This document shows, in pieces, positions 1 to 64,000 of a stretch of 64,000 nt of DNA. The translations under genes were made by a program, and so were the position numbers. Numbering within the stretch: the first letter of the stretch is position 1; every line of letters begins with the position of its first letter. The DNA is from SAR116 cluster alpha proteobacterium HIMB100 (GTDB lineage: Bacteria > Pseudomonadota > Alphaproteobacteria > Puniceispirillales > Puniceispirillaceae), in NCBI GenBank assembly GCA_000238815.2, contig AFXB01000010.1, positions 372,001-436,000 of the forward strand, in the 5' to 3' direction. Below the pieces are notes generated by a model. The model saw nothing but the letters and a program-made list of their open reading frames with translations, had not been told where the DNA came from and did no database searches.

Positions 1-3000
1 GGCGATGCCACAGCGCAGAATATGCTGGGGCTGTTTTATTACAGTGGCCAGGGGGTTAAGCAAAATTTCACAACAGCGGCCAAATATTATCAGATGGCAG
101 CTGAACAAGGAGACCGTGACAGCCAATATATGCTGGCGTCTTTATATCGGCGTGGTGCAGGCGTGGATCAGGATATGCAGATGGCTGCACGTTGGTTCAC
201 GGCAGCAGCTGAGCAGGGCGACCGCGCCTCTCAGGCGAATCTGGCAGGGCTGTATGAAAATGGATATGGCGTTATTCAGGATTACGCTGCCGCAGCCAAA
301 TGGTATGAGGAAGCTGCAAAAAAGGGCGACATGGATTCCCAGTTTGGACTGGCCCGTCTGTATCAGGCTGGCTTGGGCGTGGCCCAGGACTTCACAATAG
401 CAATCCAGCTTTACCAACAAGCAGCCGACAAAGGCCATATCGGCGCACACTACCAAATTGCACTGATGTACAGCAAAGGTGAAGGTGTTGAGCGTGATCT
501 GCAACAAGCAGAAGCCTGGCATAAAATGGCTGCAGATATGGGCGATGAAGATGCGCAGTTTGATATTGCCCAGCGCTATAAGAATGGTGATGGCCTGCGA
601 ATGGATTTTGAACAGGCAGCCTTCTGGTTCGAAAAATCAGCAAAAGGCGGCAATATTGCTGCGATGGCGGCCCTTGCGTCAGCCTATGATGACGGTATTG
701 GCCTTGGTAAAGATGATGAAGCGGCCAGCCTTTGGTATGAAAGAGCTGCCTTAGAGGGGGACACAGAGTCCCAATTCATTATCGCTACCCGCTATGAAGC
801 AGGAATTGGTATCCTGCGCAATCCAGGAAAGGCGGTCCAATTTTACACGCTTGCTGCCGAAAAATCACATATTGAAGCCAGCTACCGTCTGGCCAGATTA
901 TATGATCAGGGGATCGGCACAGATGAAAATCCAGCAGAAGCTGCGAAATGGTATCTGCGCGCAGCGTCTTCTGGTCACGGCCCTGCTCAGGCAATGATGG
1001 GCCGTCTGTATATGCTGGGCAGAGGCGTAGATAAAGACATCATTCAGGCGCGTGAATTTTTAGCCATCGCTGCCGAGAAAGGTGATGATGTCTCGCAATA
1101 TCTGTTAGCAGAATTTTACGATATCGGCGAAGGCCTGCTGGAAGATGACACGCTGGCTGCGAAATTTTATAAGCTGAGCGCAGATCAGGGCTATGCACCG
1201 GCCCAGTATAAACTTGGCCAAATTTACGCAGCAGGGCGCGGCCTAAAGCAGGATGATGAGCTGGCTTTAAGCTATTTCCGTCTGGCTGCAGAACAGGGAC
1301 TGGCAGCAGCGCAAACAAAACTGGCACAGATTTATGAAGCTGGAAACGGGGTAAAGGTAAATCTGAAAACCGCGGCTAGCTGGTATGTGAAAGCTGCTGA
1401 GCAAGGTGCGATGAATGCGCAGATCTGGCTGGGATTTGCCCATAAAACCGGCACCGGCGTAGCAAAAGACAGCCGCCTGTCAGCTGACTGGTTCTTGCTC
1501 GCCGCCAATCAGGGTGACGCTGTTGCCCAGTTTGAGACAGGTACAGCCTATGAAAGCGGAACAGGACTGAAAGAAGATATAGCCGAGGCTATGTTCTGGT
1601 TTGAGCAGGCCGCTCAGCAAAATCATATTGAATCTCAATATCGGGTTGGTATGGGTTACCTGCAGGGGAACGGGGTTACAGCAGATGATATGGCCAGCTT
1701 CAATTGGCTCAAGCTGGCTGCTGACCAGGACCATAAACAGGCTGCCCGCCATTTAGGCGATTTGCTTCGCACAGGCAGAGGAACCGAGATCAATATTGCT
1801 GATGCAGTGTTCTATTACCGCCGGGCAGCTGATGCAAACATCATGGAAGCACAGTATCAACTGGCCATGATTTTGGGAGGGCCCGGCGCGTCTGAGGCAG
1901 ATATTTCCGAGGCGATTGTGCTGTATGACAAAGCTGCCCAACAAGGTGACAGCCGGTCGCAGTTGATTTTGGGCATTTATTTTGATGAAGGCAGCGTTGT
2001 CCCGGCTGACAAGACAAAAGCAGCCACTTATCTGGAGATGGCCGCTGCGCAGGACATCACTGAGGCGCAATTCAGATTGGCTCAGCTTTATGATGGGGGT
2101 GCGATCGACGGCAAAACCGCCACTGATGCGGCAGACTATTATGAATCTGCAGCCCGGAATGGCCATGTTGGGGCACATTATTATCTGGCCAGGCTCTATG
2201 ATGATGGGCGGGGGGTAGAGCAAAATTATGCGGAAGCGGCGCGTTATTACGAACTGCCTGCCGACCAGCTTTATGCAGATGCTGCCTGGCGTCTAGGCGT
2301 TATGGCCAGAGAGGGCCTTGGTATAGCCATTAATGCTGAGGTGATGGAACAACGGTTCTTGGCCGCTGCCAGCCAGGGTGATGTGCGCGCCCAACTGGCT
2401 CTTGGCAAAGCCTATCGCAAAGGGGACATGCTCAGCCAAAATTATGAACAGGCGATTGCGTTTTTGCGCCTTGCGATTGATCAGCAGGACAGAGAAGCTG
2501 AATTTACACTTGGGCAAATGCGCCTGAACGGTGAAGGCAGCGCGGCTGACCCTGAACAGGCTATTCGCCATTTCAGAAAAGCTGCAGATAATGACCATAT
2601 GCTGGCTCAATATACCCTTGCTGACCTGTTGCATATGGGCACAGTCGTGAAACAGGATATGACAGAAGCCGCCTATTATTACGAACAGGCCGCTAAGCAA
2701 GGATATATGATGGCGCAATACAGAACTGCGCTTCTTTATGATACCGGCAAAGGCGGCTTAAAAGGCTACACGCAGGCTGCACAATTTTATGAGCTGGCCG
2801 CAAAGCAAGGTCATGTTCCCTCACAGCATAATCTGGCCATCCTGCTGGAAAATGGGCTCGGGCTGAAAGCGGATATGGAACAGGCGGCTTATTGGTATGG
2901 TCAGGCTGCCGAAAAAGGCGATATGAATGCCCAGCATGCACTCGGCATGATGTATGATGCTGGCCGCGGTGTGGAACAAAGCTATACCAGAGCAGCTGAT

Positions 3001-3261
3001 CTCTATTTGGCTTCTGCCGAGCAAGGCCATATTGAATCTCAGGTCAGTCTGGGCGTGGTATATGTCAAAGGCAAAGATGCGGTACAGGATTATATTAAAG
3101 CGCATATGTGGTTCAACATTGCCGCAGCACAAGGCAACCGCACAGCCAGAGATTACCGAGATCGGATTGCCAAACGGATGATGCCGAAAGATATTTCCAC
3201 TGCGCAGAGGCTGGCGCGGTCTTGCCTGTCACGCAATTATGTCGGCTGTAATCGTTTGTAA
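1..3261 (+). CDS. Giant Sel1-repeat (TPR-like) protein, 5' end cut by window
   Basis: The reading frame is open from the first base, so the true start lies upstream; the first ATG at 22 falls inside a repeat. The visible 1086 residues are almost entirely about thirty 36-residue Sel1 units with the usual pattern of Ala-Ala, Gln-Gly-Asp and Gly-x-Gly-Val positions. Sel1 repeats form an alpha-alpha solenoid that binds other proteins; in proteobacteria they are often envelope or secretion-associated, but no signal peptide can be seen because the N-terminus is missing. The C-terminus is a basic non-repeat tail after a typical last unit (AHMWFNIAAAQGN), with two Cys near the end. It converges with the Cys-rich gene, 16 bp away. 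Family is certain; the ligand is unknown. Confidence 0.93.
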   Translation, partial: GDATAQNMLGLFYYSGQGVKQNFTTAAKYYQMAAEQGDRDSQYMLASLYRRGAGVDQDMQMAARWFTAAAEQGDRASQANLAGLYENGYGVIQDYAAAAKWYEEAAKKGDMDSQFGLARLYQAGLGVAQDFTIAIQLYQQAADKGHIGAHYQIALMYSKGEGVERDLQQAEAWHKMAADMGDEDAQFDIAQRYKNGDGLRMDFEQAAFWFEKSAKGGNIAAMAALASAYDDGIGLGKDDEAASLWYERAALEGDTESQFIIATRYEAGIGILRNPGKAVQFYTLAAEKSHIEASYRLARLYDQGIGTDENPAEAAKWYLRAASSGHGPAQAMMGRLYMLGRGVDKDIIQAREFLAIAAEKGDDVSQYLLAEFYDIGEGLLEDDTLAAKFYKLSADQGYAPAQYKLGQIYAAGRGLKQDDELALSYFRLAAEQGLAAAQTKLAQIYEAGNGVKVNLKTAASWYVKAAEQGAMNAQIWLGFAHKTGTGVAKDSRLSADWFLLAANQGDAVAQFETGTAYESGTGLKEDIAEAMFWFEQAAQQNHIESQYRVGMGYLQGNGVTADDMASFNWLKLAADQDHKQAARHLGDLLRTGRGTEINIADAVFYYRRAADANIMEAQYQLAMILGGPGASEADISEAIVLYDKAAQQGDSRSQLILGIYFDEGSVVPADKTKAATYLEMAAAQDITEAQFRLAQLYDGGAIDGKTATDAADYYESAARNGHVGAHYYLARLYDDGRGVEQNYAEAARYYELPADQLYADAAWRLGVMAREGLGIAINAEVMEQRFLAAASQGDVRAQLALGKAYRKGDMLSQNYEQAIAFLRLAIDQQDREAEFTLGQMRLNGEGSAADPEQAIRHFRKAADNDHMLAQYTLADLLHMGTVVKQDMTEAAYYYEQAAKQGYMMAQYRTALLYDTGKGGLKGYTQAAQFYELAAKQGHVPSQHNLAILLENGLGLKADMEQAAYWYGQAAEKGDMNAQHALGMMYDAGRGVEQSYTRAADLYLASAEQGHIESQVSLGVVYVKGKDAVQDYIKAHMWFNIAAAQGNRTARDYRDRIAKRMMPKDISTAQRLARSCLSRNYVGCNRL

Positions 3262-3277
3262 GGTGTTTTGTTGATGC

Positions 3278-3502
3278 TCAGCGATACAATTCGCGTTCAG
3301 CATCGCGCTGAGCCTTGCGTGTTTTGCGCTGGCGGGTAATCGCTTTTGCCTGGCCCTTGGTCATGCAATCAGGACATAAACAACTGTCCGCCAAATCAAA
3401 ATGATCATGCATATTGGGCAAGTTCACACACCAGCAATCACGTGTCGGTGTTGACCCGCATTTGAACTGTGTCCCACAGTTTTTGCACTTCAATGTTTGC
3501 AT
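3278..3502 (-). CDS. Small cysteine-rich CWC-type protein
   Basis: A 74-residue protein with eight cysteines in the first 46 residues (6, 9, 15, 23, 25, 41, 43, 46), including the Cys-Trp-Cys signature at 23-25 that defines the cysteine-rich CWC family. The CxxC at 6-9 and CxCxxC at 41-46 look like zinc-ribbon ligands. The last 28 residues are strongly basic and helical. No function is known for the family. It lies about 100 bp downstream of typA on the same strand and may be co-transcribed with it. The ATG start precedes the first CxxC by only five residues, as is normal for this family. Confidence 0.78.
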   Translation of the reverse strand: MQTLKCKNCGTQFKCGSTPTRDCWCVNLPNMHDHFDLADSCLCPDCMTKGQAKAITRQRKTRKAQRDAERELYR

Positions 3503-3603
3503 CTGCTACGTGTCTAGCCAATTGTCCTTGTGTTAAGACTGGCTTGTGCCGGCAGATGTGAATATCATCAACGCGCCGATATTTTAGCTGCAGGCGGCGT
3601 TTA

Positions 3604-5424
3604 TTACTCTTGTCCGGCACGTGCCGCACGCTTTCGCTCATGCGGATCAAGATGACGTTTGCGCAGACGCAGCGATTCTGGAGTCACTTCCACCAGCTCA
3701 TCTGCATTAATATAGGCCATCATCTCTTCTAAGGACAGGCGACGCGGCGGAACCAAAAGGATCGCGTCATCTGATCCAGAAGCCCGCACATTGGTCAGCT
3801 TCTTCCCTTTCAGGACATTCACGCCCAGATCATTATCCCGGTTATGTTCACCGACAACCATTCCTTCATAGACCTTATCTTGAGGATTAACGAACATCAT
3901 CCCCCGATCTTGAAGATTGAACAGAGCATAAGCCACAGCCTGACCGGTTTCTGTTGAAATTAACGCCCCGTTTCGCCGGCCTGCAATATCCCCTTTATAG
4001 GGTGCATAGCTGTGGAACACCCGGTTCAACACACCTGTTCCCCGCGTTTCAGTCAGAAACTTACCCTGAAATCCGATCAGCCCACGTGACGGGGCGAGGA
4101 AAATCAGACGCGTTTTGCCCGCTTCAGATGTGCGCATATCCACCATTTCAGCTTTCCGCTGATTGAGCGCGTCAATCACCGGGCTGGCATAATCGGCATC
4201 CACATCAACCGTTACTTCTTCGACAGGTTCATGACGCTGACCGTCAATTGTTTGAAACAGAACACGCGGGCGCGATACGGTCAGCTCAAACCCCTCGCGG
4301 CGCATTGTTTCGATCAGAACGCCCAGCTGTAACTCGCCTCTGCCGCCAATTTCAAAACTGTCTTTATTCTCACTCTCGGAAAATGTTATGGCGACATTAA
4401 CCTCAGCCTCAGCTAACAGACGCTGACGGATCATTGTTGAGGTGACCTTCTTACCTTCTGTACCGGCAAACGGGCTGTCATTCACGGTAATCGTCACCGC
4501 CATAGTTGGTGGGTCAATCGGGGTTGACGGCATCGGTGTTGTTAAAGAGGGATGGGCGATCGTATCTGCAACAGACGCTTTGGTTAAGCCTGCGATACAG
4601 ACAATATCTCCTGCACGTACAATATCAGTGGGCACACGTTCTGTACCTTCAAACCGCAGCAATTTCGTCAGCCGGCCTGTCTCTGCCACTTCGCCATCCA
4701 AATTCAGGGCCCGCACAGAGTCATTAACACTGGCCACACCCTGCATCACCCGACCGGTCAGACACCGTCCCAGAAACTGGTCAGAATCCAGCAATGTGGC
4801 CAACAAGGCAAACGGTGCACTGTCATCACCTTTTGGTGCTGGCACATGGGCGATCACCTTATCCATCAGGGGGCGCAGCGAGTCACGCGCATCATCAAGC
4901 TTGTCAACACACCAGCCATCTCGACCAGACGCATATAAAATGGGAAAATCCAGCTGTTCATCATTTGCATCCAGAGACACAAACAAATCGAACACCTCGT
5001 CAACCACCTCATCAGGACGGGCATCCGGCTTGTCCACTTTGTTGACAATCACAATTGGCCGCAAACCCTGAGCCAGCGCCTTGCCCAGCACAAATTTTGT
5101 TTGCGGCATCGGGCCTTCTGCGGCGTCAGTCAGCAAAATTACCCCGTCTGCCATATGCAAAACCCGTTCGACCTCACCGCCAAAATCCGCATGGCCGGGG
5201 GTATCAATGATATTGATCCGCACCCCTTCCCACGGGACAGATGTCGGCTTTGCCAGAATCGTGATGCCGCGCTCTTTTTCCAGATCGCCGGAATCCATCA
5301 GCCGTTCCTCAACCTTCTGGTTTTCACGGAACATACCGCTCTGCCTCAGGATTGAATCGATCAGGGTTGTTTTGCCATGATCAACATGAGCAATAATCGC
5401 AATATTTCTTAACTCTTCAGACAT
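3604..5424 (-). CDS. typA: Translational GTPase TypA/BipA
   Basis: A 606-residue ribosome-binding GTPase involved in 50S assembly and stress or cold adaptation. The P-loop AHVDHGKTT lies at residues 12-20, the switch II DTPGH around 74 and NKVD around 128, followed by the EF-G-like domains and the TypA-specific C-terminal domain containing GLIGFQGKFLTETRGTG. Length matches the family. It starts 51 bp downstream of pncA on the same strand; the gap holds a short inverted repeat (ATCCC/GGGAT) without a T-run, so read-through from pncA is possible. Nothing is missing from the GTPase core. Confidence 0.97.
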   Translation of the reverse strand: MSEELRNIAIIAHVDHGKTTLIDSILRQSGMFRENQKVEERLMDSGDLEKERGITILAKPTSVPWEGVRINIIDTPGHADFGGEVERVLHMADGVILLTDAAEGPMPQTKFVLGKALAQGLRPIVIVNKVDKPDARPDEVVDEVFDLFVSLDANDEQLDFPILYASGRDGWCVDKLDDARDSLRPLMDKVIAHVPAPKGDDSAPFALLATLLDSDQFLGRCLTGRVMQGVASVNDSVRALNLDGEVAETGRLTKLLRFEGTERVPTDIVRAGDIVCIAGLTKASVADTIAHPSLTTPMPSTPIDPPTMAVTITVNDSPFAGTEGKKVTSTMIRQRLLAEAEVNVAITFSESENKDSFEIGGRGELQLGVLIETMRREGFELTVSRPRVLFQTIDGQRHEPVEEVTVDVDADYASPVIDALNQRKAEMVDMRTSEAGKTRLIFLAPSRGLIGFQGKFLTETRGTGVLNRVFHSYAPYKGDIAGRRNGALISTETGQAVAYALFNLQDRGMMFVNPQDKVYEGMVVGEHNRDNDLGVNVLKGKKLTNVRASGSDDAILLVPPRRLSLEEMMAYINADELVEVTPESLRLRKRHLDPHERKRAARAGQE

Positions 5425-5475
5425 CTGGCTGCTTACCTAACTTAAAATTATTTTTATCCCTGACGGGATATTATC

Positions 5476-6114
5476 TTAACCGGGCAGGTGACTGACCAAC
5501 CCAACTCCTGCTGCGGTCATCTGCTGTGCGGCAGCAGCCATAGACCCATCCAGATCAATCGCCCGGCAGGCCGGCAGAACAACCTGAACCTCATAACCCA
5601 GCCTGGCTGCATCAAGAGCGGAATAGGCCACACAATAGTCAGTGGCCAGCCCGGCCATCACCACTTTCCTGACCCCGCGATCCTGCAGATAGCCATGCAG
5701 ACCAGTAACGGTGACCTTGTCATTTTCAAAAAAAGCTGAATAGCTGTCGACAGCGGCACGAAAGCCTTTGCGGATGATCATCTGTGCTGCATCAATATGC
5801 AGCTCTGGATGAAAAGCCGCCCCATCTGTGCCCTGAATACAGTGATCCGGCCACAATGTCTGCGGCCCATAACTGACCTCAATCGTCTCAAATGGGGAAC
5901 GCCCATCATGGCGCGATGCAAAGCTGGTATGGCCAGCCGGATGCCAGTCCTGTGTGGCAATCACCATATTTGCCCTTTTGATCATCTGATTTATAGGGCT
6001 GACCACCTGATCCCCCTCAGCAACCGCCAGCTGGCCGCCGGGGCAGAAATCATTTTGTACATCAATCACGATAAGGGCTGTGGATATAGCCGCTAGATCA
6101 ACGTCATGTGCCAT
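5476..6114 (-). CDS. pncA: Nicotinamidase
   Basis: Hydrolyses nicotinamide to nicotinate for NAD salvage. The isochorismatase-fold catalytic triad is visible as Asp18 (in VIDVQNDF), Lys116 (IRKG) and Cys161 ([13 protein letters not shown]); Asp56 and His58 in QDWHPAGH are metal ligands. At 212 residues it is standard PncA length. The ATG overlaps the last 11 bases of the thymidine kinase gene, which argues for translational coupling and a common transcript from the tdk promoter. The overlap places a NAD salvage gene directly with a deoxynucleoside salvage gene. Confidence 0.95.
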
Positions 6115-6694
6115 GATGCAATCCTGTCAGTTCTTTCCAATGGACCCGGCATAAAGAGACATATTTATCATTTCCGCCAATCTCAATCTGCGCCCCATCT
6201 GTCATGGTCTGGCCTGTCTCTGTCTGGCGGATGACCATTGTGGCTTTTCGCCCGCAATGACAAATTGTCCTGATTTCGCGCAGATTATCTGCAATCGCCA
6301 GCAGCACAGCCGAGCCCGGAAACAGCTGGCCTCTGAAATCCGTACGCAGACCATAACACATCACCGGAATATCCAGCTGGTCAACAACAGACGCCAGCTG
6401 CCAGACCTGTTCAGCAGATAAAAACTGCGCTTCATCGACCAAAACACAAGCCAGCGGCAACCGGTTATGTTCCTGTTGGATCAGCTGGCTGACATCTGTG
6501 GTAGGATCAAAGGTCAGCGCATCTGCCTGCAGTCCGATACGAGAGCCGATTTGTCCCTGGCCCGCACGGTCATCAAGCGCGGCTGTCAACAATAATGTAT
6601 GCATGCCCCGCTCACGATAATTATGAGAGGCCTGCAACAAAATAGTCGATTTGCCGGCATTCATTGCCGAATAGGAAAAATAGAGCTTTGCCAC
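6104..6694 (-). CDS. tdk: Thymidine kinase (TK1-like, type II)
   Basis: Phosphorylates thymidine or deoxyuridine with ATP to dTMP or dUMP. The P-loop SAMNAGKST sits at residues 9-17, followed by the Walker-B-like VDEAQFL around 90 and the structural zinc site CHCGRKA with a later Cys-Arg-Val-His, as in type II thymidine kinases. Length (196) is typical. It is the first gene of a minus-strand unit with pncA and is divergent from upp across a 175-bp intergenic region, so both salvage genes probably have promoters there. Confidence 0.96.
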
Positions 6695-6800
6695 GGTGAT
6701 GTTCTCATTCTCGGTCTGCGGTCAGACGCTTGGGCTCTGGCTAAATCAACTCAGCCAAAATGTCCAGATAAATCGGCCCCGCCCGACACCAAAGCCGGAA

Positions 6801-6829
6801 TTGAAATCTGAAGCGAAACAGCCTATCGT
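6801..6829 (+). promoter_or_regulatory. Candidate sigma-70 promoter for upp
   Basis: TTGAAA at 6801-6806 and TATCGT at 6824-6829 are separated by exactly 17 bp, in the tdk/upp divergent intergenic region 40 bp before the upp ATG. The -35 matches five of six and the -10 four of six consensus bases. This is pattern recognition only; no start-site data. Confidence 0.4.
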
Positions 6830-6869
6830 TTGAACAGCTTACTCCTCTGGTTTTTCGGGATCCGATACC

Positions 6870-7520
6870 ATGTCACAGCCTGCCTCACCTGAACAAATGC
6901 TGACCGTTCTTGATCATCCGCTGATCCGGACCAAGATGACTGTCTTACGCGACAAACATACATCGCCGCCAGAATTCCGGCGTACCCTGCATGAAATAGC
7001 CGGGCTAATGAGCATGGCGACCTTTGCACATCTTCGCACTGACCCGGTCAATGTCGATACACCTCTTGAGACCGCAGAAGGTGCACGCCTGCAGCAGCCT
7101 GTACCCTGTCTGTTATCTATTCTTCGTGCGGGAAACGGAATGGTTGATGCCTTGTCTGCGTTATTACCTGAGGCAGCTATCGGACATCTGGGGCTACAGC
7201 GCGATCCTGAAACCCATAAGCCGATTTATTATTATGAAAAACTGCCGTCTGACATAGATAAACGACAGGTCGTCATCACTGATCCGATGCTGGCCACAGG
7301 TGGCTCAGCCATTATGGCGGCAGATCATTTGAAGGCAAAAGGCTGTCTTGATCTGGTATTTGTTTGTCTTATCTCTGCCCCAGAAGGTGTAGCAACATTC
7401 CACGCCGCACATCCTGACATTCCGGTCATTACTGCTGCACTTGACCGTCAATTAGACCAAAATTGTTATATTTTGCCTGGTCTTGGTGACGCGGGCGACC
7501 GGATTTATAACACGATCTGA
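6870..7520 (+). CDS. upp: Uracil phosphoribosyltransferase
   Basis: Makes UMP from uracil and PRPP, the entry point for base salvage. The PRPP loop VVITDPMLATGGSA lies around residues 131-144; the N-terminal LRDKHTSPPEFRR and the C-terminal GLGDAGDRIYNT uracil-binding segment are canonical. 216 residues is normal length. It is the only plus-strand gene in the nucleotide block and converges with cdd, whose stop is only 6 bp beyond its own. It would consume uracil released by the nucleoside hydrolase encoded nearby. Confidence 0.97.
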   Translation: MSQPASPEQMLTVLDHPLIRTKMTVLRDKHTSPPEFRRTLHEIAGLMSMATFAHLRTDPVNVDTPLETAEGARLQQPVPCLLSILRAGNGMVDALSALLPEAAIGHLGLQRDPETHKPIYYYEKLPSDIDKRQVVITDPMLATGGSAIMAADHLKAKGCLDLVFVCLISAPEGVATFHAAHPDIPVITAALDRQLDQNCYILPGLGDAGDRIYNTI

Positions 7521-7526
7521 TATCGT

Positions 7527-7922
7527 CTAGCGTTTCAGATTATCAGGTCCGAAACTATGTGGCAGCAACTCGTCTAAGGTGAAGCTCTGACGCAACCCTG
7601 TCTCATCACAGACCAAAATCTGTGTTTCTGCTGTGCCAAATTCACGGATTTTCTGACGACACCCGCCGCATGGCGTACATAATATTTCGCCCCTGCCCGC
7701 CACAGCAATTTTCTGGATTCGCTGCCCGCCTGACATAATCAGGGCTGAAATGGCACTTGCTTCTGCGCAACAGCCCTGCGGATAGGCAGCATTTTCAATA
7801 TTCGCGCCGGTGTGAACAGCGCCATGTTCATCCAGTATCGCGGCACCAACAGAAAAACCACTATACGGGGAATAGGCTTTGTCCATCGCCGCAATGGCGG
7901 CCCTGATCAGCATCTCAGACAT
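7527..7922 (-). CDS. cdd: Cytidine deaminase
   Basis: Zinc enzyme converting cytidine or deoxycytidine to uridine or deoxyuridine. With the chosen ATG the protein is 131 residues; zinc ligands and catalytic Glu are Cys52-Ala-Glu54 and Cys85-x-x-Cys88 (PCGGC). An upstream in-frame start at 7955 would add eleven residues inside the preceding permease, but GAGAGGTG directly precedes the ATG at 7922 and the family starts near here. It lies 4 bp after the last permease gene and is the final gene of the nucleoside import operon, fitting intracellular processing of imported cytidine. Confidence 0.95.
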   Translation of the reverse strand: MSEMLIRAAIAAMDKAYSPYSGFSVGAAILDEHGAVHTGANIENAAYPQGCCAEASAISALIMSGGQRIQKIAVAGRGEILCTPCGGCRQKIREFGTAETQILVCDETGLRQSFTLDELLPHSFGPDNLKR

Positions 7923-7926
7923 CGCT

Positions 7927-8901
7927 TCACCTCTCTTTAATATAAGGCACGCCAATCGCCCGTGGCGGTGTAGCTTTTCCGATGAACCCGGCCAGCAAAA
8001 TCACCGTCAACAGATAAGGCAACGCCAGAATCAAATCCGTCGGTATCTGGCCCATAAACGGAACCTCTACCCCCTGAAGCCGCGCCGCAAGCGCATCCAT
8101 AAACCCAAACATAAGACAGGCCAGCAATGCCGGAACAGGCCGCCAATTCCCAAAAATCAGCGCCGCAAGCGCAATATAGCCCTTACCGGCTGTCATCTCG
8201 CGGATAAAGCCTGCCCCATGTGCAGTGGACAGATATGCCCCGGCAATCCCGCAGAGCAGGCCCGCAATCATCACAGCCTGAAAGCGTAGAGCCGAAACGC
8301 TCATCCCTGCACTATCCACAGCCTCTGGTTTTTCCCCTACTGCCCGTAGCCGCAATCCAAAAGTGGTTTTGAAAATCACGTAGCCTGTCAGCACAACAGA
8401 CACCAGTGCCACCCAAACCAGCAGATTATGTCCGGATATAATCTCTTTATAAATCGTACCCAGAACCGGAATATGCCCTGCCTGTTCGGCAAACGGCAGG
8501 GTGATGTCGCGGAACCGCTCTGCCTTTCCCAGAAGCGGCGTCTGTCCACCCATGGAAAACAGCGCAATCCCCAGCGTGACCGTCAGCCCAGAAGCCAGAA
8601 TATTGATCGCCAGACCAGAGATGACCTGATTGCCTTTATGGGTGATACAGGCAAAGCCATGAATAAGGCTGAGGCAGACAGACACGGCAATCGCCCCTGC
8701 AAGCCCGGCAAAAGGTGAGCCGGTGAGCGCGGCAACGCTCGCCGCGGCAAAGGCAGACATCAGCATTTTGCCTTCTAAAGAGATATCAATAATACCCGAC
8801 CGTTCAGAGAATAATCCGGCCATGGCACATAAAATCAGCGGTGTGGCCACCCGTAAAGTCGCATCAAGGGTCAACACAAATTGCAGCCAGAGGTCAGCCA
8901 T
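7927..8901 (-). CDS. Nucleoside ABC transporter permease (YufQ/NupQ type)
   Basis: A 324-residue inner-membrane permease with eight or more hydrophobic helices, of the branched-chain amino acid/ribose (BPD_transp_2) class. The segment RSGIIDISLEGKMLM near residues 33-47 is the typical coupling-region signature of BMP-dependent nucleoside importers, and the C-terminal ATPPRAIGVPY tail is common to this subfamily. Its start overlaps the stop of the preceding permease by one base (8901). Together with that permease it forms the heterodimeric channel. Confidence 0.93.
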   Translation of the reverse strand: MADLWLQFVLTLDATLRVATPLILCAMAGLFSERSGIIDISLEGKMLMSAFAAASVAALTGSPFAGLAGAIAVSVCLSLIHGFACITHKGNQVISGLAINILASGLTVTLGIALFSMGGQTPLLGKAERFRDITLPFAEQAGHIPVLGTIYKEIISGHNLLVWVALVSVVLTGYVIFKTTFGLRLRAVGEKPEAVDSAGMSVSALRFQAVMIAGLLCGIAGAYLSTAHGAGFIREMTAGKGYIALAALIFGNWRPVPALLACLMFGFMDALAARLQGVEVPFMGQIPTDLILALPYLLTVILLAGFIGKATPPRAIGVPYIKER

Positions 8902-10010
8902 TATCCTGCCTCCCGCGGGCTGAAAAACCGGAAATACAGCCGCGCCACTGTAGGCGTAAACAAATACGCCAGCGCCCCTGAAAACAGAATAATCAGCCCC
9001 TGAATCATCAACACCATCTCGCGTGTAATGGTCTGAAATTCAAAATCCAGCTCTGCCCCACCCTGATATAAGGCGCCAAATAACAGGCTGGCCAAAACAA
9101 TACCGACCGGATGATTGCGGCCCATCAATGCCACTGCAATGCCGGTGAAGCCATAGCCAGAGGTGAAGTTTAAAATCACCCGCTGCTGGACCCCCAGAAT
9201 TTCGTTCAGAGACATCAGCCCGGCTAAACCACCGGAAATTGCCATCGCGATCATAATAATCTTCGCCGGATCATGACCCGCATAAACCGCTGCCCGCTCA
9301 CTGTGACCAGTGGCCCGGATGATATAGCCCAGCTTGGTTCGCCAGATCAGATACCACACCCCAAAACAAGCCAGTACCGCCACCACAAAGGACAAATTCA
9401 ACGGTGATTTGGCAACAGAAAAGCCAGCCATCTGCAGTAATTCGTAAACTTTTGGCAGATTCACACCTTCAGCAAAACTGCGCGTTTCCGGCGACATCTG
9501 GCCAGGAGCCATCAACATCCCGGCCAGCAGCCAGACCATGATTGATGAAGCAACAAAATTGAACATAATGGTGGTAATCACAATATGACTGCCGCGCCTG
9601 GCCTGAAGCCAGCCAGGGATGACCCCCCACAACGCCCCGAATGCAGCAGCCGCGGGTACCGCCAGAAGTAACACAGCAACAGGCGGCAACACAGCATCCA
9701 GCATCAGCACCACCAGCCCAACCCCAAGACCGCCGATCATGGCTTGTCCTTCACCGCCGATATTGAACAACATGGCATGAAACGCCACCGCAACAGCAAG
9801 GCCGGTAAAAATAAAATTTGTGGTGTAAAACAGGGTATAGCCCAGCGCCCCTTTGTACACAAAAGCGCCCTTAATCATCACCCCCATCGCCACAAACGGA
9901 TTTTCACCGATAATGGCAATGATGATCCCGGCCACGGCCAATGCGGCCAGCAAATTCAATACAGGCAGCAAGCCGACATCTATCCAGCGGGGCAGCGGTC
10001 TTATGCTCAT
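8901..10010 (-). CDS. Nucleoside ABC transporter permease (YufP/NupP type)
   Basis: A 369-residue polytopic membrane protein, partner of the downstream permease. The N-terminal MSIRPLPRWIDVGLLPVLN leads into about nine predicted helices; NIGGEGQAMIGGLG near residues 83-96 is the conserved segment of this permease family. It begins 2 bp after the ATPase stop, so the three membrane-complex genes are effectively continuous and probably translationally coupled. Confidence 0.93.
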   Translation of the reverse strand: MSIRPLPRWIDVGLLPVLNLLAALAVAGIIIAIIGENPFVAMGVMIKGAFVYKGALGYTLFYTTNFIFTGLAVAVAFHAMLFNIGGEGQAMIGGLGVGLVVLMLDAVLPPVAVLLLAVPAAAAFGALWGVIPGWLQARRGSHIVITTIMFNFVASSIMVWLLAGMLMAPGQMSPETRSFAEGVNLPKVYELLQMAGFSVAKSPLNLSFVVAVLACFGVWYLIWRTKLGYIIRATGHSERAAVYAGHDPAKIIMIAMAISGGLAGLMSLNEILGVQQRVILNFTSGYGFTGIAVALMGRNHPVGIVLASLLFGALYQGGAELDFEFQTITREMVLMIQGLIILFSGALAYLFTPTVARLYFRFFSPREAG

Positions 10011-10012
10011 CT

Positions 10013-11602
10013 TCAGCGGGCCTTTCCTGTCTGTTCAGGCGGGGTGTCCACACCCGCCATCATCAGGCCAATTTGCTGGATATCTGTATCAGCGCGTCTC
10101 ACGATCCCCATATTACGTCCCTCATTCATGACCATAATCCGGTCAGACAGGCTCATAATTTCATCCAGTTCAACAGAAACAAGAATAACAGCACAGCCCT
10201 GATCCCGCAGCGCCAGAAGCTGTTTGTGAATAAATTCAATCGCGCCAATATCCACACCCCGTGTTGGCTGACCAATAAGCAGAATATCTGGCTGAGAAGA
10301 CAGCTCACGGGCAAGCACAATCTTTTGCTGATTGCCCCCGGAAAATAAATTACTTTTCAGCTTCGGATTTGACGGCCGGATATCATAATCAGCCATCAGA
10401 CGCTGGCAATGCTGCTCCATCTGTTGTGGTGAAAGGCTGATCTGGCTGCCCCCCATGAGGTCTGCATACTCATAGCCCAGAACAGCAGATTCAGCAGCCG
10501 AAAAAGGCAAGACCAGCCCAACAGCATGTCGATCTTCAGGAACATGCGCCAGACCATGAGACTTCACCTCAGACGGTGAGGCAGGCTGATCAGCAGTAAT
10601 CTGTCTGCCCCCAAGCTGAATGGACCCAGAAGCCACCGGTCGGATCCCGGCCAACACGTCAAGCAATTCAGACTGGCCGTTCCCCGAAACACCTGCGATC
10701 CCCAAAATTTCACCCTGATGAACCGCAAAGCTGAGGTCACGCACATGCTGAACCCCAGATGCCCCTGTCACGCTCAGATGCTCTGCTGTCAGGACAGCGT
10801 GTCCAGCCTCAGCTGCTGCATAACCCACATCAAGCAAAACCGGACGGCCAACCATTAGTTCAGCCAGCTGCTGCGGAGTAGTATCTTCAGTTCTGAGATG
10901 ATCAACCATCTCGCCTGAACGCATCACCGAGACAAAATCTGTTACCGCCATAATTTCCTTCAGCTTGTGGGTGATCAGCAAAACCGTTACCCCCTGCTGC
11001 TGGAGGGTCCGCAATATATCAAACAGCTGCTCGGTTTCCTGAGGGGTCAATACGCCGGTTGGTTCATCCAGAATTAACACCCGGGCCCCACGATATAAGG
11101 CCTTCAGGATTTCAACACGTTGCTGCAAACCAACAGGCAAATCCTGCACAACAGCCGACAAATCCACACTCAGCCCATATTGATCAGCAATCTTTTGTAA
11201 TGAGGCTTTGGCCTGCTGCTGACCCGCATTCAGGTCAAATCCGCCCTCATGACCAAGAATGATATTTTCAAGAACTGTAAAATTCGGCACCAGCATGAAA
11301 TGCTGATGCACCATGCCAATACCAGCAGCGATCGCATCAGCAGAACTGCGCAGCTTTACCGGCTGTCCGGCAATCGACACCTCACCACTGTCAGCGGTGT
11401 AAAACCCATATAAAATGGATACTAACGTTGATTTTCCGGCCCCGTTTTCACCAACAATACCGTGAATTGTACCCGGCCGGACAGACAGGCTCACATTATT
11501 ATTCGCCTGTACTGCACCAAAATTTTTTGAAATATTTTGTAAAGAAATAGCAAGAGGCGATGGATTATCGCCTCTTGCTTGTGCATGCATATTGGTCGAC
11601 AT
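10013..11602 (-). CDS. Nucleoside ABC transporter double ATPase (YufO/NupO type)
   Basis: A 529-residue protein with two tandem ABC ATPase domains, as in RbsA/MglA-like importers. Domain 1 has Walker A GENGAGKST near residue 53 and Walker B VLILDEPTG near 175. Domain 2 has a degenerate Walker A (GVSGNGQSE, near 305) but an intact signature (FSGGNQQK) and Walker-B-like region. Only one competent ATP site is therefore expected, which is normal for this class. It lies 8 bp downstream of the binding protein gene. Substrate (nucleosides) is inferred from its neighbours and the BMP protein. Confidence 0.94.
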   Translation of the reverse strand: MSTNMHAQARGDNPSPLAISLQNISKNFGAVQANNNVSLSVRPGTIHGIVGENGAGKSTLVSILYGFYTADSGEVSIAGQPVKLRSSADAIAAGIGMVHQHFMLVPNFTVLENIILGHEGGFDLNAGQQQAKASLQKIADQYGLSVDLSAVVQDLPVGLQQRVEILKALYRGARVLILDEPTGVLTPQETEQLFDILRTLQQQGVTVLLITHKLKEIMAVTDFVSVMRSGEMVDHLRTEDTTPQQLAELMVGRPVLLDVGYAAAEAGHAVLTAEHLSVTGASGVQHVRDLSFAVHQGEILGIAGVSGNGQSELLDVLAGIRPVASGSIQLGGRQITADQPASPSEVKSHGLAHVPEDRHAVGLVLPFSAAESAVLGYEYADLMGGSQISLSPQQMEQHCQRLMADYDIRPSNPKLKSNLFSGGNQQKIVLARELSSQPDILLIGQPTRGVDIGAIEFIHKQLLALRDQGCAVILVSVELDEIMSLSDRIMVMNEGRNMGIVRRADTDIQQIGLMMAGVDTPPEQTGKAR

Positions 11603-11610
11603 TTCGTGCC

Positions 11611-12621
11611 TTAATATGGGCAGTTTGAATCGCTCTCATAATTATGAACAACAACTTTGCCAGACAGGATATCACTGCGGGCCTGTTCAACAGCTGATTT
11701 AATTTCAGCTGTAATCAGCGAAGCGTTATTCTCGTCAATTGCCCAGTCGACACCGCCTTCAGCGACACCCAGGACTTTGATGCCTGAGGAGAATGACCCA
11801 CCCATCGCATCTTTAAAGGTTTCATAAGCAGCGACATCAACACGCTTCAGCATAGACGTCAGGACTGAGCCAGGGGCCATGCCATTCTGGTTTGAATCGA
11901 CACCAATTGCCAGCTTGCCTGCATCAGCTGCGGCCTGAATCACGCCAACACCTGTCCCGCCAGCCGCGTGATAGACCACATCAGCCCCGCGATCAATCTG
12001 GCTTTTGGCCAGTTCAGCACCTTTACCCGGATCATTCCAGGCAGACGGGGTTGTTCCGGTCATATTCTGATAGATATCAGCAGCACCGCTGACCGATTTC
12101 ACGCCGCCAACATAACCGCAAGCAAATTTTCGGATCAAAGGGATATCCATGCCTCCGACAAAGCCGACTTTGTTGGTCTTGCTGGCCAGGGCCGCGGCAA
12201 CACCGACAAGATAGCTGCCTTCATGTTCTTTAAACACATATTGGCGCAGATTTGGCGCATCCAGCCAGCCGACATCAATAATCGAGAATTTCTTGTCCGG
12301 ATATTCCACTGCAACTTTTGAAATCGCATCTGCCTGGGCAAAGCCCACGCCCAGAATAATGGTGGCACCACGTTCTGCCATCCGCCGCATGGCCTGTTCA
12401 CGCTGGGTTTCATTGGTGACTTCAAATTCCATCACCTCGACACCGGTTTCATCGGTGAATTTCTTCACCCCGTTCCACACCCCTTCATTGAAGGATTTGT
12501 CGAACTTACCGCCCATATCATAAATAACAGCTGGCTTAAACTCACCTGCTGTCACAGGGCCTGTAAGCGCAACTGCCATTGCTGCCAGACCGGCAAAGGC
12601 TGCTTTTTTTAAAAGTTTCAT
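11611..12621 (-). CDS. BMP-family nucleoside-binding protein of ABC importer
   Basis: A 336-residue periplasmic binding protein with a classical signal peptide (MKLLKKAAFAGLAAMAVALT, likely cleaved after Ala25). GGKFDKSFNEG near residues 37-47 is the hallmark of the BMP/PnrA/Med family, which bind purine or pyrimidine nucleosides. No lipobox cysteine is present, so it should be soluble in the periplasm. It is the first transporter gene, 14 bp after the oxygenase gene. The nucleoside hydrolase, ribokinase and cdd around it support a nucleoside ligand. Confidence 0.94.
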   Translation of the reverse strand: MKLLKKAAFAGLAAMAVALTGPVTAGEFKPAVIYDMGGKFDKSFNEGVWNGVKKFTDETGVEVMEFEVTNETQREQAMRRMAERGATIILGVGFAQADAISKVAVEYPDKKFSIIDVGWLDAPNLRQYVFKEHEGSYLVGVAAALASKTNKVGFVGGMDIPLIRKFACGYVGGVKSVSGAADIYQNMTGTTPSAWNDPGKGAELAKSQIDRGADVVYHAAGGTGVGVIQAAADAGKLAIGVDSNQNGMAPGSVLTSMLKRVDVAAYETFKDAMGGSFSSGIKVLGVAEGGVDWAIDENNASLITAEIKSAVEQARSDILSGKVVVHNYESDSNCPY

Positions 12622-12635
12622 AGTCGATACTCCCT

Positions 12636-13472
12636 TTATGATTTCAGCCCAATTTGTCTGAGCCGTTCCTGCAGAAACTGTTCTGCTGTAAAATCATGCC
12701 TCAGCTTTACATCCGGTCGCGGATGTAAAAACATGGGCATAGAATAGCGCGAAAGATTCAAATTGACATCAGGATTAACCACCCGATGTGTGGTTGACGG
12801 AAAATACCCGCCTGTCGCCAGCGATAACATATCCCCGTTATTGATTGTAATCATTCCCGGATCACACGGTACATCATGCCAGTTGCCCTGTTTATCGCGC
12901 GCCTGCAGACCAGGTTGTGATCCCGCCAAAAGAAGGGTGATTAGGTTGATATCCTCATGTGCAGCCGCCCGAATCGCCGCCGCATCCTCATCCTGACCGA
13001 CAGGCGGATAATGTAATATCCTCAACAGGCTCTGCTGGCTGTCAGCCATCATCTGTTCCAAAGGTGCGCTGAGGCTGGCCTGTAATTCTTTTGGCATTTG
13101 CTGATCCAACCAGCCCAGCAATTCAACGCCGATTGAGGTCAGGTCAGCATAGAGCTGGCGGGTAAAGGCGTTTAACCCGTCTGGTACCCGCCCCCAGGGA
13201 TAGACATGGTAAAATTCTTTTAAATCCTTTTTGGCAGCGTCTTTTGCATGTTCAGATTTAAACGGGAAATAGCCATCCTGTTTTTCATAATCCCGCAGAT
13301 AATCGGATTTGTCCTCACTGGCAAAAAACCCGCCCCACAGATCATATGCCTCATCGATACGTTCCGGTGAAATCGGGTGATTGGCCAGCACAGCAAAGCC
13401 GGTTTCCTGTAAAGACCGGGCAAGGCTTTGCGGCGCATCAGACGCCTTATAATCCACTGTCTCAATCTGCAT
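12636..13472 (-). CDS. Isopenicillin-N-synthase-like 2-oxoglutarate/Fe(II) oxygenase
   Basis: A 278-residue non-heme iron oxygenase of the DIOX_N/2OG-FeII_Oxy family. The iron triad is complete: His172 and Asp174 (AAHEDINLITLL) and His229 (STTHRVVNP); Arg242 and Ser244 (SRYSMP) are the 2-oxoglutarate clamp. The DIOX_N half covers residues 1-110. It sits between a nucleoside hydrolase and a BMP nucleoside importer in one minus-strand run, so the context points to oxidation of a nucleoside, base or related compound. Fungal thymine-7-hydroxylase belongs to this same structural family, which makes a pyrimidine substrate reasonable, but nothing in the sequence fixes the substrate. Confidence 0.88.
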   Translation of the reverse strand: MQIETVDYKASDAPQSLARSLQETGFAVLANHPISPERIDEAYDLWGGFFASEDKSDYLRDYEKQDGYFPFKSEHAKDAAKKDLKEFYHVYPWGRVPDGLNAFTRQLYADLTSIGVELLGWLDQQMPKELQASLSAPLEQMMADSQQSLLRILHYPPVGQDEDAAAIRAAAHEDINLITLLLAGSQPGLQARDKQGNWHDVPCDPGMITINNGDMLSLATGGYFPSTTHRVVNPDVNLNLSRYSMPMFLHPRPDVKLRHDFTAEQFLQERLRQIGLKS

Positions 13473-13527
13473 AGACGCTCACTTTCTGCTTAAGTGGTCT
13501 GTTGTGCCTTAATCAGGCTGAACTGCT

Positions 13528-14487
13528 TCAGCGCATAACATCCATCTGGCGAATCTGTCTCATTTTGTCAGCTTGACCGCAAATGTCCAGAAACCTTGCT
13601 TTGATTTTTGCGGCATCAGCTGCAACAGCTACCCGGACGCCCCGCCGATTTAAGCTGTCATCAGGTACCGTCCTCCCGATCTGCTCGTCCGAGCAAACAA
13701 CAGATAAAGGCGTTGTCTTGTAGCTAAACAGATCATTATCCGTAATCGCCACCAGTGCCGATGGATCATGCATCAGGCAAACATGCCGGCCGATCACTGA
13801 ATGATAGAATTTGATATAAAAACCAGAGATATCATGCAAAAATCCGCCTATCTCCGGGGCGGTATGGCGCAAGGCCCTGAAATAGGCATCATCACAATCA
13901 ATTGTCTGGGTTACATCCAGGCCAATCAGATCAATGTCCCAATCAGCCGCAAACACAGCATCTGCGGCATGCGGATCATTCCAGATATTGGCTTCGGCAT
14001 AGGCAGACACATTGCCAGGCGCCCAGACCGCCCCGCCCATAATGACCAACTTTTTCACATGCTGCACAATTTCCGGGTCATGCCGCAGGACAGACGCGAT
14101 ATTGCTAAGAGGTCCAACCGGACAGAGAATCACCTCTCCACTATGCGCGCGGCATATCTCAGACAAATAGGTATCTGTGGTTTTGTCCAGAGGCACGCCT
14201 TCTGGCGTCTGTGCAGGCAAGTCGCCAAACCCTTCTTCACCATGCACATAGTGCGAAGGCGGGTTCAGTGGCTGGGTCAGGGGACAGGACGCTCCTTCGA
14301 CCACATCAAGCGGGTAGTTTGCCTGTTCTGAGAGCAGCAACGCATTTCGAGTCGCCTGCCAGGAAAAAACATTACCAAAAACAGTGGTCAGGCCGAGCAC
14401 ATCAAGGCCCTGATGCGCAAACGCATAATGGATCGCCATCGCATCATCTATGCCGGGATCTGTGTCGATAATCAGTTTCTGTTTCAT
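13528..14487 (-). CDS. Inosine-uridine nucleoside hydrolase family protein
   Basis: Hydrolyses ribonucleosides to base plus ribose. The calcium-binding DTDPGIDDA motif is at residues 8-16, the GPLSNIA segment near 125 and the C-terminal MHDPSALVAI with the conserved His-Asp near 240. Length (319) is standard for IunH enzymes. It lies 15 bp downstream of the ribokinase gene and upstream of the oxygenase and importer. The base released would feed upp and the ribose would feed the adjacent kinase. Purine versus pyrimidine preference cannot be read from the sequence. Confidence 0.94.
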   Translation of the reverse strand: MKQKLIIDTDPGIDDAMAIHYAFAHQGLDVLGLTTVFGNVFSWQATRNALLLSEQANYPLDVVEGASCPLTQPLNPPSHYVHGEEGFGDLPAQTPEGVPLDKTTDTYLSEICRAHSGEVILCPVGPLSNIASVLRHDPEIVQHVKKLVIMGGAVWAPGNVSAYAEANIWNDPHAADAVFAADWDIDLIGLDVTQTIDCDDAYFRALRHTAPEIGGFLHDISGFYIKFYHSVIGRHVCLMHDPSALVAITDNDLFSYKTTPLSVVCSDEQIGRTVPDDSLNRRGVRVAVAADAAKIKARFLDICGQADKMRQIRQMDVMR

Positions 14488-14502
14488 CTATGATCTCGTC
14501 TT

Positions 14503-15375
14503 TCAGCCCTGCCAGGCATCAAGTTCGGCGCGGGTTGGAATTGCTGCACTTGCCCCGAGCCGGGTGACCTGAAGGGCTGAGGCCTTTGCGGCTTGATGCA
14601 TAGCGGCGCGCACCGTCACGCCTTCATCAAGACCAGCCAGCACAAAGCCTAAATAGGTATCCCCTGCCCCTGTTGTATCCACCGCCTCAACCGGATGAGC
14701 AGGCACATCAAAGGGGGCGTCCGGCTGGCCCAGATAAGACGCCCCTTTTGCGCCCCTTGTGACAATCACATGCGCAATATCCAATGCGGTAAGCGGCGCA
14801 CCTGTAAAGGCTTCAAGCGCTTCAGCTTCAATATGATTGACCACCAACAAATCAACAATCGGCAACAGTCCGGCAGTCACCTCAGCTACAAATGGCGCGG
14901 CACTATAACAGATCTGCAGACCGGCTTGTTTGGCAGCATGCAAAAACGGTTCTGTTAAATTTGTCTCATTCTGTGCCAGGGCCCAGTCCCCCGGCCGGGC
15001 TGAAGACAGGAACGGTGCAATCATATCCTCTGTCAGCGCATGATTGCTGCTTGGGCTCAGGATAATCTGGTTCTCGCCAGAGCAGGCATCAACAGCGACA
15101 ATCGCATGACCTGTGGCCAGTTCACCTGACTGGATATGGGCACAATCCACGCCAGCATCGCGCATATCCGCCAGCCAGCCATCATCAGCCTGGTGAATGC
15201 GTCCGGCATGCCGCACATCAGCACCGGCCCGGGCAAGGGCAATAGACTGGTTCGCGCCTTTGCCGCCAAGAGCAGCCTGAAAAGATGTTGCCGCCAGCGT
15301 TTCCCCGGCAGTGACCAGATGCGGGAGCGTATAGATATAATCAATATTGATTGAGCCCAGATTAAATATTGTCAT
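14503..15375 (-). CDS. rbsK: Ribokinase (PfkB family)
   Basis: A 290-residue sugar kinase. GGKGANQSIALARAGA near residues 38-53 is the N-terminal PfkB signature, and DTTGAGDTYLGF near 235-246 holds the catalytic Asp and anion hole. NxGSxNxD near the N-terminus is typical of ribose binding. Ribokinase is the logical partner of the nucleoside hydrolase downstream: ribose released from nucleosides becomes ribose 5-phosphate and can return to PRPP. It follows pyrE after 58 bp. Confidence 0.9.
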   Translation of the reverse strand: MTIFNLGSINIDYIYTLPHLVTAGETLAATSFQAALGGKGANQSIALARAGADVRHAGRIHQADDGWLADMRDAGVDCAHIQSGELATGHAIVAVDACSGENQIILSPSSNHALTEDMIAPFLSSARPGDWALAQNETNLTEPFLHAAKQAGLQICYSAAPFVAEVTAGLLPIVDLLVVNHIEAEALEAFTGAPLTALDIAHVIVTRGAKGASYLGQPDAPFDVPAHPVEAVDTTGAGDTYLGFVLAGLDEGVTVRAAMHQAAKASALQVTRLGASAAIPTRAELDAWQG

Positions 15376-15433
15376 CTGTTGGTATCTGCTCAGTTCTCAT
15401 AAATCATCACATCCGCCGGGCGGTTCGTGTTGT

Positions 15434-16120
15434 TCAGGCCTGCTGGCCACCATTGGCCTTTGACCAGCCTTTGGGATCATGCAAAAAGCTTTCAACCGTC
15501 TGTGCTGTGAAGCTGTCAAATTTATCACTGGTTTTGATTTCCGCCAGCACATCCCACCAGCTTGACAGATAATGGAGGGTCAGGCCAGCCTCATCAAGCT
15601 GTGCTTGTGCATGGTCAAAAATATTATAATAAAACACAACGAACGCATGGTCACAGCTGACCCCGGCTTGTCGCAAAGCATTGGCAAAAAGCAGCTTGCT
15701 GCCACCATCTGTTGCCAAATCTTCAACCAGCAGCACATTTGTGCCGTCTACCAGCTCGCCCTCTATTTGGGCATTGCGGCCAAAACCTTTTGGTTTTTTG
15801 CGCACATACTGCATCGGCAATGCCAGACGTTCAGCCAGAAACGCCGCAAACGGGATACCCGCCGTTTCCCCGCCCGCCACACTGTCAAATGCCTCAAACC
15901 CCGCATCCTGGGCCAGCACAGAGGCAGCAAATCCCATCAGTGCAGAACGTATCCGCGGAAAAGAGATCAGCTTGCGGCAATCAATATAAACAGGGCTGGC
16001 CGCCCCCGAGGTCAGAATAAAAGGCTCTCTGGCATTTACATGAACCGCTTCAATTTCAAGAAGCATAGAGGCTGTTGATTTGGCGATCACGGATTTATCC
16101 ATTACAGGCAGGGTAAGCAT
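15434..16120 (-). CDS. pyrE: Orotate phosphoribosyltransferase
   Basis: Joins orotate to PRPP in UMP synthesis. The PRPP-binding [15 protein letters not shown] segment and the N-terminal [18 protein letters not shown] are canonical. The frame opens further up at a GTG (16150), but AAAAGGGA lies nine bases before the ATG at 16120, giving 228 residues and a normal N-terminus ([11 protein letters not shown]), so I prefer that start. pyrC lies immediately upstream. There is no pyrF in this window, so the next enzyme is encoded elsewhere. Confidence 0.95.
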
Positions 16121-16157
16121 CTTTATCATCCCTTTTGGTTTCTTGGACACGCCAAGG

Positions 16158-17201
16158 TCAGGATTTCACCGACCAGAACACATCCATTTGCGGGTCAAAT
16201 ACGGTGATATCACCTTCCGGCGTCTGCACTGATCCAGGTACAGGTTGCGGCTCATCATGCTTTACCAGTGTAAGCCTATCCTGATTTACATCAAGACCAT
16301 AGAATTGCGGCCCAAACACAGATGTAAACCCTTCCAGCCTGTCCAGGCATCCGGCATCATCAAAAATCTGCGCAAGACAGGCAATTGTGTTTGGCGCATT
16401 GAAAATGCCCGCACAGCCACAGGGCTGAAGCTTGGCCGGGTCCAGATGAGGCGCGCTGTCTGTGCCCAGGAAAAACTTGTTTGTGCCCGCAAGAACCGCC
16501 TCCAGCAGGGCCAGACGGTGTGTTTCGCGTTTCGCCACAGGCAGGCAGTAATAATGTGGCTTAATCCCGCCTGCCAGATAGGCATTACGGTTGATGATCA
16601 GATGATGCGGCGTCACGGTTGCAGCCAATCTGTCCCCTGATGAGCTGACAAAATCAACTGCCTGTCTGGTGGTGATATGTTCAAACACGATATTCAGCTG
16701 TGGCAACCGGTCATGCAAAGGCTGCAAAATCCGGTCAATAAATACCGCTTCACGGTCAAATATATCAATTTCCGGGTCTGTGACCTCGCCATGTACCAGC
16801 AAGTGCGCCCCTGTTTCTGCCAAAGCTTCCAATACGGGCATTACCTTGTCGATATCCCTGACCCCGCTGGCGGAATTGGTCGTGGCACCAGCCGGATACA
16901 GCTTGACCGCGGTGGCGATACCAGACCGGATCGCTACGACCAGATCATCTGCATCTGTCTGCTCAGTCAGATATAAGGTCATCAGCGGTGTAAAGCCCGC
17001 GCCCTCAGGCATTGCCGCCAGGATTCGATCACGATAAGCAGCAGCGTCAGCACCGCTGACAACAGGGGGAACAAGATTTGGCATCACAATCGCCCGACCT
17101 GACCAGAAGGTGGTGTAAGGCAATACCGCCTTCATCACATCCCCATCACGAAGATGAAGATGCCAGTCATCAGGTTTGATTATCTGCAGTTCTGTTCCCA
17201 T
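16158..17201 (-). CDS. pyrC: Dihydroorotase, class II
   Basis: Cyclises carbamoyl aspartate to dihydroorotate. The zinc-binding HLHLRDGD motif is at residues 14-21, the carbamylated lysine is in AVKLYPAG near 100, the His ligands are in LLVHGEVTD near 136 and EHITT near 175, and the catalytic Asp is in GTDSAPH near 246. Length (347) matches E. coli-type PyrC. It follows ppa after 12 bp and precedes pyrE, so de novo pyrimidine genes sit at the head of the salvage run. Confidence 0.97.
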
Positions 17202-17213
17202 GATTGTTTAATT

Positions 17214-17741
17214 TCAGCCCTTGGCCCGCTCAATAGCAGCCTTGATCATCTCTGCCGCCTTTTCCGGGCCTTCCCAGCCCTGAACCTTGACCCATTTGGT
17301 CTTTTCCAAATCTTTATAATGTTCAAAGAAATGCGCAATCTGGTCTAAAATAATCGGCTGCAGATCAGCTGTTGACTTCACATCTTTATAGTAAGGATGC
17401 AGCTTGTCCACAGGCACACATAACAGCTTTTCATCTATACCACTTTCATCTTCCATCATCAGAACACCAATCGGACGCGCGGCGATCACACAGCCATGCA
17501 CAATCGGCATCGGGGTCAGCACACAGGCATCAATCGGGTCACCATCATCTGACAATGTATGCGGCACAAACCCGTAATTCACAGGATAATGCATTGGCGT
17601 ATGCAAAAACCGGTCAACCAGAAGGGCGCCTGACTCCTTGTCCAGCTCGTATTTTACCGGAGCTGAGCCAGCCGGAATTTCAATAGCAACATTAATTTCT
17701 TCAGGCGGGTTTTTCCCAACAGTCAGTTTATCCAAATTCAT
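17214..17741 (-). CDS. ppa: Inorganic pyrophosphatase (family I)
   Basis: A 175-residue soluble pyrophosphatase with the signature DGDPIDACVL near residues 66-75 and the conserved YELDKESGALLVDRFL substrate-binding segment. It pulls phosphoribosyltransferase reactions (PyrE, Upp) forward by removing PPi, which fits its place at the head of the pyrimidine run. AGGA lies 9 bp ahead of the ATG. The 105-bp gap upstream is shared with a divergent monooxygenase gene and must hold promoters for both. Confidence 0.97.
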   Translation of the reverse strand: MNLDKLTVGKNPPEEINVAIEIPAGSAPVKYELDKESGALLVDRFLHTPMHYPVNYGFVPHTLSDDGDPIDACVLTPMPIVHGCVIAARPIGVLMMEDESGIDEKLLCVPVDKLHPYYKDVKSTADLQPIILDQIAHFFEHYKDLEKTKWVKVQGWEGPEKAAEMIKAAIERAKG

Positions 17742-17945
17742 AGCGAGCCGTCCTTACTGCATCAAATTCATCCAAAGGCAGTACGTGCACATCTGTTTGT
17801 GTCTGCCTGTTTTTTTGTTCCCCCTTAATACAAATATGAACAAGCTTTGACCAGACCCAATTTAGGGCTCAGCAAAACCCTTGATTATGTGCAGCCAGAC
17901 CGGCATTGTACCGACATATTCGCCAGCACCATGTGGACGATGAAT

Positions 17946-19067
17946 ATGGGACATCAGACAGACGCTCACATCCTTGTTATGGGTCAGGGCATTGCCGGCC
18001 TGACCGCAGCTATTGTGCTGGGAGAGGCCGGATATAGTGTCCAGGTTTTAGGCCGCAGATTCCCGGCTCCGGGTGGCCTGCAACTCTCGCCAAACGGATT
18101 TAAGGCCTTAGCTGCCCTGGGCCTGGATAAACCGGTCCTGGAAAAGGCGGTGCGTCTGCGCTCTGTGGAGATTAAATCTTTATCCGCGCATCGCCATCTG
18201 ACAGAAATCATTCATCAGCCGGACCAGACACATGCGGCCATTGCCAGACAGGATGTCCTGGACCTGCTGAGTGCGCGCGCTGAGCGGATCCCGCTGGTCA
18301 GTTTTACAGATACCCGTCTTGAGGCTCTGCACGTAAAGGCGGGCAAGGCGCAGATTGTCAGTCAGGATGGTCAGGTGTTCCTCGGCGATGAGGTGATCGG
18401 CGCAGATGGCGCCAACGGGCTGGCCAGAGCCGCTATCGCCGGCCAGAACCAAAGCCAGATGAAAGCTGTGTATCGGGCCATGCGGGCAGAGGTGAAGGCA
18501 GATCATTTGCCCGCGGTTCTGCGCCGCCAGTCAACCTTGCTGCTGTTGGGCGATGGATGCCATCTTGTCAGCTATCCGATTGCCGGCGGGACACGGAACA
18601 ATCTTGTTTTTTGTGCCGCTTCAGAACAGCTTGGCCCGGGCTGGGCAGAGCGTATTTTTTCCTCTCTTCCTGTTCTGGCCTGCTTGTCTGATCCGTCTGT
18701 TAAATGGACAGATACCCCTTTATATCCAGCACAGGCCCTGCCTGTCTGGCGACGTGAACGGGTAACCCTGATAGGGGATGCCGCACATGTCATGCCGCCT
18801 CATCTGGCTCAGGGAGCTGGCCAGACCTTTGTTGATTGTGCCTGTCTGAAAGCTGAATTGGCCAGGTTACCGCTATCAGACGCGCTCAGCCAGATGGCAG
18901 CCACCCGCTCAAAAGATGTGCAGAAGATTATCCAGAAAGCCACTGCCTCAGGCCAGGTGATGCGCCTCGGCGGGTTGGCCAGCCGCGCCAGAAATATGTT
19001 TATTGATCTGGCTGGCCCCAGATTTATGAAGAGCTGGCTGAATGACGTCTGGGACACAGACAGCTGA
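17946..19067 (+). CDS. FAD-dependent monooxygenase (UbiH/salicylate hydroxylase-like)
   Basis: A group A flavoprotein hydroxylase of about 373 residues. The FAD dinucleotide fold Gly13-x-Gly15-x-x-Gly18 (VMGQGIAGLTAA), an internal DG motif (EVIGADGANGLAR) and the GD motif (LIGDAAHVMPPHLAQGAGQ) are all present in order. The open frame starts at 17847, but 30 residues before the Rossmann strand would be unusual; internal ATGs at 17931, 17940 and 17946 are alternatives, and GGACG precedes the last by about six bases. Substrate is not evident. It diverges from the pyrimidine operon. Confidence 0.85.
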   Translation: MGHQTDAHILVMGQGIAGLTAAIVLGEAGYSVQVLGRRFPAPGGLQLSPNGFKALAALGLDKPVLEKAVRLRSVEIKSLSAHRHLTEIIHQPDQTHAAIARQDVLDLLSARAERIPLVSFTDTRLEALHVKAGKAQIVSQDGQVFLGDEVIGADGANGLARAAIAGQNQSQMKAVYRAMRAEVKADHLPAVLRRQSTLLLLGDGCHLVSYPIAGGTRNNLVFCAASEQLGPGWAERIFSSLPVLACLSDPSVKWTDTPLYPAQALPVWRRERVTLIGDAAHVMPPHLAQGAGQTFVDCACLKAELARLPLSDALSQMAATRSKDVQKIIQKATASGQVMRLGGLASRARNMFIDLAGPRFMKSWLNDVWDTDS

Positions 19068-19129
19068 ACCAGTGTGACATCCAGACAGGTTGTGCTGACG
19101 TAGAAGAAAAAAAATCTGGCTTGATCATT

Positions 19130-19696
19130 ATGTTCACACGTTTTTATTCTGTTTTGCTCGCTGTTTGTCTTGGAGGGGTTATGACATTATCCGCTGCTAT
19201 TTCTGCTGGCCCATCTGCCTGGGACTTCAGCTTTACCGACATTGACGGCAACCAGATGCCGCTGCGGGGCTATCAGGGCCAGGTTCTGTTGGTGGTAAAC
19301 ACTGCTTCACGCTGTGGTTTCACGCCGCAATATGACGCGCTGCAGACCTTGTGGCAGAACTATAAGGATGAGGGTCTGGTCGTCATTGGCGTCCCGTCCA
19401 ATGATTTTGGCGCACAAGAGCTCTCGTCTGAAGCCGAGGTGAAAGACTTCTGTGAAGTGAATTTCAATATCGATTTTCCAATGACGGCAATTACAGCTGT
19501 CAAAGGCGGTGATGCACATCCTTTTTATCAGTGGGCTGGCCAGCAGGCTGGCATGATGGCAAAGCCAAAATGGAATTTTCACAAATATCTGGTCGGCCGG
19601 GACGGGCAAATTTCTGACTGGTTCTCGTCGGTGACCACGCCAGAGGCAGCCAAGCTGAGAACAGCTGTTGAAAGCGCCCTGGCCCAACCGCGCTAA
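19130..19696 (+). CDS. Exported glutathione peroxidase
   Basis: Reduces hydroperoxides with a peroxidatic cysteine (NTASRCGFTPQY, near residue 62). The PSNDFGAQE segment supplies the catalytic Gln/Asn environment and KWNFHKYLV is the conserved Trp motif. An N-terminal hydrophobic stretch ending at SAAISAG is a likely signal peptide, so the enzyme should act in the periplasm. The frame opens at TTG 19121, three codons before the ATG used here. It is the cysteine rather than the selenocysteine form; many such enzymes use thioredoxin rather than glutathione. Confidence 0.92.
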   Translation: MFTRFYSVLLAVCLGGVMTLSAAISAGPSAWDFSFTDIDGNQMPLRGYQGQVLLVVNTASRCGFTPQYDALQTLWQNYKDEGLVVIGVPSNDFGAQELSSEAEVKDFCEVNFNIDFPMTAITAVKGGDAHPFYQWAGQQAGMMAKPKWNFHKYLVGRDGQISDWFSSVTTPEAAKLRTAVESALAQPR

Positions 19697-19809
19697 GCCC
19701 TCTTACCAGCGTCGACCCAGACCGCCACATCGCCTTGCTGCTTGATTGTAAATCCGCGCTCGTGTACACAACAAAGCCTCGGGTCGGGATAAATGAGGGC
19801 GGTGGACAG

Positions 19810-20823
19810 ATGGAACTCCCCCCAAAGACAAATCGCTATGTTGTGGCCGCGCTGTATCAATTTGTCAGCGTGGATGATTGTGCTGGCTGGCAAGCGAAGC
19901 TGAAAGAGATCTGCCGGAGCCGTCATCTAATGGGAACCTTGCTGATTGCCCCTGAGGGGCTGAACGGGACAGTTGCCGGCCGTTACGATGATATCAATAA
20001 TTTTGTACAATGGCTGGGCACCGTAACCCCCTTTACCGGTCTGGAAATTAAATATGCCCTCCATGATAATGCCCCGTTTCACCGGATGAAAGTGCGGCTG
20101 AAACGCGAGATTGTCACCATGGGTGAGCCTGATATCCGGCCAAGCGAGCAAGCAGGTAATTATGTTGCGCCTGAAGACTGGAACGCGCTGATCTCAGACC
20201 CTGATGTTCTGGTCGTCGACACCCGTAATCATTATGAGACAGCGATTGGCCAGTTCCGCGGCGCAACTGACCCGCACACCACCACCTTTCGCGAATTCCC
20301 CGCCTGGGCCAAGGCCCTTGCCGAAAAGCCTGAAGATGAGCGGCCACGCAAAATTGCGATGTATTGCACAGGCGGTATCAGATGTGAAAAATCAACATCT
20401 TATATGAAATCCATCGGCTTTGATGAGGTCTATCATCTGAAAGGCGGCATCTTGAAATATCTGGAGGATATTCCGCAAGACAGCTCGCTCTGGGACGGCG
20501 AATGTTTTGTTTTCGACAGCCGCGTATCTGTGGACCATGCGCTGCACCAAGGGTCATATCAGCTATGTCACGCCTGCAAGATGCCGCTTAGCGAAGATGA
20601 GATGAGGACTGCCCATTATGTGCCCGGGATCAGCTGTCCGCATTGTCATGATCTCACCACAGATGCGCAAAGACAACGGTTTGCGGAACGTGCGCGCCAG
20701 ATTGAACTGGCCAGACAACGAGGCACACAGCATATCGGCGCCAAGGCCACCCGGCCGAAGCCCCCGAAAAACGTCCAGAAAGACCCTCAAGAAAACCCTC
20801 AGGAAAACCCGGGCGAGCGCTAG
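19810..20823 (+). CDS. trhO: tRNA uridine(34) hydroxylase, rhodanese family
   Basis: TrhO (YceA) makes 5-hydroxyuridine at tRNA position 34. Residues 1-100 form the acylphosphatase-like domain (LLIAPEGLNGTVAG); the rhodanese domain follows, with active cysteine in MYCTGGIRCEKST. A C-terminal zinc-binding-like tail has CHACKMP and CPHCHD. The frame opens at 19735, but GGTGG lies just before the ATG at 19810, which also matches the family N-terminus. Its TAG shares bases with the TAG of rpe on the other strand. The last 40 residues are a low-complexity Lys/Pro/Glu/Asn tail. Confidence 0.92.
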   Translation: MELPPKTNRYVVAALYQFVSVDDCAGWQAKLKEICRSRHLMGTLLIAPEGLNGTVAGRYDDINNFVQWLGTVTPFTGLEIKYALHDNAPFHRMKVRLKREIVTMGEPDIRPSEQAGNYVAPEDWNALISDPDVLVVDTRNHYETAIGQFRGATDPHTTTFREFPAWAKALAEKPEDERPRKIAMYCTGGIRCEKSTSYMKSIGFDEVYHLKGGILKYLEDIPQDSSLWDGECFVFDSRVSVDHALHQGSYQLCHACKMPLSEDEMRTAHYVPGISCPHCHDLTTDAQRQRFAERARQIELARQRGTQHIGAKATRPKPPKNVQKDPQENPQENPGER

Positions 20824-21482
20824 TTGTTGCGCAGAGCCGTAATCGCTGCCTGATACCCCTCAGCCGCTCCAAAAATAGCAGATCCTGCAACCAGATTATT
20901 GGCACCAGCCTGTCTGGCCAGCGGCGCGGTCTGGGCAGTAATGCCGCCATCGACCTGAAGCTGAATGTCACGTCCTTCAATCATTTCGGCAACCTGGCTG
21001 ATTTTCGGCAGCATTTCAGAAATGAATTTCTGGCCACCAAAGCCAGGATTAACCGTCATCACCAGCACCAGATCAAGCAGATGCAGGCAATGCGCCAGAT
21101 GGTCCACACCTGTGGCCGGATTCACCGCCACCCCGGCACGGCAGCCCAATTCGCGAATTCTGGACAAGGTCCGGTCCAGATGCGGGCAGACTTCTGCATG
21201 CACCGTTATGCCTTGTACACCGGCAGCCGCGAAATCGTCCAGCAATGCATCCGGGGTTTCGATCATCAGATGCGCATCAAAATACGCCTCTGTTGCACCG
21301 CGCACGGCCTTGATAATGGGTGCCCCAAAGGTCAGATTCGGCACAAACTGGCCATCCATGACATCCAGATGAATCCAATCTGCACCTGCTGCAGCCACAG
21401 CGCGGATTTCTTCACCCAACCGGCTAAAATCACTGGCCAGTACAGATGGAGCGATGACAACAGGTTTTGGTGATACTGCCAT
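20820..21482 (-). CDS. rpe: Ribulose-phosphate 3-epimerase
   Basis: Interconverts ribulose 5-phosphate and xylulose 5-phosphate. The TIM-barrel signatures HLDVMDGQFVPNLTFG, HAEVCPH, MTVNPGFGGQ and VDGGI occur in order. The frame extends to 21539, but GAGGAT lies just before the ATG at 21482 and the protein then starts in the normal place (220 residues). The stop codon overlaps the trhO stop on the opposite strand within a CTAG palindrome. An identical 14-bp sequence flanks the gene on both sides (see repeats). Confidence 0.96.
   Translation of the reverse strand: MAVSPKPVVIAPSVLASDFSRLGEEIRAVAAAGADWIHLDVMDGQFVPNLTFGAPIIKAVRGATEAYFDAHLMIETPDALLDDFAAAGVQGITVHAEVCPHLDRTLSRIRELGCRAGVAVNPATGVDHLAHCLHLLDLVLVMTVNPGFGGQKFISEMLPKISQVAEMIEGRDIQLQVDGGITAQTAPLARQAGANNLVAGSAIFGAAEGYQAAITALRNN
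20826..20839. repeat. 14-bp direct repeat flanking rpe, copy 1
   Basis: GTTGCGCAGAGCCG occurs here inside the 3' end of rpe and again at 21502-21515 just upstream of its start. Both copies have the same orientation. Confidence 0.6.
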
Positions 21483-21501
21483 AGATTTATCCTCACTTAA
21501 C

Positions 21502-21515
21502 GTTGCGCAGAGCCG
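21502..21515. repeat. 14-bp direct repeat flanking rpe, copy 2
   Basis: Second exact copy of GTTGCGCAGAGCCG, located between the rpe start and the stop of the upstream reductase gene. Confidence 0.6.
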
Positions 21516-21516
21516 C

Positions 21517-22494
21517 TCAGCCAGTCTGCAGGGACGCAACCATATCCTGAACGGTTTCAGATAATGGCCGCGGCGAAAATTTCAGAATTTTCCGTGCGGG
21601 CTGTGTATCAAAATACCGCATCAGCCCCAGTTCTGATCGAATGCTTCTGACATTGGCATCCACCATCCCTGCAACCTGCGTCAGCCAGTTTGGCATTTCA
21701 CGTGAAGAAGCCTTGCGCGAATGGGCTTTCAGATGGTCTGCCAGTTCTGACATCCAGATCGATTCGCCTGCCAGAATGAAGCGTTTACCCACAGGCCGCT
21801 TACCGGTCAGAGCGGCAATATGCGCTGCAGCCACATCGCGGATATCCACAGGAGCGAAACTGATTTTCGGGACCAGCGGATATTTACCCGCCATGATCAT
21901 CTGGACCAGATCAATGCTGGCTGAAGATTGCGCTTTCAAGCGCGGCCCCAGAACCAGGCTGGGATTTATCATCACCAGCTCAAGTTCAGGATGTTGTTCA
22001 GCAAAAGACCAGGCTTCTTTTTCCGCCAGCGTTTTTGAGCGTATATAGGTGCCAACCCCTGCATTCAGATCGGTCCAGTCATCAGCTGTCAAATACCGAT
22101 TATCTTCTGCATGACCATATCCGATGGCCGCACAGGATGAGGTCATCACCACCCGTTTGACCCCGGCCTTAACCGCTGCAGTCAGGACTTGTCTGACCCC
22201 TTTCACCGCTGGTTCGATGACCTCGTCAGGCTGTTTTGGCTCGCTCAGCGGAAACGGAGAGGCACAATGGATCACCGCCTTGCAATCCGCCATTGCTGGC
22301 TGCCAGCCCCAGCTGGCGGTAAGCTCAGCATTATGCGCCCTGAATTTTGGATGGCTGAAATCATTTTCAAGCTGATAGACTTTTTCGGCTGTACGGGCCG
22401 TGCCCATCACCGCATAACCGGCGTCTAACGCCTGGCTGACAATGTGGCGCGCGACAAAGCCTGTCGCGCCCGTGACGCATATCTTCCCCGCCAT
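21517..22494 (-). CDS. NAD(P)-dependent epimerase/dehydratase (dihydroflavonol-reductase-like)
   Basis: An extended short-chain dehydrogenase of 325 residues. The glycine-rich VTGATGFVARH is at residues 7-17 and the catalytic YIRSK (Tyr-x-x-x-Lys) near 150. MTSSCAAIGYG carries the catalytic Ser region and NPSLVLGPRL is typical of the DFR/cinnamoyl-CoA/aldehyde reductase subgroup. Substrate cannot be told; reduction of a ketone or aldehyde is likely. It lies upstream of rpe on the same strand with 34 bp between. Confidence 0.88.
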   Translation of the reverse strand: MAGKICVTGATGFVARHIVSQALDAGYAVMGTARTAEKVYQLENDFSHPKFRAHNAELTASWGWQPAMADCKAVIHCASPFPLSEPKQPDEVIEPAVKGVRQVLTAAVKAGVKRVVMTSSCAAIGYGHAEDNRYLTADDWTDLNAGVGTYIRSKTLAEKEAWSFAEQHPELELVMINPSLVLGPRLKAQSSASIDLVQMIMAGKYPLVPKISFAPVDIRDVAAAHIAALTGKRPVGKRFILAGESIWMSELADHLKAHSRKASSREMPNWLTQVAGMVDANVRSIRSELGLMRYFDTQPARKILKFSPRPLSETVQDMVASLQTG

Positions 22495-22536
22495 CTTATG
22501 TCTGCTCCTCTGCTATTCAGGCTGTCTGTCAACCGC

Positions 22537-24357
22537 CTATATAACATCCTTTGCCTTAAAATATGGTAAATTATCCTGAGATGAGCAGCCCATCACTGCC
22601 AGACGCTCGATAATTTGTAACGCCCGCTGATATTTACGTTCAATTTCTTCTTCACTGAACTCGTCAAACTGCTCGCCACATAGCAGAATTCCATGATTGG
22701 CCTGCAGGGCACGTACCCGCCGGCCATGCATCAGACCATCCACCAGAGTCGCATGTTCAAATTCATCGCCCTTAACAATCTGAATTTTATTTTCAACCAG
22801 GAAATAGCGGATCGCGGCCTCGCCCTGCAGGGCAAATTGCCAGAATTCAGAATCAGACTTTGACGGCTGGCCACTGACCAGACTGAATGCCTTACAAAAC
22901 GCCAGGAAGATCAGCTCATCCCGTTCGGCCCCGGTCCAGGCGGTCCGGCCCAGCGTGCGCCAGATGTCCCGGTTCATTTCTTCATAAATCGCTGGAATGC
23001 GTTCAAAGAACAGACGATGCAGACCGATATCATTGACCGAATCTTCCATCCGCTGTTCTTTATGGATGTCAATTGCGCTGTAGGAACCACATACAGGACA
23101 GCCTGAATCTGAGAATTTGTCTTTCAGATAAATATGTGAGCACCGCAGGCTGGAATCCAGCTTATTGTCGCATAAATAATAGCTTTTCTGTTCATCAACA
23201 GGCTGTTGGGAAATCCACTGGAACCTGTTTTTATATTTCAGATAAGAGCCCCTGTGTGACCACAAGCTCCATTTCAACTGTTCTACCGGCCCGAAGGTTG
23301 ACCAGTTAGAGCTGACATCGATCACCACACAAGTGTCTTTGTTCTCTGCTGCCCGCAGCCCGCGGCCGACAGACTGGCCCCACAGTACTTTGGACAAGGT
23401 CGGGCGCATATGCACAATGATGTTACAGTTCGGATTATCCCAGCCTTCGGCCAGCACACCGACAGACACCACCGCTTCCACCTCGCCGCGGGCATGGCTT
23501 GCCAGAATTTGCATCCGCTCTTTAATCGGCGTGTTCGCCGTGATCAGACAAACCGACAGGCCAAGCTCTTCAATCGCCTCAACCGTGGTTTCCGCCACTG
23601 TCACATCCGGGCAGAACCAGGCGGAAATAGGGATCGGTTTTACCTGCTGACGTTCTTCGCAATAGATCATACAAGCATGGCTGATCATAGATGATTTGAT
23701 AATCGCCGGTGCCAGCTTGGCCACAGGAAAATCACCTGAGCTGATATCAATATTGCCCAGTTCAAGATCATGCACGAAATGCGGCCGGTAACGCGGCCGG
23801 ACCAAGATGCCCTCATCAAACAGTTTTTCCATATCCGCACCGTCGATAATCGCATCAAAGGCCAGGCTGAGCTGGTCTTTTTGATCTGCTGTGCGGCGTT
23901 CAGGTGACGCGGTCAGCCCCAACAGATGCGCATCATCACGTCCGCGTTCCATGAAGCTTTCCAAAATGCGCTTATATCCGGTCCCGTTCGGTGACACCCG
24001 ATGGGCCTCATCGATAATCACCAGCTTGGCCTGTTCAACCGCCTCATCCAGAATTTCGCGCGCCCTGGTGCTGGTCGACAGCAACACATCATAATCCAGA
24101 AAGGCTTTTTCGGTATGATTCAGATCCAGCTTACGTACCCGGTGTTCACGGGCCAATGCACGTTCCAGCTGTTCCAGCAGCACCAGCCGGTGACACAGGA
24201 CAATGACCTTTTCACCAGCATAGAACTGTTTAATGATTTCACTGGCGAGAACGGTTTTGCCAGCCCCGGTCGGCGCTTTGACAATGAACCGCCGGTGCGC
24301 TTTCAAAATATCGGGAAAACCGTCAATAATATCCTGTTGCCAACGCCTGAGCTGCAT
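22537..24357 (-). CDS. Stand-alone DEAH-box superfamily II helicase
   Basis: A 606-residue SSL2/UvrB-type helicase. Walker A APTGAGKT is at residues 28-35, the DEAH box at 116-119, motif III-like LTASPE near 150 and motif VI QSVGRGLRAAE near 330. After the two RecA domains comes a four-cysteine zinc knuckle (YLCDNK, RCSH, CPVCGS, near 395-425) and a helical C-terminus of about 180 residues without recognised motifs. It is not beside a methylase, nuclease or phage gene, so neither repair nor defence can be assigned. The gene begins 80 bp after a terminator-like element. Confidence 0.88.
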   Translation of the reverse strand: MQLRRWQQDIIDGFPDILKAHRRFIVKAPTGAGKTVLASEIIKQFYAGEKVIVLCHRLVLLEQLERALAREHRVRKLDLNHTEKAFLDYDVLLSTSTRAREILDEAVEQAKLVIIDEAHRVSPNGTGYKRILESFMERGRDDAHLLGLTASPERRTADQKDQLSLAFDAIIDGADMEKLFDEGILVRPRYRPHFVHDLELGNIDISSGDFPVAKLAPAIIKSSMISHACMIYCEERQQVKPIPISAWFCPDVTVAETTVEAIEELGLSVCLITANTPIKERMQILASHARGEVEAVVSVGVLAEGWDNPNCNIIVHMRPTLSKVLWGQSVGRGLRAAENKDTCVVIDVSSNWSTFGPVEQLKWSLWSHRGSYLKYKNRFQWISQQPVDEQKSYYLCDNKLDSSLRCSHIYLKDKFSDSGCPVCGSYSAIDIHKEQRMEDSVNDIGLHRLFFERIPAIYEEMNRDIWRTLGRTAWTGAERDELIFLAFCKAFSLVSGQPSKSDSEFWQFALQGEAAIRYFLVENKIQIVKGDEFEHATLVDGLMHGRRVRALQANHGILLCGEQFDEFSEEEIERKYQRALQIIERLAVMGCSSQDNLPYFKAKDVI

Positions 24358-24436
24358 GCGGATTTGTACCTGTCACTTTCTACATGTTCACGAGCGCACC
24401 AGTGTACAGAAGTTTTGACAAATAATCTCTAGCGAA

Positions 24437-24478
24437 AGTGAAAAAAACTGACTTTTTTTCATCTGCTGTTTCAGCAGA
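24437..24478 (-). terminator. Possible terminator at the end of the LDH2-family gene
   Basis: Read on the minus strand, a perfect 7-bp stem TCTGCTG/CAGCAGA with an AAA loop overlaps the stop codon (24462-24478), followed by A7-GTCAG-T7. The last T-run would suit intrinsic termination between this gene and the downstream helicase. The T-run is not directly adjacent to the GC stem, so confidence is moderate. Confidence 0.5.
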
Positions 24479-25475
24479 GGGCCTTAATCCGGTCAATAAG
24501 GTCAGAATTTATGTGGCGTGGCCCCGTATCCAGGCGGTTTTTATGCCGCCTGTCACCAGGCAGTCTGACCCCGTTCAGCTGGCGGATAGCCGCGAAAAAC
24601 CCCTCGCAATGGTCCTGCCAGCCGTCACCTGCGACCAGTTGCGGGTTGATGGCGATTACCAGCTCACCCCCTTTGGCTGGCCCGCCATCATTATTATCAT
24701 GCTGGCCTGCTTCATAAGAAAAATAATCGCCGGTCATGCCAGCGCACAATAATTCAACCATCATCGCAATCGCTGAGCCTTTATAGCCGCCAAAAGGCAG
24801 CAACACCCCTTTCAGGATTTCAGCCGGATTGGTTGTGGGCTGACCATCAGGACCAAGACCGGTTCCGGGCGGAACATCATGACCATCCCGCGCAGCGATT
24901 TGCACATCCCCCTTGGCCAGTGTCGAAGTAGCCATATCAAATACAAGCGGTGTTGTCCCCGGGCGGGGCCAGGCAAAAGATAACGGGTTGGTCCCGAAAA
25001 AGGCCTGTGTTGCCCCGGCCGGCGCGACCGTGGGTTTAAAAGCGGTACAGGCCAGCCCCATCAGCCCGCGTTCAGCCAGATATTCAACTTCCGGCCATAA
25101 GGCAGCAAAGTGAAAATTATTCACCACCCGCATCACCGCAATACCCGTTTTTTCCGCAGCTTCAGCCAGAACCGGCAGGCCGCGTTCCAGTGCCAGCGGC
25201 GCATAACCAAAATCACCATCAACACTTACCACAGAGGCCAGATCATTACTGACTGTGGGCTGAGCAGAGCCGTTCACCTTGCCAGACTGAAGTGAAGCCA
25301 CATATCCCGGCACGCGAAACAAACCATGTGAGACAGAGCCGTCCCGCTCAGCCGTGGTCACAGTGCGGGCCAGTGCGGCTGTGTTATCCTCATCACATCC
25401 ATGTGCCCGGAACACACTTAACGCAAGTGTTTCAATTTCAGCCAAGCTCATTGCTGTTGTCTGTGGCTTTGTCAT
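24471..25475 (-). CDS. LDH2/malate dehydrogenase-family NAD(P)H oxidoreductase
   Basis: A 334-residue member of the Ldh2/MDG family, which includes delta1-piperideine-2-carboxylate and delta1-pyrroline-2-carboxylate reductases, ureidoglycolate and sulfolactate dehydrogenases. The family segments SHGLFRVPGYV near residues 50-60, NNFHFAALWP near 115-125, GTNPLSFAWP near 163-172 and DMATSTLAKGDVQ near 180-192 are visible. GAGGAG precedes the ATG. It is the last gene of the minus-strand series from 34.8 kb and lies after the DUF3726-like gene, suggesting action on a keto acid or cyclic imino acid. Confidence 0.92.
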   Translation of the reverse strand: MTKPQTTAMSLAEIETLALSVFRAHGCDEDNTAALARTVTTAERDGSVSHGLFRVPGYVASLQSGKVNGSAQPTVSNDLASVVSVDGDFGYAPLALERGLPVLAEAAEKTGIAVMRVVNNFHFAALWPEVEYLAERGLMGLACTAFKPTVAPAGATQAFFGTNPLSFAWPRPGTTPLVFDMATSTLAKGDVQIAARDGHDVPPGTGLGPDGQPTTNPAEILKGVLLPFGGYKGSAIAMMVELLCAGMTGDYFSYEAGQHDNNDGGPAKGGELVIAINPQLVAGDGWQDHCEGFFAAIRQLNGVRLPGDRRHKNRLDTGPRHINSDLIDRIKALC

Positions 25476-25553
25476 CTGTCAGGCTCCTCAGGGTTCAGAC
25501 CATAAATCAGGGTCGCGCAAGACCGTGCATTTTTTTCATCTTAGACGGGTTTT

Positions 25554-26216
25554 TCAGTCATTATCAACCAGACCTGCGCCCGCCCCGCTCTGGCGAGACG
25601 CCGCGCTGGCAGGCACATAGGTCAGATGCGCCAGTCGCTCACATGCTTGCCAGACAGCCAGCTCTACCTCAGTATGACGACACAGAACCGGTGCTGATTT
25701 GCTGGCTGACGCACAAGGCTGATAGCTGAGCTGCAAGCCCTGATCAGATGCCAGCTCTGTGGCACGCTGAGGATCGCTTATGACAATCGGGGCGGACAGG
25801 CCCGCCTTATGCACCAAAAATTGTCCGCCGTAAGACCGGGCAGCTGCCATCAGCAGACCCGCCATTATCAGCGGATCATCCAGCTTGTGCAGCTCAGCCG
25901 GCCCCTTTCCCGCGACCAGCCAATCGATCACAGCCACCCCTTCAGCTTCCGGGCGGAGATGATCAATCTGCATCTGGCCAGCCAAGAGGCTGAGTTTCAG
26001 CTGGTGTGTGTGCGGCGCTTTGCCCTGCCGGACCAGCAGCCTGTGTAGCGTGGCCAGACCAGCATGACCCGAACATTGCAGCAATGTGGTGGCCTCAGCC
26101 AGATCCTCAGCACGGTCATGGGTAAGGCCACTGCCGATACAGGCCTTGCGGGCGATCTGGAATATCTCATTCGCTGAACAGGCCTGCGTGATGTGGTCTG
26201 CTGTCTTCGTTGTCAT
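25554..26216 (-). CDS. DUF3726-like conserved protein
   Basis: A 220-residue protein opening with ANEIFQIARKACIGSGLTHDRAEDLAEAT, which resembles the helical N-terminus of DUF3726 proteins and also echoes the N-terminal helix of Ldh2 enzymes. No catalytic motif is recognisable; two Cys (near 181 and 193) and several His are scattered. Its ATG overlaps the stop of the 568-residue gene as ATGA, so the two are translationally coupled. It precedes the LDH2-family gene after 78 bp. I cannot assign a function; a partner or assembly role for its neighbours is a guess. Confidence 0.7.
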   Translation of the reverse strand: MTTKTADHITQACSANEIFQIARKACIGSGLTHDRAEDLAEATTLLQCSGHAGLATLHRLLVRQGKAPHTHQLKLSLLAGQMQIDHLRPEAEGVAVIDWLVAGKGPAELHKLDDPLIMAGLLMAAARSYGGQFLVHKAGLSAPIVISDPQRATELASDQGLQLSYQPCASASKSAPVLCRHTEVELAVWQACERLAHLTYVPASAASRQSGAGAGLVDND

Positions 26217-27919
26217 GCCGGATGCAACGGAAACAGCCAGTCATCAAGGCTGGCCTTGTCAGAACCGGTCAGATCATCTGCGGTCGGGGCGCCCTGATAC
26301 AGGGTAATCCGCGTCCATCTGTCTGATTTCGGGTCAAATTTGCTGGCCCCGAAAAAAGATAATTTGCATCTGAGCAAATCAATCGGCCGGCAAGCTTCAC
26401 CAACCAGATTGTCACGAATTTCACCATAAGGGTATCTGGCAGTGGTCTGTACCCGTCTGACAATATGACGTAATTCAGGCCGCTGCATCAGAAATTCAGC
26501 CACGCTCATCGCCGGGTCAGCCTGCAGGAGTGCCTGGCGCAGCTGGTCAACATAAAGCGCGATATTAAAGGGCATTTCGCGCTCTGCCCCCGGTTCGTCA
26601 TAACGGTTGCCCAAACGTGGCTCCAGCTTTTCTTCGGACACATACCAGAACTGGGCCTGGGCAGCCGGATCAGACCTGTTAACAGCCTGTGTCCAGCGAT
26701 AATGCTGATCCATTATCGCTGTCAGTTCTGACACGCTCATGCCCGGATCAAGTTTAGGTGTGGAGGGCGTGGCCATGCATTCTGCCAGCCCGTCAACCTG
26801 AGACGGGATCAGTTCCAGAAGAACAGAAACCATAAGCTCTTGCGCATCCTCAGAACAGGACTGAACCCGGGAAAACAAATCGGCAAGCGGGGCCTGTTCG
26901 GCCAGCGGCTGTTCAGCCAGTCCCGCACGCAAATCGTCAAGCTCAGCGCTGAGCTGGTGATTTCTGGCCATCTGATCGGCATCATCAACCACCCATTGGG
27001 CAATATGGGCCGCCGCCCGATCAAGCAAATCATTCAGCCGGGCCTGTTGCTGGTCAGAAAGGGTGCTGACAGCCAGAGCCCGCGCCAACGCCACTTCACG
27101 AGCCATGATCCAGCTGTGAATAAGACATGGGTGATTCACCAGAAACGGGGCCATGCCCAGACCGGTGGAATTCCCCACACCAATATAGCGGCGGATTGGC
27201 GCGGTCAGGCGCACAGCTTTGTCACCACCTTTTTGCCGGGCGCAATATTCTGCCAATAATAAGGTGAATTCCCGGATCAGGAACACGGTCAGCATTTCTG
27301 CCTGAAACGGTCCAGCCAGCCCTTCATAGCCGGTCACTTTATCCCGATCCGCAATTCCAAATTTGCCATTGCCATAGACCGCAGTGGTGCGCATCAGATA
27401 GCCCGTGGCCGTCAGCTTATCCAGGTCTGGCTGGTGGCCGGCTGCAAGCTGGTCAACAATATGGGCAAACAAACGCACAGATTTATTCGCACGCGATAAA
27501 GTCAGCACACGATCATGATAAAGCCCGGCTTCCTGATGCGTGACCTGATCAGATAAAGCGGCAATATCAGCTGATGTCGGCATCCCTTCAAACAAACAAA
27601 AGCTGGCATCCCATTTGGTGGCAATCACGCGGTCAGTGCGGTCAGCAGCATCAAGCGGGCGGCTGTAGGCAATCAGCGAGAACAGCTGTCCGCCCACCGG
27701 CAGGCACAGCACCATATGGCCAAAGCCGTCCTGATCAAGCTGGCAGACCGGAACCGTCAGACCTGCGCCTTCAGCTGCGGCACGCCGCAGAAAAACCCGC
27801 ATAAAGCTGAGCCGATGCGGGAAAAAGGCACCCAGCCGCGACAATGTCATCACCTGATCAGGTGAACGCAAATCAGGCACGGGCTGCCCGCATGTCATTT
27901 CCGCCTGAAAGGTCATCAT
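26213..27919 (-). CDS. Conserved protein of unknown function, 568 residues
   Basis: I do not recognise this family. It is a soluble-looking protein with no signal peptide or membrane helix. Striking blocks are SRANKSVRLFAHIVDQL near 145-161, TAVYGNGKFGIADR near 178-191 and GNSTGLGMAPFLVNHPC near 253-269; these glycine, histidine and cysteine-rich parts look like active-site loops. A middle helical stretch (290-390) is rich in Gln, Ala and Leu. The stop overlaps the DUF3726-like start (ATGA), and the M19-family gene ends 11 bp upstream. An enzyme acting in the same pathway as the LDH2-like dehydrogenase is the best inference. Confidence 0.75.
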   Translation of the reverse strand: MMTFQAEMTCGQPVPDLRSPDQVMTLSRLGAFFPHRLSFMRVFLRRAAAEGAGLTVPVCQLDQDGFGHMVLCLPVGGQLFSLIAYSRPLDAADRTDRVIATKWDASFCLFEGMPTSADIAALSDQVTHQEAGLYHDRVLTLSRANKSVRLFAHIVDQLAAGHQPDLDKLTATGYLMRTTAVYGNGKFGIADRDKVTGYEGLAGPFQAEMLTVFLIREFTLLLAEYCARQKGGDKAVRLTAPIRRYIGVGNSTGLGMAPFLVNHPCLIHSWIMAREVALARALAVSTLSDQQQARLNDLLDRAAAHIAQWVVDDADQMARNHQLSAELDDLRAGLAEQPLAEQAPLADLFSRVQSCSEDAQELMVSVLLELIPSQVDGLAECMATPSTPKLDPGMSVSELTAIMDQHYRWTQAVNRSDPAAQAQFWYVSEEKLEPRLGNRYDEPGAEREMPFNIALYVDQLRQALLQADPAMSVAEFLMQRPELRHIVRRVQTTARYPYGEIRDNLVGEACRPIDLLRCKLSFFGASKFDPKSDRWTRITLYQGAPTADDLTGSDKASLDDWLFPLHPA

Positions 27920-27930
27920 GCTGCCTATCT

Positions 27931-28926
27931 TCAGTGATCTGAAACTGGTGCAAAATTCTGGTCATAAAAGCGCAGCCAGTTCAGCCCCATAATCGCGGCT
28001 ATTTCATCTGTTGAAAAACCCACTTCGCTGAGGCCAGACGCAATATTCGGAAAATCCCTGATCCCTGAAAACCAATCTGGCTGAGGCGGAAAGCCGGGAT
28101 TATCAGCACTGCCCTCGCCAAAATCACGTTCCAGAGACCAGCGGCCATTCCGCATCCATTCAACCACAGAATCCGGCTGGTTCTGGCACAGATCAGAGCC
28201 AATCCCTAAATGTTCCACCCCATAACGGCTGGCTGCCTCTGCGACCATTTCGGCAAATCCGTTTAAGGAACAGGCACTGCCATCTTTTAAGTGATGCGGA
28301 TATAACGAGAAGCCGATCATACCGCCTGCTTTTGTCAGTGCGGAAATCAGCGCGTCTGATTTGTTGCGCCGGGCCGGATGCCACCAGTCAGGATTCGCAT
28401 GCGTGATGGTGATCGGCCGGCTTGAGACCTCCATCGCTTCAAAGCTGGACCGTTCTGATGAATGGCTCATATCGATCACCAGCCCGACCCGGTTCATCTC
28501 GGCAATGGCCTGACGACCAAAGCGGGTCAGGCCCGGATCTTCAGCTTCATAACAGCCTGTCGCCAACAAAGACTGGTTATTATAGCTGAGCTGCATAAAG
28601 CGCACACCCAGCTGGTGCAGGATTTCAATCAGCCCGATATCATCTTCCATAGGTGAGCAATTCTGCAAGCCATAGAAAATCGCCGTCCGGCCAGACGCAT
28701 GGGCAGTATGAACATCATCAGCGGTGCGGCCAAACATCAGCCGGTCAGGATGAGCCGCAATATGCCGGTTCCAGGTGATGATATTTTCAACCGTCTGGCG
28801 GAAATTTTCATGATAACAAATGGTCACATGAACCGCAGACAGCCCTGCTTCGGCCATTTCATCAAACAGAGCAGGTGAATAATTTGCATATTGCAGATTA
28901 TCTATGAAAATCGGTGTCTGCGCCAT
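27931..28926 (-). CDS. M19 (membrane dipeptidase)-family protein with altered metal site
   Basis: A 331-residue renal-dipeptidase-fold protein. The second-half ligands are intact: His155 (IDMSHSS), His176 (ITHANP), Arg186 and Asp245 (GIGSD). The N-terminal His-x-Asp that binds the first zinc in M19 enzymes is replaced: the segment reads FIDNLQYANY at 7-16, and the bridging Glu region reads QNCSPMED. A normal binuclear dipeptidase site is therefore not expected. It may be a mononuclear amidohydrolase or act on another substrate. GAGGGG precedes the ATG. It sits between an amidase and the unknown 568-residue gene. Confidence 0.87.
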   Translation of the reverse strand: MAQTPIFIDNLQYANYSPALFDEMAEAGLSAVHVTICYHENFRQTVENIITWNRHIAAHPDRLMFGRTADDVHTAHASGRTAIFYGLQNCSPMEDDIGLIEILHQLGVRFMQLSYNNQSLLATGCYEAEDPGLTRFGRQAIAEMNRVGLVIDMSHSSERSSFEAMEVSSRPITITHANPDWWHPARRNKSDALISALTKAGGMIGFSLYPHHLKDGSACSLNGFAEMVAEAASRYGVEHLGIGSDLCQNQPDSVVEWMRNGRWSLERDFGEGSADNPGFPPQPDWFSGIRDFPNIASGLSEVGFSTDEIAAIMGLNWLRFYDQNFAPVSDH

Positions 28927-28950
28927 GTGTTCCCCTCTGCGCTTTGTCAG

Positions 28951-30240
28951 CTATTTGCCAGACCGTTCCAGCTGTGCGTCCAGCCACGCGCCAACCTTCA
29001 GGACCTGCTCATCACATCCCAGCCCGCCAGTCAGCTGCAAGCCAACCCCCAGCCCATCCGGGCCGGTCATCCGCATTGCCCCGTCAAGAGGCAAGGACAG
29101 GCACGGGCTGCCGCACAGGCTCCATAATGTATTGCAGGCCGGATTGCCGGTCCCGTTTTCAAATAAAGGGGCCTGACCAGTGGCAGAGGCCGTCAGCACC
29201 CCATCATAATCTGCAAACAGGCTGTCCATAAAGGCTCTTGCCTCGTCTCTTATCAACAGGGCCTGGTGATAGTCTTCCCTCGCAATTTTGCGGCCGCGGC
29301 TGACCACATCTGTAACAAATGCAGATACCTTGTCCGGATTGGCGTCTGCGACCGGACCCAGATTACGGCCAATCTCAACATCATAAATCATCTTATGCGC
29401 AGCCTGAAACCGGGCGATTTGGTCCTGCGGGGCAGGCAGAACCTCTATCACAGAGCCAAGCGCCTCGGCGATACGGGCCAGCCCGTCATGCACATAGTCT
29501 GCAACCGCATCCCCATAGAGCCCCTGCCACATCAACAGCCGTGGCGGCGCGGTCAGCGGGCGCAGCCGGTCAGGCGGGGATGTGCCCACCAGAACAGAAG
29601 ACAAAAGCGCGAGGTCCTGAACAGAGCTGGCAAAAAAACCGACCTGATCCAACGTCTCAGAAGTTTGCAGAACACCTGTTTTACTGATCGCGCTATGAGT
29701 CGGTTTAAAAGCATGAACCTGACAGTAAGACGCAGGTCTGATCACGGATCCGCCCGTTTGTGTGCCGACCGCCAGCGGAATATGTCCGGCCGCCACCGCT
29801 GCCGCAGACCCGCTGGATGAACCGCCTGGCGAGAAGGCCAGATTATGCGGATTACGGGTGCGACTTTTTTCCAAATAGGCAAATTCAGTGGTGACGGTTT
29901 TGCCGATGATGTTTGCCCCTGCCTGTCTTAATGCGGTGATGAGATCTGCATCAGCCTCCGGATGGCGGCCCGTAAAGACAGCTGAGCCATATGCACAAGG
30001 GGCATCAGATGTGTCGATAATATCCTTTATCCCCACAGGCGCACCCCGCAACGCCAGCCCCGCAGACGCTGTATCTGCCTGTTCGGCCGCTGTTCGGACC
30101 TGAGCCGGATCCAGATATTGCCAGGCCAGAATCTGGCTGTCTGTTCTGTCAATTTCGGCAAGACAGCTGTCGGCATAAGCCGTTGCTGTCATTGTGCCAT
30201 CTGCACAGGCTTTGAGAAAATCAACCGCACACATCTTCAC
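28951..30240 (-). CDS. Amidase signature family hydrolase
   Basis: A 429-residue cytoplasmic amidase. The Ser-cisSer-Lys triad is visible as Lys72 (GIKDII), a Ser in GGSSSGS at 139-145 and the nucleophile Ser165 in QTGGSVIRPAS. The FAYLEKSRTRNPHN segment is typical of non-GatA amidases, and with no gatB or gatC nearby this is not the tRNA amidotransferase subunit. Substrate is unknown; the neighbouring dipeptidase-like and dehydrogenase genes suggest breakdown of an amide-containing compound. It lies 23 bp after adhC. Confidence 0.9.
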   Translation of the reverse strand: MKMCAVDFLKACADGTMTATAYADSCLAEIDRTDSQILAWQYLDPAQVRTAAEQADTASAGLALRGAPVGIKDIIDTSDAPCAYGSAVFTGRHPEADADLITALRQAGANIIGKTVTTEFAYLEKSRTRNPHNLAFSPGGSSSGSAAAVAAGHIPLAVGTQTGGSVIRPASYCQVHAFKPTHSAISKTGVLQTSETLDQVGFFASSVQDLALLSSVLVGTSPPDRLRPLTAPPRLLMWQGLYGDAVADYVHDGLARIAEALGSVIEVLPAPQDQIARFQAAHKMIYDVEIGRNLGPVADANPDKVSAFVTDVVSRGRKIAREDYHQALLIRDEARAFMDSLFADYDGVLTASATGQAPLFENGTGNPACNTLWSLCGSPCLSLPLDGAMRMTGPDGLGVGLQLTGGLGCDEQVLKVGAWLDAQLERSGK

Positions 30241-30263
30241 AACACAAGACCCTTTTGCCCCGA

Positions 30264-31373
30264 TCAGAACATCACCACAGAGCGGATGGACTGGCCCTCA
30301 TGCATCAGATCAAAACCCTTATTAATGTCATCCAAAGGCAAGGTGTGGGTGATCATCGGGTCTATTTCGATCCGGCCATCCATATACCAGTCCACAATTT
30401 TCGGCACATCCGTGCGGCCCCGCGCCCCGCCAAAGGCCGTCCCCCGCCAGGACCGGCCGGTGACCAGCTGAAACGGGCGGGTGGAAATTTCGCGCCCTGC
30501 CCCGGCCACACCAATAATGATGGATTCGCCCCAGCCCTTATGTGCTGATTCCAGCGCGACGCGCATCACATCTGTATTGCCGATACATTCAAAGGTATAA
30601 TCCGCACCGCCGCCGGTCACCTCAATCAGATGGGCAGTCAGATCACCGCTGATCTCAGCCGGATTGACAAAATCAGTCATCCCGAACCGCTCTCCCCAGC
30701 TGCGTTTATCATTATTCAGATCGACACCGACAATCTGGCTGGCACCAATAAGCCGCAGACCCTGAATGACATTCAGGCCAATGCCGCCCAGACCAAACAC
30801 AATCGCTGTACAGCCTGTTTCTGCCTTGGCGGTATTGATCACCGCGCCAATGCCAGTGGTCACGCCGCAGCCGATATAACAGATTTTATCAAACGGTGCG
30901 GCCTTGTTCACCTTTGCCAGTGCAATTTCCGGCAGAACGGTGAAATTGGAAAAGGTTGATGTGCCCATGTAATGATGCACAGGCTGGCCCTTATAAGAAA
31001 AGCGCGAGGTACCGTCCGGCATCAGCCCCTGACCTTGTGTGGTGCGGATAGCCTGGCAGAGATTGGTTTTCGGATGCAGACAATAATCACATTCGCGGCA
31101 TTCAGGCGTATAGAGCGGGATCACATGATCATCCACCGCAACAGAGGTTACGCCGGGACCCACTTCACGCACAATGCCCGCCCCTTCATGACCCAGAACA
31201 GCCGGAAACAAGCCTTCAGGATCTGCCCCGGACAAGGTGAATTCATCTGTATGACAAATGCCGGTGGCCATAATTTCGACCAGCACCTCGCCTGGCTTTG
31301 GCCCGCCTAAGTCAAGCTCAACAATCTCTAACGGTTTGCCCGCTTCAAACGCAACTGCTGCCCGTGTTTTCAT
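30264..31373 (-). CDS. adhC: S-(hydroxymethyl)glutathione dehydrogenase, class III ADH
   Basis: Oxidises the formaldehyde-glutathione adduct with NAD+. Catalytic zinc ligands are Cys40 and His62 (GHEGAG); structural zinc ligands are Cys92, Cys95, Cys98 and Cys106. The NAD fold [12 protein letters not shown] lies near residues 195-206. The 369-residue length and overall pattern fit class III. No S-formylglutathione hydrolase is adjacent, so the next detoxification step is encoded elsewhere. It follows the membrane hydroxylase-like gene by 16 bp. Confidence 0.95.
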
Positions 31374-31389
31374 TATCCTGTTCTCCCCT

Positions 31390-32376
31390 TCACGATGATC
31401 TTGATTTGTCGGCTGATGGTTTCAGATGGCGTCTGAGGCTGGCCTGGCCTGATTTGGTGCCATCATGGAATGAGCCAAACCAGACATCCCAGGGCATTTC
31501 GGATGAGCCATAATTACAGTCGAAATGCCGGTGATGCAGATGATGATGATAATGCCCCAGAGCCAGACGTTGTTTACCGGCAAGGATCAGATTGTCAAAC
31601 CCGCAATGACCTGCCGCCGGAGACAGAGTCAGAAGATATAAGTGAAAAAAGATATGGATAGGATGAGACGGGATCACCAGATGCACAAGAACAGAGCTGA
31701 AATAAATCAGATGTTCAACCGGATGCATGGATATGCCTGACCAGGGGCCGGTATTGACGTTGCGGTGATGCAGCGCATGAAACCGGTCATAAAAGGGCTT
31801 CATATGCAGCAGGCGATGCACCAGATAAAAATGAGCAGATTCAAAAATGGGGATCAGCACAAACAACGCCACAAACCAGACTGGCGCAGCCGAAAAAGTC
31901 AGATACAGAGCCGGATTATTGGCCTGTGCCCACAGCAGCAGCACTTCATAGCCTGTCCAGATGGTCACCCCGCTGACAAGCGAGAAAAACATATTGTCAA
32001 AGACCTGATTGCCGAACAAAAACCGGTTTGAGGGCCGGTGCAAAAAGGCTGTTTCATATTTCGCCGCCGTGCCTTGTGTGCGCCAGCGGTAAAACAAAAG
32101 ATGCAACCCCCCGGCAACAAGACACAGATAAATCACATTACGCAGATACATCCATAATAGGGCTGAGAGGCTGATCGTGCCGTCTGTAACCAGCACAGGC
32201 TGAAGCCAGAAAGCTGTCAGTCCCGCCAGCCCCAGAAGCAGCAGAAGTTCAGACGGAATATCCCAGGCATGGCGGTACCAGCCCAGCACCGCACGGATAT
32301 CCAGCGGCCAGGAAAAAAGCGGATTATTCTGTACCGGCAGATTAGGGCTAAAGCTGTGTTCAGAATTGTCAGTCAT
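31390..32376 (-). CDS. Sterol desaturase/fatty acid hydroxylase superfamily membrane protein
   Basis: A roughly 328-residue integral membrane di-iron oxygenase. Three histidine boxes are present: HFYLVHR near 185, HALHHRNVN near 203 followed by HPVEH, and [15 protein letters not shown] near 278-292. Several hydrophobic helices precede them. The frame opens at GTG 32382; the ATG two codons on has AGAAGGGG just upstream. Substrate could be a fatty acid, sterol-like lipid or hopanoid; nothing decides. It lies between cysQ and adhC on the same strand. Confidence 0.9.
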
Positions 32377-32492
32377 TTTCACCCCTTCTTTTTTTACATG
32401 ATAACAGGCCCGCAGCCGGCAATGTGTCAGCCACGGTTCAGTTCATCATGATTTCAATTTTTCATGCAAGCAGAATCTGATGTCGCGCGCCC

Positions 32493-33281
32493 TTATAAGG
32501 CAAAATCCCCGCACGCGACAAAAGGCCCGTTCCGCCAGCCCGGCTTGCCATAGAGATGCGGGACCCCGGCAGGTGTGAACACCGCCCCGCCAGCCCCGGC
32601 CAGAACCGCTTCCCCGGCGGCGGTATCCCATTCCATCGTTGGGGCAAACCGCGGATAGACATCCGCCTGTCCGGCTGCCAGCAGCAGAAATTTCAGCGAT
32701 GAGCCGATGCTGGTGGTCTGGTCAATCTGATGGCGCTGCAGAAATTGTCTGGTCTGATCATCGCTGTGTGAGCGGCTTGCCACCGCCACCGGCCCGTCTG
32801 GCGGACAGGGACGGATGGCAAGTGCGGAAAGCTGGCCAGATTTTATCTGCCAGGCCCCTTGCCCCGGGCCGCCCCAGCACAGCCAGTCCAGATGCGGGGC
32901 ATAAACAATCCCGCCCACCGCATTGCGGCCCTGTACCAGCCCGATATTCACCGTGTAGGCCCCCTGGCTGTCAGCCCGGATAAATTCACGTGTCCCGTCA
33001 AGCGGGTCGACCAGAAAAAACAGATCATCAGGGGCCAGATTATGGCTGGCCTGATCTTCTTCAGAGATCACCGGCAGATGAGGATACAGGTCAGCCAGAC
33101 CCGCAACAAGCACAGCATTTGCCGCTTCATCAGCAGCGGTCACCGGAGAGGCATCTGATTTATAGCGGGCGTCCACCCCTTCAGATTTAATCTGTTCAAT
33201 CAGCGCCCCTGCATGCCTGACCGCCCCCAACAGGGCGGTCAGATTGACACCAGAGGTCACAAGGTCAGGTTCAGAGGTCAT
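32493..33281 (-). CDS. cysQ: 3'(2'),5'-bisphosphate nucleotidase CysQ
   Basis: Removes 3'-phosphate from PAP in sulfate assimilation; inositol monophosphatase fold. Metal-binding motifs are SEEDQ near residue 75, VDPLDGTREF near 93-102 and the C-terminal MEWDTAAGEAVL near 220-231. Length (262) is normal for CysQ. It begins 9 bp after the mmsA stop, so co-transcription is likely, although the two functions are not obviously linked. Inositol phosphatase activity cannot be ruled out. Confidence 0.93.
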   Translation of the reverse strand: MTSEPDLVTSGVNLTALLGAVRHAGALIEQIKSEGVDARYKSDASPVTAADEAANAVLVAGLADLYPHLPVISEEDQASHNLAPDDLFFLVDPLDGTREFIRADSQGAYTVNIGLVQGRNAVGGIVYAPHLDWLCWGGPGQGAWQIKSGQLSALAIRPCPPDGPVAVASRSHSDDQTRQFLQRHQIDQTTSIGSSLKFLLLAAGQADVYPRFAPTMEWDTAAGEAVLAGAGGAVFTPAGVPHLYGKPGWRNGPFVACGDFAL

Positions 33282-33290
33282 CAGCTCTGC

Positions 33291-34787
33291 TTATTTAGCC
33301 GTCGGCATGACAAATTCAGCCCCCTTGGCGATTGAATCCGGCCAGCGCTGCATGACTGATTTCTGTTTGGTGTAGAATTGCACCGCTTCATTGCCAAAGG
33401 CATGCAGATCCCCGAACAGAGATTGTTTCCAGCCGCCAAACCCATGCCAGGCCATCGGCACAGGAATAGGCACATTCACGCCCACCATGCCAACCTGGAT
33501 CTGGTTTGAGAATTCACGTGCGGTATTGCCGTCTGAGGTAAAGACAGAGACGCCATTGCCATAGCGGTGATTATTGATGAGCTCAATGCCTTCTGCTGAG
33601 TTATCAACCCGGACACAAGACAATACAGGGCCGAAAATTTCGTCCTGATAGATGCTCATCTCAGGGGTCACATGATCAAATAAGCTGCCGCCCATAAAAT
33701 AGCCCTGATTATGACCAGGTACCGACAGACCGCGCCCGTCAACAACCAGCTCAGCACCTTCTTCGACCCCTTTTGCAATCATGCCGGTGATCCGTTCATG
33801 CGCAGCAGATGTCACAATCGGGCCCATTTCCGCATCAAGCTCCATGCCGTTTTTCACTTTTAATGTGCGCGCCCGCTCGGCCAGCTGCGGGACAATTTTA
33901 TCGCCCACATCCCCGACCAGTACCGCAACAGATATCGCCATACAGCGTTCGCCGGCAGAGCCATAGGCAGAACCGATCAGCGCATCGACTGTTTTATCAA
34001 GGTCAGCATCCGGCATCACCATCATGTGGTTTTTTGCCCCGCCAAGCGCCTGGACCCGCTTGCCATTGGCGGCGCCCTTTTCATAAATATATTGCGCAAT
34101 CGGGGTTGAGCCGACAAATGACACAGCCGAAATGGCGGGATGTTCCAAAATCGCGTCAACGGATTCCTTGTCGCCCTGCACCACGCTGAAGACGCCATCC
34201 GGCAACCCAGCTTCAGCCAGCAAATCCGCCATCATCAGAGAGGCAGTCGGGTCAGTCGGGCTGGGCTTGAGCAGAAAACAATTCCCGGCAGCGATGGCCA
34301 GAGGATACATCCACATCGGCACCATTACCGGAAAATTGAACGGGGTGATGCCCGCAGCAATGCCCAGCGGCTGGCGGAAGGTCCAGTTATCAATACCGGT
34401 TGAGGCCTGGTTTGAATATTCACCTTTCAGCAGGGCCGGCATGCCACAGGCAAATTCCAGAACCTCTATGCCGCGTTCCACCTCACCACAGGCATCGGTA
34501 AAGACCTTGCCATGTTCAGAGGTAATCGCTTCAGCCAGTTTTTCTTTATCCCGCTTGACCAGCTCAAGAAATTTAAACATCACCCGGGCGCGGCGCACAG
34601 GCGGCATGTTGGCCCAGGCCGGAAAGGCCGCCCTGGCGGCCTGTACAGCATCATCCACATCTTTGGCTGTGCCCATCACCACATCTGTTTTTTTCTCCCC
34701 CAAAGCCGGATTGAACACATCCATGGTCCGGGTTGAGGCGCCTTTGGTTTTCTGGCCCGCGATATAGTGAAGAACTGTGTCAGACAT
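33291..34787 (-). CDS. mmsA: Methylmalonate-semialdehyde dehydrogenase (CoA-acylating)
   Basis: Converts methylmalonate or malonate semialdehyde to propionyl- or acetyl-CoA in valine, thymine/uracil or inositol breakdown. The 498-residue protein has the ALDH fold with [16 protein letters not shown] (NAD loop), catalytic Cys in [14 protein letters not shown] near residue 284 and [14 protein letters not shown] near 143-156, a hallmark of MmsA. The malonate semialdehyde role would fit reductive pyrimidine catabolism, but no such pathway genes are beside it. First gene of the minus-strand series; divergent from gloA. Confidence 0.96.
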
Positions 34788-34977
34788 TGATTTTCTCGTC
34801 CATTTGTCAGAAGTATCAGGAATTTGTGCAGATACGATATCAGCAATTCAGAACGCGTCAATTGCTTGCGTGTGCTGCCAGGACCAAAAAACACCATTGC
34901 CGGGTCAGGCAGCCTTGCGTTAACGTTTTATCATTAGATCACACCTCCTGTTTCAGCTTCGTTTAAAGGATAAAGAC

Positions 34978-35421
34978 ATGAAATATCTTCACACCATGAT
35001 TCGGGTTACAGATGTTGACGCCGCACTTGATTTTTTTGTCGGCAAGCTGGGCATGATTGAGACCCGCCGCAAGGATGTTCCGGAAGGCAAATTTACGCTT
35101 ATTTTTCTGGCGGCAGATCAGGATCTGGACCAGGCAGAAGCGGAACGCGCCCCTGAATTAGAACTGACCTATAACTGGGACAGTGAGGAGAGCTATACAG
35201 GCGGGCGCAATTTCGGTCATCTGGCCTATACGGTCAAAGATATCTATGCCACCTGCCAGAGCCTGATGGATAACGGCGTTGTCATCAACCGGCCGCCACG
35301 TGACGGGCGGATGGCGTTTGTCAAATCCCCTGACGGCATCTCACTGGAGCTGCTGCAGGAAGGTGACGCCCTTGCCCCGGCTGAACCATGGGCATCGATG
35401 GAAAATACCGGAAGCTGGTAG
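34978..35421 (+). CDS. gloA: Lactoylglutathione lyase (glyoxalase I)
   Basis: Isomerises the methylglyoxal-glutathione hemithioacetal. The four metal ligands are in the expected places: His5, Glu62, His81 and Glu124. Length (147) is slightly longer than the E. coli enzyme because of a C-terminal tail. AAAGGA precedes the ATG by about 7 bp. The 190-bp divergent region to mmsA should hold its promoter; I see no convincing consensus boxes there. It converges with the sulfatase gene. Confidence 0.95.
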
Positions 35422-35425
35422 CCGG

Positions 35426-35466
35426 TCTGTCTGCCTGCCTGTCCGCCTGCCTTCGTGTCTGTCTGG
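35426..35466. repeat. Degenerate CTGY/CCTG tetranucleotide tract
   Basis: A pyrimidine-rich stretch of imperfect 4-bp units (CTGT, CTGC, CTGC, CTGT and variants) fills most of the 72-bp convergent gap between gloA and the sulfatase gene. Confidence 0.55.
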
Positions 35467-35493
35467 CCCTGCCAGCAAATGGCCAATAGATCG

Positions 35494-37023
35494 TCAGTAG
35501 GTGGCCAGCAGCGGCCCGCCTGCCTGAGCGGCTGGCGGAAAATCTGTGTTCAGCTGCGCGTTCAGTTCATCTTTAACAGCCTTATATTCAGGCCGGTGAT
35601 AAAGATTGTTCAGCTCATACGGGTCAGCGTCCAGATCAAACAGCTCTCCCCACGCAGCCTGTTCAGGATAACAGGTCAGCCGCCAGCGGTCTTTCAGAAT
35701 GGTCTGGTTGTAAGTGTCTTTGCGCACCCGCGGGTGAAATTCAGCAAACAGACGCTTGCGTCCGGTAAGGGTCAAATCTGCCAGCATCGGAAGCAGTGAC
35801 TGGCCATCTGTCGGAACCTCGTCCAGTCCGGCCAGTGCACGGCAGGTGGCGCGCAGGTCAAGATGGCTTGTCAGGCCTGTGCGCATGCCGGCCACAATGC
35901 CCGGGCCGGTGATGATCAAAGGCACCTTCAGCAACGCCAGATACGGGCTGGGCCCTTTGCGGATCAGGCCATGATCGCCCAGCAATTCACCATGATCAGA
36001 GGTAAATATGATGATGGTGTTTTCGGTGAGACCCAGTTGTGCCAGCTGTGCCCGCAGCTGGCCGATGCCTGTATCGATCATCGACACCATGCCACAGGTA
36101 TAGGCCTTTATCAGGCGCAGCGTGTCTTCAGACATGCGCTGTGTTGTCTGCATAAACCCCTGTTCGCGTGGCGGGCCAGGATTGTTCAGAAACTCAACAT
36201 AGCTGCTGGCGGCCTCTTGTCTATCTGTTTCCAGAATATAGCCCGGCATATCATCAAGCTCGCCCCGGCGGTGATGCGGGGGCGGCATATCCGCCGGATC
36301 ATAAAGATCACACCAGGGCGCCGGCGGGGCAAAAGGGTGATGCGGGTCAGGGTAGGACACAAATAAAAAAAACGGCTGGTCCTTTTGTTGCCGGCGCAGT
36401 GCAGAACAGGCCTGGGCGGTGATCCAACTGTTATAATGCAGCTGGTCCGGAAGTGCTGATGCCCATACCTCGTCACAATCATCAGGCGGCGGCTTGATCG
36501 CATAGTCCGGCCGGTAAAGCCGGTCTGCCCCCGGGGCGGTTTCGGCCAGCCAGCGCGCATAATGCCCCGCCTTTGCAGCAGCCACTGATTCGCCGATGAG
36601 ACTGTCGACCGTTTCAAACCCATAAAACGGCCCTGTCCAGCCCTCGCTTTCCGGCAAGGACCAGAACGCTTCTGAGTCAGGAAACCGATGTTCGGCCGCC
36701 GCCAAAATCGGCTGGAAATGGAATTTACCAACCCCGTGCGTGCGATATCCCGCTGCCGACAAATCTGCAGAGACAAGCGGTATATCCTCATCCAGAGCGA
36801 TCCCGTTGCTGACCAGACCATGATTACGCGCATAGAGCCCTGAAAACAGGCTGGCCCGGCTGGGCGCGCAAATCTGGTGCGGGGTGATATGGTCACAAAA
36901 CACCGCCCCTGTTCTGGCCAGCGCGTCCAGATGCGGGGTCTGCAGAACCGGATGGCCCATCACGCCCAGATGATCAGCACGCTGCTGATCAGTCATAATG
37001 AGAATGATATTGGGCGGTGTCAT
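35494..37023 (-). CDS. Type I sulfatase, choline-sulfatase-like
   Basis: A 509-residue alkaline-phosphatase-fold hydrolase. The formylglycine motif Cys52-Ala-Pro-Ser-Arg56 (ICAPSRAS) is intact, metal ligands are in MTDQQRAD (Asp12) and FTSDHGELLGDHGL near 340-353, and HGVGKFHFQP near 97-106 supplies active-site residues. There is no signal peptide, so it should be cytoplasmic, unlike most polysaccharide sulfatases. Small organosulfates such as choline sulfate, or phosphonate monoesters, are plausible. The formylglycine-generating enzyme is not in the window. It lies downstream of a crotonase and an SDR, in one operon. Confidence 0.9.
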   Translation of the reverse strand: MTPPNIILIMTDQQRADHLGVMGHPVLQTPHLDALARTGAVFCDHITPHQICAPSRASLFSGLYARNHGLVSNGIALDEDIPLVSADLSAAGYRTHGVGKFHFQPILAAAEHRFPDSEAFWSLPESEGWTGPFYGFETVDSLIGESVAAAKAGHYARWLAETAPGADRLYRPDYAIKPPPDDCDEVWASALPDQLHYNSWITAQACSALRRQQKDQPFFLFVSYPDPHHPFAPPAPWCDLYDPADMPPPHHRRGELDDMPGYILETDRQEAASSYVEFLNNPGPPREQGFMQTTQRMSEDTLRLIKAYTCGMVSMIDTGIGQLRAQLAQLGLTENTIIIFTSDHGELLGDHGLIRKGPSPYLALLKVPLIITGPGIVAGMRTGLTSHLDLRATCRALAGLDEVPTDGQSLLPMLADLTLTGRKRLFAEFHPRVRKDTYNQTILKDRWRLTCYPEQAAWGELFDLDADPYELNNLYHRPEYKAVKDELNAQLNTDFPPAAQAGGPLLATY

Positions 37024-37056
37024 CTGCTGCCTCGTTTTTTGCCGCCCTGTCTGAGA

Positions 37057-37839
37057 TCAGGTCTCGCCGCCATCGATTGAAAGGGCCTGCCCGTTAATGC
37101 CTGCTGCCGCCGGGCTGGCCAGAAACAGCGCGGATGCAGCAACCTCATCAGCGGTGAACAGCCGTCTTTGCGGCGAGAAACCGTGCAGCTTTTCTGCTGC
37201 CTGCTGTTCTGATAAGCCGGTTTTTGCCGCGATATTCGCAACAGAGCTTTGCGTCATTTCCGTATCCAGATATCCCGGGCAGATGGCGTTGACCGTAATA
37301 TTTTTTTCCGCCACCTCAAGCGCGGCAGATTTCACCAGCCCCAGCACCCCATGTTTGCTGGCGGCATAAGCAGAAATATACGGATAGGCCCGTTTCGCCG
37401 TCATAGACGCGACCGCGATCAAACGCCCGCCAGTCACGTTTTCAGCCTTCATCCAGCGCAGCCCTTCACGAAAGGTCAGGAACGGTCCGGTCAGATTCAC
37501 CGCCATAATATCAGACCAGAGCGATAAATCTGTTTTATCCAGAGGTGCAGAAGCCGCAATACCGGCATTGGCAATCACAATATCCGCTGGCCCGCCAGTG
37601 GCGGCAATATGATCAAACAGGGCTGTCACCGCGCCCTGATCAGTGACATCACAGACATAAGAGGAGATTTTATCAGAAGCCGCCGCCACAGCATCCAATG
37701 CCCCCTGCCGCCGGCCGGTGATCACAACATCTGCCCCTGTAGCGGCAAAGCCGCGCGCCATCGCCGCGCCCACACCAGAGCCGCCACCAGTAATCAGAAC
37801 CCGGCGACCAGAAAAGCTGTAAACAGGTGTGCCGGTCAT
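37057..37839 (-). CDS. Short-chain dehydrogenase/reductase (3-hydroxybutyrate dehydrogenase-like)
   Basis: A classical SDR of 260 residues. The cofactor loop TGGGSGVGAAMARG is near residues 17-30, NAGIA near 91, catalytic Ser near 145 and YAASKHGVLG carries Tyr-x-x-x-Lys near 158. The C-terminus ends in GGET as in many 3-hydroxyacyl or 3-hydroxybutyrate dehydrogenases. Its ATG overlaps the upstream crotonase stop (ATGA), and the sulfatase follows after 33 bp. This suggests consecutive steps on one substrate. Confidence 0.9.
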   Translation of the reverse strand: MTGTPVYSFSGRRVLITGGGSGVGAAMARGFAATGADVVITGRRQGALDAVAAASDKISSYVCDVTDQGAVTALFDHIAATGGPADIVIANAGIAASAPLDKTDLSLWSDIMAVNLTGPFLTFREGLRWMKAENVTGGRLIAVASMTAKRAYPYISAYAASKHGVLGLVKSAALEVAEKNITVNAICPGYLDTEMTQSSVANIAAKTGLSEQQAAEKLHGFSPQRRLFTADEVAASALFLASPAAAGINGQALSIDGGET

Positions 37840-38648
37840 TTCAGTCTGTCCTTTTCGGTTGTTTCAAACATTGCCAGAACGCTGGCCAGACGGGTCTGGC
37901 CTTCCGGGCTGCCCAGTGCGGTGGCAAAAGCGTCTGCTTCTGCTTCGAGCTGATCATCAAAGCTGGTCCGCGGAAGCTGGCCCAACAACGCCTTGGTTGC
38001 CCGAACAGCCGCACGAGCACCAGAGGTAAGGCCCGCTGCCACAGCTTTGGCCGCCATGACCGCATCACCAGCAGGCACCAGCCGGTTCACCACACCAAAA
38101 TCATATAAACGGGACGCAGAAACAGGACCGGCAGTAAACAGCATTTCAGCCACCAGCCAGCGCGGCAGACCCGCCGATAAAAACAGCGTCAGCCCCGCAT
38201 CAGGGGTCAGGCCGGCGGTGATATTTGTTGCCGCAAACCGCGACGTTTCATCTGCCACAATCAAATCACACGCCAGCGCAAGAGCCACACCAGCCCCGTC
38301 CGCCCCGCCTTCAACAGCCGCAATGACAGGACAGGGACAGGCCCGGACCGCGCGCATCAATGCATTCAGCCCGTCAATCCCCGCCCGCCGCGCCGCATAA
38401 TGCCCGGATGACGCAGCAGACAGGTCAGCCAGATCCGCCCCGGAACAAAAAAATCCGGGCCCGGGGCCAGGCGCAACACCAGACAAAATGACCGCTGCCG
38501 GCACATCTTCTGTGGCCAGCCGGAACGACTGCAGCAAATCTGTCAGGCCCGCCACAAAGTCAGGGGTGAGCGCGTTGCAGCGCGCCGCATTATCCAGAAC
38601 AACATGACAGAGACCGTCAGTTTGCGTGATCTGTAGGGTTCTGGTCAT
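37836..38648 (-). CDS. Crotonase-fold protein lacking both hydratase glutamates
   Basis: An enoyl-CoA hydratase/isomerase-superfamily protein of about 270 residues. The CoA oxyanion segment FFCSGADLADLS is present, but the positions equivalent to the two catalytic Glu of rat mitochondrial hydratase are Ala (DGAGVALALACD) and Asn (FAATNITAGL). Classical hydration is unlikely; isomerase, hydrolase or lyase chemistry fits better. Starts at 38690 and 38663 are also open in frame; the ATG at 38648 gives the normal N-terminus. It is translationally coupled to the SDR and heads the sulfatase operon. Confidence 0.87.
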   Translation of the reverse strand: MTRTLQITQTDGLCHVVLDNAARCNALTPDFVAGLTDLLQSFRLATEDVPAAVILSGVAPGPGPGFFCSGADLADLSAASSGHYAARRAGIDGLNALMRAVRACPCPVIAAVEGGADGAGVALALACDLIVADETSRFAATNITAGLTPDAGLTLFLSAGLPRWLVAEMLFTAGPVSASRLYDFGVVNRLVPAGDAVMAAKAVAAGLTSGARAAVRATKALLGQLPRTSFDDQLEAEADAFATALGSPEGQTRLASVLAMFETTEKDRLK

Positions 38649-38724
38649 CGCTGTGCCCGCCATCGCTTTTTTTTTGAAACATTCCGTCACATAAATCTAC
38701 ACCGGCACAACAAAACCGGCAATG

Positions 38725-38826
38725 CCAGAAGAGGGATGACCCAGAAGAGGGATGATCAGGAGACCGCCAGAGATAAAACCTGAGATCAGAAAGACCAGAG
38801 ATCAGAAAGACCAGAGATCAGATAGC
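38725..38826. repeat. Degenerate 16-bp tandem repeats in operon leader
   Basis: GAGATCAGAAAGACCA is repeated in tandem from 38782 and 38798, with a partial third copy from 38814. A related unit beginning CCAGAAGAGGGATGA occurs at 38725 and 38741, also with a 16-bp period. On the minus strand the repeats are pyrimidine-rich and lie between a terminator and the crotonase start. Confidence 0.75.
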
Positions 38827-38833
38827 CGAGCAT

Positions 38834-38862
38834 AAAAAAAGACGCGGCGTAAGAGCCACGTC
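38834..38862 (-). terminator. Intrinsic terminator or attenuator upstream of crotonase operon
   Basis: On the minus strand, GACGTGGC and GCCGCGTC pair over eight positions (one G-U) around a 6-nt loop and are followed directly by T7. No minus-strand gene lies upstream of it, so it either ends a short leader or small RNA, or acts as an attenuator for the operon that starts about 190 bp downstream. Confidence 0.7.
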
Positions 38863-39149
38863 TGTTCAGCTTAAGTCATTTTTAAAGCCTGATTTGTGCC
38901 ATTTATCAACTAAAAGATGTATGTTATTTTTTTGTGGCCTGTATCGAAGGTCTATTTTTTGGCTATACCTTATTGTTTTAATGATATTTCAGGCGAATTA
39001 AAAATACATGCAATGCGGTTATTTTTCTGGAAACAAGCCGCACCAGTTTTACAGAAAATTAAGATGTTTTTGGTAGGGTGGGGAGGATCGGAGAAAGAAG
39101 GAAGGTGAAGACAAAACACGCAAAAACAAAACGGCAAGGAGGACAAGCT

Positions 39150-39815
39150 ATGATTATCGTGATGGTCTGTGCGGGCCGGAAACATAATGCGGGGCGGTTT
39201 GCCCTGAGGCGGCAGTTTGTGCATTTCGTAGCCCATCCAGAAACATATATTGATTTTCATGATGGGGTATTCGCCGCCCCTGATTATACAGCCGAAGACG
39301 GCCAGAGCTGGCACGAAAAGCTGGCCGCCTATAACCAGATACCGCAGGATAATTTATTGGGGTTCCTGCCCGCAGGAGAGCTGTACCGCCCGCCGGTCTA
39401 TGCAGAGCTGGCCGCGCATGTGGGCGCAGACAAGCTGTATATTCTGTCAGCAGGATGGGGGCTGGTGCGATCCGATTTTTTGTTGCCGGATTACAACATC
39501 ACCTTCTCGCCCCATGCCGACCGCGGCGTGCGGCGATTCAGAACAGATGAGCAGTGGTGCGATTTTATGCAGCTGCCAACCGATATTATTGAGCCGGTGA
39601 TCTGTTTCGGCAGCCGTGCCTATATCCGGTTTTTCACCCGCCTGACCAGCGGCATTGCGGCCCCGCGCCACGCCTTCCGGCGAGTGGCGGTTGGAGATGA
39701 AGGCGAAGCCAAAATGCTAGGCGGGGTGAGGATATATGATTACGGCACAGACCGGCGGACCAACTGGCACCATGCCTGCGCCCGGGATTTTATGAACGGA
39801 AAGATAGGAATTTAA
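39150..39815 (+). CDS. Orphan protein resembling DUF6884/YaaA-like family
   Basis: A 221-residue protein starting MIIVMVCAGRKHN, with AAGGAGG placed ideally before the ATG; the frame is open from 39078 but that start lacks a ribosome site. The early Cys-Ala-Gly-Arg-Lys motif plus the central YILSAGWGLVRSDFLLPDY segment resembles the pattern of DUF6884 proteins (short Cys-x-x-Lys motif, then ILSAKYGLL-like strand). FGSRAYIRFF near 170 looks like a further core strand. Function is unknown. It stands in a small AT-richer pocket apart from any operon, so recent acquisition is plausible. Confidence 0.7.
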   Translation: MIIVMVCAGRKHNAGRFALRRQFVHFVAHPETYIDFHDGVFAAPDYTAEDGQSWHEKLAAYNQIPQDNLLGFLPAGELYRPPVYAELAAHVGADKLYILSAGWGLVRSDFLLPDYNITFSPHADRGVRRFRTDEQWCDFMQLPTDIIEPVICFGSRAYIRFFTRLTSGIAAPRHAFRRVAVGDEGEAKMLGGVRIYDYGTDRRTNWHHACARDFMNGKIGI

Positions 39816-39899
39816 TGGGGGGCGTGAAGCAGAAAAACAGGAAGTGTGAGATGAAAGTTCTGTGAGGATATTGGCAATGTTCATGCAGGCGGTCTGATC

Positions 39900-40199
39900 A
39901 TGGCAGAACGACGTGATGAGATGCTCGACAGACAGTTGGAAAATGTTTGGGAAAGTTTGCTGATAAGCGGTACCAAGAAATGCAAAGCAAAGACCATAAA
40001 TAAACGTCTGACAGGCCTTCATCTCATTGCAAAGGCTGACAGACTCGCAGGCCTAGAACTTACTGACCTCATTACCTCACCCATTGGACGACATTTGTTT
40101 GGAAAACCAGAACACAAGGACTGGAACATCGTCAAAAGCAAATTCAAACGAAATGAAGATGATGATTATACTGGGGTGGGGCTGACCACACTGCCCTAA
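39900..40199 (+). CDS. Small orphan protein, 99 residues
   Basis: A charged, mostly helical protein I do not recognise. It begins MAERRDEMLDRQLENVW and carries a basic KKCKAKTINKRL segment near 25-36, which might contact nucleic acid. GCAGGCGG lies about 7 bp upstream of the ATG. Base composition is more AT-rich than its neighbours, and it follows the DUF6884-like orphan gene by 84 bp. It could be a genuine accessory gene or a chance frame. Confidence 0.5.
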   Translation: MAERRDEMLDRQLENVWESLLISGTKKCKAKTINKRLTGLHLIAKADRLAGLELTDLITSPIGRHLFGKPEHKDWNIVKSKFKRNEDDDYTGVGLTTLP

Positions 40200-40205
40200 A
40201 AAGAA

Positions 40206-40236
40206 GAGTTGCCCCCCGCTACGCAGTAGCCAACTC
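40206..40236. repeat. Imperfect hairpin with one-sided C6 bulge
   Basis: GAGTTG (40206-40211) pairs with CAACTC (40231-40236), and an inner GCTAC/GTAGC stem closes a GCA loop, leaving six C unpaired on one side. It lies 7 bp after the 99-residue gene stop and has no following T-run. Confidence 0.45.
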
Positions 40237-40353
40237 AGCAAATACTATGTCCCCTGTTAACATATGTGTCAATCTTTTGACTCTTTTTCCTGCTCAGCAA
40301 AAAATAACAAAGACCCATCTGAACTGCAGCTGAGATTGGGAAAGGCCATCCCC

Positions 40354-42051
40354 CTAAACCCTGAACCAGCTGAAGCGGCGGAATCGCAGCCGGCTGATAA
40401 AATCAGCGCCGAGGAACACCATCAGCGGCAGGGCCATCTGAAGGGCAGAAGCCGCGCCAAGGGTCTGGCGGCCAGCTCCGGCGGCCAGTGTAACCGCTTC
40501 AGTCGTTAAGGTCGCCACCCGCCCGTTAGACGCAAATATAGTGGGCAGATATAACGCCTGTGAGACCGCAAACCCAACCGCAAAAGCGGTCAGCAGCGGA
40601 ATCAATAAGATAGGCAGTTTCACCCGCCAGAACCGGGCAAAGGGCCCCGCCCCCAGCGTGGCCGCAACATCAGCAAAGCGCACATCAAACCGCCGCCATG
40701 ACGGGCCAAGTGACAGCAGAACATAAGGAAACACAAACACCACATGCACCCATAACAGCGTCACAAGACGCCCATCCATGCCCAGCCAGATCAATAAAAT
40801 CTGCAAGCCGAACAGAAACGCAATCTGGGGGATCAGCAAAGGCAAATACATCAGCCCTTCTGTGCGCCGCGCGGTGGTGGTGGTTTCCAGCCACAATAAA
40901 GCAGCAAGAACAGACACCGCCGCCGCCGACAGCCCAAGAGACGCGCTGGTCACCGCCGCGCGCACCAGACCATCCCCGCCAAGTGCCCAGCCGCGCAGCC
41001 CCCAGCGTGTAGGCAGCGCATCAGGAAACCGCCAGATATCCGCAAACGCCCATATCAGTGAGGAGGCCAGCCCCAGGGCAGCCAACAGACAGGGCAGAAC
41101 AGACGCCGCCAGAAGCAGAGCATGACCGGCACGCGCCATCCGGTACGGCACAGACAGCCGCCAGCCACGCGCACAAACAGACCGCACCGCCCGGGCCCAG
41201 ATATGTGCTGCGGCTGCCCAGACAAGACAGCACAGACCTGCCAGACCGATCTGGGCCAGCGCGCCCACAGCGGCGATAAATTGAAAGGATAAGTCAGGAT
41301 CACGAAACCAGGCCAGAATCCGCACCGCCAGAGGCGCCGGGGTCAGCGGGGCCAGCACAAGGGCCATATCCACCACAGAAACCGAAAAAACCAGCACAAT
41401 CATCACCGGCAGAACAAGCCGCCGCCCCAATTGCGGCTGCACCACCAACGCCCAGGCCGCCAGCGGGCCACGCCCCAGAAGCCGGGCTTCATCAAGCAGG
41501 CGGCGGGCATCAATCTGGCTGGCTGCCGACAAGCCCATCAACAGCAAAAACGGCACTTCTTTGGCCACCATGCCGATGATCAGGGCCCACCCCGCCTCAT
41601 CAGGGACAAGATTCAGCAAGGGCGGGCGATCCCAGCCTGTTGCCCAGGGCGAGATCAGCCGGGTAAGCCAGCCTGAGGGCTGGAGCAGAAATAAAAACCC
41701 GACCGCAATGGTGATATGCGGGACAGATAAAAGCGGCGAGATCAGCCGCACAAGACGCCCCGCCGCCCCAGTCCCCACCAGCACGGCCAGCAGGCCCATC
41801 GCCAACAGATAAGACAGTGCAGTTGCGGTAAGCGCCGTAAAAATAGACAGCAAAACAGACCGGGCAAGTCCGGGTTCAGCCAGAAAAGCGGTTAAGGGGA
41901 CAACAGAAAGCCGCTGCCCGCCCAAAGGCGGAAACCAGCCCGTTGCCGGAAGAACCGCGCCAATCAGACCCGCCAGAACCGGCGCCAGAACCGCCAGCAA
42001 AATACAGGCCGGAACACAGGCTGTCAGCGGTCTAAGGTTTGCGGTGGTCAT
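40354..42051 (-). CDS. Fused ABC permease, YnjC-like
   Basis: A 565-residue inner-membrane protein with about twelve hydrophobic helices in two halves, each bearing a BPD_transp_1-type coupling region (LLDEARLLGRGPLAAW near 185 and ADVAATLGAGPFARFW near 475). This two-in-one layout matches YnjC and the iron(III)/thiamine transporter permeases. It follows the binding protein gene by 18 bp. The ATPase is encoded divergently on the other strand. Substrate is unknown; no thiamine riboswitch is visible upstream. Confidence 0.9.
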   Translation of the reverse strand: MTTANLRPLTACVPACILLAVLAPVLAGLIGAVLPATGWFPPLGGQRLSVVPLTAFLAEPGLARSVLLSIFTALTATALSYLLAMGLLAVLVGTGAAGRLVRLISPLLSVPHITIAVGFLFLLQPSGWLTRLISPWATGWDRPPLLNLVPDEAGWALIIGMVAKEVPFLLLMGLSAASQIDARRLLDEARLLGRGPLAAWALVVQPQLGRRLVLPVMIVLVFSVSVVDMALVLAPLTPAPLAVRILAWFRDPDLSFQFIAAVGALAQIGLAGLCCLVWAAAAHIWARAVRSVCARGWRLSVPYRMARAGHALLLAASVLPCLLAALGLASSLIWAFADIWRFPDALPTRWGLRGWALGGDGLVRAAVTSASLGLSAAAVSVLAALLWLETTTTARRTEGLMYLPLLIPQIAFLFGLQILLIWLGMDGRLVTLLWVHVVFVFPYVLLSLGPSWRRFDVRFADVAATLGAGPFARFWRVKLPILLIPLLTAFAVGFAVSQALYLPTIFASNGRVATLTTEAVTLAAGAGRQTLGAASALQMALPLMVFLGADFISRLRFRRFSWFRV

Positions 42052-42069
42052 GCAGGGCCGCGCGCGCGA

Positions 42070-43314
42070 TCAGTTCGCCGCGTAACGTGCCGCCCAGCCC
42101 CGTTCAATCACCGCCACCCATGACGGGTGCGGCTCAGCAAGGCTGGCGGACAGTTCTGCATCAGACAGAGTCGCGATCCCGCGCGGCAATGCGGCAAAGG
42201 CAGCCGCAGCATCGGCAGACAGCCTGGCCATTGATAACACTGTCGGATCGCCCCAAATATCAGGATTGGCTTTGCGCAACTGGGCTTCAGGCGAAAGCAG
42301 GAAGTCTGCCACCACACGGGCGCCTTCTGAGGCATTGGCATTAAAAGGAATGGCCACAAAATGCACATTGGCCAGCGTGCCGCCATCGTGAATATAGGTT
42401 CTGACGGTATCGGGAAGCACACCAGCAGAAATATCATTTGAAAATTTCGACGGGTTAAAGGCCATCGCGATCGCCACTTCACCATCACCCAGCATCCGCA
42501 CCATATCGGTATAATTGGCCGGGTAATGCCGCCCTTCGCGCCAAAGATAAGGCAGCACATCATCAAGCCAGGCCCATAACGGGGCCAGCGCGGCGTCTGT
42601 TTCAGCCTTGTCAGAAGGGGCAGGGGCATCAAATACAGACCGGTCCGGGCTGACTTCGAGCAGGACCTGTTTCAAAAAGCTGGTGCCGGTGAAGTCAGGC
42701 GGCAGCGGAAAGGTAAAGCGGCCCTGATTGCCATCCTGTTTCAGCCAGTCCACCAAAGCCGTAGCCGATCGCGGCGGGCGCGGCACATAAGCCGTATCAT
42801 AACCAAAGACCAGCTGGGCCCGGCCCCAGGGCGATTCAAGACCATCTGTCGGGGTGGCAAAATCGCTGGTCAGCCCCGGAAGCACAGCCGGATCGGTAAA
42901 AGAAAAGGACGGCAGGGAAAACGCCCATTCATCATCCCGCAACAGGTTCTGGCGCTTCAGAGAGGCAAAATTCTCGCCATTCACCCAGACCAGATCAACC
43001 GAACCACCAGCGGTTTTGCCCGCTGTTTTTTCCGCCAATATGCGGGCAACCGCATCAGCTGTATCGGTCAGCTTGACATGCACAAGCGTGATGCCATAAC
43101 GCGCTTTTACCTGATCACCTGCCCAGGCAATATAGCCATTCACCGTGGGTGAGCCGCCCCAGGCATTGAAATAAACCGTCTGGCCACGGGCCCGGTCCGC
43201 CAGCGTGTCAAACTCATCTGCCAAAGCCGGCTGCAGGCCGAATGAGGCCAGCCAGACTGCAGCCAGGCTGAACAGAACCGCCAAGCGGTAAGCAAGTATC
43301 CGGTTGCAGGTCAT
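42070..43314 (-). CDS. ABC substrate-binding protein, YnjB-like
   Basis: A 414-residue periplasmic solute-binding protein. A signal peptide runs from MTCNRILAYRLAVLFSLAA to about LQPALA (residue 31). The mature part, with YFNAWGGSPTVNGYIAW and VDLVWVNGENFASLK, strongly recalls YnjB. The open frame extends to 44025, but that extension is antisense to the ATPase gene; GAGGAGG lies just before the ATG at 43314. First gene of a two-gene operon with the fused permease. Confidence 0.93.
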   Translation of the reverse strand: MTCNRILAYRLAVLFSLAAVWLASFGLQPALADEFDTLADRARGQTVYFNAWGGSPTVNGYIAWAGDQVKARYGITLVHVKLTDTADAVARILAEKTAGKTAGGSVDLVWVNGENFASLKRQNLLRDDEWAFSLPSFSFTDPAVLPGLTSDFATPTDGLESPWGRAQLVFGYDTAYVPRPPRSATALVDWLKQDGNQGRFTFPLPPDFTGTSFLKQVLLEVSPDRSVFDAPAPSDKAETDAALAPLWAWLDDVLPYLWREGRHYPANYTDMVRMLGDGEVAIAMAFNPSKFSNDISAGVLPDTVRTYIHDGGTLANVHFVAIPFNANASEGARVVADFLLSPEAQLRKANPDIWGDPTVLSMARLSADAAAAFAALPRGIATLSDAELSASLAEPHPSWVAVIERGWAARYAAN

Positions 43315-43465
43315 AACAGGCCTCCTCAAAACAAAAAGAAAGTGGCGGGGATCAGCGCACCTGTGCCAAGCATAACCTAAAAGAGTAAAGAAAACATGAA
43401 TCAATCTGGTGATTTTGCAAAAATCAGACAAAGAGATTTGCGCCGGACCAGAGGCGGCTGATAAT

Positions 43466-44152
43466 ATGAACATCAGGGGCCGAGCGGCCGCTGCTGTGCA
43501 ACCAGTAAAACGTTGGGCCAGAGTGACACTTGAGCTGAAACAGATCGCGCTAGGCTTTGGGCCGAACCGGTTATTTTCCGGGCTGGGGCTGGCAATCAAG
43601 CCAGGCCAGATTTGCCTGTTGACCGCCCCGAGCGGGGCCGGCAAGTCAAGCTTGCTGCGCTGGGTCGCCGGGCTGGACTCGCCCGGGCTGCAGGCCGAAG
43701 GCGAGGTCATCCTGAACGGGCGCGCGATTACCCGCCTGGCCGCAGAACACCGGCATATCGGGCTGCTGTTCCAGAACCCGCTGGTCTTTCCGCATCTGAA
43801 TGTGGCAGATAATCTGGGCTTCGGGCTGGCCAAATCAGTTACCGGTGCAGCCCGCCAGCACGCGATTGAGGCCGGGCTGGCGCGGGCCGGGCTGGCGGGG
43901 CTGGGCCCGCGTGATCCTAACACCCTGTCCGGCGGACAGCAGGCGCGCCTTGCTTTGCTGCGCTGTCTGTTGGCAAAGCCAGAAGCCTTATTGCTGGATG
44001 AGCCCTTTTCCAGCCTGGATGGCAAACGGCGTGAGGAAATGGTCAGTCTGGTGCGGGCAGAAGCCGTGCGGCTGGGCCTGCCGGTGCTGCTGGTCAGTCA
44101 TGACCCACGTGATGAGGGCGTTGCAGACAGCCCGCCGGTCAGGCTGGGTTGA
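43466..44152 (+). CDS. ABC transporter ATPase, YnjD-like
   Basis: A single ABC ATPase domain: Walker A TAPSGAGKSS, Q-loop LLFQNPLVFP, signature TLSGGQQARLALLR, Walker B ALLLDEPFSSLD and the H-loop VSHDPRDE followed by a short ADSPPV tail as in YnjD. It should energise the fused permease encoded on the opposite strand across a 150-bp divergent region. GAGGCGG favours the ATG at 43466; a GTG at 43523 would give an N-terminus (TLELKQIALGF) closer to the family's usual one. It converges with the FadN-like gene, 5 bp away. Confidence 0.9.
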   Translation: MNIRGRAAAAVQPVKRWARVTLELKQIALGFGPNRLFSGLGLAIKPGQICLLTAPSGAGKSSLLRWVAGLDSPGLQAEGEVILNGRAITRLAAEHRHIGLLFQNPLVFPHLNVADNLGFGLAKSVTGAARQHAIEAGLARAGLAGLGPRDPNTLSGGQQARLALLRCLLAKPEALLLDEPFSSLDGKRREEMVSLVRAEAVRLGLPVLLVSHDPRDEGVADSPPVRLG

Positions 44153-44157
44153 CCAGA

Positions 44158-46470
44158 TCAGCCCGCCAGCATGGCCGCGATCCACCGGCCGGTTTTTTCT
44201 GTTTTTGCCAGGTTCAAAAAGGCGCGCCGTTCCCGGTCATATAAGGCCTGTTCTGAGCTGGCAGAGTCCTGGCCTTCATCTGCAACAATAATGGTGGCAA
44301 TCTGCATCGCCACGGTTTTGTTATGTGCAGAAAAATCGCCCCGGTTCACACCTTCTGTCATAAAGGCGTCCATTTTTTCCAACAGATCAAATGAAGCCAG
44401 ATGCACATCTGGCTGAGCAGGCGGGGTATAGCCAGCCTGCATCTGTGTGACCGTATCAATGGCCAGCGGCAGCAGCCGGTCACGGCTGATGATCCGGATA
44501 TCTGTGTCGGGACGGAAATACTGGAATTTTGCGGACAGTTCTGGCGAGGTGCCGGTGCGGCCATAACCCACCTGCATCCAGGTCTGCCAGGCTGCCTGAT
44601 CCCAGTCACCGGTGGCCTGATACCAGCGCAGGTACGCTTCTTTCACCCCGCCCCCGGACGGGACCAGCCCGACCCCGGATTCAACCAGACCAAGTGTTGA
44701 ATTATCATGCACCACCAGCTTGTCACAATGCATCAGCACTTCAAAACCGCCGCCGGCCGCAAGGCCGGACGGCGCGCCAACCACAGGTACAGGACAATAT
44801 TTCAACAGCTTCACCGCCTGTTGGAAATCATCCAGGAACCCATCCGTTGCCGCCCAGTCCCCGGCGCGGATAAAGGCCAGAAACCGGTTCAAATCCACCC
44901 CAGCCGAAAAATGCTGGGCATCATTATGGATAATCACCCCGGCACCATGATCCGTGGCGGCACGAGCCACAATCTGCATCGACTGATCGGTCAGCGCATT
45001 AGCCTTGGAATGAAATTCAACCAGCCGCAAATCTCCGTCCAGCCGGTACAGGCTGGCAGCTTCATTTCCGGCCAGTTTTTCAGCACTCCGGCGGGCCAGT
45101 GAAAAGCGCATCACCCCGTCAGGCAAGGCCACAGGCTGATAGCCGTCATCCGCGGTATCCACACATAAAACGCCGCTATTTACTGCATAATAAGGCCGGG
45201 AGCGGGAGGTCAGCTGGTCAGGCAGAGACAGGCCTAGATCAGCTGCACATGCGGCGAGCCGGTCAAGACCAACCGCATCAATCAGTTCAAACGGACCGCG
45301 CTGCCAGTTAAAGCCCAGCTTCATCGCATCATCAATATCCTGAGGTGAGCTGGTGATCGCCGGAACAAGAGAGGCTGCATAAGCCAGAATTTTCACCAGT
45401 ACCGTTTGCGCAAACCGGCCGCCCGGGCTGGTATCAGCAAGCAGCGGATCAAGCGGTTCAGCCTGACGGGCCGCCGCCGCAAGAGACAGACGGACGGCGT
45501 CAGGCAGCTGAGATGACACATCCCGCCAGGACAGTCCGTCTGCCCCGCCTTCAATCACGCGGACCTGACGGCCGCCTGTATCGGTATCACGGTAGAACCC
45601 GCCTTTGCCCTTATTGCCGGTCCAGCCATCCGCTATCATTGCTGTATTCAGGGCCGGATCATCACCGACCGCATGAAACGCATCCCCGTCCGGCAAAATA
45701 GAACGCAGAGAGGTCGCCACATCAGACATCAGATCAATGCCGATCAGATCATAAAGCCCGAACACCCCTGTTTTCGGAATCCCGAGGGGACGCGAGATCA
45801 GCGCATCTGCCTGTTCAATCGGAATCCCTGCAGATAGGGCTTCATGCAAGGCAAGCTGCAGCGCATAGACCCCAATCCGGTTACCCAGAAAGCCTGGTGT
45901 ATCGCCGCATCTGACCACGCCCTTGCCCAGGATGCGGTCGTTAAAATCAGCCAGCAGATCAATCACCGCATCATCGGTATGGGCCCCGCGCACCAGTTCC
46001 AACAGCCGCATAAACCGGACCGGATTGAAATAATGGGTAATCGCAAAGCGGCGGGCAAAATCAACCGGCATATCCGCCATCAACAGACTGATGGGAATGG
46101 TCGAGGTGTTGGAGGTGACAATACAGTCAGATGAGATGGTCTGATGCAGGCGTTTATATAAAGCCTGCTTGACCGGTAATTGTTCGATCACCGCCTCGAT
46201 GATCAGATCACAGCTCGCCAGCTTGTCAAAATCATCATCAATTGTGCCTGTGCTGATCAGCTCTGTTCTGTTTTTATGCATCAGCTGCGGCGGATCAGAT
46301 TTCAGCAGCCGCCCGACAGCCGCATCAGCAGCATGCGGCTGGCCAGCGGTACGGGCAGGCAAATCAAGCAGAAATACAGGCAGGCCCGCATTGGCAATCT
46401 GGGCGGCGATACCGCTGCCCATGGTCCCTGCCCCGATCACCGCGATATTCTGAAAAGACGATACTGTCAT
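44158..46470 (-). CDS. FadN-type 3-hydroxyacyl-CoA dehydrogenase/enoyl-CoA hydratase
   Basis: A 770-residue beta-oxidation fusion. The hydroxyacyl-CoA dehydrogenase is N-terminal (VIGAGTMGSGIAAQIANAG at 10-28, SNTSTIPIS and HYFNPVRFMRLLELV) and the crotonase domain is C-terminal, the reverse of E. coli FadB/FadJ and the same as Bacillus FadN. Both crotonase catalytic Glu positions are retained (GGGFEVLMHCD and LGLVESGVGL), so hydration should be intact. No thiolase is adjacent. It follows the alpha/beta hydrolase gene on the minus strand. Confidence 0.94.
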   Translation of the reverse strand: MTVSSFQNIAVIGAGTMGSGIAAQIANAGLPVFLLDLPARTAGQPHAADAAVGRLLKSDPPQLMHKNRTELISTGTIDDDFDKLASCDLIIEAVIEQLPVKQALYKRLHQTISSDCIVTSNTSTIPISLLMADMPVDFARRFAITHYFNPVRFMRLLELVRGAHTDDAVIDLLADFNDRILGKGVVRCGDTPGFLGNRIGVYALQLALHEALSAGIPIEQADALISRPLGIPKTGVFGLYDLIGIDLMSDVATSLRSILPDGDAFHAVGDDPALNTAMIADGWTGNKGKGGFYRDTDTGGRQVRVIEGGADGLSWRDVSSQLPDAVRLSLAAAARQAEPLDPLLADTSPGGRFAQTVLVKILAYAASLVPAITSSPQDIDDAMKLGFNWQRGPFELIDAVGLDRLAACAADLGLSLPDQLTSRSRPYYAVNSGVLCVDTADDGYQPVALPDGVMRFSLARRSAEKLAGNEAASLYRLDGDLRLVEFHSKANALTDQSMQIVARAATDHGAGVIIHNDAQHFSAGVDLNRFLAFIRAGDWAATDGFLDDFQQAVKLLKYCPVPVVGAPSGLAAGGGFEVLMHCDKLVVHDNSTLGLVESGVGLVPSGGGVKEAYLRWYQATGDWDQAAWQTWMQVGYGRTGTSPELSAKFQYFRPDTDIRIISRDRLLPLAIDTVTQMQAGYTPPAQPDVHLASFDLLEKMDAFMTEGVNRGDFSAHNKTVAMQIATIIVADEGQDSASSEQALYDRERRAFLNLAKTEKTGRWIAAMLAG

Positions 46471-46511
46471 AAGCTTAGCTTTCTTGTAACTGTAAATCAG
46501 GTGTCAGGCGG

Positions 46512-47312
46512 TCAGAAACCGGCCCTCAGAAACTGGCCCAGAGCCGCGTTCACCTCGTCAGGATGTTCAGATGGCAGCATATGGCCCGCCCCCGGAATTT
46601 CGGTCAGCTGTGCATGCGCAATCAGACCGGCCAGCTTGCGCCCCTGCTTTACAGGGGTCATTTTATCTGCACCGGCAAGGATCAGATGACAGGGCTGGGT
46701 CAGCGCAGCAGCTGCCGCCTCGCCCCCCTGATAGGCATTACAGGCCAGCAAATCCGCATGCAGAGCATCTGTCTGGTTCGCCGCCATCAACGCCCGGCCA
46801 AAACCCAGATGGCTGTGGCCCGGCTGGGTATTGTCATGCAGATGCGCCATCTGTCCATGGCCCCATCCGGTCATCATCGCAATCGCCGAATCCAGCCGGT
46901 CAACAGAGCTGGTCACCAGATAATCATTTACCGGTATCGCCGCTGCACAGGCGATCAGACAGAGATGGCTGACCTTAACGGCATGGCGGCTGGCCAGTTC
47001 CAGCCCGACAAGACAGCCCTGTGAATGGCCGACCACCGCCGCTTTGTCTATGCTCAGGGCCGCCAGCAGACGAGACGTCCAGTCTGCCATTTCCTCTATC
47101 GTGGTCAGAGGCGGGCCGCCAGACAGCCCATGCCCCGGAAAGTCAGGTGCAATAATATTATAGCCGTCATACGCAAAATAACGGGTCTGCAGAACCCAGG
47201 TCAGATGGCTCTGGCCACTGCCATGCAGAAACAACACAGATGGCGCGTCTGGTCTGTGCGCGCGCCCGCCTGTGGCAATGTGGACGATATGGTTATCCAG
47301 CTCAACTTTCAT
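46512..47312 (-). CDS. Alpha/beta hydrolase
   Basis: A 266-residue hydrolase. The oxyanion loop FLHGSGQSHLTW lies near 28-39, the nucleophile elbow GHSQGCLVG near 95 and the catalytic His in GAGHMLPSEHP near 245. An extended GGGGGG-type ribosome site (AAGGGGGG) precedes the ATG. Substrate is unknown; a thioesterase, ester hydrolase or C-C hydrolase role are all possible. It lies between metY and the FadN-like gene on the same strand, so it could act in the same acyl pathway. Confidence 0.85.
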   Translation of the reverse strand: MKVELDNHIVHIATGGRAHRPDAPSVLFLHGSGQSHLTWVLQTRYFAYDGYNIIAPDFPGHGLSGGPPLTTIEEMADWTSRLLAALSIDKAAVVGHSQGCLVGLELASRHAVKVSHLCLIACAAAIPVNDYLVTSSVDRLDSAIAMMTGWGHGQMAHLHDNTQPGHSHLGFGRALMAANQTDALHADLLACNAYQGGEAAAAALTQPCHLILAGADKMTPVKQGRKLAGLIAHAQLTEIPGAGHMLPSEHPDEVNAALGQFLRAGF

Positions 47313-47327
47313 GCCTACCCCCCTTTT

Positions 47328-48629
47328 TCAGCCTGTTTTGGTCAGGCGGCGGGCCGCTTTGAAGCCGATTTCAAAATCAGCCTTGATATCATCACAATCT
47401 TCCAGCCCCACCGACAGACGGATCATATCATCAGACAGGCCGCCCGCTTTCATTGCCTCTGCATCAATATGAGAATGAGTGGTCGAGGCAGGATGAATGA
47501 CCAGCGTTTTGGCATCCCCCACATTAGCCAGATGTGAGGAGAGCTGAACCGCCTCAATAAAGGCCCGGCCAGCTTCACGCCCGCCTTTCACACCAAAGGC
47601 GATAATCGACCCTGCCCCCCGCGGCATCAGCCGCCTGGCAATTTCATGGCCGGGATGGTCAGGCAGATTAGGATGACGGACCCAGGCCACATCATCATGT
47701 TCAGACAGAAAGGCCAGCAGCGCATTTGTGTTGTCCATGTGACGCTGCATCCGCAAAGGCAGGGTTTCCAGACCCTGAAGTATATGAAACGCATTGGTCG
47801 GCGACAGGCAGGGCCCGAAATTATACATCGCTTCGGCACGCAGCTTTGCGGTAAAGGCAGCCGGGCCGAATTCTTCGTGAAAATTAATCCCGTCCATTGA
47901 ATAATGCGGCTCTGAAATGGTCGAGAATTTTCCCGGTGCACCCCAGTCAAACCGGCCACCATCAACCACCGCCCCGCCAATCGCAATCCCATGTCCGCCA
48001 ATCCATTTGGTCAGCGAATGAATCACAATATCTGCACCTTTGGTCAGCGGCTTCAGCAGCCAGGGCGTGTTAAAAGTGGCATCAATCACAAGCGGGACAC
48101 CCGCATCATGCGCAATCTGGCCGACAGCTTCGATATCCATGATATCCAGACCAGGATTGCCAACCACCTCGCCAAAGACCAGCTTGGTGTTCGGCCGTAT
48201 TGCCGCTTTGATTGCATCTGGATCAGTTGCAGATACAAAGGTGGTTTCAATGCCAAACCGCGGCAATGTGTATTTCAGCAGATTGACATTCGCCCCATAA
48301 AGCTGGGCAGACGAGACAATATGATCGCCAGCTGAACATAAGGTCAGCAAGGCAGAGGACAGGGCCGCCATGCCAGAAGCCGTTGCGGTGCAGGCCGCCG
48401 CCTCTTCCAGCGCGGCAAGGCGCTGTTCAAGTACCGCCACGGTCGGATTTGAAATCCGTGAATAGAGATGACCGCCCACTTCCATATTATACAGCGCCGC
48501 AGCATGCCGTGTATCTTTGAACAGATAAGAGGTGGTCTGATAGATCGGCACAGCACGCGAACCATGCCGGTCATCAGGTGTGTGGCCGGCATGCAGGCTG
48601 AGCGTATCAAATTTGTAATCCTGACTCAT
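47328..48629 (-). CDS. metY: O-acetylhomoserine aminocarboxypropyltransferase (sulfhydrylase)
   Basis: A 433-residue PLP enzyme of the Cys/Met metabolism family forming homocysteine (or methionine) from O-acetylhomoserine and sulfide (or methanethiol). The PLP lysine is in HSLTKWIGGHG, with YSRISNPTVAVLEQRLAALE near 55 and the C-terminal HPASTTHSHID near 390. The long form (over 420 residues) points to MetY rather than MetB/MetC. A second copy is present at the right edge of the window. AAAGGA precedes the ATG. Confidence 0.94.
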   Translation of the reverse strand: MSQDYKFDTLSLHAGHTPDDRHGSRAVPIYQTTSYLFKDTRHAAALYNMEVGGHLYSRISNPTVAVLEQRLAALEEAAACTATASGMAALSSALLTLCSAGDHIVSSAQLYGANVNLLKYTLPRFGIETTFVSATDPDAIKAAIRPNTKLVFGEVVGNPGLDIMDIEAVGQIAHDAGVPLVIDATFNTPWLLKPLTKGADIVIHSLTKWIGGHGIAIGGAVVDGGRFDWGAPGKFSTISEPHYSMDGINFHEEFGPAAFTAKLRAEAMYNFGPCLSPTNAFHILQGLETLPLRMQRHMDNTNALLAFLSEHDDVAWVRHPNLPDHPGHEIARRLMPRGAGSIIAFGVKGGREAGRAFIEAVQLSSHLANVGDAKTLVIHPASTTHSHIDAEAMKAGGLSDDMIRLSVGLEDCDDIKADFEIGFKAARRLTKTG

Positions 48630-48672
48630 GACGAGATGGTCCTTTTCACAGTAAGGGGACAGAACAAAATCT

Positions 48673-50442
48673 TCAGTGACGGGTCAGCCAGTCGGGATCC
48701 ATCGCCAGTACCGGATCCCCGCCAGAGGTGATTTTGCGGGCCAGCGCTTCGATATGCGGCAAACATTGGTGCAGATAAATATCTGCGGTTACCTGTTTGG
48801 CCTCAAGAAAAGCTGGCGAGAACCCCTCAGCTGTACCAGATGCCGCGACATGAGCTGATTTTGACATCATCCAGCCGCCACACAGCCAGCCCAAAAGCAT
48901 TAGCCAGTCCACAGAGGATACCGCCGCACGGCGCGGGTCATTTGCGCGTGCACATAAAAATTCAAGCGTCTGTTCGGTGGTGGCAATCGCGTCATGCATA
49001 GGTGCTGCCAGCCGGTCATCACAGGCCGAAAGATCAGCCTGGATATCAGCGATAAGGGCGCGCACCGCTGCACCGCCATCACGCAAGGTTTTGCGGAAGA
49101 TCAGGTCATTTGCCTGAATAGCGGTGGTGCCTTCATAGATTGGCAGAATGCGGGAATCACGATAATGCTGGGCCGCCCCGGTTTCTTCGATAAAGCCCAT
49201 GCCGCCATGAACCTGAAGCGCATCAGAGGTCAGCGTAACTGATCGTTCAGTCAGCCAGCCCTTGATAATAGGAATCAGTAAAGAGGCCCGTTCATCAAGC
49301 CGGGCCCTGTCCGCTTCCGGGCCATGACGGGCAAAGTCAAGCGCCGCGCCACCGAACAGGGTGAGCCCGCGCATGGCTTCCACCTCAGCCCGCATCACAG
49401 ACAGCAGCCGCAACACATCAGGGTGATGTGCAATCGGTGTGCCGGGGCTGCGGTCAAGCGGTGTGCCCTGGACCCGGTTCTGGGCGTAATCAACCGCCTG
49501 CTGATAGCCGCGTTCCGCCACAGACAGCCCCTGCAGACCAACCGCAAAGCGGGCGTGATTCATCATCCCGAACATAATCGAGAGGCCGTCATTTTCTGCG
49601 CCAACCAGATAGCCAACCGCGCCACCCTTCTCGCCATATTGCATCACTGCGGTCGGAGAAGCTTTTATGCCGAGCTTTTTTTCGATGGACAGGCAGCGCA
49701 CATCATTAGCCTCACCCAGAGAGCCATCATCATTGACCAGAATTTTCGGCACAATAAAGACCGATATCCCCTTCACCCCTTCAGGCGCATCAGGTGTGCG
49801 GGCCAGAACCAGATGAATAATATTTTCGGCCATATCATGTTCACCATAGGTGATATAGATTTTCTGGCCGGTGATCAGATAATGATCCCCATTTTTCACA
49901 GCCCTGGTCTTTATCGCTGCCAGGTCGGTGCCTGCCTGCGGTTCAGTCAGGTTCATGGTCCCGGTCCAGCGCCCCTCGACCATGGCTGGCAGAAACCGGT
50001 GTTTCTGATCTTCTGAGGCTGATTTCTGGAGCGCGTAGATCTGGCCTTGGGTGAGCAGATGACAAAGCGCAAAAGACAGTGAGGCGGACTGCCACATTTC
50101 ATTCACAGCCGCAGATAAGGCCATCGGCATATTCTGGCCGCCAAAGGCTTCTTCAGCTTCAATCGAGGTCCAGCCGCCAGCCGCCATCGCACGGTAGGCT
50201 TCGGCAAAGCCCTGCGGGGTCTGAACAGAGCTGTCAGTTTCAACATAAGACGCGCTCTGTATGTCAGATGTGTGGTTCAGCGGGGCAATCACATCAGCGG
50301 CCAGCTTGGCCGCTTCGTCAATTACAGCATCGGCCAGATCAAGGCCTGTATCAGTAAAACAAGGCAGGTCAGCCACAGCCGAAAAATCAGCCAGATGGCG
50401 TAACGCAAATTTCATATCATCTGTAGGCGGAATATAAGTCAT
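48673..50442 (-). CDS. Acyl-CoA dehydrogenase, DmdC-like long form
   Basis: A 589-residue FAD enzyme with N-terminal, middle and C-terminal acyl-CoA dehydrogenase domains plus the extra C-terminal domain of the DmdC/AidB-like group. FAD-binding MNLTEPQAGTDL is near 160-171 and LQVHGGMGFIEETG near 410-423; the catalytic base is expected in IYEGTTAIQANDL near 437-449. DmdC acts on 3-methylmercaptopropionyl-CoA from DMSP, but the same subgroup contains ordinary fatty acyl-CoA dehydrogenases. It lies between metY and the indolepyruvate oxidoreductase. Confidence 0.92.
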   Translation of the reverse strand: MTYIPPTDDMKFALRHLADFSAVADLPCFTDTGLDLADAVIDEAAKLAADVIAPLNHTSDIQSASYVETDSSVQTPQGFAEAYRAMAAGGWTSIEAEEAFGGQNMPMALSAAVNEMWQSASLSFALCHLLTQGQIYALQKSASEDQKHRFLPAMVEGRWTGTMNLTEPQAGTDLAAIKTRAVKNGDHYLITGQKIYITYGEHDMAENIIHLVLARTPDAPEGVKGISVFIVPKILVNDDGSLGEANDVRCLSIEKKLGIKASPTAVMQYGEKGGAVGYLVGAENDGLSIMFGMMNHARFAVGLQGLSVAERGYQQAVDYAQNRVQGTPLDRSPGTPIAHHPDVLRLLSVMRAEVEAMRGLTLFGGAALDFARHGPEADRARLDERASLLIPIIKGWLTERSVTLTSDALQVHGGMGFIEETGAAQHYRDSRILPIYEGTTAIQANDLIFRKTLRDGGAAVRALIADIQADLSACDDRLAAPMHDAIATTEQTLEFLCARANDPRRAAVSSVDWLMLLGWLCGGWMMSKSAHVAASGTAEGFSPAFLEAKQVTADIYLHQCLPHIEALARKITSGGDPVLAMDPDWLTRH

Positions 50443-50499
50443 ACCAGATTATTTATCGCGAACAGGCGAAAAAGAAAATAGCTGATTTCATCTGCTGGT

Positions 50500-53400
50500 T
50501 CAAGCGGAGCGTTTGTTTGCCCGCACCGCATGGTCAAACGCAGTTTGCGCCGCCGCATAACGTTTTTCTGCTTCTGCCAGGTGAGCCGCACGAACAGGCC
50601 CGAAACCGCGGATATGTTCAGGTACTGACGCCAGCTCAGTCGCGGCTTCATAAGCTTCAGGTGTCAGCCGCGTGACAATCACGTCAAGGGCTGTCTGATA
50701 GCGTGCCAGAGCCGCCCGTTCCGCGCGGCGTTCAGCGCTATAGCCAAACAGATCAAAGGCCGTTCCGCGCACCCCTTTCAGAGCGGCCAGAACAGACATC
50801 ACCGGCTTTACCCAGCCCCCATAACGGGCCTTTTTCGGACGCCCTGTTACCGGATCAGGACGCGAGAATAACGGCGGGGCCAAATGATAGGAAATCGTGT
50901 AATCCCCGTCAAACTGGGCAGACAGGGCAGCCGCAAAGGTCCCGTCAGAATACAGGCGGGCGACTTCATATTCATCCTTAATCGCCATCATTTTATATAA
51001 ATAACGCGCTACAGCCCTGGTCAGAGGGCTGTCCGGATGGCTGTCGACAGCCCGCACTGCCGCTATCTTGTCGCTGTAGGCTTTGGCGTAAGCTGTATTT
51101 TGATAAGCGGTCAGGCGGGCCACACGATCAGTGATGATGTCATCAAGATCGGTCAGCGGCCGGGCTGCGCCGAGGCCAGACCGCAGCTCTGCTGCGCTGA
51201 CAGCCTGCTCAACCGCAGCAGGGTCAAGCACCCATTTCCGCCCCCAGCGAAACGCCGCTTTGGACTGGTCAGTGGCGATCCCATTCAGGGTAATGGCCTG
51301 TTCGATCGCGTCAACAGACAGCGGGATCAGCCCTTTTTGCCAGGCCACACCCAACAGCAGCAAATTCGCCGCAATCGAATCCCCCAACAGACGGACCGCC
51401 ATCTGGCTGGTGTTCAGCAAGGTGGCCTGGTCAGACGGCACAATCCTAGACAGACGGTCTGTCATATCCGCTGTCGGCAGCTGTTCTTCGGTATTCCGGG
51501 TGAAGCCGCCAGTCGGCATTTCATTCACATTGGCAATGATATGTCCGGTGCTGTTCATCAGCCTGAGCAGGCCCGCATCCGCGCTGACTAGCAGATCACA
51601 GCCCAGCATCACATCAGCCCCGCCAGGCCCGATCCGGATCGCCGAAATATCCTCAGGCGTGCGCGCAATGCGGATATGGCTGGTGACCGCGCCGCCTTTC
51701 TGGGCCAGACCCGCCATGTCAATCGCGCCGCAGCCTTTGCCTTCAAGATGGGCAGCCATCCCCAACAGCGCAGCAATCGTCACAACCCCGGTACCGCCAA
51801 CCCCGGTCAGCACATAAGAGACAGGTGTGTTCAGGCTGAAGACAGGTTCAGGCAGAGGCAACAGCTCGTCCACAGCTTCAGCAGCCGGTGGTTTGCGCAA
51901 GCCGCCGCCAGAGACCGTCACAAAGCTGGGGCAAAAGCCATTGATACAGGAAAAATCCTTGTTACAGGCAGACTGGTCAATTTTGCGTTTGCGCCCCAAT
52001 TCAGTTTCCAGAGGCAAAATCGCCACACAATTTGACTGGACCCCGCAATCCCCGCAGCCCTCACAGACCTCTGGGTTAATGAAAATCCGCTGATCCGGAT
52101 CAGGCATGGTCCCGCGTTTACGCCGGCGGCGTTTTTCAGTGGCACAGGTCTGATCATAAATCAGCCCGGTCACCCCGTCTATTGCCTCAAGTCGGGTCTG
52201 GACCAGCTGTAATTCGCTGCGGTGATGAAAGCTGACCCCTCTGGGATAGGACGAACGGTCATGGCGGGACAGATCATCTGTGACCAGGGCCAGTTCCCGC
52301 ACCCCGCACGCATCCAGCAGCCGGGCGATTTCAACCGGCGTCATATCCCCTTCATGGGTCTGCCCGCCAGTCATCGCCACCGCATCATTATATAAAACCT
52401 TATAGGTGATATTGACCTTTGCCGCGACCGCCGCACGGATCGCCATCAGACCAGAATGGTTAAAGGTGCCGTCACCGATATTCTGGAACACATGACGGCG
52501 GATGGAAAAACACGCCTCGCCAATCCAGTTGGCCCCTTCCCCGCCCATATGGGTATTGCCTTCAACATTGCGATCCATAAACTGGGCCATCCAGTGACAG
52601 CCAATACCGGCATAACCACGCGCACCTTCCGGCAGCACAGTTGAGGAATTATGCGGACAGCCCGCACAGAAATACGGGCTGCGGGCCATCGACAAGCTGG
52701 TGATATCCCGGTCAAGCTGGGTCTTTATCTTTTCCAGATTGCCGGCAACAGACGGGGCCAGGGTGACCCCAGCCAGCAATTCAGTGGCAATCACATAAGC
52801 CACCTGGGTTGCGTTAATAGAGCCTTCTTCGACCAGCAGCCGTCCGCCATCCGAACCGCGCTTGCCGATAATGACAGGGGCAGCTGGCTGGCCATATAAG
52901 GTTTCTTTTATCTGGGGTTCGAGCAGGCCACGCTTTTCTTCGACCACCAGCATCTTTTCAAGAGGGGCGGCAAATTCAGACAGACCGGCCGGTTCAAGCG
53001 GCCAGGACATGCCCACCTTATAAACAGATAAGCCAAGCTGTGCTGCCATCTGGTTATCAATCCCCAGATCCGCGAGCGCCTGAACCACATCCATATAAGC
53101 CTTGCCAGTAGAGGCAATGCCAAAGCGGGGACGCGGCCCGCCTGTGACGGTCACCCGGTCAAGCCGGTTGGCCCGGGCGTAAGCTTTCAAGGCTGTCATT
53201 TTATCAACATGCAACCGGCGTTCCTGGGAAAAGCGGTCATCGTTGCGCCGGATATTCAGCCCGCCTTCAGGCAAGCTGGTTTCATTCGGCAGATGGCTCT
53301 GAAAATCATCTGTGGTCAGCCGGACAGAGGCGGTTGATTCAATATTGTCTTTCACACATTTGATGCCAACCCAGACCCCCGCATAACGTGACATCGCCCA

Positions 53401-53997
53401 GCCATGCAGACCATAATCCACCATTTCAGCCAAATTCGCCGGATTGAGGACCGGGATCATCGCGTCCATCATCGCATATTCAGACTGGTGACAGACCGTC
53501 GAGCTTTCGCCGGCATGATCATCACCCATCAGCACCAACACCCCGCCATGTTCTGATGACCCGGCCAGATTGCCATGCCGGAACACATCACCGGTCCGGT
53601 CCACACCCGGGCCTTTGCCATACCAGATGGCAAATACCCCGTCCTTGGTCCCTTCGCCATGCAGGTTAATCTGTTGCGTGCCCCAGACAGCGGTTGCCGC
53701 CAGATCTTCGTTCAGGCCAGGATGAAAGGTGATGCCGGCAGCGTTCAGGGCCGGTTCCGCCTGGCTGAATTGCAGGTCAATCCCGCCCAGTGGAGAGCCG
53801 CGATAGCCCGTGACATAGCCAGCCGTGTTGAGGCCCGCTGCGCGGTCCTTTTCAGCCTGCAACAGACATAACCGGACCATCGCCTGTGCGCCGCTGACAA
53901 ACACGGTTGATTTATTCAGATCATATTTATCCGCCAGCGCCACATCCCGCAGCGCAGACTGGTAAACAGGATCCAGATTTACGTCATGACCATCCAT
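50500..53997 (-). CDS. Indolepyruvate:ferredoxin oxidoreductase, fused alpha-beta
   Basis: A 1165-residue thiamine-pyrophosphate/iron-sulfur enzyme oxidising aryl or branched 2-oxoacids to acyl-CoA. The N-terminal pyrimidine-binding domain has GYVTGYRGSPLGGIDL near 60-75; CAGCPHNSST near 470 starts the TPP domain; a ferredoxin-like cluster CEGCGDCGVQSNC lies near 665; and the gamma-type domain (TGVGGTGVVTIAALLG) follows, then a C-terminal extension. This fused aerobic form is typical of proteobacteria. The predicted acyl-CoA could be passed to the acyl-CoA dehydrogenase encoded directly downstream. Confidence 0.94.
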   Translation of the reverse strand: MDGHDVNLDPVYQSALRDVALADKYDLNKSTVFVSGAQAMVRLCLLQAEKDRAAGLNTAGYVTGYRGSPLGGIDLQFSQAEPALNAAGITFHPGLNEDLAATAVWGTQQINLHGEGTKDGVFAIWYGKGPGVDRTGDVFRHGNLAGSSEHGGVLVLMGDDHAGESSTVCHQSEYAMMDAMIPVLNPANLAEMVDYGLHGWAMSRYAGVWVGIKCVKDNIESTASVRLTTDDFQSHLPNETSLPEGGLNIRRNDDRFSQERRLHVDKMTALKAYARANRLDRVTVTGGPRPRFGIASTGKAYMDVVQALADLGIDNQMAAQLGLSVYKVGMSWPLEPAGLSEFAAPLEKMLVVEEKRGLLEPQIKETLYGQPAAPVIIGKRGSDGGRLLVEEGSINATQVAYVIATELLAGVTLAPSVAGNLEKIKTQLDRDITSLSMARSPYFCAGCPHNSSTVLPEGARGYAGIGCHWMAQFMDRNVEGNTHMGGEGANWIGEACFSIRRHVFQNIGDGTFNHSGLMAIRAAVAAKVNITYKVLYNDAVAMTGGQTHEGDMTPVEIARLLDACGVRELALVTDDLSRHDRSSYPRGVSFHHRSELQLVQTRLEAIDGVTGLIYDQTCATEKRRRRKRGTMPDPDQRIFINPEVCEGCGDCGVQSNCVAILPLETELGRKRKIDQSACNKDFSCINGFCPSFVTVSGGGLRKPPAAEAVDELLPLPEPVFSLNTPVSYVLTGVGGTGVVTIAALLGMAAHLEGKGCGAIDMAGLAQKGGAVTSHIRIARTPEDISAIRIGPGGADVMLGCDLLVSADAGLLRLMNSTGHIIANVNEMPTGGFTRNTEEQLPTADMTDRLSRIVPSDQATLLNTSQMAVRLLGDSIAANLLLLGVAWQKGLIPLSVDAIEQAITLNGIATDQSKAAFRWGRKWVLDPAAVEQAVSAAELRSGLGAARPLTDLDDIITDRVARLTAYQNTAYAKAYSDKIAAVRAVDSHPDSPLTRAVARYLYKMMAIKDEYEVARLYSDGTFAAALSAQFDGDYTISYHLAPPLFSRPDPVTGRPKKARYGGWVKPVMSVLAALKGVRGTAFDLFGYSAERRAERAALARYQTALDVIVTRLTPEAYEAATELASVPEHIRGFGPVRAAHLAEAEKRYAAAQTAFDHAVRANKRSA

Positions 53998-54175
53998 ACC
54001 TTCACGATAAAGGGCAGGTCAGTGGCGGGGCAAGCTGAATCCATTGCACCATCTGAAAAAAAATCAGCGCAAACGACACCATATTTCCACCGGCCAGGCC
54101 GGCAGGTCATATCCTTGCCCTGAGCCAGCTACAGCCATGCCGATTATTTGATTTGCGTCTTTCTGGTCAAAAGCG
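53998..54175. other. Intergenic region upstream of the oxidoreductase
   Basis: 178 bp without a gene. It should hold the promoter for the minus-strand oxidoreductase and the end of the ABC ATPase transcript. I see a GC-rich imperfect palindrome (CCGGCCAGGCCGG, near 54093) but no clear promoter boxes or terminator. Confidence 0.5.
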
Positions 54176-55798
54176 CTATTGTGTGCGATCATTCAGCAGC
54201 TTTGTCAGCCAGTCCGGATCCATGTCCGGTACAGACGATAACAGCAATTCAGTATAGTCAGGATGCGGCGGAGAGAGAATCTGTTGTTTCGGGCCCTGTT
54301 CCACAACCCGGCCCATATGCATCACCACAATTTCATCCGCAATCGCTTTGACGGTTGCAATATCATGAGTGATGAACAGATAAGACAGGCCGAGGCGTTC
54401 CTGGAGGGTCAACAACAGCTTCAATATGCCTTCCTGGACAATCTGGTCCAGAGCAGAGGTGACCTCATCACAGATAATCACTTCCGGTTCAGCGGCCAGC
54501 GCACGGGCGATGCTGATGCGTTGTTTCTGCCCACCTGATAATTCTTCAGGCAGACGGTCAGCAAAGCTGTCATCAAGTTCGATCATATTCAGCAATTCAG
54601 CAATGCGCTGATCGCGGGCCCGCCCGGTCAGCCCAAGATAGAATTCAAGCGGCCGGCCGATAATTTCGCGCACATGCTGGCGCGGGTTCAAGGCGGTATC
54701 AGCCATCTGATAGATCATCTGAATCTGTTGCAATTGGGCACGGCTGCGCTGTTTCAAGGCTGCAGGCAGCTGCTGGCCCTTAAAGCTGACCTGGCCTGAT
54801 TCTTGGGGCAGCAGGCCCGTGATCACACGGGCTGCGGTGGATTTACCCGAACCTGATTCGCCGACCACCGCCACGGTCCGGCCGCGCGGCAGATTGATAG
54901 ACACATTATCCAGCACTTTGTCGCCGCGGCCATAACGGGCGTCTATCCCCTGCATCGATAAAATAATGTCATCTGCGGCGCGCTGATCACGCTGAATGGA
55001 GCGGACCGCCCATAAAGATTTGGTATAGGGCTGCTGCGGGGCGGTGAGCATCTGGCGGGTCGGCGCATCTTCGATGGTCTGGCCATAGCGCAGGACTTTG
55101 ATTTTATCCGCCATCTGGGCCACCACAGCCAGATCATGGGTAATGTAAATCGCAGCTGTGTTAAAGCGCGCCACGATATCCCGGATAGCGGCCAGAACCT
55201 CAACCTGTGTGGTGACATCAAGGGCCGTGGTGGGCTCGTCAAAAATGATCAGATCAGGGCGCGGTGACATCGCCATGGCGGTCATCACCCGCTGCAGCTG
55301 GCCGCCGGAGACCTGATGCGTGAAGCGGTCACCTATGGTCTGGGGCGAGGGCAGCTGCAGCGTATCATAGAGCTGGACAGCATCTTTATGCGCATCAGCT
55401 GCTGAGCTGTTAGTGCTGCGCAAGGTGGCTTCTATGGTCTGGTCAAGCAGCCGGTGTGCCGGATTAAATGAAGCCGCAGCAGATTGGGCAACATAGGCAA
55501 TCCGCCCGCCACGCAACGCCCGCCGTTCTGCCTCAGACAAAGACAGAAGATCCTGGCCATCAAAGCTGATCTGGCCAGAGGTGATCCGGCAGCCGGGCCG
55601 GGCAAACCCCATCGCGGCAAGGCCAAGAGTGGATTTCCCCGCCCCTGATTCACCAATAAGGCCCAGTACCTCGCCTCGTCTCAGCTCAAGAGACACGCCT
55701 TTGACGATCTGATGCCATTTATCATCGCTGTAGCCCTCGATACAGATATCTGTGATCGACAGCAGCACATCGCGGGATTTGGTTTGATCAGGCTTCAT
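54176..55798 (-). CDS. Oligopeptide-type ABC importer, fused double ATPase (DppD-DppF)
   Basis: A 540-residue protein with two complete ABC ATPase domains in tandem: Walker A GESGAGKSTLG and signature VSGGQLQRV in the first, Walker A GESGSGKSTAAR and signature LSGGQKQRISIARAL in the second. Both sites look competent. The frame opens at 55840, but the ATG at 55798 gives the normal start and overlaps the permease stop by 11 bp. It completes a peptide/nickel-class importer with the two permeases upstream and the divergent binding protein. Confidence 0.94.
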   Translation of the reverse strand: MKPDQTKSRDVLLSITDICIEGYSDDKWHQIVKGVSLELRRGEVLGLIGESGAGKSTLGLAAMGFARPGCRITSGQISFDGQDLLSLSEAERRALRGGRIAYVAQSAAASFNPAHRLLDQTIEATLRSTNSSAADAHKDAVQLYDTLQLPSPQTIGDRFTHQVSGGQLQRVMTAMAMSPRPDLIIFDEPTTALDVTTQVEVLAAIRDIVARFNTAAIYITHDLAVVAQMADKIKVLRYGQTIEDAPTRQMLTAPQQPYTKSLWAVRSIQRDQRAADDIILSMQGIDARYGRGDKVLDNVSINLPRGRTVAVVGESGSGKSTAARVITGLLPQESGQVSFKGQQLPAALKQRSRAQLQQIQMIYQMADTALNPRQHVREIIGRPLEFYLGLTGRARDQRIAELLNMIELDDSFADRLPEELSGGQKQRISIARALAAEPEVIICDEVTSALDQIVQEGILKLLLTLQERLGLSYLFITHDIATVKAIADEIVVMHMGRVVEQGPKQQILSPPHPDYTELLLSSVPDMDPDWLTKLLNDRTQ

Positions 55799-56708
55799 CA
55801 CGAATTCCACTTGTTTTATGCAGGAACCAATCCACCACAAAATTCACCGCCACAGTCAGCAGCGCAATCGCCGCCGCAGGCAGCAATGGCGTAATCGCAG
55901 CTGTGATGTCATATTCCGCAAATTGAATCAGGCTGGCATTTTCGCGCACCATCGTGCCCCAATCTGCCGTTGGCGGCTGAATCCCCACCCCCAGAAACGA
56001 TAAGGAGGCAATGGTCAGAAACACAAAACAGAACCGCAGACCAAATTCAGCAACCAGAGGCGGCATAATGTTCGGCAGAATTTCGCGGCGCATAATATAG
56101 CCCAGCCCCTCGCCGCGCAGGCGGGCGACCTCGATATAATCCATCACCACCACATTCAAGGCCACCGCCCGGGTCAGACGAAATACACGGGTCGCATCCA
56201 GAACCGCAATAATAATAATGAGATTCACCGCAGACGGCCCAAAAATAGACAACAGCATCAGCGCAAAAATCAGCGACGGGATCGCCATCAGCACATCCAC
56301 AAACCGGCTGAGCCCCTGATCAAGCCAGGACCGGTTAATGGCCGCAATCAGACCCAGAGAGCCGCCCAGAAAAAAACCAAGTGCCGCCGTGGCCACCGCA
56401 ATGCCGATGGTGTTGCGCGCGCCATAAATCAGCCGGGTATAGATATCACGGCCCAGCTGGTCCGTGCCAAGCAGAAATTCATCAGACCAGGGGGCAAAAG
56501 GCACTTCAAAAATCTCTGCCTCGCCGTAAGGGGCAATCAGCGGGGCAAACACCGCCACAATCAGATACGCAAAAATCACCACCATCCCGAACAGGGCAGA
56601 CACAGGCGCCCCCCGCACCGCCCGCCAGATCAGCTGTACAGCAGACCGTTTCTGACGGATGAGAGCCACTTCTGCTGTGGCGGAATAATTTTCGTCTGAT
56701 GAGGACAT
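55788..56708 (-). CDS. Oligopeptide-type ABC permease (DppC-like)
   Basis: A 306-residue inner-membrane permease: cytoplasmic N-terminus, TM segment near 30-50, then the LGTDQLGRDIYTRLIYGAR family motif and the coupling EVARLRGEGLGYIMRREILPN. The frame opens at 56792 inside the previous gene; the ATG at 56708 is the natural start. Its stop overlaps the ATPase start, consistent with coupled expression. It pairs with the DppB-like permease. Confidence 0.93.
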   Translation of the reverse strand: MSSSDENYSATAEVALIRQKRSAVQLIWRAVRGAPVSALFGMVVIFAYLIVAVFAPLIAPYGEAEIFEVPFAPWSDEFLLGTDQLGRDIYTRLIYGARNTIGIAVATAALGFFLGGSLGLIAAINRSWLDQGLSRFVDVLMAIPSLIFALMLLSIFGPSAVNLIIIIAVLDATRVFRLTRAVALNVVVMDYIEVARLRGEGLGYIMRREILPNIMPPLVAEFGLRFCFVFLTIASLSFLGVGIQPPTADWGTMVRENASLIQFAEYDITAAITPLLPAAAIALLTVAVNFVVDWFLHKTSGIRDEA

Positions 56709-56739
56709 AATCTTTGGTTTGCCTGATAAACAGACCCTT

Positions 56740-57738
56740 CTAGCGCGGATGTAACAGACGCGGATTTGTGACAATGGAAATAATATCGGCAAGCAAATTC
56801 AGCACGATATAGGTGATCGCAAAAATAATCGCACAGCCCTGAACAACCGGAATATCACGCCGGGTCACCGCATCAACCATCAGCTGGCCAATCCCGGGAT
56901 AGACAAACACCACCTCTACCACCACAACACCAACCACAAGATAGGCCAGATTAAAGGCGATCACATTGACAATCGGGGCCCAGGCATTGGGCAAAGCATG
57001 GCGCAATATCACAATATGCGGGGGCAGACCTTTCAGTTGCGCCATTTCAATATAGGGGCTGGCCAGAAGATTGATAATCGCCGCACGTGTCATCCGCATC
57101 ATATGCGCCACAATCACCAAGGTCAGGGTCAGGGCCGGCAGGGCTGATTTATAAATCCTTTCATCAAGTGCCATTTCCGGCGTCACATTGGCCAGAGACG
57201 GAAACACTTTCCAAAATGAGGCCAGCCCCAGAATCAGCAGATAAGCCACAAAAAATTCAGGAAAGGAAATGGTGGTCAGGGTAGTGGTAGAGACCGTTTT
57301 ATCATAAACAGAATTACGGTAGAGCGCGGCTGTAATCCCTAAGGTCAGTGCCAGCGGAACCGCGATCAGAGCGGTCAGCCCCGCCAGAAATAATGTGTTG
57401 CGCAGACGCGGGGCAATTAGCTCAACAACCTCTCGCGATCTGTCTACACCCTGGCTGCCGCCGCGTCCCGAAAACGACACCCCGAAATCACCCTGCATGA
57501 TCCCGCCAATCCATTGAAAATAGCGCTGTATCGGCGGGTCATTCAGACCCAGCTCTGCCCGGAAGGCGGCCACGGTTTCCGGCAAAGCCGCCTGGCCCAG
57601 AACCGCCTGTGCAAAATCACCGGGCAACAGTTCAATGGCGCTGAAAATGATCACAGACACCACAAATAAGGTCAGCAGACCCAACCCCAGACGTTGCAGA
57701 ATGATGCGGATAACAGGATGAATAACAGCCCCCTTCAT
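56740..57738 (-). CDS. Oligopeptide-type ABC permease (DppB-like)
   Basis: A 332-residue permease. MKGAVIHPVIRIILQRLGLG leads into TM1; the PGDFAQAVLG motif near 45 and the ELNDPPIQRYFQW-like periplasmic loop are family features, and the coupling YIEMAQLKGLPPHIVILRHALPN lies near 225-247. The frame extends to 57837, but GGAAAG directly precedes the ATG at 57738. It is the first gene of the importer operon and diverges from the binding protein gene. Confidence 0.93.
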   Translation of the reverse strand: MKGAVIHPVIRIILQRLGLGLLTLFVVSVIIFSAIELLPGDFAQAVLGQAALPETVAAFRAELGLNDPPIQRYFQWIGGIMQGDFGVSFSGRGGSQGVDRSREVVELIAPRLRNTLFLAGLTALIAVPLALTLGITAALYRNSVYDKTVSTTTLTTISFPEFFVAYLLILGLASFWKVFPSLANVTPEMALDERIYKSALPALTLTLVIVAHMMRMTRAAIINLLASPYIEMAQLKGLPPHIVILRHALPNAWAPIVNVIAFNLAYLVVGVVVVEVVFVYPGIGQLMVDAVTRRDIPVVQGCAIIFAITYIVLNLLADIISIVTNPRLLHPR

Positions 57739-58060
57739 TGCGGCTTTCCAGCACACATTTTTACCGGCACGCTTTTTTGCCAGCACGTTCTTTTTGTTGG
57801 TCAAGCAGGGCCGTGAACACCGCCCCCAACGGTTCACTTATCTCAGGCTAACCGCAGTCAGCGGGGTCTGTAAAGAGGCAGAACAGAGATGATCTGTCTT
57901 TGGGGCGTGAAAATCTTGCGGCCCGGAAAGACACCGGCTTGCCCCTTGAAGCCAGAGATGAATTCTGATTTACTTTTAGACCAGCTGATGCAGATAAAAA
58001 AAATAACGCATCAAAAATAATAGAACAGAACATAAAAAAACCCTCTGGGGAGGAAAAAAA
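57739..58060. other. Divergent promoter region of the peptide importer
   Basis: 322 bp without a gene, between the DppB-like and binding-protein genes. The right half is AT-rich and should contain the promoters. The ribosome site GGGGAGGA of the binding protein can form a small 4-bp stem with CCTC just upstream, which might damp translation; this is weak evidence. Confidence 0.6.
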
Positions 58061-59665
58061 ATGACAACTGATTATCTCTATCGCCTGAGCCGCGATCTCA
58101 GCCGCGGCCGTATCGACCGACGACAGTTCATGATGGGGGCCGTGGCCTCTGGTGTGGCGGTATCGGCGGCGATGAGCATGGCCAGCTCTGCACTGGCCGC
58201 AACACCAAAAGCCGGTGGCCATCTGCGCCAGGCCTTAGGTCATGGGTCAACCACTGATTCATTTGACCCGGCCACATATGAAAATGGCTGGCAGCAGAAT
58301 GTCTGTTATTCCATGGGCAACCATCTGGTTGAAGTGGATGCGGCAGGTAACCCTGTACCAGAATTGGCAGAAAGCTTTGAGGCGTCTGCTGATGCGAAGG
58401 TCTGGCGCTTTACCCTGCGCAAGGGTGTGACCTTTCATAATGGCAAGTCAATGACAGCTGATGATGTCATCGCCACCTTTAATTACCATCGCAGTGAAGA
58501 GTCAAAATCAGCCGCAAAAGGCGTTTTGTCCGGCGTCACAGATGTGGGCAAGGACGGCAATAATGTGGTTGTCTTCACCCTGGCTGAGGGCAATGCTGAC
58601 TTCCCGTTTATCGTTTCTGACTATCACCTGGTCATCTTCCCTGAAAAAGACGGCAAGATGGACTGGCAGTCACAGGCAGGTACCGGGGCTTATATTGTTG
58701 AATCCTTTGAGCCGGGCGTGCGCGCGCTGTTCAAGAAAAACCCGAATTACTTCAAATCAGGCCGCGGCCATTTCGATTCAGTCGAAACCTTGTCGCTGGT
58801 CGATAAGGTCGCCCGCCAGAATGCGGTGATGAACGGGGATGTGGATGTCATTGAGCGGGTTGACCCGAAAACAGCCCATCTGCTGGAGCGGGTACCGAGC
58901 CTGAAAATAGTCGAGACCACAGGCTTTCTGCATTACACCTTTCCGATGCGGGTAAATGCTGCCCCGTTTGATAATTATGACTTCCGTATGGCGGTCAAAT
59001 TATCTGTCGACCGTGAGGAAATGGTGAAGAAAATTCTGGTTGGTCGCGGCGCGGTTGGCAATGACCACCCGATTTCTCCTGCCGTACCGCTTTATGCAGA
59101 CCTGCCCCAGCGCGGCTTTGATCCGGATAAGGCAAAATTCCATCTGAAGAAAGCCGGATATGGCGGTGAGGCCCTTGATCTGTCTGCGTCTGATGCCGCC
59201 TTCCCGGGCGCGGTTGATGCCGCCCTGCTGATGAAAGCGTCAGCCGAAAAGGCCGGGCTGAACATCAATGTGGTGCGGGAGCCAAATGACGGCTATTGGT
59301 CAAATGTCTGGAATAACAAGCCATGGTGTGCCTGTTACTGGGGCGGACGGCCAACACAAGACTGGATGTATTCATCAGCCTATGTGGCCGAGAGCAAGTG
59401 GAATGACACCGCCTGGACCGCAGGTGATGCAGCAGACAAGTTCAACGGGCTGGTCAGAGCCGCCCGAGCCGAGCTGGACACCACAAAGCGAGCAGAAATG
59501 TACGCAGAATGCCAGCGTCTGATCCATGATGATGGCGGCGCGCTCGTGCCCATGTTCGCCAATTATGTCGAAGGTGTGTCCACCAAAATTGGTCATCCTG
59601 ATGCAATTGCCGGAAACTGGCAGCTGGACGGCAATAAATCAGCTGAACGCTGGTGGTTTGCATAA
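58061..59665 (+). CDS. Family 5 ABC substrate-binding protein with Tat signal
   Basis: A 534-residue SBP_bac_5 protein. The leader has twin arginines (IDRRQFMMGA near 24-33) followed by a hydrophobic stretch and ALAA, so Tat export of a folded protein is expected. The mature domain carries SFDPATYENG and WRFTLRKGVTFHNGKSMTADDV, the family signature. It diverges from the permease-ATPase operon and has its own strong terminator. Ligand may be a peptide, but Tat export is uncommon for plain dipeptide binders and may suggest another ligand. Confidence 0.94.
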   Translation: MTTDYLYRLSRDLSRGRIDRRQFMMGAVASGVAVSAAMSMASSALAATPKAGGHLRQALGHGSTTDSFDPATYENGWQQNVCYSMGNHLVEVDAAGNPVPELAESFEASADAKVWRFTLRKGVTFHNGKSMTADDVIATFNYHRSEESKSAAKGVLSGVTDVGKDGNNVVVFTLAEGNADFPFIVSDYHLVIFPEKDGKMDWQSQAGTGAYIVESFEPGVRALFKKNPNYFKSGRGHFDSVETLSLVDKVARQNAVMNGDVDVIERVDPKTAHLLERVPSLKIVETTGFLHYTFPMRVNAAPFDNYDFRMAVKLSVDREEMVKKILVGRGAVGNDHPISPAVPLYADLPQRGFDPDKAKFHLKKAGYGGEALDLSASDAAFPGAVDAALLMKASAEKAGLNINVVREPNDGYWSNVWNNKPWCACYWGGRPTQDWMYSSAYVAESKWNDTAWTAGDAADKFNGLVRAARAELDTTKRAEMYAECQRLIHDDGGALVPMFANYVEGVSTKIGHPDAIAGNWQLDGNKSAERWWFA

Positions 59666-59712
59666 GGCTGCTGCAGCATCTGGTGCAGAGCTGACATCAG
59701 ACCCATATCACG

Positions 59713-59744
59713 CCCTGAAGCCGGTCCCGGCTTCAGGGTTTTTT
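59713..59744 (+). terminator. Intrinsic terminator of the binding-protein gene
   Basis: An 11-bp perfect stem (CCCTGAAGCCG/CGGCTTCAGGG) with a 4-nt loop is followed by T6, 48 bp after the stop codon. Confidence 0.92.
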
Positions 59745-59864
59745 GATGCAGGTTGAGGCGCCAATGCCGCGCCGGCAAGGCAGGGCATTTTACAAAGTCA
59801 GTGAAGCGGTGTTAGCATATGGGCTGACCATGACCCGCTTTTTATGAAGAGATGCACAAAGCCA

Positions 59865-60695
59865 ATGACCGCTTTATCCCCGCCCCCTTCAGCTGATGTT
59901 CAGCCAGATGGTGAAATTCTGAGCGAACAGCAGAACGGCCCAATTGCGCGGTTACAGATGAACCGGCCGCATGCCCGCAACAGCCTGTCCCTTGCAATGC
60001 TTGAGGCCCTGAAAGAGACGATCAGCCGCCTTGGGGCTGCGCCAGATATAAACGTGATCATTCTGGAGGCTGCCGGGCCGGGCTTTTGTGCCGGACATGA
60101 TTTAAAAGAAATGACCGCGGCACGCAGCCAGCCTGACCGGGGCAGGGCGTTTTTTTCACAAACCATGCAGGCCTGTTCAGAGCTGATGCAGATGATTGTG
60201 CGGTGCCCGAAACCGGTCATTGCGTGTGTTCAGGGGATTGCCACAGCCGCCGGATGTCAGCTGGTGGCCAGTTGTGATCTGGCCGTTGCGTCAACACAAG
60301 CCCGCTTTGCCACACCAGGGGTGCATATCGGCCTGTTCTGTTCCACCCCTATGGTTGCGCTGTCCCGCAATATCGGCCGCAAACAGGCCATGGAAATGCT
60401 GCTGACAGGAGAGATGATATCTGCCGAACAGGCTTTGTCCTGGGGGCTGGTGAACCGGGTGTGCGCGCCTGATGCGCTGGCCAGCACAACCGATGCGCTG
60501 GCAGAGCTGGTGGCAAGTAAACCAGCCTCTACGGTCAAAATCGGCAAAGCAGCCTTTTACCAGCAGGCAGAAATGGGGCTGGCAGAAGCCTATGACTATG
60601 CCGCTGAAGTGATGGTGGAAAATATGCTGAGCCGTGATGCTGAAGAAGGTATTGGTGCCTTTATCGAAAAACGGCCACCGAACTGGTCAACTTGA
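59865..60695 (+). CDS. Enoyl-CoA hydratase/isomerase family, ECHDC3-like
   Basis: A crotonase-fold protein of about 276 residues. FCAGHDLKEM is the oxyanion segment. The two hydratase glutamates are replaced: Gln at TAAGCQLVASCD and Gly at FATPGVHIGL, as in ECHDC3-type proteins, so hydratase activity is doubtful. FCSTPMVALSRNIGRKQAMEMLLTGE is characteristic of this subgroup. ATGs at 59844 and 59865 are both open; the second gives the better N-terminus. The HSL-type hydrolase gene follows after 16 bp and is probably co-transcribed. Confidence 0.88.
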   Translation: MTALSPPPSADVQPDGEILSEQQNGPIARLQMNRPHARNSLSLAMLEALKETISRLGAAPDINVIILEAAGPGFCAGHDLKEMTAARSQPDRGRAFFSQTMQACSELMQMIVRCPKPVIACVQGIATAAGCQLVASCDLAVASTQARFATPGVHIGLFCSTPMVALSRNIGRKQAMEMLLTGEMISAEQALSWGLVNRVCAPDALASTTDALAELVASKPASTVKIGKAAFYQQAEMGLAEAYDYAAEVMVENMLSRDAEEGIGAFIEKRPPNWST

Positions 60696-60711
60696 AACAA
60701 GGCGGCAGATC

Positions 60712-61659
60712 ATGACAGACCCTGATTATGAGCAGCTGCTGGATGAGGAGACCAAAGCCTTTATTGCGGCCACAAAGGTCTATTCCCCAGATCGGGGTCA
60801 ACCGCCAACCATAGCCGAAATGCGGGCAGATTACGAGGCGATGTGTGCCGGTTTTGCCGCCCCTCATCCCGCGGGTCTGCGTGTTGAGAACAGCAGTATT
60901 GCCAATGGGCATCATGCCCTTCCGGTGCGCTGGTACAGACCAGTTCAGGGTCTGAATGACAGCCCCGTAATTGTGTTTTTTCATGGCGGCGGTTTTGTGG
61001 TCGGCGGCCTGGACAGTCATGACAGCATCTGTGCTGACCTGGCCCGGGACACAGGCTTGCCCGTGATGGCGGTGGATTATGCATTAGCCCCGGAAGCCCC
61101 CTATCCGGCCGCCCTTGACGATGCGATGCGCGCCGTCAGCCATGTGCTGGAGATAAATGACACCCCCTTTATAGTGGTCGGTGACAGCGCCGGGGCCTGG
61201 CTGGCGGCAAGTGTGGCACATAAGATGAGACCGACAGAGCCGCGCCTGATCGGGCAGATTTTGATCTATCCCACCCTGGGCGGGGATATCACCACAGGCA
61301 GTTATAAAACCCATGCCAATGCCCCGCTTTTACGCACTGAAGATATTATCTGGTATGGGCAGCAATTTTTGGGCACAGACCAGCCTTATCGGCGGATCGG
61401 CCCCCTGGTTGAGACAGATTTTGACCAGCTGCCGCCAACCGTGATTTTTGCCGCAGCCTGTGATCCCCTATATGATGACGGGCCTGAATATGCAGCCCGA
61501 ATCCGCACTGCAGGCGGCAGGGCTGTATGCATAACTGAAGACGGGCTGGTGCATGGCTATCTGCGCGGGCGGTATCAGGTCAAACGCATAAAAGACAGCT
61601 TTGCCCGTATTGCCGCTGCCGGCCGCGCGCTGGCCGATAGACGCTGGCCTTACAGCTGA
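60712..61659 (+). CDS. HSL-type alpha/beta hydrolase (esterase/lipase)
   Basis: A 315-residue hormone-sensitive-lipase-family hydrolase. The oxyanion HGGGF motif lies near 90, the nucleophile in GDSAGAW near 160, and the Asp and His in CDPLYDDG and DGLVHGY near 258 and 288. No signal peptide, so a cytoplasmic esterase. The frame opens at 60634 inside the crotonase gene, but AAGGCGG precedes the ATG at 60712. Substrate is probably a short-chain ester. It converges with the CocE-type gene. Confidence 0.92.
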   Translation: MTDPDYEQLLDEETKAFIAATKVYSPDRGQPPTIAEMRADYEAMCAGFAAPHPAGLRVENSSIANGHHALPVRWYRPVQGLNDSPVIVFFHGGGFVVGGLDSHDSICADLARDTGLPVMAVDYALAPEAPYPAALDDAMRAVSHVLEINDTPFIVVGDSAGAWLAASVAHKMRPTEPRLIGQILIYPTLGGDITTGSYKTHANAPLLRTEDIIWYGQQFLGTDQPYRRIGPLVETDFDQLPPTVIFAAACDPLYDDGPEYAARIRTAGGRAVCITEDGLVHGYLRGRYQVKRIKDSFARIAAAGRALADRRWPYS

Positions 61660-61683
61660 GCAGAACACGGGCAGGAGCGGTGA

Positions 61684-63756
61684 TCAGCGGTGATCGCGGG
61701 GCACGGCCTGATCAAACTGTTTTTCAAAGACCTGCTCACCGCCTTCATAAGCACGGATATAACCAGTCACAAAGAACTGATCCTGATCGCTGGTCATGGT
61801 CGCGCCTGTATCAATCTGGATATCCACCTCACCCCGCTGATAATGCTGGGTCCAGCTGATGTCTGCCCGGGCGCTGAGCGGATCATCAGGATGAACAGTC
61901 CAGATTTCGGTTGCACGGGTATCGGTGACCAGCCCATGGCGCAAATCACGTGCACGCCCGCTATCGCTGGTGATGGTCAGGCTGACAAGACCCGTGGCCA
62001 GATCCTGGCTGATATGGCGGTTATAGCAAGGGTTGCGCAGCCCTTCCCCAGGCCAGGGGGATAAGCGTTCCGGCGGACCAAAACAGGCTTCAGGAGCAGC
62101 AGGGTGCGGGTTCTGATGCACAGGCAGGTCAAGATGGCCAGAATGCAGGGTCAGACACACCGCCTGGGGCGAGGGCCAGACAAACGGAAAATAGCTGGTC
62201 GACACAGCCAGGCGCAGGCGATGACCGCGGGGCAGAACATAGCTGGTCTGATCCAGCGTCACAATCATGTCATAAGGCCTGTCCGGAATCAGCGGCGCGG
62301 GATCAGAACAGCTGTCCCGATGGGCCAGATTCAGCATGCCATGGGCGATACGGGTTGACGCCCCGTCAGGATGAACATCACACAGCCGGACAAAGAGTTG
62401 TGCCTGAGGGGTGCTGCTGGACAGGCGCAGATGAAGATTTGCCGCACCCAGAACCGCGATATCCTGTTCCAGAGGGGCAGTATCAAAACAAAGTGACAAG
62501 GCATCATCGCTGCGCTGATCGCCGGGCAGTTCAGGCGGACCGGACGTGTTATGATCATCTGCGGCAAGGGCCATCGGGAAATATTCACCAGCCCCCAACC
62601 CGCAATGTTGTGGTGAGGCGATCAGCAGTTCCAGCTGGTCAGGACAATTTGTCGTTTCGCTCAGACCATGAGCCGGGGTCAGGCTAAAGCTTTGCGTCTT
62701 TACACGCGCGGACGGCCAGTCCGGTTCAGCCCGCCAGAGCCCGGGCCGGGCATGATAATGACGGTGCGGGCGCACAGAGCCTTGCTGAAAATAGCGTAAA
62801 GCAGGCAGCTGATCCGCGCCGGTATCCCGGCCTTTCAGCCAGTGATCCCACCAGTTCAGAATCTGGTGCAGAAAATCAATCCGTGGTTCAGGAGCCGCCA
62901 TATGCGGATATTGATGGCCCCAGGGCCCGATAATGGCAGCCACAGGCGCATCCAGACCGGTAAGCAGATGTGCTGGTGCATTCATATAATTATCAGCCCA
63001 GCCCGCAAACACCAGAACAGCTGCCTGAATATCAGCATAAGATTCGCACACAGAACCATGCTGCCAATAGCTGTCACGGCGCTGATGAGCCAGCCAGTTC
63101 AGGGCCAGAAACGGTTCCGCCACCAGCCGGTCCTGCCACAGGGCACGCCAGTCATCAGGCCGGATCAGCGGGTCAGGCGGGCGGGCAGAATAGGCCAGCA
63201 TCACCGCCCCCCAGCGCAGATTATCCCCCAACAGGCAGCCGCCTTTATAATGAATATCATCGGCAAAGCGGTCAGTGGTTGTATAGCCTGCCACCACCGC
63301 CTTTAACGCAGGCGGCGCAAGGGCTGCGGTCTGCAACGCATTAAACCCGCCCCAGCTTTTGCCCATCATGCCCACCGCCCCTGAACACCAGGGCTGGGCC
63401 GCAATAAAGGCAATCACATCACAGGCATCGGCAAGTTCAGTTGCGGTATATTCATCTGTCAGCAGCCCGTCACTGTCGCCTGAGCCGCGCAAGTCAATGC
63501 GCAGACACACATAGCCATGTTCAGCAATAAACGGATGGATTTGTTCATCCCGGGCAATGGTGCCATCGCGTTTGCGATAAGGGATATATTCGAGGATTGC
63601 AGGATAAGGTGTATCCGCCGCCCCTTCCGGCATCCAGACCCGCGCAGACAAGGTCAGCCCGCCGGACACCGGAATGCGCATATCTTCTGTCACAGATACA
63701 GACAGGGGACCAGAGGCAGGAGCGGCGGCATCAGGCAGGCTGGTCATGCCGGACAC
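61684..63756 (-). CDS. CocE/NonD-family (S15) hydrolase
   Basis: A 690-residue alpha/beta hydrolase of the X-prolyl aminopeptidase/cocaine-esterase family. Three domains are visible: the catalytic fold with nucleophile in [11 protein letters not shown] near 137-147, Asp in [12 protein letters not shown] near 252 and His in [10 protein letters not shown] near 275; then the C-terminal jelly-roll. There is no signal peptide. Such enzymes cleave esters or amides; the natural substrate is not apparent. The start overlaps none of its neighbours, but lies directly after the second metY-like gene on the minus strand. Confidence 0.9.
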
Positions 63757-64000
63757 CGGTCAAGCGCGGCCGCCAGATCAGCAATCAGATCCGCACTATG
63801 TTCAATCCCGACAGACAGCCTGACCACAGCATCCCCCACACCAGCAGCCATCCGCTGGTCAGCGGTCAATTGACGATGGGTGGTCGAAGCGGGGTGAATG
63901 ATAAGAGACCGCGCATCCCCGATATTGGCCAGATGCGAGAACAGGTTGCAATTTTCCACCAGCGTCTGGCCTGCGGCAAACCCGCCGGTCAGGGTTACGG
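63744..64000 (-). CDS. O-acetylhomoserine sulfhydrylase-like protein, 3' end only
   Basis: The frame runs off the window edge; only the C-terminal 85 residues are seen. [22 protein letters not shown] and [18 protein letters not shown] match the end of MetY-type PLP enzymes and closely parallel the complete copy at 47-48.6 kb. It overlaps the CocE-type start by a few bases, indicating coupling. Because the active-site half is missing from the window, it could also be another Cys/Met-metabolism family member. Confidence 0.85.

Follow-up and report, generated by a model that had tools for sequence, protein, structure and literature searches.

A putative Fe(II)/2-oxoglutarate oxygenase in a nucleoside-utilisation operon of the SAR116 bacterium HIMB100, and its possible substrates

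The operon and its oxygenase gene

The window analysed here, a 64,000-nucleotide stretch of DNA from the SAR116 cluster alphaproteobacterium HIMB100, contains a run of 11 genes on the minus strand in the order ppa-pyrC-pyrE-rbsK-iunH-OXY-bmp-ATPase-permease-permease-cdd, where OXY stands for a putative Fe(II)/2-oxoglutarate (2OG) oxygenase. The genes pncA and tdk come after the run on the same strand, and upp lies on the opposite strand. Names for several neighbours that lie outside the operon come from reading the sequence by eye, with a profile check for part of them. The features are as follows.

17214–17741, minus strand: ppa, inorganic pyrophosphatase, first gene of the run; named from sequence, conserved in locus L076
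16158–17201, minus strand: pyrC, dihydroorotase; named from sequence, conserved in L076
15434–16150, minus strand: pyrE, orotate phosphoribosyltransferase; named from sequence, conserved in L076 and L077
14503–15375, minus strand: rbsK, PfkB-family ribokinase; below the NCBIfam cut-off
13528–14487, minus strand: iunH, inosine-uridine preferring nucleoside hydrolase (PF01156); nearest NCBIfam model RihC, below cut-off
12636–13472, minus strand: OXY, putative Fe(II)/2OG oxygenase with DIOX_N and 2OG-FeII_Oxy domains; 278 aa, open reading frame intact
11611–12621, minus strand: bmp, BMP/PnrA-like substrate-binding protein of the importer (PF02608)
10013–11602, minus strand: ABC importer ATPase with two nucleotide-binding domains, from Pfam and NCBIfam profiles
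8901–10010, minus strand: ABC importer permease 1, from the open reading frame and its place in the conserved operon
7927–8901, minus strand: ABC importer permease 2, on the same grounds
7527–7955, minus strand: cdd, cytidine deaminase; over the NCBIfam cut-off
6870–7520, plus strand: upp, uracil phosphoribosyltransferase; convergent, kept beside the operon in relatives
6104–6694, minus strand: tdk, thymidine kinase; kept beside the operon in relatives

An earlier reading from the sequence alone had described OXY as flanked by a nucleoside hydrolase and a BMP importer in a tight run with ribokinase, cdd, pyrE and pyrC. The neighbours are as described, with intergenic gaps of -29 to +58 bp from ppa to cdd (55 bp between iunH and OXY, 14 bp between OXY and bmp). 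Importer, hydrolase, ribokinase and deaminase are all present in this single run, as in a nucleoside-utilisation operon. An Rfam scan of the window revealed no riboswitch or other RNA element. Terminators inside the operon were also sought; a consensus scan gave 19 candidates against a mean of 11.8 in shuffled sequence, and these were set aside because they occurred on both strands and mostly within genes.

The OXY protein matches PF03171 and PF14226 with 68.9 and 46 bits (gathering thresholds 23 and 27.3), and no NCBIfam model matched it. Alignment with fungal thymine-7-hydroxylase (T7H) places the iron site at H172, D174 and H229 and the 2OG site at R242/S244 and R151/Y155. The residues H172, D174, H229, R242 and S244 are invariant among 63 bacterial and 30 viral homologues, and E86, R151, Y155, I175 and F248 are likewise unvarying among the 63. 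The predicted structure (pLDDT 89) matches folds of the isopenicillin N synthase (IPNS) type. The iron triad, the RxS motif, the profiles and the predicted fold together place OXY in the Fe(II)/2OG oxygenase superfamily, and the earlier description of an intact IPNS-like oxygenase carrying His172, Asp174, His229 and Arg242 is borne out. Within this known superfamily OXY belongs to an uncharacterised subfamily, on whose function a search of the open literature found no report. The GC content of the gene (0.50) resembles that of its neighbours (0.48–0.56) and thus gives no hint of a recent insertion from a foreign source. The genome encodes another PF03171 oxygenase (G000:C2, L218:4427-5419), which was rejected as a second copy; it sits in an unrelated TRAP-transporter/dehydrogenase cluster.

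Distribution of the oxygenase and its neighbours

In the family to which the window belongs, 61 genomes were compared. OXY is present in 42 and an iunH of the operon type in 39, all of which carry OXY; three genomes have OXY without iunH and 19 have neither gene (Fisher p = 5e-13 for co-occurrence over the 61 genomes, uncorrected for relatedness). In the OXY-only genomes G010 and G031 the gene stands at the start of a contig, so that the contig end may account for the lack of an upstream iunH. In G008, the 7-kb contig that carries OXY has another BMP protein on it and lacks an iunH upstream of OXY. Locus L075 (2327-12026) has retained the rbsK-iunH-OXY core beside a BMP paralogue of about 32% identity, and survival of the core through this exchange of importer suggests a closer tie of OXY with iunH than with any single importer. 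A different BMP protein also accompanies OXY at L084 (the BMP proteins of L075 and L084 show about 29–32% identity).

Operons of the ppa-to-cdd type are found again in four or more further families of Alphaproteobacteria, and the same gene order has been found in f97, f117, f23 (L198), Amylibacter (L140), Pacificispira (L128) and Vin_25 (L095). Undibacterium, of the Betaproteobacteria, has the reordered arrangement rbsK-bmp-ATPase-permease-permease-iunH-OXY-cdd, and in the tree its OXY falls in a different clade, grouping with gamma- and betaproteobacterial sequences. The well-supported branches of this tree require at least two gains of the iunH/BMP operon context. In Alteromonadaceae OXY stands instead behind a uridine kinase gene and a nucleoside transporter gene (udk-nupC-OXY), both of which score over curated cut-offs. 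The same arrangement was met in seven genomes of an even phylum-wide draw, and in G209, an alphaproteobacterium of family f19, a NupC-family gene lies 5 bp ahead of OXY. Recurrence across numerous genomes and separate lineages argues that the arrangement is more than chance. The sequence-only reading had linked OXY to nucleoside uptake and hydrolysis and would have given up this link had no neighbourhood been conserved across genomes; such a neighbourhood does exist, and the link holds both in the co-occurrence of the two genes (39 of 39 iunH genomes) and in its return in independent lineages.

Three further loci were seen in the course of these comparisons. At L100, the start of OXY is overlapped by a putative dCMP deaminase gene, identified by eye. 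At L091:439-1658, from a gammaproteobacterial MAG, OXY is followed by what appears by eye to be the C-terminal remnant of a NupC. At L164:5170-14550 (G304), another IPNS-fold oxygenase (25% identity) has as neighbours a BMP importer, a further iunH and a ring-opening amidohydrolase of the AtzD/TrzD type; this is a second nucleoside- or base-linked oxygenase cluster.

Homologues also occur in viruses. OXY matches PHROG 30382, a viral family of unknown function, over its full length (E 1.7e-98), and judged by sequence the two are one family. A scan of IMG/VR returned 33 OXY loci (examples among L220-L252 are L220:8875-9726, L221:10001-10831 and L248:10001-10813), many of them on contigs of 100–177 kb. 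The 30 viral sequences compared keep all catalytic residues as well as I175, N176, F248 and H250. Many viral branches fall outside the cellular ones in a tree rooted with 3OOX-like sequences; support is weak at the root of this tree and at several of its joins. A gene for the thymidylate synthase ThyX adjoins OXY in two distantly placed viral contigs (L220:8875-10403, with a 4-bp overlap, and L247:9043-10795, at 43 bp). A set of related viral contigs has NAMPT, Prs and DNA ligase genes near OXY.

Candidate substrates

The substrate of OXY is probably a nucleoside or a nucleobase; this is our own judgement and was not computed. More specifically, oxidation of a nucleoside rather than a free base, at or about the 2' position, is favoured tentatively, at somewhat under an even chance in our estimation, which takes in the less specific parts of this proposal. 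The partner of OXY differs between lineages, being either IunH or Udk, which favours oxidation of a nucleoside to a ribonucleoside (from a 2'-deoxy or 2'-O-methyl form) over hydroxylation of thymine. Both contexts pair an importer with a consumer of ribonucleosides, and the simplest explanation would be that OXY makes a ribonucleoside from something that neither consumer accepts well. The gene contexts, the enzyme inventory of the genome and the precedent of FJS (a bacterial oxygenase of free nucleosides, discussed below) together favour 2' oxidation; T7H-like oxidation of a base and action on some unrelated substrate are still in contention. No residues indicating 2' chemistry were found in OXY. 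The active-site residues mapped from T7H are identical whether the context is BMP, NupC or other, which argues for a single chemistry throughout the family without naming which.

With regard to the enzyme inventory, neither deoC nor a PYNP_C thymidine phosphorylase was found in the window's genome, which for PNP_UDP_1 gave a single weak match, of 194 aa; IunH is therefore probably the main nucleoside-cleaving enzyme there. Among tested genomes, which are not phylogenetically independent, deoC was found in 0 of 12 with nucleoside-linked OXY vs 3 of 6 with lone OXY. This contrast is suggestive only, since none of the 61 family genomes has deoC, whether OXY is present or not, and its absence may be the default of the lineage.

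In the favoured pathway, the BMP-type ABC importer would bring nucleosides into the cell, and OXY, with O2, 2OG and Fe(II), would oxidise a nucleoside that is poorly usable by IunH, Cdd or Udk. The most likely site would be the 2' position, where either a pyrimidine 2'-deoxynucleoside would be hydroxylated or a 2'-O-methyl group would be removed by oxidation, and the product would be an ordinary ribonucleoside. IunH would then cleave this to base and ribose, the latter trapped by ribokinase, while Cdd would convert cytidine to uridine and Upp would salvage uracil. In the Alteromonadaceae version, NupC would import the nucleoside and Udk would phosphorylate it. The viral copies, two of them next to ThyX, speak against 2' oxidation in that they are not obviously a fit to the destruction of deoxynucleosides. 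The narrower proposal of a bacterial and viral IPNS-fold family that converts pyrimidine 2'-deoxynucleosides to ribonucleosides, by which bacteria without deoC or thymidine phosphorylase would gain an oxidative route to DNA-derived nucleosides by way of a ribonucleoside hydrolase or uridine kinase, is doubtful.

Bacterial recycling of RNA and DNA by nucleoside import usually proceeds without oxygen chemistry. If the favoured explanation is true, an oxidative step in the use of dissolved nucleosides has been overlooked across SAR116, other Proteobacteria and large viral contigs. A function would also be provided for PHROG 30382 and for 3ON7, a structure unannotated since 2010.

A substrate that is neither nucleoside nor base, with OXY in an amino-acid, sugar or stress role and its place in the operon due to co-regulation or chance, is rather unlikely, though less so than the other alternatives. 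Outside the nucleoside-linked lineages, most homologues, including those of Vibrio, Shewanella, Chromobacterium and Tistrella, have no nucleoside gene near OXY. In two Neomarinimicrobiota contigs (L099, 7723-10840, and L105) OXY overlaps or abuts genes named by eye as HPPD and homogentisate dioxygenase. At L066 (7711-10807) it lies inside an isc operon as hscA-OXY-fdx, at L073 (6145-7350) it adjoins fdx, and suf operons are close to it at L094, L096 and L100. These lone copies and tyrosine-catabolic or Fe-S neighbours leave room for a different substrate, as do related oxygenases of about 26% identity in unrelated clusters of Rhizobium and Pantoea (plasmid hits), which were themselves rejected as orthologues, their clusters being different. 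Against such a role, nucleoside contexts recur in several lineages, with the genes in varying order and the transporter drawn from two unrelated families, and no operon-type iunH occurs without OXY in the window's family.

The T7H-like explanation, which was that of the sequence-only reading, is unlikely. Here IunH would split 5-methyluridine to free thymine, or would release a different methylated base, OXY would oxidise the 5-methyl group towards 5-carboxyuracil, and a decarboxylase encoded elsewhere would yield uracil for Upp. Among solved structures the nearest named enzyme with an assayed activity is T7H (profile E 7e-27, fold E 1.3e-21), in agreement with the fold relationship stated earlier, and the presence of upp beside the operon and of ThyX in the two viral contigs would also suit this pathway. 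Six active-site residues of T7H (Arg190, Tyr194, Glu122, Phe292, Arg286 and Ser288) align with R151, Y155, E86, F248, R242 and S244 of OXY. In T7H, Arg190 contacts 2OG and substrate, Phe292 and Tyr217 sandwich the base, and Tyr217 may be replaced by Phe or Trp, Ile not being reported there (PMC4787775). OXY has the equivalents of the arginine and of Phe292, but only half of the sandwich, Tyr217 being Ile175 in every homologue examined; in addition, Asn294 is replaced by His250 and Asn87 by Gln65. The conserved R, E and F are also present in an ancestral ethylene-forming enzyme (9OVH) and so are not diagnostic of T7H, with which OXY shares only 20–23% identity. Uridine kinase, the partner in Alteromonadaceae, acts on nucleosides. 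The operon contains no dedicated iso-orotate decarboxylase, and of two Amidohydro_2 proteins considered for this role in the genome, one belongs to a cluster of the aromatic-degradation type and the second is unlinked; since neither lies in the operon, the idea gains no support. Of the bacterial nucleoside or base hydroxylase first proposed, the link to nucleoside genes is thus supported, while its thymine version has been weakened by the Tyr217 replacement, the Udk partner and the lack of a decarboxylase in the operon.

AlkB/FTO-like removal, ahead of hydrolysis, of an N- or C-methyl group from the base of a ribonucleoside such as 5-methylcytidine or 5-methyluridine is quite improbable: it shares the operon logic of 2' oxidation, the adjacency of Cdd and a fold like that of T7H, which oxidises C5 methyls, but no sequence feature separates base-methyl from 2' chemistry and nothing specific to AlkB was found.

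Comparison with known systems

The nearest solved structure to OXY is 3ON7 (SO_2589 of Shewanella oneidensis), a structural-genomics entry for a putative oxygenase, followed by 3OOX (CC_0200), both of unassigned function; by fold, T7H ranks behind only these two. SO_2589 shares 50% full-length identity, a TM-score of about 0.9 and all mapped active-site residues with OXY, but its gene stands alone in Shewanella whereas OXY is part of a nucleoside operon. The literature searched contained no functional paper on SO_2589. The T7H of Neurospora crassa (5C3P-5C3S) resembles OXY in its IPNS fold, its 2OG site and the equivalents of Arg190, Glu122 and Phe292; its substrate is a free pyrimidine base. 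It differs in the low identity and in the replacements at Tyr217, Asn294 and Asn87 given above. An N-terminal SENAK...KDLKE motif, common to the OXY family and its 3OOX-like sister, is absent from T7H. Copies of PHROG 30382 sit among phage genes, in contrast to the nucleoside operon around OXY in the window.

The reaction favoured for OXY would be that of the pyrimidine-deoxynucleoside 2'-dioxygenase of Rhodotorula (EC 1.14.11.3), which converts deoxyuridine to uridine or thymidine to ribothymidine; this enzyme is fungal, and the likeness drawn here is one of reaction. FJS, a bacterial 2OG oxygenase of the PhyH family that acts on free nucleosides as a 2'-O-methylnucleoside demethylase, has been reported (December 2025; PMC12709175). 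FJS and PHYHD1 resemble the enzyme proposed here as 2OG/Fe(II) oxygenases of free nucleosides that feed salvage, and for FJS a pyrimidine-auxotrophic E. coli strain deleted for pyrF has been complemented on 2'-O-methylcytidine (PMC12709175). Both belong to PF05721, and the Pfam scan of OXY returned only PF03171 and PF14226, which places OXY outside that family. The novelty first claimed for a bacterial nucleoside hydroxylase is therefore reduced, FJS already acting on free nucleosides (PMC12709175), but it persists in so far as FJS comes from a different Pfam family.
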